A stretch of 64,000 nt of DNA, taken from contig JBCAQO010000006.1 in assembly GCA_039111635.1 (NCBI GenBank), forward strand, positions 620,001-684,000, read 5' to 3'. This document shows positions 1 through 64,000 of this stretch, piece after piece (position 1 is the first letter of the stretch; the number at the start of each line of letters is the position of its first letter). A model generated the notes under the pieces. That model did no database searches. It was not told the DNA's origin and worked only from the letters and a program-made list of their open reading frames with translations. This DNA comes from Heterobasidion occidentale (lineage: Eukaryota > Basidiomycota > Agaricomycetes > Russulales > Bondarzewiaceae). Position numbers and translations under genes: made by a program.

Positions 1-380
1 GGCGTAGGCCACTATTCATGTCTCTTCGATAATCAAAGAAGCCGTCGACTGCAACTGTGCGCAGGACGCTCGCAGGGCTGGCACATGATTTCTCCTGTCG
101 CTTTATAGAGAGATGTCAGTGAGCAATCCACTCGTGATATCAGAGAGGGTTCGAGACGATGATGATCAGAAAGCTTCTCACCGCAACCACCATGAGTATC
201 AGTGTACATTCTGTGAGCTGTGGCCATCTCGCAAATGGATTGTGTGACAAAAGGTTGCATCGCGAGACGATGGCTGATATACACAATGAGGAACCCATGG
301 CAGGGAACGTGATTATAGGTAACCGAGGCTGAGCCGGTCGCGGGTGGCACTCATCGAGATGAGCAATGAAGTGTCGACAG
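1..380. repeat. Left-edge spacer of the BTB array
   Basis: No gene is visible here. The first bases (GGCGTAGGCCACTATTCATG and the following AAGAAGCCGTCGACTGCAA) resemble sequence just upstream of BTB copies 2 and 3 near 3740-3850 and 5770-5810. The spacer that precedes a minus-strand BTB copy therefore also occurs here, which suggests the array continues to the left of the window. Small open frames here look like chance. The similarity was judged by eye. Confidence 0.45.
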
Positions 381-645
381 CCACCGAATTCATATTTCAG
401 AAATCTGGGTACACAAGGACAGGACAGTCAAGAGTGACAAGGCAAACAAGAGGATCGTACTGCGACCCAATTTATACAGCAGAACCGGAGCGAAGAAGCT
501 AGGAGTTGGCGGTGGGAGGTCGACGCACAGTCCAGAGTGTGATGTGGAAGCTGAAGACACTGGCTGCTTCATCAACACGCACGCAGCGTATAACTCAAGG
601 AAGTGGACACACCACACTTGTGCTCAAATGGAACGTTGTCTAGCT

Positions 646-1638
646 CTACTCCCTGGACTCAGCCTCTGGAAAGGGAAGGGGGATCTGTTTCAATACATTT
701 CTGTCAGATCAACGTGCCGGTACCCGATAGCCGTGCGCGCAACTCACCTTTTCGATGACAGATTTGATACGCTTCTCAAGCACTGAACTGAATTCACGGA
801 TTGCGAGTACACTTGACTGACATGAGCAGCTTGGCCCGCTTAGTTCCAACGCGCTGATGAGGCTGTCGTCCAAAACTGTGTGCCAGTGAGGCGCTGATTC
901 GAGAGCAATCGCACAACTCTTCAAGTATTGCATGGCATATTTTGAGGGACGGTATTCCTCATACTTGTCAAACCAAACAGTCGGCGAGCAATTGCAATAT
1001 GTTAAAAGTTCCACAGGCGCTACATGATCCAAAAAATCTGCTTTGCACACGAGAAAATCGCCTGAGCAGCTGCACGCGAACTCCGCTGGTGATAGAGGAG
1101 TAGCTGGTTGTATTGGAAGGCGGTGATGGAGTCCAGATCGTTTTTCGCCAGGTCCTCGGGTGACAGTGGTTTTCGAAGCGAGATGAGCGCGACGCGATTT
1201 GCAGTCCTCAACAACTGATACCGACACGCAATGGTATATGCGACGAAGGGGTTTTGCGGCGATGACCAACAGCATAGACTCTGCCGTTTGGGAGAAGTTT
1301 TCGAGCATCTCATACTTGTCGAACGTCGCAAGCAATCTCCAGACGGACGGTATGCTGAGGGTGGGGTTTGGCTTGTCTATCGGGTAGCAGAGCCGCAGAA
1401 CAATGTCTAGCGTTCGACAATCTTCCGTCATGCGGACAACAGGGAGGCCGTCTTGGAGGTTTGAAGGATCGTCTGTGGAGGGAATAGAAAACATGTCATT
1501 GAATACGGCGGATGCCCTTGATAAAGGCCATTTATGGACGTAGAAATCGACGTTGTCGGAGGAGCGGAGGACGATGTCTGTGCCGGTGTCGTTGAATGGA
1601 GGGTCGGCAACTTCGAAGGTAAGACTGGTTGTCGACAT
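646..1638 (-). pseudogene. BTB/POZ domain protein, copy 1 (frame-shifted)
   Basis: The start is the ATG at 1638 (MSTTSLTFEVADPPFND), and a typical basidiomycete BTB core follows (DIVLRSSDNVDFYVHKWPLS, then SRASAVFNDMFSIP). Such proteins usually act as dimeric adaptors, but the target is unknown. The family-like frame is lost near 1253 (after IAAK), continues one frame over (PFVAYTIACRYQLLRTANR), and returns near 1060-1075. The two shifts cancel, so one 326-codon frame stays open while about 60 middle codons are scrambled. The 3' end has the family's intron donor after the EK codons (GTGAGT), and a last exon can be read to a stop at 646-648. It is probably a decayed gene; assembly error is possible. 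Confidence 0.7.
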
Positions 1639-1719
1639 ATTGGAGAGAGGTAGAATGCGATTGAGCCAGAGCGATGTAAGTACGCGCACGAGGAAACATA
1701 TTTTATGGGTTGGGAACGG

Positions 1720-2410
1720 GCGACAAACGACATCCAGACCTCGGACACCTCGTCAAAGGCTACCACTGCATACATACCCCGAAATCACCCCGTCAGCATC
1801 CCAACTCACGATGGCTTGCTCTCATATGTACCAAGTACACCCTCTATTTACTCCCCTCCCATGCGTGCGCCTCTTCACTTGCAGATCGTAGCCAAGTCTG
1901 CCTGGCTTTCATCCCAATCTACTTCTGCCAACGCGGCACTCGTGCTGCTGAGATCCCGGCGTCGGTCCCGCAGGTCGCAGGGGCGTGCGCATGCAAAGTC
2001 CGAACTGGAGCGATCGGCAGGCGTGTTTGAGGCAGGCGCGAGAGCCGACACACATGCGTGTGTGCTTGCAAGCATTGGGTGGGATAAAGTGCCGTGAAGG
2101 TTCCGCCCCCCTCGTTCCCCCTCGCGCATCTCCTTCCGCAGCGCTTATACAGGAGCAGGAGCTCGCGCGTGTGACCTCCTCACTTTTCCGGTGAGCCCGC
2201 TTTTTTGTAGACGCTTTTTTGCAGACAATTCGTGTCGCTCTATTTCACTTGCCTCTGGGAGCGCGTGCGCCCTGCGACGCTCATTCGCTGGAAGCCTTGT
2301 CGGCAGCGACGGTGTGAGCCTGGCTCTCCCGACGGTGGAGCACGCGCATGGTTTCTGGCATCGTTCACAAATCATCAGACGAGCCCGGTATTGCTCTGGC
2401 TACACGTGGA
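1720..2410 (+). repeat. Truncated copy of the 10.2-10.83 kb promoter and first exon
   Basis: This stretch aligns by eye with the region before and into the membrane protein gene at 10667. Shared blocks in the same order are GACCTCGGACACCTCG, the GATCGNAGCCAAG block, GAGATCCCGGC, GTCGCAGGGGCG, GGGATAAAGTGCCGTG, GGCAGCGACGGTGTGAGCC (exon 1 end plus splice donor) and CAGACGAGCC (exon 2 start). The position of the start ATG reads GTG, and similarity ends after about 20 bases of exon 2. It is a dead 5' fragment carried along when the BTB gene was duplicated. Confidence 0.7.
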
Positions 2411-2589
2411 TGACTGCATTGGGGTCAATGCTCAAACAGCAAGGAGAGACATAAATACATAATCAGGACATTTTTCTAAGAAAGGAATTCACCGATCGAT
2501 TAGAAGAAGCACAGTGCGCAGCCCAAGAAAGTGTACAAACCATGATGATTCGATCATTTATCCATACATAAAATCCTCTATTCCTTCCT

Positions 2590-3633
2590 CTACAGCACGA
2601 CCAATGGAAAGGGAGGCTGAACCTACACCGACACGCTCTGCATCAAAAAAATCCCCAGAACGAGGCCGCGTAGTATCATTACTCACCTTGTCAATGACCG
2701 ACTGAAGCTCTTTCTCTAGCCGACGGCTGAAGGGACCTAGGTCATTCGCGTATGATCGACACACCGAGCATTCACCCGCCTTCAGGATTGTGGGCAAGAT
2801 GGTACTATTGTTGAGGACGGTGTCTAGGTGAAGATGCAATCGAAGAGCGGCTTCACATCTTTCTAGATACAGCACAACCCAATTGGGGCATAGAAAACAG
2901 GGTTCTGATTCCCAATGGCTTTGTGCACGGGCTTTGGGGATACAAGGCAAGTATCTGGTGGCTTCCGTGTCGAGACGGGTATGTCCGATGGCTGCAGCCA
3001 TTTCAGCGACTGAATGGGTTCAAGGACCGAGCAGCGTTCTGCTGACAATATCGCAGGAGCTGGTGGTATTGGGAAGATGTCATGAGATCGACGTCTTCTG
3101 TGCTTAGTTGACTAGGGGAGAAATCATAAGGACACGGAAGTGAAACACGCGCGATTCGATTCGCAATCTCGAACATCTGATAATGGCATGCGATGGCATG
3201 AATAGCGAAGGGGTGCACCGTAGCAGCCTCCAATATGACCGATTCGAGCGTCTGTGGGAAGGTCTTGACCATGGCGTACTTGTCCATCGCTCGAAACAGT
3301 GCACGCACAAATGACAGCTCCGAGGAGATCGACGGCTTGTCTGTCGGGTACGATAAATGCAAAACGGTGTCCAAGTACTGCCTGATTTTCTGCCATGCGC
3401 ACTATCGGGATGCCATCCTTGCGCTCATCAGCGTTTGGTGGCTGGCCGCTAGCGTCAGGACCAGATGTCGAGGTTGGGATGGTCAAGGGGTCGGAGAAGA
3501 CAGGGGATGCCTTCGACAAAATCGATCTGTGAACGTAAAAATCGACATTGTCAGAGGATCGGGGGACGATATCGGCATCGGCGTCAGCGAACGGATGTCC
3601 GGCAGCTTTGAGGTCGGGGGAGGGGGTCGACAT
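2590..3633 (-). pseudogene. BTB/POZ domain protein, copy 2 (multiple frameshifts)
   Basis: The start is the ATG at 3633 (MSTPSPDLKAAGHPF), with the BTB core DNVDFYVHRSILSKASPVF. The frame shifts near 3370 (the conserved LDTVLHLSYPTDKPS continues one frame over), again near 3030 (QSLKWLQPSDIP lies in a third frame), and again before CPNWVVLYLERCEAAL near 2880. The family intron donor GTGAGT after the DK codons is kept, and a last exon reads to a stop at 2590. With at least three shifts, this copy is a clear pseudogene. Its sequence is closest to copy 5 (shared FPQTLESV and ANRIAR segments). Confidence 0.8.
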
Positions 3634-3739
3634 CGTATGATGGGTATTCACGGGTCGTGGGCGATGGTATGTGTGGAAGGGGGCAGTGATGCACTGAAGT
3701 CAGGGCGATATGATCCCGTACATACCAGGAGAAGCGACG

Positions 3740-4480
3740 GTGGCGCAGGCCACTCTTCATGTCTTTCCTTCCAATCGATGGGACGTCAGAAGGATTGCGG
3801 AAGGCATTCAGCGTCTATCTAGTATGATCAAAGAAGGCGTCAACCTAAAAGCCTCGTGCATATACACGCAAAACTGACACACGCTTTCTGTTGTATTCTC
3901 AGAGCAAGTATGTACTAGCAATTAAGTCCAGGAGCGATCTAGATGTCAGAAACGAGACAAGGCCGAGTAGAAAGCCACTCACTGTGATCACTTGCCAAAC
4001 TCAATGCACGGCTGATCTTGCACATAGGTGAACAACTGTTCTCTTTAGGTAGTTGCCACGTTCCCCTTAAGTTTAAACTTTATTGCATGCGGTAGTTGAG
4101 GACATCAATGATAGCAATGCGATGCCTTGATTGAGGCTGAGGCACTGCCTTGAGACGGGCATGATGTGTGCTGGAACCTGGTGTTCACTTCAAGTTCACA
4201 CTTCGTAGTTAAACTGGAAAGCTCTGATGACAAAACTAACTACACACTCCATAAGAATTCACCAATCGGCATACACTGAAACTGGATGATCGAAGATGGC
4301 CTCAGTGACACGACGAACAAGAATATTGTATATTGCCTCACCTGTACGGAACGAGCTATTCAAGAAGAATTGGGACGCATAGACGCACGGTCTAAAAAAC
4401 AAGCTGTCGATTTGTCAACGCGCGCACAACGCAGGATTCAAGCAAGTAAACTGACTGCAGTGCACGTCCATCACAATGAT
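3740..4480. repeat. Type-B intergenic spacer, first copy
   Basis: No convincing gene. This spacer between BTB copies 2 and 3 resembles the one at about 5740-6370. Shared blocks include GAGCAAG followed by CTAGCAATTAAG/TACGAGCAATC, GATCTTGCACATAG, GGCATGATG/GGTATGATG, GATGGCCTCAGTGA and the CAGGCTGTCGATC/AAGCTGTCGATTTG block. It marks a tandem duplication unit of one BTB gene plus its spacer. It includes about 750 bases with no other recognisable element. Confidence 0.6.
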
Positions 4481-4489
4481 GCTCTGCTT

Positions 4490-5568
4490 CTACTCCTCAG
4501 ACTTGGCCTCCGGAAAGGGATGAGGAACCTGCCCCGATCCCCTATTGGTGAGATACATGCCTCCAACAGGGCAATAATTGCTGCTGCTCACCTTCTCAAT
4601 GGCGAGTTTGACACGTTCCTTCAGGGCAACACAGAAAAGGAATATCTTGGAGATAAGCAGTCGACAAGCATCGCACCGTGCTGCCCCTAAAATCAGCGCA
4701 GTGAAAAGCGCCGGATTCTTGAATACCTCACAGCGAGGCCTTGATCTCAGAGCCATTTGACATTGCATAAGATAAATCAGAATCCAGGATGGAACATTGA
4801 ATCGACTCGGTAACAAGCCTGATGAAGTCACGAACGTCGACGTACGACAACAACAGGCTGGGTTTTGATCTGTGTCGAATGCGCCAGGTATTTCATGTAC
4901 GCTCCAGCTGGAACGAACAGCTTTGGAAGCGGCAGAGGAGCATTGTTTATGGAAAAGGAGGAACTGGTAGAGATGATGGCCTGTTATAGATTGCAAGTCT
5001 CCTTTACTGAAGAAATTGGCCTTGGAAGGGGAGCTGGCTTTGGAACGGAGCTTGAGCGATGAAAGCGCGATGCGATTCGCGAGGTTAAACATCTGATATC
5101 GACAAGCAATAGCATACATCGCGTAAAAGTCTGTTTCGGCAGCGGTCAACATCATCGGTTCCAGGATATCGGTGAGATTTTTGAGCATCTCGTACTTGGC
5201 GAGAGCTGGAAGTAGTTGTCGGATGCACGGTACATCGGGGACGAGGATCCGCTGGTATCTCGGGTAGCAGAGCCGCAGAACGATGCCTAGTGTTTGACGT
5301 TCTTCCGTCATACGTACAACAGGGAGGCCGTCTTTGACATTGTCAGCATTGAAAGAGTTGTATGTGGAAGGGATGGAAAACATGTCTTTGAGTATGGAAG
5401 ATGCCCTGGATAAGGGCCATTTGTGGACATAGAAGTCAACATTGTCGGAGGAACGCAGGATGATGTCTGCGTCGGTGTCATTGAATGGAGGGTCGGCAAC
5501 TTTAAATGTGAGGGTGGGGGTGGAGGTGGAAGTGGGGTGGAGGTGGGGGTGGCAGTGGAAGTCGACAT
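4490..5568 (-). pseudogene. BTB/POZ domain protein, copy 3 (start codon out of frame)
   Basis: The conserved ATG (MSTST, 5568) is out of frame with the BTB core. Between them a C/A-rich repeat (ACC, CCACCT units, about 5505-5560) has changed length, so the ATG frame runs into proline and serine instead of FKVADPPFNDTDADI. The BTB frame itself is otherwise open for more than 380 codons: DNVDFYVHKWPLSRASSIL, the helical part YAMYAIACRYQMFNLANR, a Cys-rich segment, and a C-terminal coiled part ending ALKERVKLAIEK. A 63-base intron after EK (donor GTGAGC, acceptor GGGGCAG) gives a final exon VPHPFPEAKSEE. It is the least damaged copy; an upstream in-frame start or alternative splice could rescue it. 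Confidence 0.65.
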
Positions 5569-5739
5569 ATTCAATGGATATAATCTGTGCGCAGTGGATT
5601 CCGGGGTGAGTTGGAATGTCATCGAGCTGAGGAGATATAAGTATGTGCCAGGTAAATCCTGGGAAGCCTGCGCAGAGCCTGCGCGAGATGGCCAGTTCCA
5701 TGTGGGTGCGCAGGTCCAAGTGCTCGTGGTGAGTGGCCT

Positions 5740-6370
5740 ACGCAGCAGGTATAGGACCATATAGCCCACCATGGATGATCGAAGAAGCCGTCAACCGTAA
5801 AGCCTCGTCGCATATGGGCGCAGAAATAACGTATGCCTTCTGTTGATGTTTTTCAGAGCAAGCGTCTACGAGCAATCTAGACATCAGAAGCGAGACGAGG
5901 CTGGATAGAAAGCCGCTCACTGCAGCTGATCTTGCACATAGATGCCTGTGATTTAGAGCTTGATCGCATGCGGTAGCGGATCTCGAGAACATGGATGATG
6001 GCGATGTGATGCCTTGAGGCTGAGGCACTGCCTTGAAACTGGTATGATGCGTACTGTAAGCTGGCGTTCACGTCAAGCTCATACTTCGCAGTAAAACTCG
6101 AGCACTGATGACAGAACCGGCAACACAATTGATAACAATTCATTAATCTGCATACACTGGAACTAGATCGTCGAGGATGGCCTCAGTGATACGAAAACAA
6201 TAATATATATTTCGTCCTTACCTGTAATACGGAACGATGTAGCCGAAAAAATTTAGAACGCATAGACAGATGGTCTCGGTCAGGAAGTTGCAAAATACAG
6301 GCTGTCGATCCATCAACACACGCACACCACAGAACCCAAGCGAGCAAACTGACCGTCAAGGGAATTGATT
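5740..6370. repeat. Type-B intergenic spacer, second copy
   Basis: This spacer lies between BTB copies 3 and 4 and matches the 3740-4480 spacer block for block, including GATGGCCTCAGTGA, an ACGGAACGA block and CAGGCTGTCGATC. No gene is seen in it. Divergence between the two spacers is moderate, with small insertions and deletions, which suggests the duplication is not recent. Confidence 0.6.
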
Positions 6371-6387
6371 ATAAGACGACTCTGTCT

Positions 6388-7404
6388 CTACTCCTCAGAT
6401 TTGGCCTCCGAAAAGGGATGAGGAACCTGCCCGATCCCCTTGCTGTGAGATACATGTCTACAACGAAGCAAGAATTGCTGCTGCTTACCTTTTCAAGGGC
6501 GGTTCTGACACGGTCCATCATTCGTTCACAGAAAGGGCGGATCTTCGATGCAAGGGGCCGACAAGCGTCGCACTGTGCTGCTGCTACAATCAACGCAGTG
6601 ACGAGCGCCTCCTCCTTAACCACCTCAAAATGGGGCCTTGATTCCAGAGCCTTTTCACATCGCTCGAAATATGTCAGGATCCACCTTGGAGCGTAGAATT
6701 GTGACCGGATCGAGGAACTCGTGATCACAGAGCCCCGACAGGAACAGGATATGTTTCGATCAGTGTCATAGGCGCCAGGGATTTCCTTTGCACTCCAGTT
6801 GGAGCGAACGACTGCGATAGCGGCATGAGAGCTCTTTGTGCGGTAGATGAGAAAACTTGTTGAGATGATAGCCTGTTATGGATTGCAAGTCTTCTTTACT
6901 GAAGCAATCGGCGTCGTAAGGGAACTTGAGTGAATTGAGCGCACTGCTATTCGCGACGCGCAACATCCGATACTGACAAGCGATGGCATATGCAACAAAA
7001 GGGTCCTTGGCGAGAAATTCCAACAGAATCGACTCCAGCATTCCATGGGGTTTTTCGATCATCATGTATTTGTCAAGAGCTGGAAAGAGTTGTCGAATGG
7101 AATGTTCGTCAAACTTGATGTTCACGGTGTATCTCGGGTAGCAGAACCACAGAACGAGGAGAAGCGTTCGACGGTCCTCCGGGGCACATACAACAGGGAG
7201 ACCGTCTTTGAGACCGTCGGCGTTGGAAAGGTCGTTTGGGGAGGGGATGGAAAACATGTCTTCGAACACGGAAGATGCCCTAGATAAAGGCCATTTGTGG
7301 ATGTAGAAATCGACGTTGTCGGAGGAACGGAGGACGATCTCTGCGTCGGTGTTGTCGAATGGAGGGTCGGCAACTTGAAAAGAGTGGGTGGGGGTTGTCG
7401 ACAT
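6388..7404 (-). pseudogene. BTB/POZ domain protein, copy 4 (one-base frameshift)
   Basis: The start is the ATG at 7404 (MSTTPTHSFQVADPPFDN). The BTB core and the middle helices are open down to GYHLNKF. There a TTTT run near 6857 has one extra T compared with what the family needs. After the shift the family sequence resumes one frame over (FLIYRTKSSHAAIA, then the Cys-rich and coiled C-terminal parts up to TALEK). The intron after EK is kept (donor GTAAGC, acceptor TCGGGCAG), and the last exon VPHPFSEAKSEE ends at 6388. A single lesion in a homopolymer could also be a sequencing error. Confidence 0.7.
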
Positions 7405-8590
7405 GCTGTGTACACGTTATCTGTGCGCGGCGAATCCTAGAGGAAACCGAGACGAGAACCAGCCTAGGCGGTATATAAGCAAGCACATACGAGGACACGA
7501 GGCGATAAGCATATATTTGGAGCATCCTTCTCTCTTCTTCACCTTCCAATGGTCAAGGTCACAGGGCGTCTCTGGCGTCTATCCACGATCGAGGAGTACT
7601 GGAATAGTATGTGCGGAGCCTGCACAAGGCAGCCACTCTCATGTCGGCGCAAATATGCACTCATGGCAAACGGCTTAGGCAAGAAATACCAGACTTCGAG
7701 GTGAGAGCGACGAACGCGATGTTGATGAGACATCATGTCGTGTGGAGAATGTGCACACGCAGTCTGAGCAAGAAGGATCTTCTGTGAAAGTACAAGCGCC
7801 ACGAGGGTGAAGGACTCAGGCATCAAGTAGCAGACCGTCAGGGAGGGCACAGTGCAGCTCATGGTCAGGACTATACTGGGTGTCCGTTCAAAGGGAGAGC
7901 TGACAATCAGGCGCGAGAGCGACGAGACCGTGACCGCATGTTGTGCGTGAACGACGTCGAACATTTGCGCAGTCGCATCGAAGTTCGTCTGGGTGAGTTG
8001 GGACCGAGCGGCGAGCGCTGACTCAAGAGACAGTCGGCACATCGGACCTCGGACACCTCTTCCAATCCTACCACTATACCCCAGAATCATCCCCACGGGC
8101 CCCAGCCCCGTCAACAGTCTCCTCCACACACACAGATTGCAGCCAAGCCCGCCCTGCTCGCGGCACCTACCCCGATGCGCTTATGCCGACCGCAGTGCAC
8201 GCGCAGGTGAGATCTCGACGTCGACTCCGTATGCGCATGGACGCACGGGAAAGGTTTCAAAGTCAAGATATTCCGACTGATTATCTCTGATACAATCAAA
8301 ATGACATGGACCTAGGCAGGCATCACATCGTTCTTCTCGTTGGGGTTCACATTGACCTCACAATTCGCAGACAAACTTGTGAGTTTTGCCTTGTCTCCCG
8401 GTATTTCAAGACTCTGGTTACATCGGGACTGGGTCATCGAGGCCGGCATGAGCTGGATTTTGAAGAGCACAGTGGATTTTGGCCTTACCTAACTTCAAAT
8501 CCATGCGGAGGCGGGAACAATATCAAGAGCTATCAGAGGGTAAGAATTGTGTCATGACCGACCACGCATACGACGCACCACGACGATCCG
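7405..8590. repeat. Type-A spacer: copy of the BTB5-membrane gene intergenic region
   Basis: The first 850 bases repeat the 9668-10450 region. Shared blocks include CTGTGCGCGGCGAATCCTAG, AACCAGCCTAGGCGGT, GGTCACAGGGCGTC, ACATCGGAC/CTCGGACACCTC, AGATTGCAGCCAAGCCCGCC and CGATGCGCTTATGCCGACCG. This is the promoter side of the membrane protein gene, copied together with BTB copy 4, but here it is cut before any coding sequence. The rest (about 8250-8590) has no recognisable gene. Confidence 0.65.
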
Positions 8591-8598
8591 ATGATTGA

Positions 8599-9667
8599 TT
8601 ATGAGCCTTCGGGAGAATCCGCCTCCTCTCCGTCAGACGCAGCGTTTAGAAAAAGGAGAGGGACCTGATTCAATCCAACTTTCTTGTGAAGAGGATTTAA
8701 AGGAAAACTGAGAATAAAGCTCACCCCATCGATAGCTAAATCAACTTCTGCTTTTACTCGATTGGCAAAATCCCGTATTCTATCTTCAAACATCTGACAT
8801 ACTGGGCATTCCGCCGCCGCCCGGATTGATGGTAAGATAAAGCTGTCTGTCAAGATGATGTCCGAGTGGGGTGCTGAGACAAGAGCGGCTTCGCATCTTT
8901 CCATATACTGCACGATCCAACTGGGAACATCGGCTCCCAGGACAACTCGTCCTGACAGAGTAGTAAAAGTACTCGTGGCCTTGTACACAGAGGAACAACA
9001 ACATTTTTTCCGCGGTATTAAAAAGACTCCAGGAATCTGCAGTGGTGTCAGCCATTCTAACGAACAGACGGGCTTTATGGCCGCACGGGAGCTTTGCTGA
9101 TGATATCGAAGGAGCTGGTGGTATTGGGAGGTCGTCATGGAATCGAGGTCCTCTTTGCTCACATATTCGGCAGATAAATCGAGGGGGAGCCGGAGAGTAA
9201 TGCGTGCGATGCGGTTCGCAATCTCGAACATTTGAAAATGGCATGCAATGGCGCAAACGGCAAACGGTCGCACCGCAGCAGCCTCCAGCATGACCGATTC
9301 GAGCGTCTGTGGGAAGGTCTTGACCATGGCGTACTTGTCCATCGCTCGAACCAGTGCGCGTACGAATGAGAGCTCAGAGGAGATCGACGGCTTATCCGTC
9401 GAATACGACAGACGCAAAATGGTGTCAAGAACTGCCGAATTTTCTGTCATGTGCACGATTGGGATGCCATCCTTGAGCTCGTCGACGTTGGAAGGATTGT
9501 TTGGGGAGGGAATGGAAAACATGTCTTTGAATACGGAAGATGCCCTAGATAAAGGCCACTTGTGGACGTAGAAGTCGACGTTGTCGGAGGAACGGAGGAC
9601 GATCTCTGCGTCGGTGTGTCGAATGGAGGTCGGCAACTTGAAAGGAGGGGGTGGGGTTTGTCGACAT
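8599..9667 (-). pseudogene. BTB/POZ domain protein, copy 5 (frame broken near start)
   Basis: The conserved ATG at 9667 reads MSTNPTPSFQVAD. Compared with copy 4, two single bases are missing in the next 20, so the ATG frame leaves the family sequence after VAD. From TDAEIVLRSSDNVDFYVHK onward the BTB core, the helical middle (CAIACHFQMFEIANR), the Cys-rich region (KKCCCSS) and the coiled C-terminus are intact for about 330 codons, but no ATG precedes the core in that frame. The 3' part has the family intron (donor GTGAGC after GATGGG, acceptor GAATCAG) and a last exon ending DGEEADSPEGS. Confidence 0.7.
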
Positions 9668-10666
9668 GCTGCGAGGACTAACGTATCTGTGCGCGGCGAA
9701 TCCTAGAGGAAAACGAAATAAGAACCAGCCTAGGCGGTGCACGACCAGGTATATGTGAGGGCACGAGGCGATACGCACAAATTTAGAATATCCTTCTCTC
9801 CTCTTCTTCTCAGGGTGCAGAGAATTTCAGCGGTGGAGCGGTCGAGGTCACAGGGCGTCCCTGGCGTCTGTTTGCAATCGAGGAGTCCCATAAGAGCCGC
9901 TCTCAGGTCGGCGCAGATTTCGGTGATGGGGGGCAAGAGGCACCAGGGTTCAAGGAGGGGCGACGAGTATGCAGGCAGCCTAAGCAAGAAGGATGTTCTG
10001 CGAAGGTCTAGGCGCTCACGGTGAACCTAAGCAACAAGTAGTAGACGGCCAGGGAGACACATGTGGTCCCATTGCGAGGCATTCATACAGGCTGCTGAAG
10101 AGTGAGAGCGACGAGACAGCATGTCGTGCGTGGAACGGCGTCGCAGAGTCGCGCACCTCGCCGGACATCGGACACCTCGACCGATCCGAAATGATCCCCT
10201 AGCTTGGGGGCCCAGCTTGTTCAGACCTCCAAGAGTACTCCAAAGTCCCAACCCCCAACCGCCTGCCCTCGACCAGCCAAACACACCACGCCTATCCACG
10301 CCTATCCACGCCTATCCACCCTCCCTCCAAACACAGTCTTCCACACCCACAGATCGCAGCCAAGCCCGCCCGGCTCGCGGCACCCACCCGATGCGCTTCT
10401 GCCGACCGCCGCTCCCGCGCGGGTGAGATCCCGGCCTCGGTCCCGCGCGTCGCGTGGGCGCGCCCAGGCGTATTTGGGCGATGCGCGTTGGAGGCTAAGA
10501 GAGTTGGGGGTTGGCGTGAGAGCGGACGCGTGTGCGTGCGAGCGAGAGGGCAGTGGGATACAGTCTGATAAAGTGCCGTGGAGGCTCCGCCCCCTCGTCC
10601 CCCCCTCGCGCGAGGAGCTGGAGCACACGCATTCGCCGACCCCGGCCTACCCGTCAAACGAGAAAC
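9668..10666 (+). promoter_or_regulatory. Divergent promoter region between BTB5 and the membrane protein gene
   Basis: This is a roughly 1 kb region with no gene of its own. It is the likely parent of the fragments at 1720-2410 and 7405-8240. It contains a short tandem repeat, CCTATCCACG, three times near 10287-10317, absent from the copies, and a GATAAAGTGCCGTGG motif about 100 bases before the ATG at 10667, which is conserved in the 2 kb copy. Confidence 0.5.
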
Positions 10667-12191
10667 ATGTCGCGCTACCTCGCGCGCCTCGGCGCCGCCG
10701 CGCTCGCGCGCTGGGAGCCTCGTCGGCAGCGACGCTGTGAGCCTGCCTCTCCTCTCTCGCCGGCGGAGCGTGTCTAACCTCATAGCTCGCTATTCCTCAG
10801 ACGAGCCAGTCCTGCGCTCGGACAACGGCGGCCCCCCGACGCCGCGCCGCGGAGAGCTTGGGTTCAGCGAGTACGGGGAGGACGAGGACGCGATATTCGA
10901 GGACACGCCGCTCGGCGGGTCGCCCGCAAAGCCGCACAAGCGCGCCATCCAGCGCAGGTCCGCATACAGCACCCATTTCCGCGCATATACGCTCACACAG
11001 CATCTGGCCGCCCAGCTGGAAAGCGATGTGGGTCGTCTTCGCCGTGACCGCCTACGTCGTCTTCGCCTGGCAAGGCCTCCGCCTGATCCAGTGGTCCGAA
11101 CACGCATCCACAGGCCACACGTCGTCGTCGCCGTCGTCGTTGTCGTCGATGATGTCAATCTACAGCACCTCGCTCGGGTGCACAGGCCCCGCCGCGCCGT
11201 TCCTCTCGCGCCCCGCGCGCGCGGCGCTGCGCATCCCGATCGGGACGGAGCGCGCGGACCACTTGTTCGAGGTGCGCGGCGCGGCGGTGGGCACGCTCAC
11301 CATCGCGCACGGGCCGAAGACGCGCCGAGCGACGTGGTGGTGGCGGAAATATCCGTGCAGACGGACGACGCGGGGCTCGTGGATCGGTACTGGGCGTACG
11401 TGCCGAGCGCGGAGGCGGACGGGCGGGTGCTGAACAGCCATTTTACGCTGTTCACGCCGAACGCGGGGTTTTTTGCGGAGCGGGCGCAGGAGCGCGGGGG
11501 CGGGAACGGGAATGGGACGGCGTGCATGCGGTTCGATATTGTGCTGCGGGTGCCGCCGGGGCTGCGGCACCTGCACGTGGTGGCGCGCGCGGTGGCGCAG
11601 GTGCGGTTCGAGGAGGGGGCGGGGGCGGGGCTGGAGAGCCTGGAGGTGACGGGGTTCGCGGAGGACGCGCGGGCGATGGTGCTGTTGAGCGCGGCGGGGG
11701 TGGGGGCGCGGCGCGTGGGGGTCGAGGCGCACGGCGGGTGGGTCGTGGGGGAGGTCGGGATCAGGGAGCGGGTGGCGGTGACGACAAGGGGGGATGCGGT
11801 GGGGAGTCTGCGGGTGTGGCCGGAGGACGCGGAAGGGAAGGGGATGGGGGCGAAGGTGGAGGAGGGGTGGGAGGGGCGGGCGGCGGAGCTGAGGACGGTG
11901 TCGGGGGAGGGCCGGATGGAGGTCGTGTATGAGCGTGCGCGGGGCGCGGCGCAGAGGCGGGCGATTCACAGCCAGCATTATTCGGCGGTGAATGGGGAGA
12001 TTGAGTTGACGTACCGGGGGACGGGGTTCGAGGGCCGCGTGGAGGTGGACGCGCGGGCGGTGCGAGCGCACGGCGTGCATGGGCTGGGCGTACATGGCGG
12101 TGGTGGCGGGGAGGGGTGGGTCGGGGACCGGGGCGGGCGGGACGAGGTGGTGGTGGCTGCGCCCGCGGCGTGGGTCGGGCTGTCTTTTTGA
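10667..12191 (+). CDS. Single-pass membrane protein, fungal-specific, unknown function
   Basis: The exons read as 10667-10736, 10801-10957 and 11001-12191; the 43-base second intron joins RAIQR to SIWPPSWKAMW. The protein starts MSRYLARLGAAALARWEPRR, has an acidic cytosolic-looking part with EDEDAIFED, one transmembrane helix (WVVFAVTAYVVFAWQGLRL) and then a beta-rich outer or lumenal part (DVVVAEISVQTDD, HSQHYSAVNGEIELTYRG). That topology suggests a type II membrane protein. One base appears to be missing near 11314-11319: the frame after TLTIAHGP changes, and no GT-AG intron of the right length fits. With one base added the total would be 473 codons. Very GC-rich sequence makes an assembly error plausible. 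I do not recognise a named family. Confidence 0.6.
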
Positions 12192-12629
12192 GCTCGTCGT
12201 TGCAGTGACGGTTATCTTTATGTTGTATCTATCGTAGTTGGTCGTCCGTTCGTTCTTGGTCCGTCGACGCGAACCGTCGAACGCGGGGGCCGGAGCCAGT
12301 ATGTCGGCGCCGGCGCTCTCTTCTGCCCGCCTCGTCCGATGTCGCGACTCGACTCGAGCGTTCTGCACCAGCCTGCACCGGCGTGGCTGCTCGCGTTGAT
12401 CACACGCACTCGCTTGCCGTAGCTAACCCGCCGCACGTCTTCCGCCCTCCCGCCGCGTGCCCGCCACCGCCCTGCACCGCCTCCACACGCCCCACGTCCT
12501 CCATATTAACCGCCCCCCCAGATCACCCGGGGCCCCCAACTTCATTCCACCTGCTCCCATCTATCTGCCCCTCTTGCGTTTCTCTTCTTCGCTCTCGATA
12601 CGTGTCTAAGGAACGATTGCACGTGAACC

Positions 12630-14070
12630 ATGGGCGTCTTTGGCGACATCGTCCGCGCGCTCGCGCGCGTCCTGTGCGGAGGGCCTTCGTCTGCGCAGCA
12701 GCAGCAGCAGCAGCAGCAGCAATACCCGCAACAGCAGTACCCACAGCAGCAGTATCCTCAACAGCCTCAGCAATATCCTCAACAACCGCAGACATCGCAG
12801 CAGTACCCGACGTACCAGCAACCGGTGTACTACCCGCCTCAGCAGCAACCACAGCAGCAGCAGCAGCAGCCTCAGCAGCCTCAACCGCACAAGCCCCACC
12901 ATGATCAACACAAGCCCCATCATGAGGCCCACAAACCCAGCCAGGGCCATCCGCCTCCGGCCTCTACTCCACGCATCGTACGCCCCCTCCCGATCTCCTC
13001 TTTCCTCTCTTCCTGCCCCGCGCTGACAACCCCGCCCGCCTTCCGCCACCCTCCGGCTCTCCACACTCATTACCACCACCACCACCATCGCGCGGCGCTC
13101 CCCACCCACAGGACCTCAACCAGCAGAACCAGCAAAACGCGCACTACACGGCGCTGCGCGCGCGCGCGAGCGCCGCGGGTGACGCCATGGCGCGCGCGTT
13201 CGAGCAGAGCCACGATGCGTACGCACGCGGCGACGGCGCGGCCGCTAAGGCGCTCTCCAATGAGGGCAAGGAGCACCAGCGCGAGATGGAGCGCCTGAAC
13301 GCGGAGGCGAGCGCGTGGATCTTCCATGGTGCGTTTCTGTGCCGCTTGGATTTCTGTTGTCTGTTCTTGGTCGTGGTGGGCTGATGTTGGCGGTGGGCGC
13401 GCGGCAGAGAACAATCTAGTGAGTCTGCTATAGGCTGTTTGTCGTCGTTTGGGCGTGTCTGCAACTGAGCCGCGTGTGTTCGTGATTGCAGGACAGCAAG
13501 CCCGGCGAGGTCGACCTGCACGGGCTCTTCGTCAAAGAGGCGATCGCGTACACCGACCAGAGCATCCAGGAGGCGCGCGCGCGCGGCGACACGCAGCTGC
13601 ACCTCATCGTCGGTGCGCGCTCCCTGTCCTCGCTCCGCACTCACCTGCGCATTCTGTTGACTCGCACCCCGAATGCGCGCCAGGCAAGGGCCTGCACTCG
13701 CCGCACGGCGCCGCGAAGCTGAAGCCCGCGATCGCGGACCTGATGCAGAAGTGCGTATTCTCCCTTCCCTCCCCGCGCTTTTCTCTCTCCATGTATGCTG
13801 TCGTTACGCGCCGCGCGAGCTGACGACCACCCGTTGTATGCGCGCGCACGCGTGTACAGGCACGACCTCGTCGCGGCGCTCGACCCGCACAACGCGGGCG
13901 TCCTCATCGTGCAGCTGCCCGGCCCTGGCGGCGCGGGGGGCGGAGGGGGCGGAGGGGCCGGTGATCAGGAGATGGGTGGGGCGCGGGAGCTGCCGGGGGC
14001 GCTGGGCGCGGAGGATATCACGCGGCGGCTTGGGGCGCGGAACGGGGACGGGCAGTGCGTCGTTATGTAA
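12630..14070 (+). CDS. Smr-domain protein with polyglutamine N-terminus (copy 1)
   Basis: The exons read cleanly as 12630-12977, 13112-13328, 13408-13418, 13492-13612, 13684-13750 and 13860-14070 (324 residues). Order of parts: MGVFGDIVRALARVLCGG; a Gln/Pro/Tyr low-complexity region at residues 24-95 (poly-CAG and QQYPQ repeats); a DUF1771 helical domain (HYTALRARASAAGDAMARAF to AEASAWIFHENN); an Smr domain with the family motifs VDLHGLFVKEA and KGLHSP and the end VLIVQLPG; and a glycine-rich loop. Smr domains are known as nucleic-acid nicking or RNA-cleaving domains in other proteins; activity here is inference. The 11-base microexon is shared with the three paralogs at 18-24 kb. This copy has no membrane anchor and is intact. 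Confidence 0.88.
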
Positions 14071-14701
14071 GGCGTGCGCGGGCGCGGGGGGCGCGGGAGC
14101 AGGGCGTTCTGCGCCGATCTTCGTGTGGCGGACCTGAGCCGGGAGTCGAGCCGCCTCGATGGAACGCTATATTTTTATGCCGAGGTGTGGTGTCCCTTTG
14201 GAATGTATCGTTATTCACCTGTGCGTGGATCTGCGCATGCGTGGCGTGTCTTGTCCTCGACGCCGGCTGGTTGGGTTGATTCTTGCGCGCGCATACAAGG
14301 TCGGTTTGTCTGTTGATCTAGATATGTTGTGGGCAGAGGATCTGGGTGCGCTGCGGCCCATGGCCGCCCACCATTCGCATGCAGTCGTGCATCTATGGAT
14401 CTGCTACTTACATCAAGGTGTGTGAGGTATCTGGCCAGTCAACGCGCGGAATGAGGAGTCGGTCCGATTTGGGTTGGGTTTGGCTGTATCTCCGACACTG
14501 ACGCTCGAGATAGCGGGACAGATGCACGCTGACGTTTTTTAGCTTTTTTTGCATCGGGTCGGATCCGTGGCCCCAGAATTGTTGGGTTACTTGTCAGATT
14601 CCTATTCTATCAATCCCGTCCTGGACTAACTGGCGGCAGAGTGGAACCGACACGAGCGGTCGCGGCCGACTGGCCTGGAATCAAATCATTTCCAAGTCGG
14701 T
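14071..14701. other. Intergenic region without a gene
   Basis: This is the 3' flank of the Smr gene and the 5' flank of the next gene. Several small open frames overlap here but have no support. The last 80 bases (CGGCCGACTGGCCTGGAATCAAA to the ATG) are repeated before the second membrane-protein copy at about 16615-16684, so the duplication included the proximal promoter. Confidence 0.5.
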
Positions 14702-15965
14702 ATGGCCCACTCCGATGACGCAGAAGTTATGGGTCCCGTTTATCCTCGACTATCTGTTGTTGCTCTCTTGTGCGAAAGTTTCTTTTGTGGTGCGTCTAAT
14801 TTCTCGTCTTTCTACATCTGATATCAACCAAGCTGGCTCCAAGGCGCACTCACCGTCCTCTTCGGGATATCGGTGTACGTGGTTCTGTGAGCCGGGATTC
14901 CCCTTTGAAAAGCTGTCCCGCGTCGAACTCAAACACTTGAATATCGTATAGGTTTAGAAGGCCACGGTCAAGGACCACCTATGCCTTGTTGGCGGTGAAC
15001 ATCGTCCTCTATGCCGTTGCTGTAACCCATTGGATAGTAAACTCGACGATCACTCTGGGCGTCGTCTCAGTAGGTAGGGGTCACAGGCTCATCGCTTGGT
15101 TGTCTCCTATTATCAACGTACGTATGTCATGATCGTTGCTACAACGACAAACTCACGCTGCAATGAAAGCATATCATCAGCGATTCCGTCCTGTTGTGGC
15201 GAGCTTGGTTGATCTGCGATCGCAACGCAATGATATGTATTCCATCATTTATCTGCCTTGTCGGGGTGTTAGGTTCGTCCATTCCGCAACTTGTCGTTCA
15301 AACGAAAACAGACCCCCGCATTCCAGCCACCCTCGTGATCACCATGTTTATCGAGCCGCGTTCGTCCCGGGGTCTTGTTGCTGTATCGTGGAGCCTCACT
15401 CTGGGCTCAATCCTGTGGACAACGTCGATAATCGCTTGGCGAGCATGGTTCGTCGAATCTCTAGGTCCCCGTTGAGCTCGATCACTGACTGGTGCCTGCA
15501 TTCACCGTACTAGGCAGCACAGGCAATTTATCAAATCCCATCTGGGAGAAGGGACTGCTAGAACAAATACCGAGAAAATCCTCGGCCTGCTCATTGAATC
15601 AGGGGCGTTTTATTGCTGCATATGGGTGCGTTTCCAGCTCAGATACGATGCGCTTCGGCTCAACATCTCTGGGATGTAGGCAGTGTACCTTGCGATCTGG
15701 TATGGCCTGCGAACCGCGATCTTTATCCCGCGATCCATCCTCGTCCAACTTGTCGTCAGTCCCGAGCATGCAGGTCGCGCGCAGGAACCTAACTGATCTC
15801 CCTTTTCGGTAGGCTATATATCCGCTCACCTTAATCATCATCGTCCACATCCGAGCCACTTCCCCGAACTCGCTGTCGCAAATCTCATCCTTCGGCTTTG
15901 CAACGCCCCCTGATATCTCCTCTGGAAATGCAGATTCTGATCGTCGCACACTTAGCTCTGGATAG
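14702..15965 (+). CDS. Seven-helix membrane protein, basidiomycete family, copy 1
   Basis: Seven exons give an unbroken 309-residue protein: 14702-14793, 14833-14886, 14952-15117, 15170-15447, 15514-15625, 15680-15754 and 15813-15965. It starts MAHSDDAEVMGPVYPRL. Hydrophobic segments include LTVLFGISVYVVL, YALLAVNIVLYAVAV, a segment after the VLLWRAWLICDRN loop, LGSILWTTSIIAWRAW, ILGLLIESGAFYCCIW and VYLAIWYGLRTAIF, followed by a short Ser-rich tail. The HRQFIK motif before the sixth helix is shared with the gene at 26841. Agaricomycetes carry many such proteins next to each other; a receptor-like role is often suggested but unproven. Confidence 0.75.
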
Positions 15966-16684
15966 CAGTGTGCGCTCTCGTTATGACAGTCGAAGACGTT
16001 TGTCATTGTGAAACCTGCGTGTAAATCAATATTGACTGAATCAATCGCTACTGCCTCGCTTCTCCGCAACAAGGTTTCTATGATCGAATCGGTCTGGATC
16101 CTCCTGACTCGCTTATTCGGTGGATGCTAGAAGCGCGGAAGAAGGCTGCGAGGTGGCCTTCTTGGGAGCCCTCGTCGACATTCGTCTGCTCATGGAGTCT
16201 GGATAGCGGGGTTGGAGACGCCAGATTGATGGTAGCACCATGCCTGCAGCGCGGGCAGAGGCATCTGTGCTGATTTCTTTTGAAGCGGGTAAAAGCTCGG
16301 CGGGTTCGAGTCGTGAAGTGGCTAACGCCACCATATCTAGACTAGCGCGTGCCTGGAAGGAATAGTCTCAGCGCAGGGCTCCATCTCGACAACCTAGAGG
16401 GCGGTTTCATCACCCCGTAGTACCAGTAATTGGCCTGCCTGTCAGATCCCAGAATGGGAGACTGTATGAGCGCATACGAGTCATCGGGCGGAGGTGCAGG
16501 TGCTGCATTCTGTCAAATTCTCCGACGGCATTGAACAGCACACTCCGAACCGTCCTATTCCATCAATACAGTCCTGGACCGACATGCAGCACCGCGCAAC
16601 CGACATGACGAGCTGTGGCGGCCGACTGGTCTAGAATCAAACTCTATTCAGGTCAGGGTGGCCTGCTCTGATCACGCAGAAGTC
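15966..16684. other. Intergenic region between the tandem membrane-protein copies
   Basis: No gene seen. It contains the 3' flank of copy 1 and, from about 16550, a diverged repeat of the 14620-14701 promoter sequence. Minus-strand open frames at 15599-16334 overlap the last exons of copy 1 or have no family features. Confidence 0.5.
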
Positions 16685-17909
16685 ATGGGTCCCGTTCGTC
16701 CTCGACTATTCGTTGTTGCTATCTTGTGCGAAAGTTTCTTTTGTGGTGCGTCTACCTTCCCGTCTTCCTACATCTGAGATCAACCAAGCTGGCTCCAAGG
16801 CGTGCTCACCGTCCTCTTCGGGATCTCGGTGTACGTGGTTCTGTGAGCCATGCATCTCATTTGAAGGCTGTCCCACTCAAACTCAAACACCTGAATGTCG
16901 TATAGGTTTAGAAGGCCACGGTCAAGGACCACCTATGCCTTGTTGGCGGTGAACATCGTCCTATATGCCGTTGCTGTAACCCATTGGATAGTAAACTCAG
17001 CGATCACTCTGGGCGTCGTCTCAGTAGGTAGAGGTTACAGGCTCATTGTTGCATCGTCCCCTATCACCAATGTACGTATGTCATGTTCGTTGCCACAACG
17101 CCAAACTCACGCTGCAATGAAAGCATATCATCAGTGATTCCATCCTGGTGTGGCGAGCATGGTTGATCTGGGAGTGTAACATGAAAATATGTATCCCCTC
17201 CTTCGTCTGTCTTGTTGTGACACTAGGTCCGTCCATTCCGCAACCTCCCCTCAAACCAGAGCAAACCTCCACATCATAGTTATCCAAGCGATCAACATAG
17301 CTATAGATGGGGATGTATCCCTTGCTCTTGTTACTTTGTCGTGGAGCGCCACTTTGGGCTCAAATTTGTGGACAACATCGATAATAGCTTGGCGAGCGTG
17401 GTTCGTCGAATCTCCAGGTCCCCAGATAGATCACTCACTGGTGCTTGCATTCACCGTACTAGGCAGCATAGACAATTCATCAAGTCCCAGCTGGGTGCAG
17501 GGACCGCAAGAACCAATGTCGAGAAAATACTCGGCCTGCTCATAGAATCGGGAGCGATATATTGCTGCATATGGGTGCGTTCGCAGCTCAGATAATAAGC
17601 GCTTCGGCTCACATCTCTTGTAGGTAGTGTACCTTGTGATCTACTATGGCCTTCGAACCGCGACTATTATACCGCACTCCATTATTGTCCAACTTGTCGT
17701 GAGTCATGAGCATGCAGGTCGTGCGCAGAAACCTAACTGATCGCTCTTATCGCTAGGCTATATATCCGCTCACCTTAATCATCATCGTCCACATCCGGGC
17801 CACCTCCTCGAATTCGCTATCGCAAATCTCATCCTTCTGTTTTGCGATGCCCCCTGATGTTTCCTCTGGAAATGCAGATCTTGATGGTCACGCGCTCGCC
17901 TCTGAATAG
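16685..17909 (+). pseudogene. Seven-helix membrane protein, copy 2 (frame-shifted)
   Basis: This copy follows copy 1 exon by exon, with the same intron positions and a stop at 17907-17909. Two changes break it. The codon matching the copy 1 start is GTG, leaving an internal ATG at 16685 (MGPVRPRLF). In exon 4, the stretch from PQPPLKPEQ to the next conserved helix is 94 bases instead of 95, so translation reaches a TAG after TSTS. The rest of the family sequence (HIIVIQAINIA, then LGSNLWTTSIIAWRAW) is one frame over. All splice sites look functional, so decay is recent, or one base was lost in assembly. Confidence 0.7.
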
Positions 17910-18289
17910 CAGTGTGTGCTCTCATTACGAAACCCTGTTAACACAGCCAAAAATATTTGTCGTTGTAAAAGTTGTGAATATAGCAACATCGACCGTATTG
18001 AAAGCTACTGCACGCCGCCGTCGAATGTATCGTTGTATTTCGGGGGGCCCAATGCCTGGCTCCGTCGTGAGTAGCGCGATATCGTTTGCCTGGCGCCTGG
18101 CGCACACGTCGTTACAAGGTCTCTAGGAGTATTGCACGGTGTTTGCACCCATTCGCCAGCGTGATAAGTTAGAAGACTTGAAGAGAGAGCGCGCGCGGGG
18201 CACCAAATCGGGCCGCGGTGCCTGAATCGAGCAGGCGCAAAGCCCGGCGTTGATGCAGGATCCGCGCCCCCGAGTGTCCGTGCGAGCAT

Positions 18290-18297
18290 ATATAAGC
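18290..18297 (+). promoter_or_regulatory. TATA box of Smr copy 2
   Basis: TATATAAG lies 73 bases before the first ATG at 18363 and 166 before the MGLLS start at 18456. TATA-like motifs sit at matching places before copy 3 (20933-20939) and copy 4 (22941-22947), about 145 bases before their MGL starts. Confidence 0.6.
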
Positions 18298-18362
18298 CCG
18301 CGTCCCTGCACTGAGTAGCCCGTGGCAGGGCGCTCCCCGCCCCCATCTCGCCCTCCCCCTCA

Positions 18363-20311
18363 ATGACTTCGTGGACGTCGACGCTGTCCTTCCTCGTCAA
18401 ACCGCGTTTGGGCCGTGCACCACGACCGGACAATAGAACGCCCGGGACCGCGGCCATGGGGCTCCTCTCAATAGGCATCCTCATCGCAATCGGCGTGATG
18501 GAGTTGAGGTGGCCACATGGTGCAAATAATAGCAGAGGCGATGGGGAGGTATCACGAGCTCCGCGTTCTCACCCGGAGACGGAGACGGAGACGACGCAGG
18601 GCGTTGGATCGGGGGACACGGGAGGGCATCGCGAAGCCATCGATGCTGCTGCACAGACCCCACAGTGTGCTGGTGCTGAGTCTCCAGCGACAGACGAGTC
18701 GAGAGCAGAGGCTGATGATGCGACCCAGGCACCTCCATTCCTCGAGCACGGGGCTTCTGAGCGTAGCACACCGTGCCGGGATGAGTTTGTACCATCTTCC
18801 AAGTCGTTATCGATCACAAGTTCTCCAGCATCGCCGCTCAGTGATCGCCCTTCGCAGATCTCACAGCCATGCCTCATGGGGATAGCCCCTGCGCCGAAGG
18901 AGTGGAGCACCCATACCATCCCAGCAGATGTCCATCCCCAGCCCTTGCCTCTCCAGATTCAGAAAGTACGCGCGGAGGTGCACATAGCGCCGCCTGCGTC
19001 GGTGTACACGGAATTGTCCTACAGTCGTTCATTGCCAGATAACCAAGAGGCTGCATTGACCATCTCGCAGACAGCGTCTGTGTCAAATGATTTTACGATT
19101 CCAGAAGACACGCCGTTCCAGCCTAGCTCGGCGCTCGCTGAGGCACACGTCGTCTTGCCCGTGCCGTCGTCGTGCACAATTCCGCCAGCATTGCGACACG
19201 ATGGCTTGTCTGCTCTAGCCGTGGAAGTCCCACCGGCTCGCATTGAAACGATGGAACCTGCAGCGTCAAAAGCGCAAAGCGTCGATATAACCCCGGCGAG
19301 TGAACCTGCTCAGCTTCCGAACATCCCTCGCGCAGAACGCTCGAGAGCATGTGTACGTCGAAAAAAACGTGTGCGCTCTCGCGCGCGGGCTTCCATGCAT
19401 CCGCAATCAGCAGACCGTGGCACTGGGTCCCCAGTGGAGCTGAAGCGTCCCACCAACGCGGTGCCTGCGACGACGGACTCGCACAGGAAGAAGTCCATCG
19501 GCATGAAGCGTATAGTACCTGCCGCTAATGCGGGGACAGAGGTGGCACCCGCAGACACAGACAAGGCGAGGCGAACGTTCAAGGCAATGCAGCGCGCGCC
19601 CGCCCAGAGAATGTGTAAACGGATGCGCGAGGCACAGGCAAAGCTGAAGCGTTGTGGCAGAGACGTGCACAAGAAGGAGCAGCTCGTGGCTCTGATAGAG
19701 GAATGCGAGAAAGAGATGGTACGGCTGAACGCAATTGCCGCGGATCTGATATTCAAAGGCAAGTCAGAACCACGTCGTTGATGATCACATGCGCACAGAG
19801 ACTGATTACTGGTTGCCTTGTTTTGGGCAGAGTTCAACAAGGTGCGAGTGGATGGTGAACGTGTTGCATTCGGCTGACTTGTCGTTTGGCTCCGGGAGTG
19901 GTTAGGACAGGCGAGCGAACCATGTCGACCTGCATGGGCTGCGCGTCTCAGAAGCAATCATGTATGCCGAAGAGGCGGTCACAAAGGCACAAAGCCACGG
20001 TGACCTGACGCTCAACTTCATCGTCGGTATGTCCTAAATCAGAACGGTGAGCGTCGCGTTGACTCGGTGCGCGTGGGTCTCCAGGCAGGGGTCTGCACAC
20101 GGAGGACAAAGTGCCCAAGTTGAAACCCGCAGTCAAGAAATTCTTGGAAAGGTATGTCCGCGAAGGTGCCACTGCTGGCATGCGAGGTAGATGCGATGTA
20201 CGGGACTTACCTTGGTCTAGTCTTGGACTCGCCGTGGCTGAGCAGCCGGGGAACGCGGGGCGCCTGATCATCCAACTCGGCGGATGGTCAGACAACGAAG
20301 ATACAGATTGA
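18363..20311 (+). CDS. Membrane-anchored Smr-domain protein (copy 2, intact)
   Basis: Exons: 18363 (or 18456) to 19758, microexon 19831-19841, 19906-20026, 20085-20151 and 20221-20311; the phases fit. The start at 18456 (MGLLSIGILIAIGVMELRW) matches the paralogs and gives 530 residues; the upstream in-frame ATG at 18363 adds 31. A hydrophobic N-terminal anchor is followed by about 330 residues of Ser/Pro/Ala-rich linker, a basic stretch (RKKRVRSRARA), DUF1771 (RTFKAMQRAPAQRMCKRMRE to AADLIF) and the Smr domain (VDLHGLRVSEAI, GRGLHTEDK, GRLIIQLGGW). The first intron starts with GC (AAAG|GCAAGT), a known minor donor type. This is the only intact gene of its local trio. An Smr domain tethered to a membrane is unusual. 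Confidence 0.8.
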
Positions 20312-20395
20312 AAGCCGATGCGTTGGTGTGTACGAGTATGCCAAGAGTTGTGGATCGAAGCCGGGTTTTGCTGGGTTTTGTCGCTGTGTTGTACA

Positions 20396-20660
20396 TTAGC
20401 ATGATGTGCTCGAAGTCCTAGACGCCAAACGGAAGATGTACGATATTGTTGCTTGAAAGGTGGTAACGTCCAAAGGTCCTAATGCTCTGGTGTTGAGAGC
20501 GGCGATTTTGTGCAAAACGCGAGCGCTAGGCCATGCACCCGATAAAGTCCGCGCTTCCATATCCATCAGCGAACAGCGAACAGCGAACGTGTCGGTGCAC
20601 ACGTGTAAATCTAGCATGCAATCAACCATGAGGCCAGGGCGTTCGCCCCTTTAGCTCCGG
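20396..20660 (+). repeat. Orphan copy of the Smr copy 3/4 promoter
   Basis: This resembles 20697-20940 and 22715-22950. Shared blocks in order are ATGTGCTCGA/GTCCTGCTCGATGCG, CGCCAAA, TGTACGATATTGTT, TAATGCTCTGGTGTTGAGAG, CATGCACCCGAT/CTGCACCCAATTG, GCGCTTCCATATCCATCAGC and GTGCACA. It has no TATA box or coding sequence after it. It looks like a promoter left behind when an adjacent copy was lost or only partly duplicated. Confidence 0.55.
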
Positions 20661-20932
20661 TTCATCTTGACGTGGGCTGGAGGCGTTATACTGGTGTATG
20701 TTAGTATGTCCTGCTCGATGCGCCAAATGCAACGTGTACGATATCATTGGGTAGAAGCCGATGATGCTCTAATGTCGAGAGCGCACTGGACAATGAACGG
20801 CTTTGCGAAGAATGCAAGCGCGGGCCCTGCACCCAATTGGTCCAGGCTCGCGCAGTCGCAGCCTCACGTCAGGGAAGATCTGCGCTTCCACGGCCATCAG
20901 CGACACCCAAAGCGCCCGTGGACCCGTGCACA

Positions 20933-20939
20933 TATATAT
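20933..20939 (+). promoter_or_regulatory. TATA box of Smr copy 3
   Basis: TATATAT lies 146 bases before the ATG at 21079, with the conserved CCATCAGCGACACCCAAAGC block just upstream, also present before copy 4. Confidence 0.5.
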
Positions 20940-21078
20940 CACATGGCCAGATATCAATCCTCAAGAGGGCTTGCACCCTCCCCTATCTCCTGCTCCCCAA
21001 CAACGTGGACTAAAGACATTGCCTGCTCCTTCGACCTCGAACACTGTGGAAGCCGAACACCACGCTCAGTAACCAAAC

Positions 21079-22053
21079 ATGGGCCTTTTTGTGTTAGCCG
21101 TACTGGCCACGGTGGCGGTCGTGGCGGCCATGGATTTTGGATAGCAACAAGACGAGGGCGCACGCCGGGCGACTGGATATACCCCTCAAGACCACTCCTG
21201 GGCGCCGACGCGAGCCCGTCCTCAGCCGCGGAAAGAATCCATCCGCATGCGAAATGCACAGACGAAGCGGGAGCAGGCGCAAAAGCGTGAAAACAGGCGC
21301 GAGGTAGGTCTCCGTGGCTGAGTTGACACAAAGAATAGTCGTTCTGTATTTGAGGCGCGAGGCTAGCGTCTCGGAGCAGTTGTAGGAGAAGGACAGGCGG
21401 AGGCAGAGCGTGTTTTCAAAGGCGGTGGGGTCACCATGTTTGACAGGGTAAGCGGATGCTAATCAGTGCTCGCTCGACATTCGTATGGAGTGGACAGAAC
21501 ACAACAAGGTGCGTCCGGTGGGGGCAAAGGCAGCCCGAGTAGGCCATGCGGCTGACATTGTTGGCTTCGGGCGGGTGATTGGGTGGGCAGAACAGGCGAC
21601 CGAATGACATCGACCTGCATGGGCTCCGAGTCCAGGAAGCGATTAGGTTCGCCCAGGCGAGCATCACAGTGATGCAGAGTCGCAGCTTGCCGACGCTCAG
21701 GTTGATCGTTGGTACGTCCTCTTGAAGCAGGTCTAGGAGCATCACACCTACTGAACGGATCTGGATCCGCAGGCAAAGGCCTGCACACCTGGGACGGTGT
21801 TGCCAAAGTGAAGCCCGCTATCAAGGAGATGCTGAAGAGGTGAGTGTATGTTCCTGCTAATCGGCAAGACAGGGGCATAGACTCACATCGACATCCTCCG
21901 TTATGAACTATGACTAGTCATGGATTCGCGGTTGAAGAGCAGCAAGGCAACGCTGGTGCGCTAATGGTCCGACTGCGTAGCGGAGGGCACGCGTTTGACG
22001 ACGTTGATAACTCGAATCTGTATTCATCGGGTCCGCGATGGGAATATGTATGA
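21079..22053 (+). pseudogene. Membrane-anchored Smr-domain protein, copy 3 (nonsense, internal deletion)
   Basis: The anchor reads MGLFVLAVLATVAVVAAMDF and is followed directly by TAG at 21142. In the same frame the sequence continues with linker and DUF1771-like codons (QQDEGARRATGYTPQ, RMRNAQTKREQAQKRENRRE), but most of the linker and half of DUF1771 are missing. The Smr half is perfectly kept: microexon 21498-21508, exons 21591-21711 (IDLHGLRVQEAI), 21773-21839 (GKGLHTWDG) and 21918-22053. All phases match the intact copies. Either it is a pseudogene whose 3' half has not yet decayed, or a shorter transcript starting downstream is used. Confidence 0.8.
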
Positions 22054-22059
22054 CTACTA

Positions 22060-22700
22060 TCAGGTCGTGGTTCGTGGTTCGACCCCGGCTTGTGATCCCT
22101 TCTTTGGTCTTTTGTGTTGATTTGTGCGCCATGCACCGTCGTACGCATTTGTTCATCTTATTGCTATTTGTACAACTCGGCATGGGATGATCCATGACTT
22201 GCCGTCTACACGTGAAGTGGGGCATAAAAACGGATGAGGGCATGGAGACTCACATAGTGATTCAGAGACTCAAAGACTGCACGGCGTCACAGGCGTTTCG
22301 AATGGCTGTGATGAGCACTTGCAACATGACGGCTGCGACGAGGAGGTTTGACAAATGATTGCTCAGCGGGTGTCCAGGGTCCCTTATAACCGTCGGACGG
22401 CCGGGAGCGACGCAGAGCCAAGTCTCCGTTCCTTTCTTTCGTGACCCCATAACCCCTGGGATCGCGTTAGAACGACTCGGTAAGAGATTTTTTGTGCTTA
22501 TATGCACTCATAGAGGCAAATTGGTTGAGATCAGACTTGTTCGAGTTGATACAATCATCTGATTCAACTTCGAGAGGCCGTGAGGTGACAGGTCAAGGTT
22601 TACTAGTCTATCACGCGTGTATTCATGCACTATATTCAGACACACTATCAATCCCGACGCCTCCAGCGAGCCTGCCATGAGCGTTAGATCAAGGTCGTGT
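22060..22700 (+). repeat. 3' flank duplicated after Smr copies 3 and 4
   Basis: This stretch is repeated at 24480-24843 and 25698-26030. Shared blocks are TTTGTGTTGATTTGTGCGCC, CACAGGCGTTTCGAATGG, AAATGATTGCTCAG/GATATGATTGCTCAG, ACGACTCGGTAAGAG and GTATTCATGCACTATAT. Here the region is continuous. After copy 4 it is interrupted by an inserted element, so this is the empty-site version. Confidence 0.75.
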
Positions 22701-22940
22701 TTTTCTGGTATTCGTGTATGTTAGTATGTCCTGCTTGATACGCCAAATGCAAGGGGTAGACGCAGATGGTGCTCTATGTCGAAAACGCAATCGGACGATG
22801 AACGGCTTGCGAAGAATGCAAGCGCGAGCCCTGCACCGAATCGGGCAAACGAGCGCGCGCAAGTCGTATCCTCACGGCAGGGAAGATCCGCGCTTCCATG
22901 GCCATCAGCGACACCCAAAGCGCCCGTGCGCCCATGCACA

Positions 22941-22947
22941 TATAAAG
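22941..22947 (+). promoter_or_regulatory. TATA box of Smr copy 4
   Basis: TATAAAG lies 144 bases before the ATG at 23085, in the same context as the TATA box of copy 3. Confidence 0.5.
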
Positions 22948-23084
22948 CACATGGCCAGATATCAGGCCCAAAGAGGGCTCGCACCCTCCCCTCATCTCCT
23001 CCGCTCCAGCGACGTGGGCTAGCTCCCTCGTCCTCGAACATTGTGGCAGCCGAAGTGGCCGAACACCACACTCGATAACCAGAC

Positions 23085-24425
23085 ATGGGCCTTTCAACAT
23101 TATTCATACTAGCCACGGCGGCGGTTGTGATAGCCACGTGCTTTAGGAAAAGCGATGAGAACGACGAGAGCTACGAGAACGCGCACTCCCCCTCGAGCCA
23201 GGCGAGGACCCCTTATGGCAACACGACTGAGAGATCGAGGACGGATCACGTCAGGACTCAGAATACTCATGCGACCCAGGTATATGCGCCTACGGACCAC
23301 TCCAAGGTACAGAGCACGTATGTAGCGCCGACGCAAGCCCGTCCTCAGCCTCCGACAGAGTACCATGGAGTGCAGAGTTCTAGGACGTACACGGCACCGA
23401 TACCACCCCGTCCTCAACCTCCGACGAACATCTGGGCCTCGAGGGCGCAGAGCACGTACACAGCACCCACATATGCACCTCCCGAGCCTCCAACCACGGT
23501 GCGCCCCGACGTACACGTAGTTCCACTCGTGCCATCATCACGTGTAGCTCTCGAAAGGACACGCTATGATTTCTCCGTATACGGGGAGGAGGACTCCCAG
23601 AGTTATATGCCAGAGCCCATATCTCCAGGTGCAGACGTCAGTCACCGAGATTTCAATGCGACACAGCGCGCCCCCGCGAAGAGAGCGTACGATCGCATGC
23701 GAGATGCACAAACGATGCAGAAGCAGGCGTATAAGCGGAGAGACAGGCGCGAAGCTGAGCGGCTCAGCATCGTGATAAAACAAGCAAAGGAAGAAGCAGA
23801 GCTGCTGAATACAACTGCAGCCGAGCGTATTTTCAAAGGCGAGTCGAATCACAGTGTTTTGGCAGGACGCACAAGTTCTGATCAGGATTTCTTTGGCGTG
23901 GCAGAGAATAACAAGGTGCGTCCAGTGAGGGCAGAGGCAGACAAAGTAGGCCATGCGGCTGACATTGTTGGCTTCGGGCGGGCAGAACAGGCGAGCGAAT
24001 GACGTCGATGCATGGGCTATATGTCCAAGAAGCGATCAAGTTCGCCGAGGCGAGCATTACAGTGTCGCAGAGTCGCGGCTTTCAGACGCTTAAGCTGATT
24101 GTCGGTACGTCCCTTGAGCTAGATCCATGAGCATCGTGCGAACTGAGCGGGTGTGTGTCCGCAGGCAAAGGTCTGCACACCTCGGATGGTGTTGCAAAGG
24201 TGAAACCCGCGATCGAGAAGATGCTGAAGCGGTGAGTGCATGTTCCTGCTAGTATGCAGGATGAGGACATGAACACTCACATCGGCGTCTCTATCGTGTT
24301 CTATGACTAGCCGCGGACTCGTCGTTGCGGAGCAGCGTGGCAATGCCGGTGCGCTGATCGTCCAACTGGGCAGCGGAGCGTGCGTGTCGGATGACAGCGA
24401 TGACTCGGACGTGTATGAGATGTGA
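23085..24425 (+). pseudogene. Membrane-anchored Smr-domain protein, copy 4 (2-base deletion in DLHG)
   Basis: Exon 1 (23085-23838) is open: anchor MGLSTLFILATAAVVIATCF, an acidic patch, imperfect repeats of the form YTAPT/IPPRPQPPT, then a full DUF1771 domain (DFNATQRAPAKRAYDRMRD to TAAERIFKG). A GC donor (AAAG|GCGAGT) and the 11-base microexon (23905-23915) follow. The next exon is 119 bases instead of 121. GTCGACCTGCATGGG of the paralogs reads GTCGATGCATGGG, so two bases are gone exactly in the VDLHG motif and the frame is lost. Downstream exons (24165-24231, 24311-24425) still match (GKGLHTSDG, GALIVQLGSG). The product would be anchor plus DUF1771 without an Smr domain. Confidence 0.8.
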
Positions 24426-24829
24426 CTCGCAGCGAGTAGGATATGGGCCTCGGAGTGTATGGTTTGGCTGTGATATCTGGTTCGAGGTGTGTGATTAGGT
24501 CGTGATTTGTGGTTGTCTGGCATCTTGTGATTGCTTTCTTGGTCGTTTGTGTTGATTTGTGCGCCATGCACAAGCATCACCGGCGTTTGCATTCGTTTAT
24601 TCTGTTGCTATCTGTACGACTAGGCATGGTGGTTCGCGACTTGCTGATTGGAATATGATTTGATTTCTGTGCACTATACCATGAAGTGGGCCTTGATAGC
24701 ATATGCAGATATAGAACTCACGATTGATTAAGAGACTCGAAGGCTCGAAGACTGCATGGCGGCACAGGCGTTTCGAATGGTTGTGATGAGCGTTCGTGTT
24801 GGGTGCGCTGGACTGCGAAGCGGAGGTTG

Positions 24830-24843
24830 GGATATGATTGCTC
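24830..24843. repeat. Target-site duplication, left copy
   Basis: GGATATGATTGCTC is repeated exactly at 25698-25711 on the other side of the inserted element. The empty-site version near 22347-22367 has a single, slightly diverged copy (GACAAATGATTGCTC). Confidence 0.85.
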
Positions 24844-25697
24844 CAACTTGCCACGCTTCTTGCACCTGTACCATCACCTTCCCGATTCGGACACTGCCAG
24901 CTCATCGCCTGTCCTGAGTCTCTCCTCTCCTCACTCTTCCCTATCGCGGGTGCTACACTCCTTTATCACTCTTTGACATCCTAGGTGCTGGCTTTCCTAT
25001 TGACCTTCCATATTTTTAGGGAGAGTCACTCGGGGGTGGGATTGTGGTTGCATCCCCTTGTGGGACCCTGCCCTCCCCCCTCTCGGACCGAAAAGTCACT
25101 AAACTACTTGGATGGTGACGAGTGCACGGGTGGTCAAGCACCCCGAACGATCGCACATCCTCCCGGTGGTGCCCGTGGCACCTTATATTCCACCTAGGGT
25201 GCTACGTGTGCCCTCACCCCCCTTGCTGGTATGGTGAGTGTCTGCCCCTCATAACCACCTTCCTGCTATCCACGTCCATGCAAAACCAACGCCCGGGTGG
25301 GGTGTACTGCGTCGTCAAAGGTGCTAGGGAGTTGTAACGGGCTAGGTGACGAGCGCACGGGTGGTAAAGGCACCCCGAACGATCGCGCCACCCACAACGC
25401 CACTGCAAAACCTACATCTGGCGGGGCTCGTGCACTGACACCCGGCCCACGATTGGGAGTGGCATACGCTGGAGGGATCGGGTGTGGGGTTCAGCAGATA
25501 CTGTGTCCTGATCATCAGGAACCCGACTGCTTTCTCCAATTGCCTGCTTTAGCTGGGCGGATAATCCGGGCCTTAACTGAGCCCTTAACTTGCTACGTAG
25601 TATACGGGGCTACACTCTTCTGTATTTTTCTGCCGCCACTGGCGTTACGCCGCGCGGGATATAAATGCGTTGATTTAAAATAAAAAAAATAAAAAAA
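24844..25697 (+). mobile_element. Non-LTR retroposon (SINE-like or 5'-truncated LINE), 854 bases
   Basis: The element is flanked by a 14-base direct repeat and ends in an A-rich tail (AAAATAAAAAAAATAAAAAAA) right before the right-hand repeat. Both are hallmarks of target-primed reverse transcription. It interrupts a 3' flank that is continuous after Smr copy 3. No reverse transcriptase or endonuclease coding is visible in any frame, so it was mobilised in trans or is a truncated 3' end. Internally it has two copies of a GGTGACGAGYGCACGGGTGG block (25114 and 25345). Just before the tail it has GCCGCCACTGGCGTTACGCC, which could form a small hairpin. The family is not identified. Confidence 0.85.
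25114..25395 (+). repeat. Internal direct repeat within the retroposon
   Basis: The block GGTGACGAGTGCACGGGTGG followed by CACCCCGAACGATCGC at 25114-25155 recurs at 25345-25388 with a few changes. It could be a dimeric structure or a short duplicated cis-element. Confidence 0.7.
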
Positions 25698-25711
25698 GGA
25701 TATGATTGCTC
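25698..25711. repeat. Target-site duplication, right copy
   Basis: Exact repeat of 24830-24843, directly after the A-rich tail. The sequence after it (AGTGGGTCTCCGGGGTC) continues the copy 3 flank (AGCGGGTGTCCAGGGTC). Confidence 0.85.
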
Positions 25712-26030
25712 AGTGGGTCTCCGGGGTCTCCCGACCCGGACCGAAGGGAAACACGAAAGAGACGGAAAAACGAAGGACTTGACTCTGACTCCATCCCTTG
25801 GGCACACTTATGAATATGTTGAACCGAAGGAAATAGCAGACGACTCGGTAAGAGGATCTTCACTTCTAGCATATTTGTGCTCACAGGCACTCTGAAAGGC
25901 AGATTGGTGCAGTATTGGCGCACATCGGACTGGAGCGGACTGGTTCCAATTGACACGAACCACTTGATTCTACCTCTAATGAGAGAGCTGTGAGGTCAAG
26001 ACTCACTGGTGCGTATTCATGCACTATATG

Positions 26031-26840
26031 CGGACGGCCTCGAGTCGCTTTTAATGCGGATATCGTGCGAAGATTCGGTGATCGTGCTGTCGTACTTACC
26101 CTAAATGTTCATGTTTCGAAGTCACTGTTGTCGCTGGTAGATTCATGATGGCGGTGTAGTGCGGCGTTCTTCAAGTGGTGGGATGCACTGCAGAGTCATG
26201 TTCCCCGGTTGTGCTTTCCATCTCCGGCCTCGACTTTGATGATGATGTAGCCGTATAAGCTGCGTCTGATCCTGACTACTGACAAAACGGTGATTCGAAG
26301 CAGCGGGTCCACCTCGGCGTGAGGGTGTTCAAAGCTGTGGGATATTTGCATAGCTTTCTAAATCTAGATGATAGTATCTGTTGATCGCTGGTGCGCATAC
26401 ACTGATGCCGAGAGTACTGGTATCTCTGATCTCTTATGCAGGTGACCGTCTCTTGCTCATATCCATCGGTCCGTAATGCATCGCCTTGATCACGGGCATC
26501 TGTCCCAGTTGACAGATGCCTCTTATCTCGCGCGCGCAGATGCGCAGCCTCTCTCGTTGAAGCGCCATGCAGGATGCTTAGAATCGCGTTTGACCAAGTG
26601 CGACCGTTCCGGGTTCATACGCATGTTATTCCAGTCTGCATCATTTGATCATGGCGCTTTGTGCCTATCATCCCTGTTGAGCTATTCGAGGACATCACTG
26701 TCGCCGCACATAGGCCGCAGCGCGCGTAAAGTACAGGCGAGTGGTATAAAGTGAGGTTATGTTCTTCATATGTACTCATTCCTCCTCTCAAGACACTTCT
26801 GCCTCTTCCAGGACATTCTCTGATTGGAAATTCTCTCGGT
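26031..26840. other. Intergenic region without a gene
   Basis: No family-like coding sequence was seen. A small open frame at 26476-26754 and its antisense have no recognisable features. The last 100 bases are the likely promoter and leader of the gene at 26841. Confidence 0.4.
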
Positions 26841-28467
26841 ATGTCTTCGACAGCGAACGACACTGCGTCAGCTCTCCAAATGTTTGGGGATAATATCGTG
26901 CAAAGTGGTGTTGCGCTCGTATGCGAGACGCTGCTTTACGGTACGTGTTATTTCTTCCAGCACTCTTGGTCTTAACAATACAAAGAACTCATGACCATTC
27001 ACAGGAATGTACCTCATCCTCATATTCTTCTCCACTTACACCCTCTGGTATGTCCCTCCGCTCGCTCATCTCGTATTCATGTCGTTAAAGCTCTGACACT
27101 CGGCTATGCCTTGACAGCCACAAGGGCTTCCGGTCCGCTGCGAATATCACATGCTCGTGGTGACGCTCACGATGTTCGCCATGTCGACTACGCTGTGGGC
27201 ATCCGAGCTTGCCATCCTCATACAGCGCGTACGACGCGGGCTCGTCACGCACCCAGATGTCGCCGTGCCCGACAACGTCGCTGACGCGGCCATCGCAAGT
27301 CGCGTGGAGATATGGCTCCCTGAGGTTTTCTTCTCGTTCGAGGTGCGCCTAATTAATACTTGTGACCATAAGGGAGGTTTAATAGCTGATTACCCGTTGT
27401 ATGCAGTTTGTATTGGGAGACTCAGTTGTCATATGGCGAGCTTGGGCGCTGTGGCAGGATAACATCAAGGTCCTCCTCGCGCCGCTGTGCCTTGCCGTGG
27501 CTTCTGCCCGTGCGTACTTTCTGATTTCTTTGGCTTTTTAGACTGATTGACATTTCGTTTTGCCTCTTCTCTGTCTTACCGTTCCCAGTCGCTGCATTCG
27601 CGCTATTGGGATGTGCTGCCAATGCCCATTTCCGCAGAGTCCCCGACGCGCCGGCCCTGTGCCATAATTCTGAGGTGACCAGCTGGGTCCTATCTATCGC
27701 CGCGAACGTCATCGCAACCGGTATTATTGGATATAAAGCTTGGTGGGTAAATAACTCCACAAACAAAGGATATAGTCTCACGTCTATTGAATAGGGAATA
27801 CCGCCAGTTCATCAAGCAGTCGCTCGGGTCCAAGAGCAGGAGAACGCAGATCGAGAAGGTGCTCGCGCTCCTCGTCGATTCAGGCGCGGTCTACTTTGTC
27901 CTCTGGGTAAGCCTACATGGCGTCAGAAGGCGACTCGGCTGTGAAGATCAGCTCAACTCACGGATGAATATAGGTTCCTCAGATCCTCGGCTTCTTCCCA
28001 ATCACCTTCCATCCCGGCCCCGCGCACTTTACGAGTGTTGTCTTTGGGTCTGTGTGCAAGCAGATCGTTGTAAGTCTCAAACTCAGCTTTACATCATCGA
28101 TCTTGACGCCATCCTCTTCGAATAGGGTCTATACCCTACTATTGTCGTTGTGCTCGTCAACCTCCACCGCTCCGTCCTCGACTCTCCAAACGCATCGCAC
28201 ACGCACGCGCGTGCCCACCACAGCGATCTGCAGCAAACGAACATGCGGTTTGCATCGGGGCCTGCTATCGCAGCCTCGGCCGCGGTGGTGACTGAGACTG
28301 GTATCGGAAGTGTACGGCGGTCCGCCGTCGTCGTGGACGCCTTGCAGATGCGGTCAGGCGTGGGGCAGGCGGAGGAACATGGGAGCGGTGGAAGCGAGGA
28401 TGGTGCGTCGAGTGCGTCTGTCGTGGGGGTCAGAGAGAAGAAGGCAGAAGGCAGCGAGTATGTCTGA
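26841..28467 (+). CDS. Seven-helix membrane protein, basidiomycete family, copy 3
   Basis: This is a distant relative of the pair at 14.7-17.9 kb. It starts MSSTANDTASALQMFGDN. Helices include GMYLILIFFSTYTLW, MLVVTLTMFAMSTTLW, the stretch after VVIWRAWALWQDN, VLSIAANVIATGIIGYKAW, VLALLVDSGAVYFVLW and IVGLYPTIVVVLVNLHR. The motif EYRQFIKQSLG matches HRQFIKSHLG of copy 1. A roughly 100-residue tail rich in Ser, Ala and Gly ends EGSEYV. Exon joins after TYTLW (27048-27115) are uncertain because readthrough and a 45-base intron both keep the frame. The other introns have clear GT-AG ends. The gene looks intact. Function unknown. Confidence 0.75.
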
Positions 28468-28863
28468 GAAAAGCGCTGAAGTTCAAAAGTATCGTATACT
28501 GAACCTGCCCGTTGTGCATGGCAGACCAGTGTGGTCGAGTCGGGGCTGTCTTTCTTGTGTAATGTTTCCACGCGTCAATCTCAGATTCGAGTCTTAGATG
28601 GAACTATGGGCCGTGAGCTACTGACTGCGGGCCTCTGATTTCCTGCAGTACTGGCCACAAATTGATGGCCGCGGAGGGAGTCGGCCCAGCGAGTGGAATG
28701 CGTCAGATCAGAGATCTCGTAAAATCGTGCTGGCACGTGGGAGGACAATCGCTGAGTTTGAACTTCTTCTCCTCTGTGCTGCCCGCAACGAGTCCGCAAC
28801 GACGACGGGCATTGCATTGAGCATCTCTTCTTGCTTTCTATCTACACAAAGAACTGGCACAAT

Positions 28864-29798
28864 ATGCATGCTGCTGCTTACCGCGGCTGCGCGCGCGCTA
28901 ATTTGAACTTGCTGTACGCATCTACCTTGTATGCACCCTCGACGACGTCCACAAACCTGCGACTCGCGTCAACGTCGTCTTCGTCGTCGACATCTTCATC
29001 GGGCGCGAACCTATATCCGTACCCAACAGCGCCACATCCATCGCCGCATCAAATTTTTCACTTGCCGCCGAGCGCATCGCAGGCGGAGGTCAAGGCTCGC
29101 TGTGCGTTCATTTTGTTCGCACTCTCCTCCATACACCCCAACGACCCCTACAAATCCGCTCAGACTTACAAATCCCCTAAAATCTTTACGCAGACTACCA
29201 ACTCGTTCGTGTCTACCACCCTGACGCGCCCACCGCACGGCTCATACCACCACACATCGCCCAAGCGCGGTTCCACGCCATCTCCCGCGCATATGACGTC
29301 CTGCGGGGGCGCTCTCCTGCAGGTACTCTCGACGATGGATCAGGGTTGGGAGCGGGGCTGGGTAAACGCGTGCGAGATTTTCATGATTTGAGCTCGGCGA
29401 TGCGGAGACGCGCGAGGAGGCGAGGGGCGGAGATGAACGTGCCGATGGATGACCGGTGGAAGGATAGACTGTTCTTAGGGTCGCTGTTGATCGTACGTGC
29501 ACTCTATCTCCTCCTTCTCATCGTTTTCTTCTTCTGTCCCGGTGGTCACGGTCCGGTGCTAATCATGTTATCGGCATGACGGCAGGCGGTTGGGGTCTTC
29601 GTGATGCAGACAAGTATGGCCAGGCGAAGCAGCATCGGCGAGGCATTGGACCGGGGAGCGTTTGAGGCGGCAGTGATTAGGTCCAGAGCCGGTGAAAGTA
29701 GTGACCGATCCAGGACTGGAGAAGGCACCGTGCGACGATCAAGAGGGGACGACGACGCATTGGACGCAGAGGCCGGGGTTCGGACTGGACGCGAATGA
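28864..29798 (+). CDS. J-domain protein with C-terminal membrane helix, probably mitochondrial
   Basis: Exons 28864-29101, 29194-29492 and 29586-29798 give 249 residues. The N-terminus is basic and Ser/Ala/Arg-rich without early acidic residues, which suits a mitochondrial presequence. The J-domain runs from PHQIFHLPPSASQAEVKARY through LVRVYHPDAP (HPD motif, the Hsp70-stimulating triad) to ARFHAISRAYDVLRG. A hydrophobic segment near residues 175-195 (LFLGSLLIAVGVFVMQT) is spread over the last intron. The tail is charged and Ser-rich. Known relatives stimulate Hsp70 ATPase at membranes; the partner here is unknown. Confidence 0.85.
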
Positions 29799-30407
29799 GA
29801 TCAAGGTCTCTAGACGATTTATGTATGTACTGTTAGTGGTGAGTCTACCCTCGTCCTGCGTACAATATTTTGATGGTTCGCATCGCTCGGATAGAGCATA
29901 TGTTTGAAGCCTTTTCGATTCCGGAACAGTGTACATCGTGAAAGAAACACGTAGCACCGGAGAGCCGTAAGTGATTTCTCACTATCCATGGAGATAGCCA
30001 ACTTGGTGACGGCGCCTGGATGCTCAGTATGGTGCTTTTTAGCTCCAGACAGAATGGAGCACTTGGCATCATCTCCTGGTGGTGAACTGCCCACGGAACT
30101 TGCCATGGAGCTAAACTTGTCATTGGACTGGTCACAAGTTGGCACAGAAGGGAGCGGAATTATTTCTGGAAAACCCTGAGCGCTCTCGCTATATCACTTG
30201 CATATGAAACAAGCTAGCAGTGATGATGGCAAGTATCCACAGAACCAAGGTGGTGGTTCCCAGCTTCGGTCTCATATGTCTAGGTTCAGCTAAACTCTTT
30301 TGGGTTCCTTATCTTCACAGCTCTTACGAAGACTGGCTCTGTTCGACGAAGGCATATATATAGCGGTTCGCGCAGAATGTTGTTTGTGAGGAGATTCGCT
30401 CGCGATC
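29799..30407. other. Intergenic region and promoter of P450 copy 1
   Basis: No gene seen; a 63-codon frame at 29988-30179 is probably chance. A TATA box (TATATATA, 30355-30362) stands 46 bases before the ATG at 30408. Confidence 0.5.
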
Positions 30408-32511
30408 ATGCAAAACGCACTCAGTTCCCTCGTCAATCTCAGTGATGTTCTTGTCGCAGTTTCTCTCCCTCTTTTGGCCTTCTTGCTTTTTAAGTCAAGA
30501 GCGCCTCGATTGCCACTGCCTCCTGGACCGAAGGCATCATGGTGGTACGGGAAGGTATCTTTGCCACACGTCGCGCCTTGGCGTACTTTTGTTCAGTGGA
30601 GAGAAACATACGGTATGGACAACGAATTCGATCAAAAACTCCTCGCCCATTGACTGGAATTTAGGAGACATCGTTTACATTTCGCAATTGGGCAATCCCA
30701 TCCTCTACGTCAATTCGGCCAAAGCTGCGGCGGATCTTTTGGACAAGCGAAGTACGAATTATTCCTCTCGACCATACTGGCCGATGTGGCAGGATATGTG
30801 AGCGTCAATGTTTATCAGCGCAACACTTGCATATTCATAGTGTCGCCTTGTAGAATAGGATGGAGTTGGGCATTTTCTGGGATGCCTTATGGTCCGACTT
30901 GGCGGAAGTACCGAGCATTGTTCCAGAAACAATTCAGTCCAAACTCCTCCCTTTATCAACCAATTCAGGTGCAGGAGGGGCACACTCTGCTTCGAAATCT
31001 GGCTGACGACCCTGAGAAACTCGACCATCACATCGAAAGGTCTGTCTTCGGAATGTACTCGTGTAGCTGTGGTGTCGAAGTACCATCCCATCTGACGTTG
31101 GTGCAGGAACGCCGCTGCCTTGATCATGAGAATATCATACGGCCATCACATCGAAGACGATGACGATATCTTCATCACACTCGCCGACAAGGCCATGGCT
31201 ACTGCTCAGCAAGCAGCGGTGTTTGGAACTTTTCTTGTGGATTACATCCCTCTTCGTGAGTGATCTGCTGGGTCGATCGAGCCATTTTCTTATTCGAGTC
31301 GCAGTGAAGTACGTCCCGGCTTGGATGCCAGGTGGGAAGTTCAAAAGACACGCCGCAGAATGGCGGAAGGCGGTCGAAGCCATGGTCGATCAACCATTCG
31401 AGATGACCAAAGAGCTAATGGTACGATTTTAATGGCTCGATCCAGCATTTCTATATAACAGGGTGGAGATAGGCATCTGGAATGGCCGAGCCCTGTTTCA
31501 CGACGTTGGAACTTGAGGAATCTGCCGGCCAGGCCAAAGACTCAGAATATGTCACTATGGTCAAAAGGGTCGCTGCAATATCTTATGCTGGTGAGTTCTC
31601 CTCGATCTCGTTTGTGTCATGTTTTAATCGAAGCCTTACACCAGCTGGGTCTGATACGGTAAGTCAGACATTGAATAGGACCCAAATGACGTCCTTAATG
31701 AATGGAAAGACTGTCAGCACAATTGCATCATTTTTCCTTACGATGATGCTTTACCCCGAGGTTCAGCGCAAGGCTCAGGCGCACATCAACAAGGTTGTGG
31801 GCCCCGACCGACTCCCCCAGTTTTCGGACCGGAAGGATCTACCCTATATCGATTGTATCGTGTTTGAAATATTGCGGTGGAAGCCAACTGTACCTTTGGG
31901 TTTCGCGCATACTTCCATGGAAGATGATGTATATAAAGGGTACCTTATACCTAAAGGAACCACAGTTCTCCCCAACATCTGGTCAGTGCCATTTTCCCCT
32001 TCTATTGTATCACTTCGCTTAGTCACATTGTCGACACTCAATCAGGGTAATGATGCATGACGAAGAGGTTTATCCCGATCCTTCAGCATTCTATCCGGAA
32101 CGGTTCGAGGACCAGGAGCGAAATTCGGCACTTGGGATCAATCCTCTGCCGGAAATCGCATTTGGTTTCGGAAGACGGTGCGTTGTCAACTTTGAACAAT
32201 TATTTACGACGAAAATTTTGTTTCAGGATCTGTCCAGGGAGGTGGCTTGCCCTCGATACCCTATGGATCACAGTGGCCTCCGTGCTTGCCGTGTATAACA
32301 TCACGAAGGCTGTCGATAAAGACGGTAACGTCATCGAACCTGATACCGAGTACACCACGGCATTGGTTAGGTGATTTTTTTTCTCTCCAATCGACTATGT
32401 GTGCGCTTAGCTCATGTTGGCTCCAGTCGGCCTATGCCGTTCAAGTGCTCTCTGACTCTTCGCTCGGTAGAAGCACTCGAGCTCATTAAGCAGACCGAAG
32501 ATGAGCGCTAG
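30408..32511 (+). CDS. Cytochrome P450, tandem copy 1
   Basis: Eleven exons (30408-30612, 30665-30797, 30854-31039, 31107-31255, 31305-31420, 31473-31590, 31645-31658, 31710-31981, 32046-32177, 32227-32370, 32427-32511) give 517 residues in one frame. An N-terminal ER anchor (VAVSLPLLAFLLF) is followed by the proline hinge LPLPPGP, the WRKYRALF helix C segment, I-helix AGSDT, K-helix EILR, YPERFED and the haem loop FGFGRR-ICPGR with the Cys ligand. AGSDT is encoded by a 14-base exon of its own. The sequence resembles the large basidiomycete group annotated as O-methylsterigmatocystin oxidoreductase-like monooxygenases; the substrate cannot be inferred. Catalytic residues are present. Confidence 0.88.
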
Positions 32512-33875
32512 GAGGGGCTTACAGTAGCGCTCGGTGATATCAGACCGCTGTGGATGTTTCACCAGTGCTCGCCCTCAATACGACGACTTGATGTGTAGTA
32601 TTAGTTCTATGGCGTATATGCTTTCAAACATTCTTGGAGAGTTCAGTTCTTCGACTCCCGACGTATTGGCGCTCTATGCATAGGCGCGATCGGGCCGCAC
32701 GCAACTGCAAGGACTCAGGGCAGTCTCTTGGTGTAGTCAGTGGTGAGTCTGCTCTGCTCCTGCTTTTTTTGTCTCCTGATGTGCACCTTCAAGTCAAATG
32801 CTTCAGACGAAAAGGCTCAAGTCGGCTTAAAATAAGCATGCACATTTTCCGACACCCGAAAAGAGCAAAGTTGTTAATGTAATGCAACATAGAGGATCAA
32901 GTACATCGCTAGTGTCCAAGCGGTACAGCTCTTCAGCGTAGCAGACTTCTAGAGGCAAATCAATTGGAGGTTGAACTCCGCTCTTCCGCCGTGCATGTCG
33001 CCTCGTCTTCAACAAATCACGTCAATTGGTATCAATACTGGTACCTTTTCCTCATTATGTCGAGGTGGAGAGCCCGCGGTGCGTTTTGACATGCTTAGTA
33101 CATGACCTTCCCCTATCTCAGGCTCTAGATTCTCCTGTCATCTGGATGTCAACACAGCGACAACCAATTCCACTTCGCCTCCGCTCTAAACTCTATAGTG
33201 CCCACCCGTAAGCCACAAACTCATCTTGAGACGCCCGTGACACATCTTATAATGATATCTATTACTCAAGTACGCTTCCACGCCATCTCGCGCTCGACAG
33301 ATGTTTTTTGTGAGCGCAATTCTACAGCATCTTTCTAGAATCTGACCTTTTTCTCCCCTTAATCTACCCTAAAAGCGAGATAGGGGCATCGTCATCGGGG
33401 GCGTGTTGACAGTTGTGTGTACATTTCTACTCCGGTCCTGCATTATCGCTCTCTAAGTGGACACATTTGCTTCCCTAGATCTGTTGATGCGAGCGCCTCG
33501 GGCAGTGCATCCTTAATGAAACCCTTTCGAAAGCTGCCATCTCAAGAGTGTTAGTAGTCTTGCCGATCCAGTGCTACATTTGATAGCATCTGATACGACC
33601 TTCCGCACCCTCTACATTTCCCAGTCTTAATCTGGAGCCCTTCCCTAAGCGGGAGATATCCAGCGCAGGTCCAGCTTTCCGTGAACATGTACCAGCTGAC
33701 CGCATTGGCGTAAGCGCATGTCAACCAATCCTTGTGTACAGTTATTCTGGCAGCTAACATGGTATCCCAGCGCCTTCCCTTCTTCAGTGGATCCGCTTCA
33801 ATCCTCACGTCAATCTCAGCGTTATATGGGGCCCCTTCTGCTGCATATATATATAGGCCTACACGTCGACGTCAG
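32512..33875. other. Intergenic region before the P450 pseudogene
   Basis: About 1.36 kb without a recognisable gene. A TATA box (TATATATATA, 33846-33855) remains 21 bases before the ATG of the pseudogene, unusually close. Confidence 0.5.
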
Positions 33876-36009
33876 ATGCATACGGTACTCATGCAGGACT
33901 ACAGGGATGTCATTGTCGCTGTCTCTCTCATTCTTTGACTGTCTTCCTTCTCAGGTCAAGAGCCCGCCGGTCTCCATTGCCTCCAGGACCCAAGGCATCG
34001 TGGTAGCTTGGGAGGGTATCAATACCAGAAGTCGCGCCTTGGCTTACCTGTGCACAGTGGAGAAAGACATACGGTACAGTCTTTTTCAACGTGTTAAAAA
34101 TAATCTCACGCTTATCGACACATACCAGGGGACGTCATTTATGTCTCTCAATTAGGGACCTCCGCTCTATATGTCAACGGAGCCAAGGCCGTGACTGATT
34201 TGCTCGACAAGCGAAGTGCTAACTATTCTTCACGACCACCTGGGCCGATGCTACTGAATCTGTGAGTATAAACCTACATGAGTTTGTGAGTTGGAAAAAT
34301 TACGACAATAATATTTATAGAATGGGTTGGGACTGGGCATTTTCGACTATGCCTTATAGATCACGATGGCGCAAGTATCGAGCACTGTTCCAAAAACAAT
34401 TTCCCCCGAACCTTCCCCGTTATCAGCCTATTCAGGTTCATGAGGCGCACACACTCCTTCAGAACTTGGCTCGTAGCCCAGAGAATCTTAGCCAGCATAT
34501 TGAAAGGTGTGTCTTGGGTTCAAGCACGCATATTTCAACAAAGACAAAATCTCATCATTTTAGAAATTCCTCTTCCTTGATCATGAGGATTTCCTATGGC
34601 CATCGAGTCAAAAATGAAGGAGACGCTGACGCCACGCTTTCCAAAAGGGCCGTGGCCACTATCATGCACGCCGCAGTGTTCGGAAGTTTTCTTGTCGATT
34701 ATATCCCCATTCGCAAGCAATTTCCTCATTTGTTGTGTCGTGGTCTGACCACATGCCTGGATTTGATTTATGATAATCCAATATGTTCCGGCTTGGATGC
34801 CTGGGGCGAAGTTCAAAAGGCAAGCCAAGGAATGGAAGAAGTTGGCTGATGCAATGGTCAATCAACCGTTTGAGATGACGAAAGAGCGAATGGTATGTTT
34901 ATCCTTTTGAAACTCGGTAGCTTGTTGATATTCCCATTGGAATAGAAATCTGGCATGGCGGAACCATGTTTCATAACACTGGAGCTCGAGGACTCTACAG
35001 ACCAATCCATAGATCCAGAATATACTACTATGGTCAAACATGTTGCAGCAATATCTTACGTTGGTGAGTCTCATCGACTTGCATTAGCCTCTTTGTGTCT
35101 TAGTTGAGTGAGCTCTTCCAACAGCTGGGTCCGACACGGCAAGTGATATTTTTAATAGGATCTCAGTGGCATCCTGATTGAATTGAGAAGACTGCCACCA
35201 CGACAGCGTCTTTCTTTCTTGCGATGACGCTTCACCCAGAGATTCAACGTAAAGCTCAGGTGCAACTCGACAACGTCGTAGGCCCCAATCGACTCCCCCA
35301 GTTTTCTGATCGGCAATACTTGACCTATATTGATTGTATCATCTGGGAGGTTGAGTCTGCGGTGGAAGCCAAATACACCGATAGGCCTCGCGCATTTTTC
35401 AGTTAAGGACGATGTATACGAGGGAAACCTGATACCTGAGGGAACCACCATTTTCCCGAATGTCTTGTCAGTATCCCTGCCCTCCTGTTGGCAGCAAGTC
35501 GCTCAATCAATTATTATCTCATCAGGTCCATCATGCACGATGAGGAGGCATATCCCGACCCTTCAGTGTTCTGTCCAGATCGATTTGAGGACCCAAAGCG
35601 GAACTCCGAACTTGGAATCAATCCCCTTCCGGATGCTGTGTTTGGTTTTGGACGACGGTACATCGTTCTCAGTTCCAAGCAGTTGTTTTCTCTTCTGATC
35701 GAAGGTCCGCTGCAGTGCTTGTCCAGGGCGATGGGTTGCATTTGATACCCTATGGATCATGGCTGCATCGGTGCTCGCCGTCTTTAATATTTCCAAGGCT
35801 GTCGATGCCGACGGCACTGTCATCGAGCCTGACACTGAATACACTACCGGTCTAGTAAGGTGACAATTCTTCCCCTTATGAATCAGTATTCATCGCGCAC
35901 TAAACTCAATAACATCCGTCGCAGCCGGCCGAAACCTTTTCAGTGCTCTTTGGTCCCTCGCTCGGAAGGCGCACAAGAACTTATAAGGCAAATCGAAGAT
36001 GAAAATTAG
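33876..36009 (+). pseudogene. Cytochrome P450, tandem copy 2 (pseudogene)
   Basis: This has the same exon plan as its neighbours, with several lesions. The anchor frame ends at TGA 33936-33938, and the LRSRARRSPLPPGPKASW part is one frame over. A second Trp of the conserved KASWW is TAG (34004-34006). The acceptor before QYVPAWMPGAKF near 34786 lacks AG. The exon encoding IDCIIWE shifts frame before LRWKPNTPIGLAHF near 35350. The AGSDT microexon has a GC donor. The haem loop (GRR-ACPGRW) and the final exon ending IEDEN are still readable. At least four independent defects make this a firm pseudogene. Confidence 0.92.
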
Positions 36010-36813
36010 AGGTAGCTTACAAGCCTGCCAGCCTATGCGACCAGATTGAATCCATGTTAAGTTCCTCTCGTGGAGACATGACGCTGTGCACATTGGCAAC
36101 AAGATTCAACGCTGCCTGGTACTGGAATGATGACTATACATTTATTTTGTTTGAACAGATTATGTGCTGTGCTAGGCTTAGTACTCTTGCTATGAGGTGT
36201 GTGGCTAGATTTTTGTGCGATAAAGGTCGGGAAATAGTGCAGAAGGCACTTTTAATCTCGGTCATAGAAGGGCTCTTCGCCTCGTTTGGCTTCCACATGA
36301 CATCTGATACTGGCGATATCCACGTCTAGATCATCATGTCTGGATTTAGCGTCAAATGGAATGGACTACTCTCTGTCATATGTCTGATAGTGCGTCTATG
36401 ATTGTTTTGCTTTTTTTGCTCCTCTTGACCCCATCATGTGGTGCGCCGTTCGGACGAAGGCCTTATCGTGAGCTAGCCACAGCCAGAATGACATTGAAAT
36501 TTTATGAACAGATTGACAAACATTCGATGCGGCCCTGCATTCTACGCCATCGAAACTTTGGGTACCAGGTGTATAAGGAGCCGTTTGATGAGGTCATTGT
36601 CATGGACGCACCCATTGCTCGCTGCATCGGCCTTATCCATGATGCGGAGTCACCAGTAACCTCATATCGAAGAAAATTGACCTGATGACCCCAGAAGCGC
36701 TGAAGAGATTGGTCCCGAAGGGGGCAAATGCAAACCCCAGCGCCTTGGGAAGTCTCTCCTGAGTATATATACTCACAGACTTCTATGTAGACCGATCATA
36801 AGAGTCCCACACA
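36010..36813. other. Intergenic region and promoter of P450 copy 3
   Basis: No gene is supported; a 109-codon frame at 36356-36685 has a hydrophobic start but no family features. A TATA box (TATATATA, 36764-36771, inside a GAGTATATATACTC palindrome) lies 43 bases before the ATG. Confidence 0.45.
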
Positions 36814-38925
36814 ATGACGTTGCATCTATTCAGTCTCATGCGGGATTACAGTGATCTCTTTTTCGCTGTTGCTCTTGCTGCTTTTACGATCTTTCTTCTT
36901 ATGCCACGAGCACGGGGGCTTCCATTACCTCCTGGACCCAGGGCATCATGGTGGTTTGGGACAGTACGTCTGCCAGAGATCTTGCCTTGGCTCACCGTTG
37001 CTAAGTGGAGAGAGACTTATGGTACCCAATTCCTCAAAGGCCTCGAAATGATTTTCAGCTCAACGCAGTTTCACAGGGGACATCATCTACATCTCACAAG
37101 TCGGACACTCCATTCTCTACGTCAATTCGGCCAAGGTCGCATCCGACCTACTCGACAAGCGAAGTGCTAACTACTCTTCCCGACCGCCATCACCGATGAT
37201 TCGTGATCTGTGAGTGTTATCCTATGTATATAGCATTTTCCGAACCTTCATTCCGCTAAAATTCATCTAGAATGGGCTGGAGATGGGCTTTTCCAAGCAT
37301 GCCTTACGGACCAACTTGGCGAAAATATCGTGCACTATTTCAAAAACAATTCCAACCAAACTCATCCCGGTATCAGCCTATCCAGGCCAAAGAAGTGCAC
37401 GGACTGCTCCGGAATATGGCACGCAGCCCTGAGAAATTCCACTATCACATTCAAAGGTCTGTTTTTGGAATCATCACGCGGAACTGTTTTCTGACATCAT
37501 TGGACGCTCGTCCAGAAATGCAACGGCCTTGATTATGAGGATATCTTATGGTCATCGGATCGACGAAGAAGGCGACATCTACGTCACACTTTCAGAGCGG
37601 GCTATCGCTAGTGGTTTGAATGCCGGAGTGTTCGGTACATATCTTGTGGACTATATTCCTCTTCGTGAGTACTCTATACCATTGAGCGGGCCACCCTTTG
37701 ATTCGCCTCGTAGTGAGGTATGTTCCGGACTGGCTGCCTGGGGCAAAGTTCAAGAGGCAAGCTAAGGAATGGAAGAAGTTGGTCGACGACATGGTCGACC
37801 AACCGTTCGAAATGACCAAAAAGAGAATGGTACGTATATTTCGTCGGTATCAAATAGACTGACATGGCAATGTTAGAATAGGCATCTGGCACGGCGGAGC
37901 CATGTTTTACGACACTAGAGCTCGAGGACTCCGCTGATCGAGCCAACGATGCCGAATATACCACTATGATCAAAAGTGTTGCCGCAATTTCTTATGCTGG
38001 TCTGTCACCTCTTTAAACTGCTTTCATTTGGTGCTCTAATATATCGATAATCGTACTAGCTGGCGCCGACACGGTAAGCCCTACTCACGATCAACTTCCA
38101 TCAATGGCGCTCAATTGAGAATCAAAAAGACCATCAGCGCCACAGAAACATTCTTGTTGGCGATGATGCTTTACCCCGAGGTTCAGCGCAAGGCTCAAGC
38201 GCGCCTTGACAAGGTCATAGATGTTGACCGGCTGCCCCGTTTTTCCGATCGAAAAGATTTGAGTTATATTGACTGCATCATCTGGGAAGCCTTAAGGTGG
38301 CAGCCAACCGTACCCATGGGCCTGTCACACACTTCGGTCAAGGATGATATCTACGAGGGATATAGCATACCGAAGGGAACCACTATATTCCCAAATATCT
38401 GGTCAGCGTCTATTCCTGTTACCGTCACTTGTTCGTCTCGTTGATAATCTGAAAGGGCTATCATGCATGACGAGGAGACCTACCCAGATCCTTCTGTGTT
38501 CCGTCCTGAACGGTTTGAAGATCGAAAGAGGAACCTGGAGCTTGGGATCAATCCCCTCCCGGAGGTTGCCTTTGGCTATGGAAGACGGTACGTCATTGTG
38601 TCAGGACCGAAGGTTTTCTCCACTCAACCAAAGGTCTGTTGCAGGGCCTGTCCAGGAAGGTGGCTCGCGTTCGATACCTTGTGGATCACGGTTGCTTCTG
38701 TGCTCGCCGTGTATGACATCTCCAAGGCTGTCGATGACGGCGGTGCTGTCATTGAACCTGACACTGAATATACTACCGGCATCGTGAGGTGAGGTCTGAG
38801 CGTACTGTGCACCGAACTTGTGGCCTCACATTTGCTTTAGCCACCCAAAGCCATTCCGGGTTTCTCTCGTTCCACGCTCCGAGACAGCACTTGAACTCAT
38901 TAGACAAACTGAAGAGGAGCATTAG
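36814..38925 (+). CDS. Cytochrome P450, tandem copy 3
   Basis: This is an intact paralog of copy 1 with the same splice positions. Anchor LFFAVALAAFTIFLLM, hinge GLPLPPGPRASWWFG, helix C WRKYRALFQKQF, I-helix AGADT (Asp in place of none, Ser replaced by Ala compared with AGSDT), K-helix EALRWQP, RPERFED, haem loop FGYGRR-ACPGRW, ending in LIRQTEEEH. The short I-helix exon is conserved here too. The whole set of P450 landmarks is present, so a working microsomal monooxygenase is expected. Copies 1 and 3 differ at many positions near the haem loop and substrate segments, so they may differ in substrate. Confidence 0.87.
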
Positions 38926-39482
38926 GGAAACTCAGAGGAGCGCTTGCGATATAACCAAAACCATTTCACTTCATCAACTATGGCGGCGTTTATGCTCAGG
39001 GGCTCTGCGTCAATGTAAAGCATTCTGTATTGTGGTCGTACTCTCTTCGATGCTCTCCATTTTGAGTGCCTATCATCTGGACAAATGCAGCACCTACTTC
39101 AAGATGCACGTTGTTCACAGCAATGCGTTCGCACAATAAAGAAGAAGAAAGGCCATAACATGTATTTGAAACGTAGGATGTATTAGAACATGAACAAAGA
39201 AAGACATAGGAGAGAGAAAAATAATTAAAGGACAGAATCCATGACCTTCGCCCCGCAGATGTTCATCAGTTTATCTAACGAACATGGCATCCTTGTGTCA
39301 TTCCTGCACTCGCACTCGCCCGCTGATTCATCGGGTTCTACCTACTGTCGCTCTCGCAGCAATAATTCCTCGCGCTCGTTCAGCTGCCCACCTATGATCT
39401 TATCCGATTCTTGCCCATCCTGCACTATTATTCCGATGAGATGACAGTTAGTCACACTTGCTCAGCACTCGTCAAAGTCAGT
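38926..39482. other. Convergent intergenic region
   Basis: This lies between the end of P450 copy 3 (plus) and the end of the antizyme gene (minus). An A-rich stretch with AATAAAG (39136) could serve 3' end formation. No gene seen. Confidence 0.45.
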
Positions 39483-40687
39483 TTAGATCTCCAGGCCGAC
39501 GAGGATGTACGCGGGGTCGACCTGGAACGGAGGTTTAGTAACGACGGTGCCGCCGACATACATGAGCGAGTGCAAGAGGTCGCCCAGCGCCGGGGTAGTT
39601 TTTTCGAGCGCGATGACGAGCGCGTTGCACTCGAGATGTTCATCCGCCAGATCAAGTAGGGCGACAATACTGTAGATACAATGATCAGAAAAAGAAAGAA
39701 AGAGGAGAAAAAGATGAGAGAAAGATGATCAGTTGCCCGAGTCCAATCGGAGGGAAGTAAAAGGAAAATACAGCCGAACGCACCTCTCACGCAAGCTGAC
39801 AATCTCGGCGCTCTTCCCGTCGACGTACAGGGTTCGTGGTTTGCCCGGCAGCGTGAGTACAACCCCATCGAAGGATGCGCCAAGGCCCGGGGAAGAAATG
39901 GACACACGCTTGGCGTGGGGCAGGGCATTCACCGCGTCTCGGGGGAACAGCGTAGCGAGTAGCTCAAGCGCATCGTCAGACGTCTGTCCGAGGTCCGAGC
40001 CCGATTCGGAGGAGTCGTCATCGTCGTCATCGTCCGGCGTGAGGGGAGGTGTTGCGAGTTCGTGCGCATATGCCGCAACCGCAGACTTGGGAATCGGTTG
40101 AGGGGATACGGCCGATTGGGGAAGAGACTCGGCAAGCGGGAAGTACAAGGGCTTTTGAGCCATTGAGCCGGAGGCGGGAGCTGAAGAAACGGACGGAAAG
40201 GCAGCAGGGCGGGAAGAAAAGTAGGAAGGCGAAGCGGGGGAAGCGGAGGCGGCACGAGGAAGAGTGGAATATGCGGATTTGGCGATCGACGCCGGACTGT
40301 CTCTCACACAGTCCGACGACCCTCGGTCAGGAGGGCATTTGGATTTAGGGACGTCAAAACCGCCACTGTCGGAAATGGTTCACAATCGTTCAGTCAAACA
40401 ATGTCTCAGGTCAGATAGCAAGAGGGCAACATGAGAAACTTACCCCAGGCCCGCCAGAGAACGTAGTAGAGTAGTAGTACATGTTGTCGTTGCCCTGTAC
40501 GTGGCAAACGGCAAGCACACTAGGAGTAGCGTCGGTAGAGAAAGCCCCATCCCCAACGGTTTGACGGCCGTTGCTGTCAAGATGTTTAAGATCAACAAAA
40601 CCATAAGAAAAAGCCGAAGAAAGAGACATACGCGGGGCAAGGACTAGATATCGGTTTTGAAATATTCATCATAATTGAATTCGACAT
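39483..40687 (-). CDS. OAZ: Ornithine decarboxylase antizyme, decoded by +1 frameshifting
   Basis: Antizyme binds ornithine decarboxylase, sends it to the proteasome and lowers polyamine uptake; polyamines induce the frameshift needed to make it. Exons on the minus strand: 40687-40632, 40573-40444, 40365-39784 and 39669-39483. The first frame (65 codons, MSNSIMMNISKPI to SGGPGWRF) ends at UGA 40356-40354. The second frame begins DVPKSKCPPD, runs through an acidic, Ser-rich region and the conserved C-terminal domain (TLYVDGKSAEIVSLRE, VALLDLADEHLECNALVIAL, FQVDPAYILVGLEI). The total is 317 residues. The W-x-x then D-V-P context around the stop matches animal antizymes (W-C-S then D-A/V-P). A TATA box (40943-40948) supports a start in this area. 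Confidence 0.88.
40354..40359 (-). other. Programmed +1 ribosomal frameshift site, UUU-UGA
   Basis: On the minus strand, TGG CGG TTT TGA C is read in the zero frame; slipping by one base gives TTT then GAC GTC CCT. Known antizyme sites in animals are UCC-UGA; here the P-site codon is UUU. It lies six bases into exon 3, right after an intron acceptor (GACAG). Without the shift the product is only 65 residues. Confidence 0.85.
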
Positions 40688-41539
40688 GGGTTGCCAACTT
40701 GATCTGGTTGAGGTTGACGATGAGGTGGTGTTTGGTGTTATCAAAGTCTAAAATAAGATAAGCTCAGCAAGACTGCCGATTGCAGATGTGACAGGCGACA
40801 TGAATGATGATGAAAGACTCACAAAGTGACAAAAATCGCACGAAAAGTGTCGGAGTGAGTGATTTGAGCCGCTGTAGCAAAGGTGAATGGCACGGTGGTC
40901 GGAGGCAAGGCGTTGCTTCGGCGGGGGCCGCTGCGCGACGGTTATATACCGCCTTACCAATCAGCGCTAACCTTGAAACCCCTGACCACACACGTGGCTT
41001 CAACTGGCGTCATAGCCTGGGCTCATGTTTCCACAACGTTCTGAACACAGAAAAAACATGCCCAGTTTGAGGGTGGAGAAGCGATAGTGCTGCGATGATG
41101 TAGGAGTCAAGAATAGACGTGGAAGGACATCGCAGAGACGAATTAGATGGAAGAATGCGAGTCGTGGGTATGTTATCTTTCGAGGAAAAGGTGCCCGGGG
41201 TCTTTGCCATTAGGGCCGGCCTGGTCACATAGGTCACGCAGTGTGTATCGACGTCCACCAATCTCGCCCATCGCGCTCAACTCTCGCAAAACTTCAAGAC
41301 GTGAGTACCGAAATGCTGTTCTGATGTATTCACTGCATAGTCCAGAGGCATAAATCTATGCCGTCCAAATTTTGTGCTGAATGGAGAGCTGGAGAATGAG
41401 CTACTGGATGGATGGGTAGGAGACTGCTCGGATGAACTTGGAATGCGATTTATGCCTCTGGACGAGCATGGCTCCCGACCCTCTTGCGATCGCGCCAACT
41501 TACCTATCGATCTTTCAGTAACTTTTCAGCTTAAACACA
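40688..41539. promoter_or_regulatory. Divergent promoter region of antizyme and RPS2
   Basis: No gene seen. It has an antizyme-side TATA box on the minus strand (GGTATATAAC, 40941-40950) and a probable 5' leader intron (donor GTGAGT near 40824, acceptor TTTTAG near 40749). On the RPS2 side, the 150 bases before the ATG are pyrimidine-rich in places, as is common for ribosomal protein genes. Confidence 0.45.
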
Positions 41540-42436
41540 ATGGCTGACGCTGGACGCGGACGTGGTGGATTTGGACGAGGCCGTGGTGACCGAGGCCGTG
41601 GTCGTGGTCGTGGTCGTCGCGGAGGCCGCAAGGACGAGGAGAAGGAATGGTGCGTTTGCTTTACAGTTCTCTAATTCACGACCCCCCAATCGTCGTATTA
41701 ATGCACGCATCAGGGTCCCAGTTACGAAACTCGGTCGTCTCGTAAAGGATGGCAAGATCAAGTCGATGGAGGAGATCTACCTCTTCTCGCTCCCCGTCAA
41801 GGAGTACCAGATCGTCGACTTCTTCCTCCCCAACCTCAAGGACGAGGTTATGAAGATCATGCCTGTGCAGAAGCAGACCCGTGCCGGTCAGCGTACGCGT
41901 TTCAAGGCGTTCGTCGCGATCGGTGACTTTGACGGTCACGTCGGCCTCGGTGTCAAGTGCGCCAAGGAAGTCGCCACCGCCATCCGTGGCGCCATCATCC
42001 TGGCCAAGCTCTCCGTGATTCCCGTCCGTCGTGGCTACTGGGGTGCCAGTCTCGGTGCTCCCCACACAGTACCATCGAAGGTTAGCGGAAAGGTCGGCTC
42101 CGTCATGTGCCGTCTGATCCCTGCGCCCCGTGGTACCGGCATCGTCGCCGCTCCCGCATCGAAGCGTCTCCTGCAGCTCGCTGGTGTATCAGATGTCTAC
42201 ACCCAATCAAAGGGTTCAACCGCTACGATGGGTAACTTCTTGAAGGCAACCTTCGCCGCCGTGCGTATTCCTGATTTTTTTGAGACACATGGGTGATCGA
42301 TTAATTCTCTATGATTTTGCAGATCACCAAAACCTATGCCTTCCTGACGCCCGATCTCTGGCGCGAGATCCCTGTGTCGAAGGTACCATACGATGAGCAC
42401 AGCGCACATTTGCAGCTTGCAGGCAGGAAGTACTAG
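41540..42436 (+). CDS. RPS2: 40S ribosomal protein uS5 (Rps2)
   Basis: Exons 41540-41649, 41714-42260 and 42323-42436 give 256 residues, the usual length. An Arg-Gly-rich N-terminus ([19 protein letters not shown]), a known arginine methylation target in this family, is followed by [18 protein letters not shown], the S5 double-stranded RNA-binding fold ([39 protein letters not shown]), and the S5 C-terminal domain ([29 protein letters not shown]). The protein sits in the small subunit near the decoding site. Codon use is strongly biased to C-ending codons, fitting high expression. Confidence 0.97.
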
Positions 42437-43335
42437 ACTGTTGGCGTGTTTTTGTTACGATGAGGCTTTCTCTCTGTATTCTTTCGCAAAACTCTCTAGG
42501 CATGTCACATCCACACCATCTTCTTATGACATGATATGCTATATGTCCTCACATTGTGCAATGCGTCCTATCCGGATTCCTAATTCGTCGGCAAAAGGCA
42601 CATTTCGAAGCCGTACTGAGATGTTAAGTATGGTGAATGTGCTCATAGGGCTATCTGCATGTCAATTTGCATTGTTGCGTCGATAGGTGCAACGGGGAGT
42701 CACCGAGGCAAACGGAAAGAACATCCACCTTCCCTCCGCGGAGCCTAAGAGAGATTGGCAGGACTCCGTCGATGAGGCCCGCATGCACTGGTGCCTATCA
42801 TGCGATTTTTTGGAGCAGACGGGAAGCTAGTGCCGGCTAGCGCCCTTCGTCCTCTCGCATCCAGGAGATAAAGAAGAACGGCGCTAGCATTCTAAGGGCA
42901 GCGAAGGATGGTATGTGAAATTAACGACAGTGAGTACTACACGATTAACAAATGCAGGGAGTTAAAAGTCAATACGTGCTGTGAAGAAGTCCGAGTATAT
43001 ACTAATACGCAAACGTCCCGAAAAAAGCACGAGGTGGAAGCAAATGAGCGATGATGATAGTGTATGTGGAGAGATGTGGAGCAGAGCAGGCGAGCGAGCG
43101 GGCGACTTAGGTCGGAAAGCAGTTCGATTGTGGAGAGTTCGAGCGTACAGTCGCATGACGATCCCTATCGAGGAAACAAAGGGAAACAAGAGACGCGAAG
43201 GAGCAGAAGAGAGACAGGCAGAGAGAGACAGCAGACGCGAAGGGACAAGAACCGGTGTACGTGGAACCGGGCCGATCGACGACCCCTCCTGTCCCGGCAG
43301 TGTCCCGACACCGACACACCGACACACCGAGGAGA
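42437..43335. other. Convergent intergenic region
   Basis: This lies between the ends of RPS2 (plus) and the large minus-strand gene. No gene or RNA structure is recognised. Small frames at 42981-43415 overlap the 3' end of the neighbour on the opposite strand. Confidence 0.45.
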
Positions 43336-46300
43336 TCAACTCCACTCGAGGCTCTTCTTTTTCATCATCCCGAACAGCCCCTTCTTCTGCGGCTTCTTCT
43401 CCGGCGCGTCGGTGAAGAACGACTTGAAGCTCTGCTCCGACGCGTTGGCGGAGTGCGGCGGCGAGAGGTGCGACTCGACGCTCGACACGGAGCCCTTGGT
43501 CGACACGCTGCGCGCGAGCGACCGCGGCTTCGGCTTGCGCGCGCCCATGAGCTGCGCCATGCTGAAGCCCGCGGCCGGGCTCGGCGCAAAGCCGTACGCC
43601 GCCTCGGGCGACGGCGGGCGCGGCCTGCTCCGCGCGTACGCGTACGCGACGGGACGCACCGGCGGCTGCTTCTCCGCCCTGATGAGGGCGTCCCTGTGCT
43701 TCTCCGCTGCCGCCGCCCGCGCCGACGTGCTCGCGCCGAGCAGGCTGGGCAGCGACTTCTGGAGCGCGAGCCGGCGCTGGGTGGACGGCTCCGGGACGTA
43801 TCTGCTGGGCCCCGGCGTCGGCGCCTTGCGAGGTGACTCGAATGCGCCATTGTCGAAGAGCTCAAGGGGCCTTGAACCAGGAACAGGGGCGTCCACTTGG
43901 TTCAAGAAGTAGAGGGTGGGGCGCGAGGGCGATGTCCGCTCGACGCGGACGCCCCTCGTTGGCGGGGGATCGTACCACTGGATGGATTGCGAGCGGCTCA
44001 GCCCGCTGGGGGAGGAAGACGAGCCATTCTCTTCGAGTGGAAAAGGAGGCTTCACGCGCGACGGGAGCGAGAAATCCCGAGTCGCCGAGGGGCTCGGTTT
44101 GGGATCACGGGGCGAGAGCGCGCCGACGTCGAGGGTTTGAGAAGGCCTGTGCCCACGAGCGGGGACGCCGTCTGCAGACGAGTGCGGATGGGCGGGACCG
44201 CCGTACGAGCCGAGTGCGTTGGTCCGATAGCTCCTGCCTTGATCGAATGTTTCACTCCTCAGTCGAGGTCGGTACCCTCCGGACGGGCGGTCGTGCGCAG
44301 ACACGATACTGGCGGTAGGAGAGCTCGGGCCTTCGTCCTGCTGCACCTGGAACACGTGCTGCAGACGCTCCAGAGGGGAGCGCGCGAGTGCGTACGACAT
44401 CTTCAGAGAGTGCTCATCGGATGCAAACGCATCGCCTCCCACCGTGGCAGCGAAAGAGCGGTCCTGGGACATGTCCAGGTGCGAGACAGCGTCAGACGGC
44501 CCTAGAGAATGCGACGTTGTCAGGAGTGAGGGGCGCAGGAACGAGCCGGAACCGTTGCGCTTCGCGAGCTCGGGCGTGCTGTGCACCTTGCGCGGGCGGG
44601 AGCCAGGAACGGGGGTCGGCGCAAGGATGGGGTCGGCGCGGTCCTCGTCACCAAAGTCGAAGTACGAACTGTCCGTGCTCGAATCGGAGGGCATTCTTGG
44701 ATGTGAAGGGCCCGGTTCATCCTCCGGTATAGACGCAGGCAGGCTGGAGCGGTGGACGCTCTCCCGGTCGCCGTACATCGAAGCAGCATCGCCATCCGGC
44801 CCCAGGTCGAGAAAGTCGGGAAGAAAGTCGCGCAGGGCCTGTTCGTCTTCGAACACGGACAGCGTGTTATCTGACCGACGCGGTGCTGGTTTGGTGCCGA
44901 GGGTGTCGATAGGTGTGAGAGTGGGTCTCGTCGTGGGTATGGACTCGTACAGGTCGATGAAGCTGTCCGTGCTGGTTGGAGTGTCCGAGCGATGCCGATC
45001 GCGCGAGAGGTGAGACCGGATGTTGGAGCGAAGCGACTGCAGTGCGTAGACCGTGTCCTCTTCCGCAGCATGGCCGGAGTCTTCGTGAGAAGCTGCGTCT
45101 GCACACTGAATGTGCGTGGAGAGGTTAGATCGCGCATGCTGCGGAACTTCGACGGCCGTCCCCTGCGCTGCACTGCCATTCTGGTTCGAAGGAGCAGACA
45201 TGAAAGAAGCAGCCTCCCATGAGAAATCGCTGTCTGCGTCGTCGAGAGAGCCACGATCGGGATTGACACGCGGAGGAGGATTCATGTCAGGATGCAATTG
45301 GTCGATCGAGGCGAACGCGATGCGATCCTTCGCACAGTCCTCAGCTCGTTTGGCCAAAAAAGCACGGTAGGAGGCGAGCTCCGCGGACGACATGGGGTGC
45401 GCGGTGTGCGGCTGCGACGGCAGCTCGCGATCGTCGACATCGGCGTCGACAGTGATGGCGAGTGGCTGAAAGGAGAGCTGGAGGTGGGATCGACGCCTGG
45501 ATAAGGAAGGAGTGAGGTGCGTGTGTGTGGGACGCGAAGGCGGAGAAGGCGGTGCTTGTTTGGAGGGCAGCAGGGACGTGGACGCGGCGAGGGTGCGATT
45601 CCCACGCTGGAGCACATGCGAGCCCGCGCTAGAAGCCGACCCCGAACGAGCGTGAGCTGGGATCTTGCCTACGTAAGCAGCTCCTGTCGAGCGCGTCCGA
45701 TGATCGCTTGCGCCCAATCCGGACGATGAGTTCGACGACGTCGAATAGTGATGGGGGGTCGACGGCGACGGCGAGCTCAGCGGAGACGTGCTGCGTGGTC
45801 CCTTCAGACATCGCGGTCGCGTCCACAGCGAGAGGCGGAAAAAGAACGCACCTGCTGTGCGTCAGAGAAGGAGAGGCAGGTGACGAGGCGCGGGAAAGCC
45901 CATGCCGGTCATAGTCTGAATACGCGCTACGGAGTGCGGGATGACGCGACGCAGAGCAATGGCCGGAGAAAAGTCAGGCGCGTGAGCGTTTCTGGCGTCA
46001 GTATCGTCGGGAATGCTGCGGCGCGGAATGGACGCACGTCCGCGATGTTCGCGAAGTATCCACAAACATGCGCTCCTTCCCCTTCCCCGACGGCGATGGC
46101 GCGGAGACGAACGCGTCAACTCCGGCACGGAGGACCTCCTCCTCGTCTTCCAGAGGGCGGTGCTCATAGTCAAACGGAGACGGCGCTTTGTGCTCCGCAA
46201 AGCGCTCGAACCCGCGTAGGTTCGCCAAGAGGTTCTCAGCACTCCCGGAATGCGACCTGCACACCACCGAGAGAGTTCAGGCATAGCGGCGAGAGAGTAC

Positions 46301-46365
46301 GAGCGAACATACATCGTGGAGTAGAGTGACACGCGCGGGTCCCGCTCTGACCATCCGCGCGACAT
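43336..46365 (-). CDS. Large Ser/Pro-rich fungal protein of unknown function
   Basis: The last exon (43336 to about 45800) is open for more than 800 codons. Upstream exons fit GT-AG introns and give an N-terminus MSRGWSERDPRVSLYSTM (ATG 46365; another in-frame ATG at 46386), then AENLLANLRGFERFAEHKAP with an acidic stretch (LEDEEEVL), then YSDYDRHGLSRASSPASPS, and the frame continues into TPHHYSTSSNSSSGLGASDH. Most of the rest is low-complexity Ser/Pro/Asp with short conserved-looking pieces (SSAELASYRAFLAKRAEDCA, DSDFSWEAASFM, FEDEQALRDFLPDFLDLG). It ends in a basic tail (KKPQKKGLFGMMKKKSLEW). No known domain is recognised. It may be a signalling or polarity scaffold, but that is a guess. 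Confidence 0.7.
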
Positions 46366-46386
46366 GGTGTTCACTGACAAGTGCAA

Positions 46387-47352
46387 GAGCGGCCTAGCGG
46401 AGAGCGTCCGTGACCAAGGACACGCCTGACGCGACGTCCAGTGGCAATGGTGGTGGTATGGAAAGGATGGAGGGCAGAGGGGAGGGGGAAAGGGTGAATA
46501 AAGAAGATCGCAGTAGAAGGAGGGCGAGTTTAAGCGGGGGTCGCCGAGATTCGAGAATGAGGGGCTAATTCAAATGGTGATCAGAGTGTTCGAGACGGTT
46601 ACGCCTTCGTCGCTGCGCGCAAAGAAAGTATAAGCGAAGCGAGCTTATCAAGGGAATGGGACCCTACATACGGCAGCGCATGTGTACGGCACAGTTCAGT
46701 CTGATTTCTATGTATTAGGGGGCTTCTTCGCCCAAAAGACTGTGCTGTGAAAGCTGTGAATGGGTCTTTGGCCGACTGCAACATTGTCACGGACGGCTGG
46801 CGTTCGTGTTCGTGAGTTCCGGGACTAATAGCGTTCCAGCCTCTGAGGGTGTTTCAATGTGGAAGGGGAGGACGGCTGGCCGCCACCTTCGTCGCCATAG
46901 TTGGCGAAACGGGCGACACGTGCGGCATATGTTTTCTCAGGAAGCGCATCACAGAGCTCATACAGCGTTGATAGGCCCAAGCCCTCCCATTCAGCCTTCA
47001 CAGTCCCTCCAGAATAATCTCAATCGGGCTGTTCCATACCTCGCAAACGTGCAGAGCCAGGCAGAGGCGTTCTGCAGCGGGCAGAGCTTGCCTTATCGGG
47101 GCCAAGGCTTTCGGCTTATCCCCAGCGCCGACCCCTCGTCGTATGAATGGGGTGCAAAATCAAGATCGACTGTGCATCAGATTTCCGTTCATCGTCCACG
47201 CTAAGTTATACTCAATCGCAGCTCTTCCAGGGAGCTAAAAAAAACGTACAGCGTGGTATAAAATTGTCATGGGGACTTACAGATACAGTTACAACATTCC
47301 CAAAAGTACCTACGCATACCAAACCGCTCGATCAGCCGCCGGCGAGAAAGAA
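46387..47352. other. Intergenic region upstream of the Ser-rich gene
   Basis: Probable promoter of the minus-strand gene, next to the 3' flank of the bleomycin hydrolase gene. No supported gene; a plus-strand frame from 47147 is antisense to the protease's last exons. Confidence 0.45.
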
Positions 47353-49591
47353 TCACGCAAGAGAACCCTGTTGCGTGAGCGTTAGCTGGAGGCGCTGCGA
47401 TGCTCGTGAGAGCGTCGAACGCACCATAGGATCCCAAGCAGGGAGCACCGTCTTCTCCCCTCCCTCGAACACCTTGACGAGGTCCTTCGGCGCCAATGCC
47501 TTGGGAACCACCACCTGGTACACGAACCTATCAAACGGGCAAGTCGTCAGATACAGTGCGCTTCAAACCGGATGCACCGTGCAAATAAGCGAGCCAGAGC
47601 GAAGCGCGCAGGAAACCTCGGAGACATTCAGAGCCGGTCGAACAGCTCGCGAGCTAATTCGTGCGGGAAAGGCCCCATCCGTCGGGGCAGTATCGAGGGA
47701 ACCGCGGGAACCGATGGACGGAGTAAATGCACATAGTACTCACTGCTCGAACCAGCGGTCCGTCATCATGAAATATCCCTTGTCACCGCTCGCCTCGCCC
47801 CACGAGTTCTCCACCTTGTAGCGCACGGCCTTGCCGGTCTGGGCGTCGAGGTGCACGCCGGAGATCACCATGGCATGCGTCATTGACGACTCGTTCGTTT
47901 GCAGCCGTTCCGCCTTGGTAAGCGAAAGCGAGATATCGAACGCGTTCTGTGTGCAGTAGACGCATGCATCGCGGACGTCCGAAGCCGTTAGAATTTGGCA
48001 TGGAGTCGCATCAAAGAAGCAGCCGCCGTACCTCGTAGTCATACAGGTCGGTGTCCATGATCCCCGACTGGCTCTCGGAGAACTTGCCAACGTCGCACCC
48101 AAAGAAAACGGGGTGCCCGGCCTTGATCATCTGCAAAATAAAGTGATTAGACCTGACATTGAGATCCAGACCCGCGTGCGGCTAAAAAAAAGGGACAGGA
48201 AGCACCTTCACGACCGCGCTCTTTAGGTTCTCGATCTCAGTGTTGACGTCTATTACGACCCTGCATTAGTCGCGGGGTCGAGACTGACGCAATAAGGAAT
48301 AGCTGAGTGCTTACAGAGCACTGGGCGCCCTCCCCAGAGGTTTCCGAGCTTGTCGACGGTGTAGAGCGTGGAGTACGCATTCCGAGGATCGTTGATCAGA
48401 GAGAACGACTCGGACACCTAACAATCAGCCTATCAGCCTCGCACGAATGAACGCGGGACACGCGTCCACGTACGGGGTATTGCTTGCTCGCAAATTCCTA
48501 TCCACTGTCGTGTGAGCGACCGGCCCGAAGCGACGATAATAGAAAAGCACCTTGTAGAATTCCCTTGCCGTGCCCTCCCAGCTTCCCGGCTTGCCGTTCT
48601 TGTCGTAGTAGTCCCACACGAACTTCCCGTCGGGCTGAGGCGGCACGCCGAGCGTGGCGCTCATCACGCTGTACACCTCCTTCAGCAGCTCTTCCTTCTT
48701 GGACCGGAGCGTGGCCAAGACCTCCGCATCCGAAAGGGAGCCAGAAGCACGGAGGGAGCTGGAGAGTCTGCGGAGGATGAGGGAGTGCTCGCGCAGCTTG
48801 GTCTTGAGGAGGGAGTTCAAGGGCGAGGAGAGGGAAGAGTGCGTGGATTCTGGGTAGACTGGCTGTGGGACCATGCCGTAGGTCTGATTCCAAGCGTGAG
48901 TCTGACGTCAGAGCAGGATATGATAAGGAAAGCATACCTCCAGAAGATTGACAGCCATGTCCCATTGACCGCCATCGCTGATGATATCGCCGGACAAGTG
49001 GCTCACGAGACGATCGTCGAGAGGGATATCAGCATGCTCGATCGACAGCTCGAGGTAATAATTAGACTTGTTCAACTTGTCCCAGAAGAACAGGTAATTC
49101 TACAATTCGTGCATCCAGAAAATCAGTTCGCGTCATAACTCTTCAGTCTGCCCCAAAAGAAAGCGAGCACGCACCTGGGAGAGCTGGAAGTCCTTCAGAT
49201 CGAGTTTCTGCATCACCTGGTATCGCAGCACGTTGGTCGTGGCGAACAGCCAGCACCGGCCGCTGCTCTTCTGGTTCGTGACCGGGTTCGTCTTGAAGTC
49301 GAGCTCGGTGTTGAAGACGTGCGAGTCCTGGATGACCGCGTCCCGCCGGATGAGCGCCGAGCGGATGTCGGCGTGCGCGAGGATCGTGCGCGCGAGCCGC
49401 GTCTTGGCGTTGGCGGACGCATCCGCCTCCCAGGCGGCGATGCTGGAGAGCGCGAGCGAGCCGTTGGCAGAGAGGGGCACGCGGGGGCCAGGAGCGGACG
49501 AGTGCGTCACTGCAGAGGTGGAACGTGCGAAGCGCTTCTCGTCGTATTCAGCTGGGGCCGTCTGAGCTGGCTTTGACGGTGCGGAGCCCAT
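47353..49591 (-). CDS. BLH1: Bleomycin hydrolase-type cysteine protease (peptidase C1B)
   Basis: This is a cytosolic self-compartmentalising aminopeptidase family. It starts MGSAPSKPAQTAPAEYDEKR. Landmarks in order: NPVTNQKSSGRCWLFATTN (catalytic Cys), YLFFWDKLNKSNYYLE, SDGGQWDMAVNLLE, TYGMVPQPVYPES, FYK-VSESFSLINDPRN, HPVFFGCDVGKFSESQ, THAMVISGVHLD (catalytic His), VENSWGEASGDKGYFMM (catalytic Asn) and FVYQVVVPKALAP. The family normally ends within a few residues of WDPMG-A-L-A. Here WDPM is followed by about 20 extra residues ending QQGSLA, although GTGCGT right after the Met codon could be a splice donor. A TATA box on the minus strand (49693-49698) precedes the start. Confidence 0.92.
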
Positions 49592-49912
49592 TGTGTCTGG
49601 CGATGGCGGTCAGGAGAGAGTTGTTTGGAAGAGAGAGATGGGGTTGCTGCGTCTGCCAGCGAGCGTCGGGTGCCATGTTGGCAGACGTGGCCTATATAAG
49701 CCCGGTCCATGTGCGCTGTGCGGGGAGAGATAAGGCTGAGTCACGATCCGTCATCTAATCATGTTATCTGCCATGGCATAGGCACGATTTACGAGGAAGT
49801 ACAACATCGCACTAGAAATACACGCAGTATATAAAAAGGACGAGACCCAGAAATAGTGCACGAGCGAACGCTAAAAATGGTCATCACACAACTCTCCACA
49901 CTCACAGGTCTC
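49592..49912. promoter_or_regulatory. Promoter of the bleomycin hydrolase gene, 3' flank of P450 copy 4
   Basis: The minus-strand TATA (CTTATATAGG, 49691-49700) lies about 100 bases before the protease ATG. A second AT-rich block (TATATAAAAAGG near 49829) is probably part of the P450 3' region. Confidence 0.45.
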
Positions 49913-52053
49913 TCATGCCGCAACATAGGGTCTGACGACCAAAGGGCACTGGCTGCCATCCTTAAATCGTCCAGAGATGTACGGTCTTGTCAACACGCTA
50001 CGTATTGAAAAAGTTGTTACGAAGCGGATCGGCACGGACAGGCAATTAACTACTCACACATTCGCTTTCACGACCTTTTCCCCGCTCTCCGAGAAGACGA
50101 AGTCGGTGAGCAAGATGTACAGGAAGGTTTTCATCTCGATCATCGAGAACCGCTGCCCAATACACGACTACAGACACCCGGCGCGCCGCGTCAGTTTCCG
50201 ACACCACGGAACGATCTGAACGAAGACGCACCCGAGGACCCGCAGAAAAGGTCAATGTGTTGGAGAACAACCCGGGAAGCGCAGCGGCAGCATCGGGCAA
50301 GCTGTCCCAGCGGTCGGGGCTGCGCCAACTTTAGCCTCTCCGCGCCGAATATAAGATGCGCACGCGAGACTCACTTGAACTGCCATGCATCTGGCCCCCA
50401 GATCTCCTTGTCCAAGTTCATGGCTTCGACCGGAACGTGGACGAACGTCCCCTTCGGTACCAGTATGCTGTCCCTCACGATCCCGTCCTTGCTGGTGAAC
50501 GGTGCTGACACCGGCACGACGTCGTCCCGCGTCGCGACTCGGAGCGAGGAGTGCACAGGTGGGATCAGTCTCAATGACTCGCGGCAGACGTTGTGCAGCA
50601 GTGGGAGCGCGGAGAGCACGGTGTAGAGAGACTCTACTTCATCAGTGCTGAGGGTAGCATGCGGAGTGGACGGGCGGATGGAGAGTAGTTCATTGCGCAG
50701 CCGGGTTTGCCAGTCAGGGAACTTAGCGAGAAGCACGAGCGTCCAGGTGAGAGCAAGAGATGTGGTATCTGACCCCGCGAACATGAAGGTGTTGATGTTG
50801 TGCAGGATATCATCGTCAGAGATGCGTTGTTCTTCAGGCAGGTCTGTCGCAGCGTTCGATTTGACTGGGCAGAGATGTGAATGTCCTAACTCTATTTTCA
50901 ACCTCATCTTCGGTGGTGTGATGCTTACGGAGAAGAGTGAGAAGATCCTTGCCCTCGTAAGACTTCCCAGTTCGTTCCCCTTCCAGGATCTTGCGTTTTT
51001 TTTCCTGTACCAACTGACTTGCCACACGCTGGATGGTCGCTTGGCCTTGGCGGACGGCAAGAAACTGCTTGTCAGGCTGAAGAAAAACGTTGTCCATCCA
51101 AAAGGCTCTGATGTGGATTGAAGATATCTAACTCACGAGGATGCGGCTGATGATAGGAAGGTAAATGCTCGCGATAGACTTTATGCTCTGGCCTTGGGAG
51201 ATGGCTACCTCAAACATATCCTTGTACGCACAGAAGAGCTCGTTCGACTCGTTTTGTATCGCGTTGAATTGATAGTCAAACCCTGAATAGGTACGTATTC
51301 GATATAGCATATTCAGCGCAAACAAAGGGAAGAAGCTCACCCGCTAGACCGATCACATCAAATGTTGCCCTGCTAATCCAATGGCACACATCGAGCATCA
51401 TAGACGTTTCACTCGTATCCTTTTTCTGCGCCTCGATCATCTCCATCCACTTATCCCGCAGTTCTTCTCCCTTGCGGAACACCAGCGGTACCAACGCGCG
51501 CATGTTCTGTATTGAGAACGCAGGAGTCACGACACGGCGCTGACGCTTGTGCATCTGGCCTTCTGCAGCGAGAAGCCCACAGCCGATGAGGCCCGTGATG
51601 AGACGGCGGGACTGCCATGGCTTTTCGTACACGGTCGAATTCTTAAGGACATGTGCGACGGAGACGGGGTCCATAGGCAGGAGGCGTACATCCCACTATG
51701 TGTTCAACAATCGAAATGTTAGAATATTTGTGGGTCGAGGAATCGCAGTCGCTGTGACGAACGGGATGGATGCCTTGGATACGGACGTTCCGGCCGTACT
51801 CTTTCACGAAACGCTCGTGTGCGAGCGGCGATCGACCCGGACTACACCCTCGTTTAGAGCACATCGGTTTAAGAGCATACCGTGCATGCGCTACTCACTC
51901 TAACACTAGAGACATGTGTCCTCCCAATATTCTCGTCGACGGCGGTCCATCTAGTTCGTGTAGAGGGTTCCGTCTGAGCCATCGATAGGCTTTGTATGAT
52001 ACCAAAAACATGCTGAGGAGACATATCCCGTAGAGATACGATGAATATGACAT
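49913..52053 (-). CDS. Cytochrome P450, different family from the tandem trio
   Basis: The start at 52053 (MSYSSYLYGICLLSMFLVSY) gives a membrane anchor, then PPSTRILGGHMSLVL. Exons are joined through clear GT-AG introns: RSPLAHERFVKEYGRNVRIQ, WDVRLLPMDPVSVAHVLKNS, HKRQRRVVTPAFSIQNMRAL (helix C), ISRATFDVIGLAGFDYQFN, I-helix FMFAGSDTTSLALTW, K-helix CRESLRLIPPVHSSLR, PDRWDSLPDAAAALPG and the haem loop FSAGPRSCIGQRFS. It ends PLVVRPYVAA. The layout is like clan CYP4/CYP52-type fungal P450s, and the protein is complete. It is divergent from the manganese peroxidase across 2.5 kb. Confidence 0.87.
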
Positions 52054-54603
52054 GGTTGTGAGTAAGAAAGTGCCGAAAACATGACACTGTTGTTTTGTTA
52101 TAAGCTAAAGAAACTGAATCTAGGTTGGTCGATCAAGACAATAGAGGACTCAGAGGCGCCGGCGGCCTCCGAACTTCGGGGCTTGCCGGCCATGCCGCCG
52201 ACAGCTCAGCCACAGACGCGTAATTTCAAATGATCAGTATAACTTCAGTATAGTTCAGTATACCGCGTCTCGAGCACCAGTCGAGCGCCTCGGTGTGATG
52301 GAACAAAACGACTCCGCCCCAGACATACCCAATTTATGAGTAGGAAGAAAGTAATTTGGAGTGGAAAAAAAATGAATCATTCAAAGACTTCATCATGCGG
52401 TCAGGGATCTGCGAGACTGCGATAGCAAAGGCGATCCCTCAAAAGCAGGATCGAACTAAGAGGATTATTGACGACTGTATAATGGGTGCAGATGGTCGAC
52501 GTTCATCTTCGTGTAAACAGTCAGTGATCACAAAATGAAAAGTTCAAACGTCCGTCTGGTTCGCGAGACGGCAAGCAGTATGAAAAGCAGAGATTCGTTC
52601 ATGTTGACAACCTATATGTGAGATAGTCATATTAAAGCACACTCACCACGATGCTCACCGTATTTTCATCAAAGACCACTTGAATGGGCTTGTTTGTGGG
52701 GCCTCTCGAGCACATACCGCTATCCTCCTTTATGCTACTGCTTTTCGTCTCGTATGATTCGTTGATAAGACTTGATTCTCTGCGGAATGGATAGGCGCTA
52801 TCGTATGGGAAGGCTCGTAGGCAATAGCATCGCAGGGTGAAGTAGCACAGGGGTCGTCATGACTGCTGGACTGGAAGCACGCTGAAGTTCACAGAAAGCT
52901 AGTCACTTTCGAGCGAGACAGCAGAGGCTTCCTGTCCGTGTGAGAATCAAAGGAAAAAAGGTTCCTGATTGTATGACCGAATCTCTCACCCATGTGTGCA
53001 CAACCAACCAAATACTCGCTAAAAGACATCGAGTGGCGCGAATTTTTTCTGCGAGGTACATATGCTTCAGTGATCCTCGACCAATCAGGCGAAAATTGAC
53101 ACACGGAAGGAGTTCGTAGAACGAAGGTTTCCCCATGACCGGTGTCTATTCTTTACGGAGGTGCGATGCTTTGGGACGAAAGTGCTTCTACTGGCCCGGG
53201 TCATGAGAATTTTGATGGTAGCGCCCGAGACTCGCATGAGGTACCTTTGGGTCCAACAACCCAAGTCGGGAAAGATTGCTTTCACAGTATGAAGGGAAAC
53301 CCATAGAAATATGAATTACAGGCCTTCAAGCTTCGAGACGGCAAAGACCTCTCCACAATGGAGAAAAGAGATTGACTTACCAATAGATTTTTGGGCAGCT
53401 GTGCTGTGATCATGACCTATCGTGATCCTGAGGTTGTGAGTCCAGATGAAATATTCTGCTCACGAGAAACCTCCAGAGGTCAGTATGGTTGATTCGTTAG
53501 GAGACAACACGGTGGGCGAAGCCCAGAGCGAAGGTAACCAATACCAGGAGTCGGGTTGAGATCCACCCAGTACCTTCCAACATCAATGAGAGCTCTCAGG
53601 AGCTCCTCGGTCACAAATAGATTATATCTTTTGGCATGCATTCGCCTGTATCATTATGCATTATGGGCTAGCAATGCATCCAGCTTGAACGGGCCACTCT
53701 GAGTTGCGGAAAGCTGGCAAAAGTCAGGACAAGCCGGAAATCATGACAACGTTAGAGGCATAACATATACGACACTGATTGTACAAACTCCAGATTGGGA
53801 TGAAAGGTGATAGGGAATCTGGCTATCGCTCTTGTACAGGGCCCTGGTGGTGGAAGCGGTGGGAAAGTCAAAAGACGCCGAATCGAGGCGTGAGAGTGCC
53901 TTTCGACTCCCTCTCACAGTCACATCGCCATGGGTTCTGCTTGACCAAATGATTGAGGTACGTACTCCATCTTCGTTTTGACAGTAACATTAACATTGTC
54001 GTAGCTGAAGATGCCAAACGCATTAGATTGACGCAAACATGCCTCAGTGTGCAGCGCGACGCGGTGCCTCAGACGCATACTTGAGTCCACAGCTCGTCAA
54101 ATGATGGCGGTTTCGGTTATACACCAAGTACGGGCGGGGACCATTATCCTCCGATCGCCGTCAACCCAATGCGTTTCGTGACTAACGGTCTGTGTATGCC
54201 ATCGGTACCCTCCTTCACCCTGTATCTAAATAAAGAACAGGCCCAATGTCGTGGGCTATGTCGCTACAGCGGGTACTGTATCATTGGACTCCAATGGTAC
54301 GCGGTTTCGCGCTGGTTCGCATATAGTTTGTGGATCTTCAGAAGAAATGTCCATCCGCTCATTGGCGAATGATGCTTTCGTCTATTTTAGATGCCCTGCT
54401 ATCGTGGAAAGCGCTATGACTGGTGTGTACTATACCCTAGTGTCCTACCGTCCCATTGGATCTTGCAACGCATGAACATGCTTTCCGGGCCCGTCTCGAA
54501 AATGAGACTTATATCTCTGTTACTATATAAACGGCGAGATGCCTAGGAAGAGGGGTCAGGATATCCTAGATCTTACCTCGCACCAGACCTTGAGTCCTCT
54601 GCC
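52054..54603. other. Long intergenic region between P450 copy 4 and the peroxidase
   Basis: 2.55 kb with only short unsupported frames. A GC-rich block at 52151-52205 contains the perfect palindrome CCGAACTTCGG (52169-52179) and nearby GCCGGC and GCCGCCG repeats, upstream of the P450. On the other side, a TATA box (TATATAA, 54524-54530) lies 74 bases before the peroxidase ATG. The middle is AT-richer and holds nothing I recognise; it may contain old, unrecognisable elements. Confidence 0.45.
54524..54530 (+). promoter_or_regulatory. TATA box of the manganese peroxidase gene
   Basis: TATATAA, 74 bases before the ATG at 54604, the usual spacing for secreted fungal peroxidase genes. Confidence 0.65.
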
Positions 54604-56223
<1,620 letters not shown>

Positions 56224-56613
56224 ATGCATCTTGGAATCGAAGATTCCTTCATTGGGCGCATCTTAGTGGAATTGTATTCTTTCACATGTATCCTGTATCA
56301 CCTCTCTTCTTCTTTGCGTTGTCGAATGCACGGCTTGCTGAAAAATGGATCAATGTCAATCTGAGCGAGGTTGAACTCTAAAATTTGTCGTGATTGGTCG
56401 ATCTAAAACAGGAAAGCGTAGTGGCGGACTTCGATCGGTTGTTTGGCAAGAGCCTTAGAAATAAACAAAGCGGTGCCTGGGCTTAGCTATAGCCGTCAGA
56501 CCTGCCACAACGCTGTACGTCGTTCCTCATCATCCCTCAAGGCCTTGTTCACTACAATTCTGTTATATCTCATTTGGGCTTGAACCTCAAGTTGGTCACG
56601 GTCCCACCTCACC
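56224..56613. other. Intergenic region
   Basis: 3' flank of the peroxidase and promoter of the TBC gene. No gene seen. Confidence 0.45.
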
Positions 56614-59050
56614 ATGGCTTCCTCGGATGGCGGGAATTCTACCCGTACCGAAGCTACACCTGAGCAGGAAGTGCAGGTGCAAGCATTGCAGGCACTTGAC
56701 GAACTGTTGTCCCCGACAGGGACTCCACAACCTCAAAAAGACGCTTTTGTACGGGATTCAGTCGTGGAATCCGAGTTTGGCGAAGTCCGCCTCGACGACT
56801 CTCACTTCTCCACGGTATCGCTCAATGCGCGAGATAGCATGACAGCCATCAAGTCGCCTGTAGAGGAAACACTACCACACCGGTTCGGTGAGGATGGTCG
56901 GAGGACCACTATAGCAATTGGAGAGACTCCTCAGTCAAGTCCGCGACGGGCGAGTTTCATGCAGCACAAGAAGTCGGTGTCCTCAGGGTCAGCGAATCGA
57001 ACCTCGTACTTATTTCAGAAGATGGACTTGTCAAGAAGTCACGATGGAGGATCACAGAGAGGGAGTGTAGATGGGGCGCTGGCATTACAAGACGAGTACA
57101 ACCGCTCTCATGGCAGCGATTCTCAGGAGGACAATGGAGGAACGGGCGCTATAGACTGGGGTGAGTCTCTCATCGTTTATATATGAGCGGCTCAGTTGAC
57201 TTGACTTGCCTTGAACGAAAAGAGTTCTGGGGCTCGGTAGTGTCTGGTGAGTGCATTCGAACAAAAATAGATTTCTCTAGATCAAGCTCTTCAGATTACC
57301 AGACGTTTGCGTCGGAGAACGGAGACAGGCTTGCGCGTGCGATCGAGAAAGGCGTACCCGACAGTCTTCGCGGTATGATGTGGCAACTAATGTAGCTACT
57401 GTTCTTGGCTTTCAGCGCTTTACCATCCTGATTGATTATTTAGGTCAGCTTCCAAGGACGTAGAATTGGAAAACACATATATCAAGGTTCTCAAGGAGAG
57501 CAGTCCTCATGAGAAGGCAATCACACGCGACCTTGGCAGGTGAATACGGTACTTGTTTACGCGTTCTCTATATTGACACAGCTCAGAACTTTCCCTCATC
57601 ATACATTCTTCACGGACAATCAGGGCATTGGTCAAGAAAACCTCTTCAACGTATTGAAGGCATATTCAATGTACGTTCCTTTTCCCTTGTCTTACTGCAT
57701 GCGTTTCTTGACGTGCTCAAAAAGATATGATCCCCAAGTAGGCTATTGCCAGGGGCTTCCCTTTATCGTCGCTGTCCTCCTTCTCAACGTAAGACTCTTT
57801 ATTATTCAAAGTGCTATGCAAGTCGCTGACATTATTTTGTTCTTAGATGCCGGATGAAGAGGCCTTCTGCTTACTCGTCAGGCTGATGCACTCGTACGAC
57901 CTTCGAGGCCACTTCTTACCCGAGATGCCTAAGCTGCAACTGCATTTAGTGAGCATACACGTCTAGTGATATCTCGATTACGCTTACGCTTCTCATCTAG
58001 TTTCAGGTAACATCTGTGACTTAGCCTACAAGTTTTAAGCCTGATCATATGTGCAGTTCGACCGACTAATAGAGGAGATGCTTCCTGTCCTCCACATCCA
58101 CTTCTTGCGTCAAGGCGTCAAGTCGAGCATGTTCTGCTCCCAGTGGTTCTTGACGCTCTTCAGCTATCGGTGCGTCGTCATTGATATGTATCAGTCTTGA
58201 CACCAACCTTGTGATCACAGATTTCCTCATGAGATTGTGAACCGAATATTCGACAATGTCTTGGCTAGTGGCATCGAATCAATATTTGGCTTCAGTCTAG
58301 CTCTGCTGCAAAAGAACGAAGAGAAACTGCTTGAGCTTAAATTCGACCAGATTGTCGCGTTCCTCAATACCCAAATCGTTGACACATACCTCGTACGTGT
58401 TGAGTTTTGTGTGCACAATAGCGCTGCTCCTATATTCCTTCCAGGAGCCGTCCCCCGAAGGCAGCGATTCGAAGCCGACATACAGAGTAGATGATTTTGT
58501 GCAAGATGCAATGTCCACCAAGATCACATCTTTCATGCTTGACTCGTACACCCATGAATACAACGAGATGATTCGGGTAAGAGAAGCCCACATACTGGAA
58601 ATGGAGGCCTTGCGCACCAGCAATCGCAATTTGTCTTTACAAGTGTGCGTATGGTTTTCATCGTCCCGTCCATTTAATCAGGACTAAACCTTTTCACTAT
58701 ATGAATAGTAACACATTGGAAACCAGCCTTGCTCAACTGAATCAAGAGCATGTCGACCTTCTCGTGAGCTTTTGGTTATGAACAGGAATACCGATGCCAT
58801 GCTGACCGAGTTAGCAGAATGAACTTGTTGCAGCGCGGTTACGACACGAAGAGCTCGAGGGCGAACTGGTTCGATACAAGTTGCTGTGAGTGGCCTGATC
58901 ATGCACTTGTGAATCGGCTTCTGAAAGTCTCGTAGATATGCCGAGTCTGTGCACCAAAATGAGGATGCGCTTTCCGGACATCGTATCTCTCTGTCTGTGA
59001 GCAGACCGGCCAGCGGAAGTCCCAGCCTTCGCAGCCTGATTTCGAGATAG
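56614..59050 (+). CDS. TBC-domain Rab GTPase-activating protein
   Basis: The disordered N-terminus is rich in Ser/Glu/Gln (MASSDGGNSTRTEATPEQ). The TBC domain begins near EFWGSVVSDYQTFASEN with KGVPDSLRGMMWQLM. It has the arginine finger motif IxxDxxR (AITRDLGRTFPHH) and the glutamine finger YCQG (VGYCQGLPFIVAVLLL), then MPDEEAFCLLVRLMHSYDLR, HFLRQGVKSSMFCSQWFLTL and FSYRFPHEIVNRIFDN. A coiled coil follows (EALRTSNRNLSLQVNTLETS, LRHEELEGELVRYKLL), and the end is PSLRSLISR. Both catalytic fingers are present, so it should inactivate a Rab GTPase in membrane traffic. The layout resembles the Gyp5/EVI5 group. It has about ten small introns. Confidence 0.9.
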
Positions 59051-59301
59051 AGTGGGCGACGCTGCATCAGTGTTCATGCAGTGCTAGTGCTCAGTTTTGC
59101 TGATTATGTCTTCTTACGTTCTATACCTGTGCATATATCCTTGTTGTTTCTCATTCAATAGCATATCTCTGGGGCGTGTTGCAGTAGAGAACTTGAGTGG
59201 CCCTACAATATACACGCTGACTTCTTGGCCTGACATTCCTGAGCTCGGCTGTAGCCGATCCGCGTTCCTTTGCCTATGACCACCCATCCCTTTCTGCCTC
59301 T

Positions 59302-61833
59302 ATGCAATTATTGTCCCGTGGATTGTTGCGGTCTAGACATTCCTTACCTGCCTCCTCTTCCTTGTCGAACAGATTTCTCAGTCGCTGGCCGTCTCGTTTT
59401 ATCAAGCCGCATAAAGCTAGACAACCATCTAATGGAAAACCATGGTTGGCGTACGCCAGTGCATTCGCGCTCATTTCGGGATCAAGTTGGGTAGCGTATG
59501 AAAATTATCAACCTTTTCGGCATGCATTGTTGGCTGCTGTGAGGTGTTCGAGGGTCGCTGGTATGTCTATTTTGGCACTCTCTGAATCGAGGAAGTGCTT
59601 AACAGGTCGCTGGATGCTCAATAGAGGCCGCGATCGCTGGTGCTGTCGATTACAAGTACACATTTGCACAGACTTATGCGTCGGAAAAGGAGCAGTTACA
59701 CGCGTACTCCCAATGCCATCTTCGTAGTGCAAGACGTGTGTTGAAGGCCTTGTTAGCGAATGGAGGTGAGTCGCGTGCAGACTTCGTCATCCTGAGGAAC
59801 GTTTAAGCAGGCGCGAAAAGGGGTATTCATCAAGCTCGGGCAGCACATGGCATCTTTGTGCGTATCTCCTCACACGTCATACCGTGAATATTCTGATGGA
59901 CGCACAGGGTAGTTTTACCTCCAGTGGACGCGCACGATGCGCCCGCTCCAAGATCAATGCGTGCCAACTCCATATGAAGCAGTCGGAGATCTTTTTATGT
60001 CTGAGATGGGCCAGCCCATGGACGAGCTGTTTGACTCCTTCGATCCGGAGCCTATTGGGGTCGCCAGTCTCGCGCAAGTGCATCTGGGACATCATCGAAA
60101 GTCTGGGAAGACTGTTGCAGTGAAGGTGAGCTTCATTTTCTAATTGGTCATTCAGGCGGTCCTGACACTGTACGTAGCTGCAACATCCTCACTTGGCCGA
60201 GTTCTGTGAGATTGACATGGAGATGGTCGAAGTGACATTGGGTGAGCTGGACCAGAAGCTTGTTATACGGGTTCCTTGATGAAACGAACGCATATAGGTT
60301 GGATCAAGCGCTGGTTCCCTGACTTTGAGTTTACATGGCTTGGGGAAGAGATGCGTGAGAACTTGCCGAAAGAAATGGACTTCGTCCACGAAGCACGAAA
60401 TGCCCAACGTGCAGACAACGACTTCAAAGACATGCGCACCTCGCTGTACATTCCCGAAGTCATCGCAGCGACCAAGCGAGTCTTGATCATGGAGTTTATC
60501 GAGGGCGCTCGGGTAGATGACCTCGCGTATCTGGCGAAACACAATATCGATAGGAACAAAGTCTCCTTGGAATTGGCCAGAATATTCTCACAGATGGTGT
60601 ATCTGAACGGGTGGTTTCATGCAGTGGGTTAAAGTTTCGCTTTTTTTATTTCAATAAACATGTTGATTTTTTTCACGGTAGGACCCACATCCAGGTATGT
60701 TTTTTTGTCTGTCTAATCGTACCTGAACCTCTGAGGTGAATCCTCCATCTCTCAGGGAACCTTCTCATACGTCCCAGGCCGTCGATATCCAAGTCTCCTT
60801 ATAACTTCGAAATCGTCCTCCTCGACCACGGACTCTATTTCGACCTGGACACTGCCCTGCGGATAAATTACAGCAAATTATGGCTTTCGTTGATCGCACC
60901 ATCCTCGCCAGATGTAATTGCAGACAGACGCAAATATGCTGAGCTTGTTGGAAACATTGGGCCCGATTTGGTTCGTGGCTCTGTAACGGCGTTGTTTGCT
61001 CTACTGATCGTTCCTATTTGTTCAGTATCCTGTCTTCGAAGCGGCGCTTACAGGTATGAAACATATCTAACAGAATGCCATCTGTATCTCATACATGTTT
61101 ACTTGGCAACGCAGGTCGAGCGACGATGGCTGACGGTCCAGATGCCGAACCTGACGAGGTGGAGAAGCAATCGTCCTTCAGGCGCGCGTCTAGCATGCTC
61201 GAGCTCATGCCGCAAACAGAAGAAGAGATGGAAGCCATTCGAAATGCGGTCATCACGCGTGAGGGACTCTTGCTCTCCGTTTTCAATGTTCTGCGGAGAG
61301 TGCCTAGAAGAGTGCTTATGGTATTCAAACTTAATGATTTGACGCGGTGAGCATCGTTTCGTTCGTCTAGGACCATCTCTCATCCTGACCTACAATGTAG
61401 GAGCCTTGATCACGCGTTGGCGACCACACACTCAAAAGTCGGTATCTAGTATATGCGCTTGTCCCGCGAGCCTCATTGACCTTCTACTGTTAGATTCGTG
61501 TCTTCATCATTACCGCCAAGTACTGTACCAGTGCCGTTTGGCAGGATGATAGAAAACGGCTCATAGATGTGATGCGGGAAAGAGGACTGTTCTCGCCAGG
61601 CATACTGGTAGAGTATTTCAGCAGCTGGTGGTGAGTTCACTCTGCGTCCTATAGGCGGCGAGGTTTTCATGACGTTTTGGTGTAGGAAATACGAAAAGCT
61701 GTATAGATCGCTCATCATTGTCGAGACGTTTATGGATCTCCAGGCTTATGCTCGCAAGACTGCTGCCTGGGCTCGAGGGTTGTGGGACAAGGGTTTCGAA
61801 GGAGCGCATCTGGCAGCCGCAGGCTTAGCATAA
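59302..61833 (+). CDS. ABC1/ADCK (UbiB) kinase-like mitochondrial protein, Mcp2/ADCK1-like
   Basis: The N-terminal presequence is rich in Arg, Ser and Leu (MQLLSRGLLRSRHSLPASSS), followed by a short hydrophobic segment. The ABC1 family motifs are KLGQ (FIKLGQHMASL), PLQDQC, the Ala-rich loop equivalent GVASLAQVH with VAVK, the acidic ENLPKEMDFVHEARNA, IMEFIEGARVDD, DPHPGN and LLDHGLY. These proteins are atypical kinases linked to coenzyme Q and lipid balance in mitochondria. Between ASL and WTRTMRP the frame is awkward: an intron with donor GTATCT and acceptor CTCCAG keeps the frame but drops the usual VVLP piece, which is present one frame over. The end is EGAHLAAAGLA. Confidence 0.85.
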
Positions 61834-62006
61834 TGTTGATAGTACTTAATACCGAGCAGACTCCTGCGCGTGAACGATAGAGATATATTTTACAGATCAT
61901 AACACACGAGTGTAACTCGAGTAGAATACAGGGCGAGCAACAATGCGGTAGCTTCAAGATCTCAGGATTGCCGGAATGGAGTTGTGACGAGGATTTGGAG
62001 GATTTC

Positions 62007-62684
62007 TTATTTGGCTCGCTTGACCATCGTATCGATGATTGGGGCGCTCTGAACGAGAGTCTGCCACTGGGAGGCGATGCAACGTGAGTATATGCATCGA
62101 CGTTGAGGAAGCCAGGTCGATTGAACGCACTTGCTCAACGGACAGCGAGATACCCTTTTTGCCGGGTTTCTCGTCACCTGCATCCCCGTAGAATTCTCGA
62201 ATATCGACGTATGTTGTACCTTCAAAAAATGCCCTCAAATTCATAGTATGACCAGAAAGTGCGTGCGGGACAAACCCTTGAAAGACCGAACGGTGACGCG
62301 TCGCTTTTTCGCAAGCTCGATGTACTGGTCGCCTTCGTAGTTTTTTTGGATAGATGGAGCTTCTGCAGAGCCATCCTCCTCATTCGGGAGAGACGCCTGA
62401 ACGTGGTGGTTGAGAAGGAGGTGAGTTGGGCAGTGAAAACGACAAGGCGATTGACTTGCCTTCTTCAAGCTCTTGGACTTGGATTTTGCCAACGGCTCTT
62501 GCTCTTCGTCAGAAGACTCATCCTTTTCGACAGCCTTTTTCTTGCTGGATGGTATCTTTGGTTTCTGTTCTAGTAGGTACGTCTGAAGTTCACTTCGAGG
62601 TCATCGCGTCGCGCATACCTTCACCGATCTCGGCTTTGTGGTACCTTCGTCCACTGGCGAGGCGGGCTCCTTGCGCTTGACCAT
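62007..62684 (-). CDS. SUB1: Transcriptional coactivator PC4/Sub1
   Basis: The short basic and acidic N-terminus starts MVKRKEPASPVDEGTT. A Lys/Ser/Asp-rich segment (SSKKKAVEKDESSDEEQEPL) is typical of regulatory phosphorylation regions. The single-stranded DNA-binding PC4 domain is YIELAKKRRVTVRSFKG, TTYVDIREFYGDAGDEKPGK, KGISLSVEQWQTLVQ, ending APIIDTMVKRAK. Five exons; the intron after SLKK starts with GC (AAGAAG|GCAAGT). It acts with RNA polymerase II at promoters. It is divergent from the next gene across 279 bases. Confidence 0.93.
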
Positions 62685-62963
62685 GACAGAGCCGGGTGAG
62701 GCAGCAACGTCGAGTGCAGTGCGGGCAGTGTGCAGGCGCGTCGCGCGTCGTCGGGGGACGCGTCGGGTGCGTCTGTGGCTGGAGATGGAGGCGTGAGAGC
62801 GAACTGCTCGGCCAGATCAGCTTTCTCATCTGCGTCAGCTTCCTCGCCTCAGTGATTCCGACCACCTGCCCTCCCATTCCTCTCGTCTTCCACACCACGC
62901 AACTCCATCCCACAACAACAAGATCGGAGCTCACGATTCTCTTTCACGACGCGGTCGTGGAAA
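62685..62963. promoter_or_regulatory. Divergent promoter of SUB1 and TOM1
   Basis: The 279 bases between the two ATGs hold no gene and no clear TATA box. Pyrimidine-rich tracts lie on the TOM1 side (CTTCCTCGCC, CCCTCCCATTCCTCTC). Confidence 0.55.
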
Positions 62964-64000
62964 ATGAAGATCCTTCAGCGGACAAAGCGAGCTCTTCCGC
63001 CTGTAAGCATGACGTCTGCATTGTGAAGGGTGCCTGCGCGCGCTAACATATTTTGGCAGCTTCCACAGGTCGCGGAGCTCATCAACAAACTTTCCAACAC
63101 ACCAGATGAAGACTTGCACGAAGTATTGGGCAGGGTCGACGTGTGGACCTGGCCGAGATCCGACCTGAACGCATGGATTAAAGTACTCAACAAGTTCGAC
63201 GCCATCTTAGAAGATGTCATCCGCGATTACGACGTCGACAAGCTGCAAGTGAACGTCTTCACACCATCGACCAAGAAGACAGTATGCGAGATCCTGCGCT
63301 TCGAGAGGCTTCTGTTGGAGAACTCGACAAACAGAAAGACATTCAGTTCGTACGACGTGAGTTCTTTTTCTCTCTATTCATATCGGGTGGCGAGTGACGT
63401 ATTCACTCGATAGCGCATCAACGGTCTCCTCTCCTCATCTGATCTCGATGTCGTTGTGCTCGCTCTCAACCTCCTCCTGCGTCCCGCTCAACAATATTCC
63501 GCTCAACCCGCCGTCTCCCGAGCATTGAGCATTTCTACCCCTCGTCTCCAATCACTTGCCAAACGCTGGCCCAACCTCCGTGAATATGGCGTCAGCCTTG
63601 TCGACCTCGTCGCTCCCAAAGGTAAAGAGTCTGTCGAGGCTCTCCCTACTGAAGCTCGCGAAGTGCACTTCACATTCTACAAAAGAGACTCGTCCGTGCC
63701 CTCTAAGGACGGAGATGCATCGAAGGATATGGAGGTGGATGTCCTAGATGTTCCACAGACACCTCGTAAGGGATCGACTTCAGCATCGACAGGTCCGAGC
63801 GCCACCCATGCGCCTGGAGTCGTCAAATTACACGTTGATGTCCAGACATTGGAGTCGAAGCCCACCATGGACGTACTTGCTGATCTTACAGATGCGTTCA
63901 ACGTCCCCGAAGAAGAGAGATTTGAGCTCATGTGCCGCATTCGCTCTGCGCAAGTGCTTCTGCCCGGTCGGGACGAAGATCGGGAGAAGCTAGTCATTAT
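62964..64000 (+). CDS. TOM1: HECT E3 ubiquitin ligase Tom1/HUWE1-like, N-terminal part (cut by window end)
   Basis: Exons 62964-63002, 63060-63356 and 63414 onward; the gene runs off the right edge. It starts MKILQRTKRALPP, then LPQVAELINKLSNTPDEDLH, VWTWPRSDLNAWIKVLNKFD, ILEDVIRDYDVDKLQVN, ILRFERLLLENSTNRK, DLDVVVLALNLLLRPAQQYS and RLQSLAKRWPNL. This is the conserved armadillo-like DUF908 start of the very large Tom1 family, which ubiquitinates nuclear and ribosomal quality-control substrates. The catalytic HECT domain would lie about 9-10 kb further right. Confidence 0.92.

What the first reader, a model, noticed from the sequence alone, without database searches (positions are those of the whole stretch)
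40320..40370. Antizyme +1 frameshift site is UUU-UGA and sits right behind an intron
The minus strand reads acceptor GACAG, then TGG CGG TTT TGA C. The zero frame stops at UGA, while the +1 frame gives DVPKSKC and runs to the conserved antizyme C-terminus. The W-x-x/D-V-P context equals that of animal antizymes, but the P-site codon is UUU instead of UCC. Only nine bases of exon precede the UGA, so the recoding signal is assembled by splicing. Unspliced mRNA would lack the 5' stimulatory context.
Basis: partly seen in the sequence, partly recalled or inferred. Interest (0 to 1): 0.8.

Follow-up and report, generated by a model that had tools for sequence, protein, structure and literature searches.

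The report
Mushroom antizyme frameshift split by intron
This is the polyamine-control gene antizyme of a mushroom-type fungus, which makes its protein by a known ribosomal reading-frame shift; the small new point is that the shift signal is cut by introns in the DNA and is only put together when the RNA is spliced.

Summary
The minus strand carries an ornithine decarboxylase antizyme gene, probably from a Heterobasidion species. ORF1 (65 aa) ends YYYSTTFSGGPG|WRF*, where | is a 78-nt intron; UUU-UGA and +1 frame DVPKSKC follow. The 317-aa fused product matches Pfam ODC_AZ (E 4.6e-11).

The UUU-UGA shift is not novel. PMC4505036 reports it in all 34 Agaricomycete antizymes examined, with a nascent peptide, module A, a 5' stem and a 3' RNA structure. 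The window has all of them.

The intron is general. Of 113 relatives without an NCBI name that are readable there, 103 show it; the other 10 also lack intron 2, as cDNA would. It cuts module A after its first G. Intron 2 cuts the 5' stem. I found no mention of this in the papers I could search; the main 2007 survey was not held.

A regulatory role for splicing is not supported. Intron 2 is equally conserved, one lineage seems to have lost intron 3 while keeping the shift context, and intron retention has four different outcomes among 103 relatives (in 17 it would join the frames without a shift). I rate it a new member of a known kind with a modest new detail.

The parts
40632..40687 (-). first coding exon of ORF1 (AUG at 40687-40685)
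   Evidence: begins MSNSIMMN, identical to the start of the annotated Heterobasidion irregulare protein P0076
40574..40631 (-). intron 2 (58 nt, GTATGT...GACAG); its junction lies inside the conserved 5' stem
   Evidence: present in 88 of 98 relatives without an NCBI name that are readable there, the other 10 cDNA-like
40544..40573 (-). exon-3 part of the conserved 5' stem-loop (the rest of its 5' arm, GCCCCGC, is 40638-40632 in exon 2); ends 106 nt before UUU
   Evidence: the 106-nt distance equals that given in PMC4505036
40444..40573 (-). coding exon 3 of ORF1
40447..40479 (-). nascent-peptide signal, codons -15 to -5 (YYYSTTFSGGP)
   Evidence: codon range defined in PMC4505036; identical in 99 of 113 readable relatives without an NCBI name
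40366..40443 (-). intron 3 (78 nt, GTAAGT...CGACAG); splits module A between its first G (40444) and UGGCGG (40365-40360)
   Evidence: present in 103 of 113 relatives without an NCBI name that are readable there, the other 10 cDNA-like
40354..40359 (-). +1 shift site UUU-UGA; UUU is the P-site codon and UGA the ORF1 stop
40290..40336 (-). 3' stimulator: two adjacent stem-loops starting 19 nt after UUU-U, abutted by AAAU, with a 7-nt second loop
   Evidence: -28 kcal/mol, z -3.87, 0 of 200 shuffles as good; matches the description in PMC4505036
39784..40365 (-). exon 4: module A, shift site and first part of ORF2
39670..39783 (-). intron 4 (114 nt), 570 nt downstream of the ORF1 stop
39483..39669 (-). 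last coding exon: C-terminal part of the ODC_AZ domain and stop
40548..40550 (-). AUG in the ORF2 frame (TTGGGGATGGGG) inside the 5' stem, from which ORF2 is open in spliced mRNA
40748..40822 (-). putative 5'-leader intron (GTGAGT...TTTTAG)
   Evidence: by splice-site motifs only

Best explanation
This is a standard Agaricomycete ornithine decarboxylase antizyme gene. Splicing joins exons 2, 3 and 4. That completes the 5' stem-loop across junction 2. Across junction 3 it places the YYYSTTFSGGP nascent-peptide code and the first G of module A directly before UGG-CGG-UUU-UGA. Ribosomes reach UUU-UGA. With UGA in the A site, tRNA-Phe can re-pair one base on at UUU and reading goes on in ORF2 at GAC GUC CCU (DVP). 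The nascent peptide, module A and the 3' double stem-loop stimulate this, and polyamines raise its rate. Antizyme then inhibits ODC and sends it for degradation. The gene anatomy is shown here; the exon joins are predicted here and supported by relatives. The shift, its stimulators and the polyamine response are inferred from published work on Coprinopsis cinerea. The introns next to and inside the recoding elements are conserved ancestral introns with no demonstrated role.
For: Gene model, 65-aa ORF1 and 317-aa fused product. ODC_AZ match. One ODC_AZ match in the genome, and an ODC-type decarboxylase match there (E 3.7e-70, read through one TGA, presumably intronic). The published Agaricomycete recoding elements are present: UUU-UGA, nascent peptide and module A, the 5' stem ending 106 nt from UUU and the 3' double stem-loop, as described in PMC4505036. 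Splicing is supported by relatives: of 97 proteins without an NCBI name judged at both sites, 87 read both introns 2 and 3, 10 read neither, 0 are mixed. ORF2-side readings with intron 3 spliced out come from short contigs (44 of 46 at most 2.6 kb), unspliced ones more often from long contigs (24 of 38 above 2.6 kb), Fisher p 4.5e-9. Relatives without an NCBI name show no other join: 0 of 113 on the ORF1 side, and the 10 odd joins among 111 on the ORF2 side are all NCBI-named gene models.
Against: There is no RNA, ribosome or peptide evidence from this species here. Relatives were read as proteins, so their introns are inferred from translated splice sites. The published stimulators were tested for Coprinopsis sequence in human cells and S. 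pombe, not in Heterobasidion. The 5' stem is weaker here (13 pairs, -22 kcal/mol, 7 of 200 shuffles as good) than the 14 pairs and at least 30 kcal/mol given in the paper.
Confidence: 0.93

Rival explanations
1. Alternative splicing bypasses the shift: another donor or acceptor joins ORF1 to ORF2 in frame and makes antizyme without frameshifting.
For: 33 GT/GC-AG choices (introns of 40-300 nt) in the window would join the frames, 25 of them printed; one uses the strong natural donor 40443 with acceptor 40152. Several NCBI gene models of relatives use such joins (P0041, P0076, P0081, P0114, P0181, P0218, P0230, P0233).
Against: The joins appear only in NCBI-named gene models: 0 of 113 other relatives on the ORF1 side, and all 10 odd joins of 111 on the ORF2 side are NCBI-named. 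The H. irregulare model seems to need a GT 11 nt inside the intron (inferred from the proteins P0076 and P0001), which this window lacks (sequence). The joins delete conserved recoding elements.
Confidence: 0.05
2. Splicing of intron 3, or decay triggered by it, is itself a regulatory step. Intron retention, or NMD when the first ribosome stops at UGA 570 nt upstream of the last junction, sets antizyme output together with polyamine-driven frameshifting.
For: Intron 3 is widely conserved. Retention in the window ends ORF1 early at 72 aa; in 17 of 103 relatives it would instead read straight into the ORF2 frame, giving antizyme without a shift. A downstream intron and Mago, Upf2 and Btz matches are present. 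Drosophila antizyme mRNA rose in Upf2 mutants and is an NMD target in S2 cells (PMC1756896, passages). Intron-retention regulation is reported in the basidiomycete Cryptococcus (PMC5006051, listing only).
Against: Intron 2 is equally conserved. P0099 and P0150 seem to have lost intron 3 but keep the shift context and read into unspliced intron 4. Retention has no constant outcome in 103 relatives: 52 stop in the intron, 23 enter the third frame, 17 enter the ORF2 frame, 11 stay open to WRF/WRL (with P0003 moved by eye from the script's 53 and 22). Drosophila antizyme mRNA was not significantly raised in Smg1 mutants.
Confidence: 0.15
3. Leaky scanning makes a shift-free antizyme from the ORF2-frame AUG at 40550 inside the 5' stem.
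For: In spliced mRNA the ORF2 frame is open 174 nt upstream of the shift. The AUG context is TTGGGGATGGGG, with purine at -3 and G at +4, against CAACCCATGTC for ORF1. 30 of 120 listed ORF2-side relatives show the matching residue run M-G-(L/P/F)-(S/L/A) within their first 60 residues.
Against: Three ORF1-frame AUGs come first. The AUG lies in an RNA stem conserved for other reasons. Whether the frame stays open in other relatives was not tested on DNA.
Confidence: 0.08

Closest known systems
Agaricomycete antizyme mRNAs (PMC4505036; 34 sequences, Coprinopsis cinerea tested)
   Same: UUU-UGA, 11-aa nascent-peptide signal, module A beginning with the last G of codon -4, 5' stem 106 nt upstream, 3' double stem-loop 19 nt downstream with abutting AAAU.
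   Different: No difference in kind found in the mRNA; the 5' stem is predicted weaker here. The words intron, exon and splic do not occur in that paper's main text, so the intron positions are an addition.
Animal antizymes (OAZ1/OAZ2)
   Same: +1 shift at an ORF1-terminal UGA, W-x-x/D-x-P context, ODC_AZ domain (animal sequence context recalled, not fetched).
   Different: UUU not UCC in the P site; double stem-loop 19 nt away rather than a pseudoknot close to the shift site; no Rfam match at E <= 1.
Ganoderma lucidum GlAZ (PMC9604110, passages)
   Same: Mushroom antizyme with a 66-aa short product; a GT-AG intron is mentioned for one gene model.
   Different: The intron's place relative to the shift site is not given in the passages seen.

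Membership tests
Ornithine decarboxylase antizyme | ODC_AZ domain | tested here: met
   Pfam PF02100, E 4.6e-11, 43.1 bits against cut-off 24.2
Ornithine decarboxylase antizyme | two overlapping ORFs, the second in the +1 frame, joined at the ORF1 stop | tested here: met
Ornithine decarboxylase antizyme | polyamine-stimulated frameshifting and ODC degradation | not testable with these tools
   needs reporters and biochemistry
Agaricomycete antizyme recoding signal | UUU-UGA shift site | tested here: met
Agaricomycete antizyme recoding signal | conserved nascent peptide, codons -15 to -5 | tested here: met
   YYYSTTFSGGP; identical in 99 of 113 readable relatives without an NCBI name
Agaricomycete antizyme recoding signal | module A (G-UGG-CGN) directly before UUU | tested here: met
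   contiguous only after splicing: G at 40444 joined to 40365-40360
Agaricomycete antizyme recoding signal | 5' stem 106 nt upstream of the shift site | tested here: met
   position met exactly, 106 nt; strength lower than published: 13 pairs, -22 kcal/mol, z -2.2, 7 of 200 shuffles as good against 14 pairs and at least 30 kcal/mol
Agaricomycete antizyme recoding signal | 3' double stem-loop starting 19 nt downstream, AAAU abutting stem 1, 7-nt loop 2 | tested here: met
Animal antizyme frameshift element as listed in Rfam | covariance-model match | tested here: not met
   no Rfam match at E <= 1 in 39400-41000

The most novel reading that the evidence does not exclude
[quoted passage not shown] Splicing, and decay of mRNAs whose ribosomes stop at UGA upstream of a further intron, is coupled to frameshifting, so polyamines set both antizyme translation and antizyme mRNA lifetime. 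In some species retention of intron 3 would even bypass the shift.
Probability: 0.13. Interest if true: 0.6.

Novelty: new member of a known kind. Interest (0 to 1): 0.33.

Why it matters
It shows that a well-studied recoding signal, described only as mRNA sequence in the texts I could read, is split by conserved introns in the gene. Two consequences follow. Genomic-DNA reporters and gene callers will miss or mangle the signal, as several NCBI models do. And the last G of codon -4, read as part of module A, is also the last exon base before a 5' splice site, so its conservation has a second possible cause, although reporter data (PMC4505036) show it matters for the shift as well. P0099 and P0150, which seem to lack intron 3, give a natural test of whether the intron matters.

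Tried and rejected
Looked for DNA of relatives in viral contigs and genome contigs: no relative by tblastn in either. Intron states of relatives therefore had to be inferred from translated sequence.

Rejected UUU-UGA as a novelty (PMC4505036). Rejected a pseudogene: long ODC_AZ frame and all recoding elements present. Rejected the animal pseudoknot. Rejected intron-3 retention as a conserved switch: of 103 relatives with the intron and without an NCBI name, 52 stop inside it, 23 run into the third frame, 17 into the ORF2 frame and 11 stay open to WRF/WRL. The script printed 53 and 22 for the first two; I moved P0003 by eye. An earlier count on the 69 intron-bearing proteins alone (43, 17 and 9) has the same P0003 slip and shows no ORF2-frame class; those longer proteins came in.

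Rows dropped before counts: 52 NCBI-named models were tabulated apart from 188 others, because gene callers invent joins; 75 of the 188 were not readable in ORF1 at the boundary. A few of the 188 have NCBI among their sources but no NCBI name. On the ORF2 side, 111 of 120 listed proteins (of 336 found) were readable: 57 spliced-frame, 44 with the intron, 10 other. The contig-length test used 46 of the 57 and 38 of the 44, NCBI-named ones left out. One search found 135 and listed 120, of which 45 were new. Proteins are 90% clusters, not species.

Full report
What is there. On the minus strand, 40687-39483, lies a four-coding-exon gene. ORF1 is 65 aa and ends NMYYYSTTFSGGPG|WRF*, the bar marking intron 3 (40443-40366, 78 nt, GTAAGT...CGACAG). 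The next bases are TGG CGG TTT TGA C. Skipping one U at UUU-UGA gives a 317-aa protein that matches Pfam ODC_AZ (E 4.6e-11). It is the only such match reported in the genome, which also has an ODC-type decarboxylase match. The closest named relative is Heterobasidion irregulare (P0076, 92% identity over 92% of the exon-4 query; the other named relatives in the list of 120 reach at most 52%), so the window is probably from a Heterobasidion species; this is inference.

Is the shift site new? No. PMC4505036 (abstract; sections 4 part 1, 8, 16 part 1 and 23; passages) states that all 34 Agaricomycete antizyme mRNAs analysed plus one Dacrymycete have UUU-UGA. It tested an 11-aa nascent peptide at codons -15 to -5, module A (last G of codon -4 plus the next two codons) and deletion of the 3' structure. 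It also describes a 5' stem 106 nt upstream and a double stem-loop 19 nt downstream. The window has each: YYYSTTFSGGP and G+UGGCGG, a 5' stem ending exactly 106 nt before UUU, and a double stem-loop starting 19 nt after UUU-U, abutted by AAAU, with a 7-nt second loop (-28 kcal/mol, z -3.87). One mismatch: the 5' stem is predicted at 13 pairs and -22 kcal/mol, weaker than the 14 pairs and at least 30 kcal/mol of the paper. No Rfam family, hence no animal antizyme element, matches at E <= 1. UUU-U allows tRNA-Phe to re-pair on UUU in the +1 frame, which follows from the sequence.

The introns. Intron 3 falls inside module A, after its first G. Intron 2 (40631-40574) falls inside the conserved 5' stem: the 5' arm is GCCCCGC from exon 2 joined to CAACGG from exon 3. 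In a fold of the unspliced stretch the outer pairs between GCCCCG and the 3' arm still form around the intron, while the inner pairs change. So the published recoding signal is contiguous only in spliced RNA, although part of the 5' stem could form before splicing.

Conservation test. No fungal relative DNA was found in the two collections scanned, so I used relatives that had been translated without regard to introns. An unspliced ORF1 reads GGPG-V-(S/R/C)..., the translation of a GT donor; a spliced one reads GGPG-WRF*. Of 188 proteins without an NCBI name can be read there: 103 show the intron and 10 are spliced. Intron 2 can be judged in 97 of these 113: 87 have both introns, 10 have neither, none is mixed. 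The second residue after the boundary is S, R or C in 81 of the 92 intron-type cases of the first two searches, NCBI-named models included, as expected of GTRAGT, GTNCGT and GTNTGT donors. On the ORF2 side 57 of 111 readable proteins are in the spliced frame and 44 show the intron. Without the NCBI-named ones, spliced-frame proteins come from short contigs (median 1148 nt, 2 of 46 above 2.6 kb), intron ones from longer contigs (median 5562 nt, 24 of 38 above 2.6 kb; Mann-Whitney p 4e-8). Near-identical spliced and unspliced pairs exist: P0175/P0172 at 100% downstream of the junction, both NCBI gene models; P0125/P0095 at 99%, the spliced member an NCBI model; and, without NCBI names, P0106/P0084 at 96% and P0093/P0087 at 95.5%. 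So the intron is real, conserved and removed, and spliced transcripts still need the frameshift.

Is the intron functional? The evidence leans against. Intron 2 is equally conserved, so conservation of intron 3 is not special. P0099 and P0150 (contigs of 5170 and 4286 nt, 80% identical to each other) read straight across the junction-3 site yet continue into unspliced intron 4, and P0150 also appears to read through intron 2. They look like true losses of intron 3 with the shift context kept; this is read from protein, not DNA, and partly spliced RNA is not excluded. If intron 3 is retained, 52 of 103 relatives stop inside it, 23 enter the third frame, 17 read straight into the ORF2 frame and 11 stay open to the shift site (P0003 moved by eye). 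The 17 are a possible shift-free route in those species, but not a conserved one. In the window retention gives a 72-aa product that never reaches UUU-UGA. By chance alone, one of three introns would fall within 9 nt upstream of the UGA 3.1% of the time.

Decay. The ORF1 stop lies 570 nt before the last exon junction. The genome has matches to Mago nashi, Upf2 and Btz. Drosophila antizyme mRNA rose 3-fold by microarray and 2-fold by RT-PCR in Upf2 mutants, but not significantly in Smg1 mutants (PMC1756896, passages). A frameshift-sensitive decay of this mRNA is therefore possible but untested.

Splice-site confounding. Codon -4 ends in G in 47 of 57 spliced-frame ORFs: the residue before the shift context implies xGG in 39, xAG in 8 and xGA in 9, with 1 unclear. 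Module A's first G is therefore also the exon's last base before GT. PMC4505036 reports that changing this G lowers frameshifting, so both constraints may act.

Literature. PMC4505036 has no 'intron', 'splic' or 'exon' in its main text. The 2016 recoding review (passages; first 300,000 of 475,107 characters held) has one 'intron', about phage T4. The antizyme finder paper (passages) and the Ganoderma paper (passages) do not place an intron at the shift site in what I saw. Passages of two further papers (PMC12551717; PMC1526716) did not bear on it. The search listings (in only 20 of 35, 40 of 63 and 20 of 40 papers were listed) showed no paper on it by title or start of abstract. The 2007 survey of about 300 antizymes (NAR gkm035) is not held and may mention it.

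Verdict. The splitting of module A and of the 5' stem by conserved introns is a modest addition that I could not find in print with these searches.

Noticed in passing
proteins P0207 (contig 1541 nt) and P0216 (contig 1161 nt): Zero frame reads WRF-W-RPQSKMPSRSRVV at the antizyme shift site, implying UUU-UGG instead of UUU-UGA, with the zero frame open for 119 and 116 further residues. One still has intron 3, one is spliced. A possible antizyme lineage that shifts at a sense codon; read from protein only.
   Followed up: partly
window 40550-40548, minus strand: An AUG in the ORF2 frame with purine at -3 and G at +4 lies inside the conserved 5' stem; in spliced mRNA ORF2 is open from it.
   Followed up: partly
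17 relatives: P0078, P0079, P0084, P0088, P0089, P0094, P0103, P0105, P0116, P0156, P0173, P0182, P0187, P0194, P0204, P0210, P0239: Reading through retained intron 3 leads straight into the ORF2 frame, so an intron-retaining mRNA could make antizyme without a frameshift in these species.
   Followed up: partly
window 41544-42296, plus strand: A ribosomal protein uS5 (RPS2) gene (Pfam Ribosomal_S5, E 5.8e-28) lies head-to-head with the antizyme gene. The Asterophora parasitica model P0166 seems to fuse uS5 antisense sequence with antizyme (61% over 44 aa), suggesting the same neighbours there.
   Followed up: partly
P0041, P0076, P0081, P0114, P0181, P0218, P0230, P0233: NCBI gene models of mushroom antizymes avoid the frameshift with joins that delete or alter the recoding signal.
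   Followed up: partly
P0150 and P0175: In these relatives reading from the ORF1 start through retained intron 2 seems to enter the ORF2 frame without a shift (for P0150, for the start of P0175); in the window that route is closed by a stop after 31 aa.
   Followed up: no
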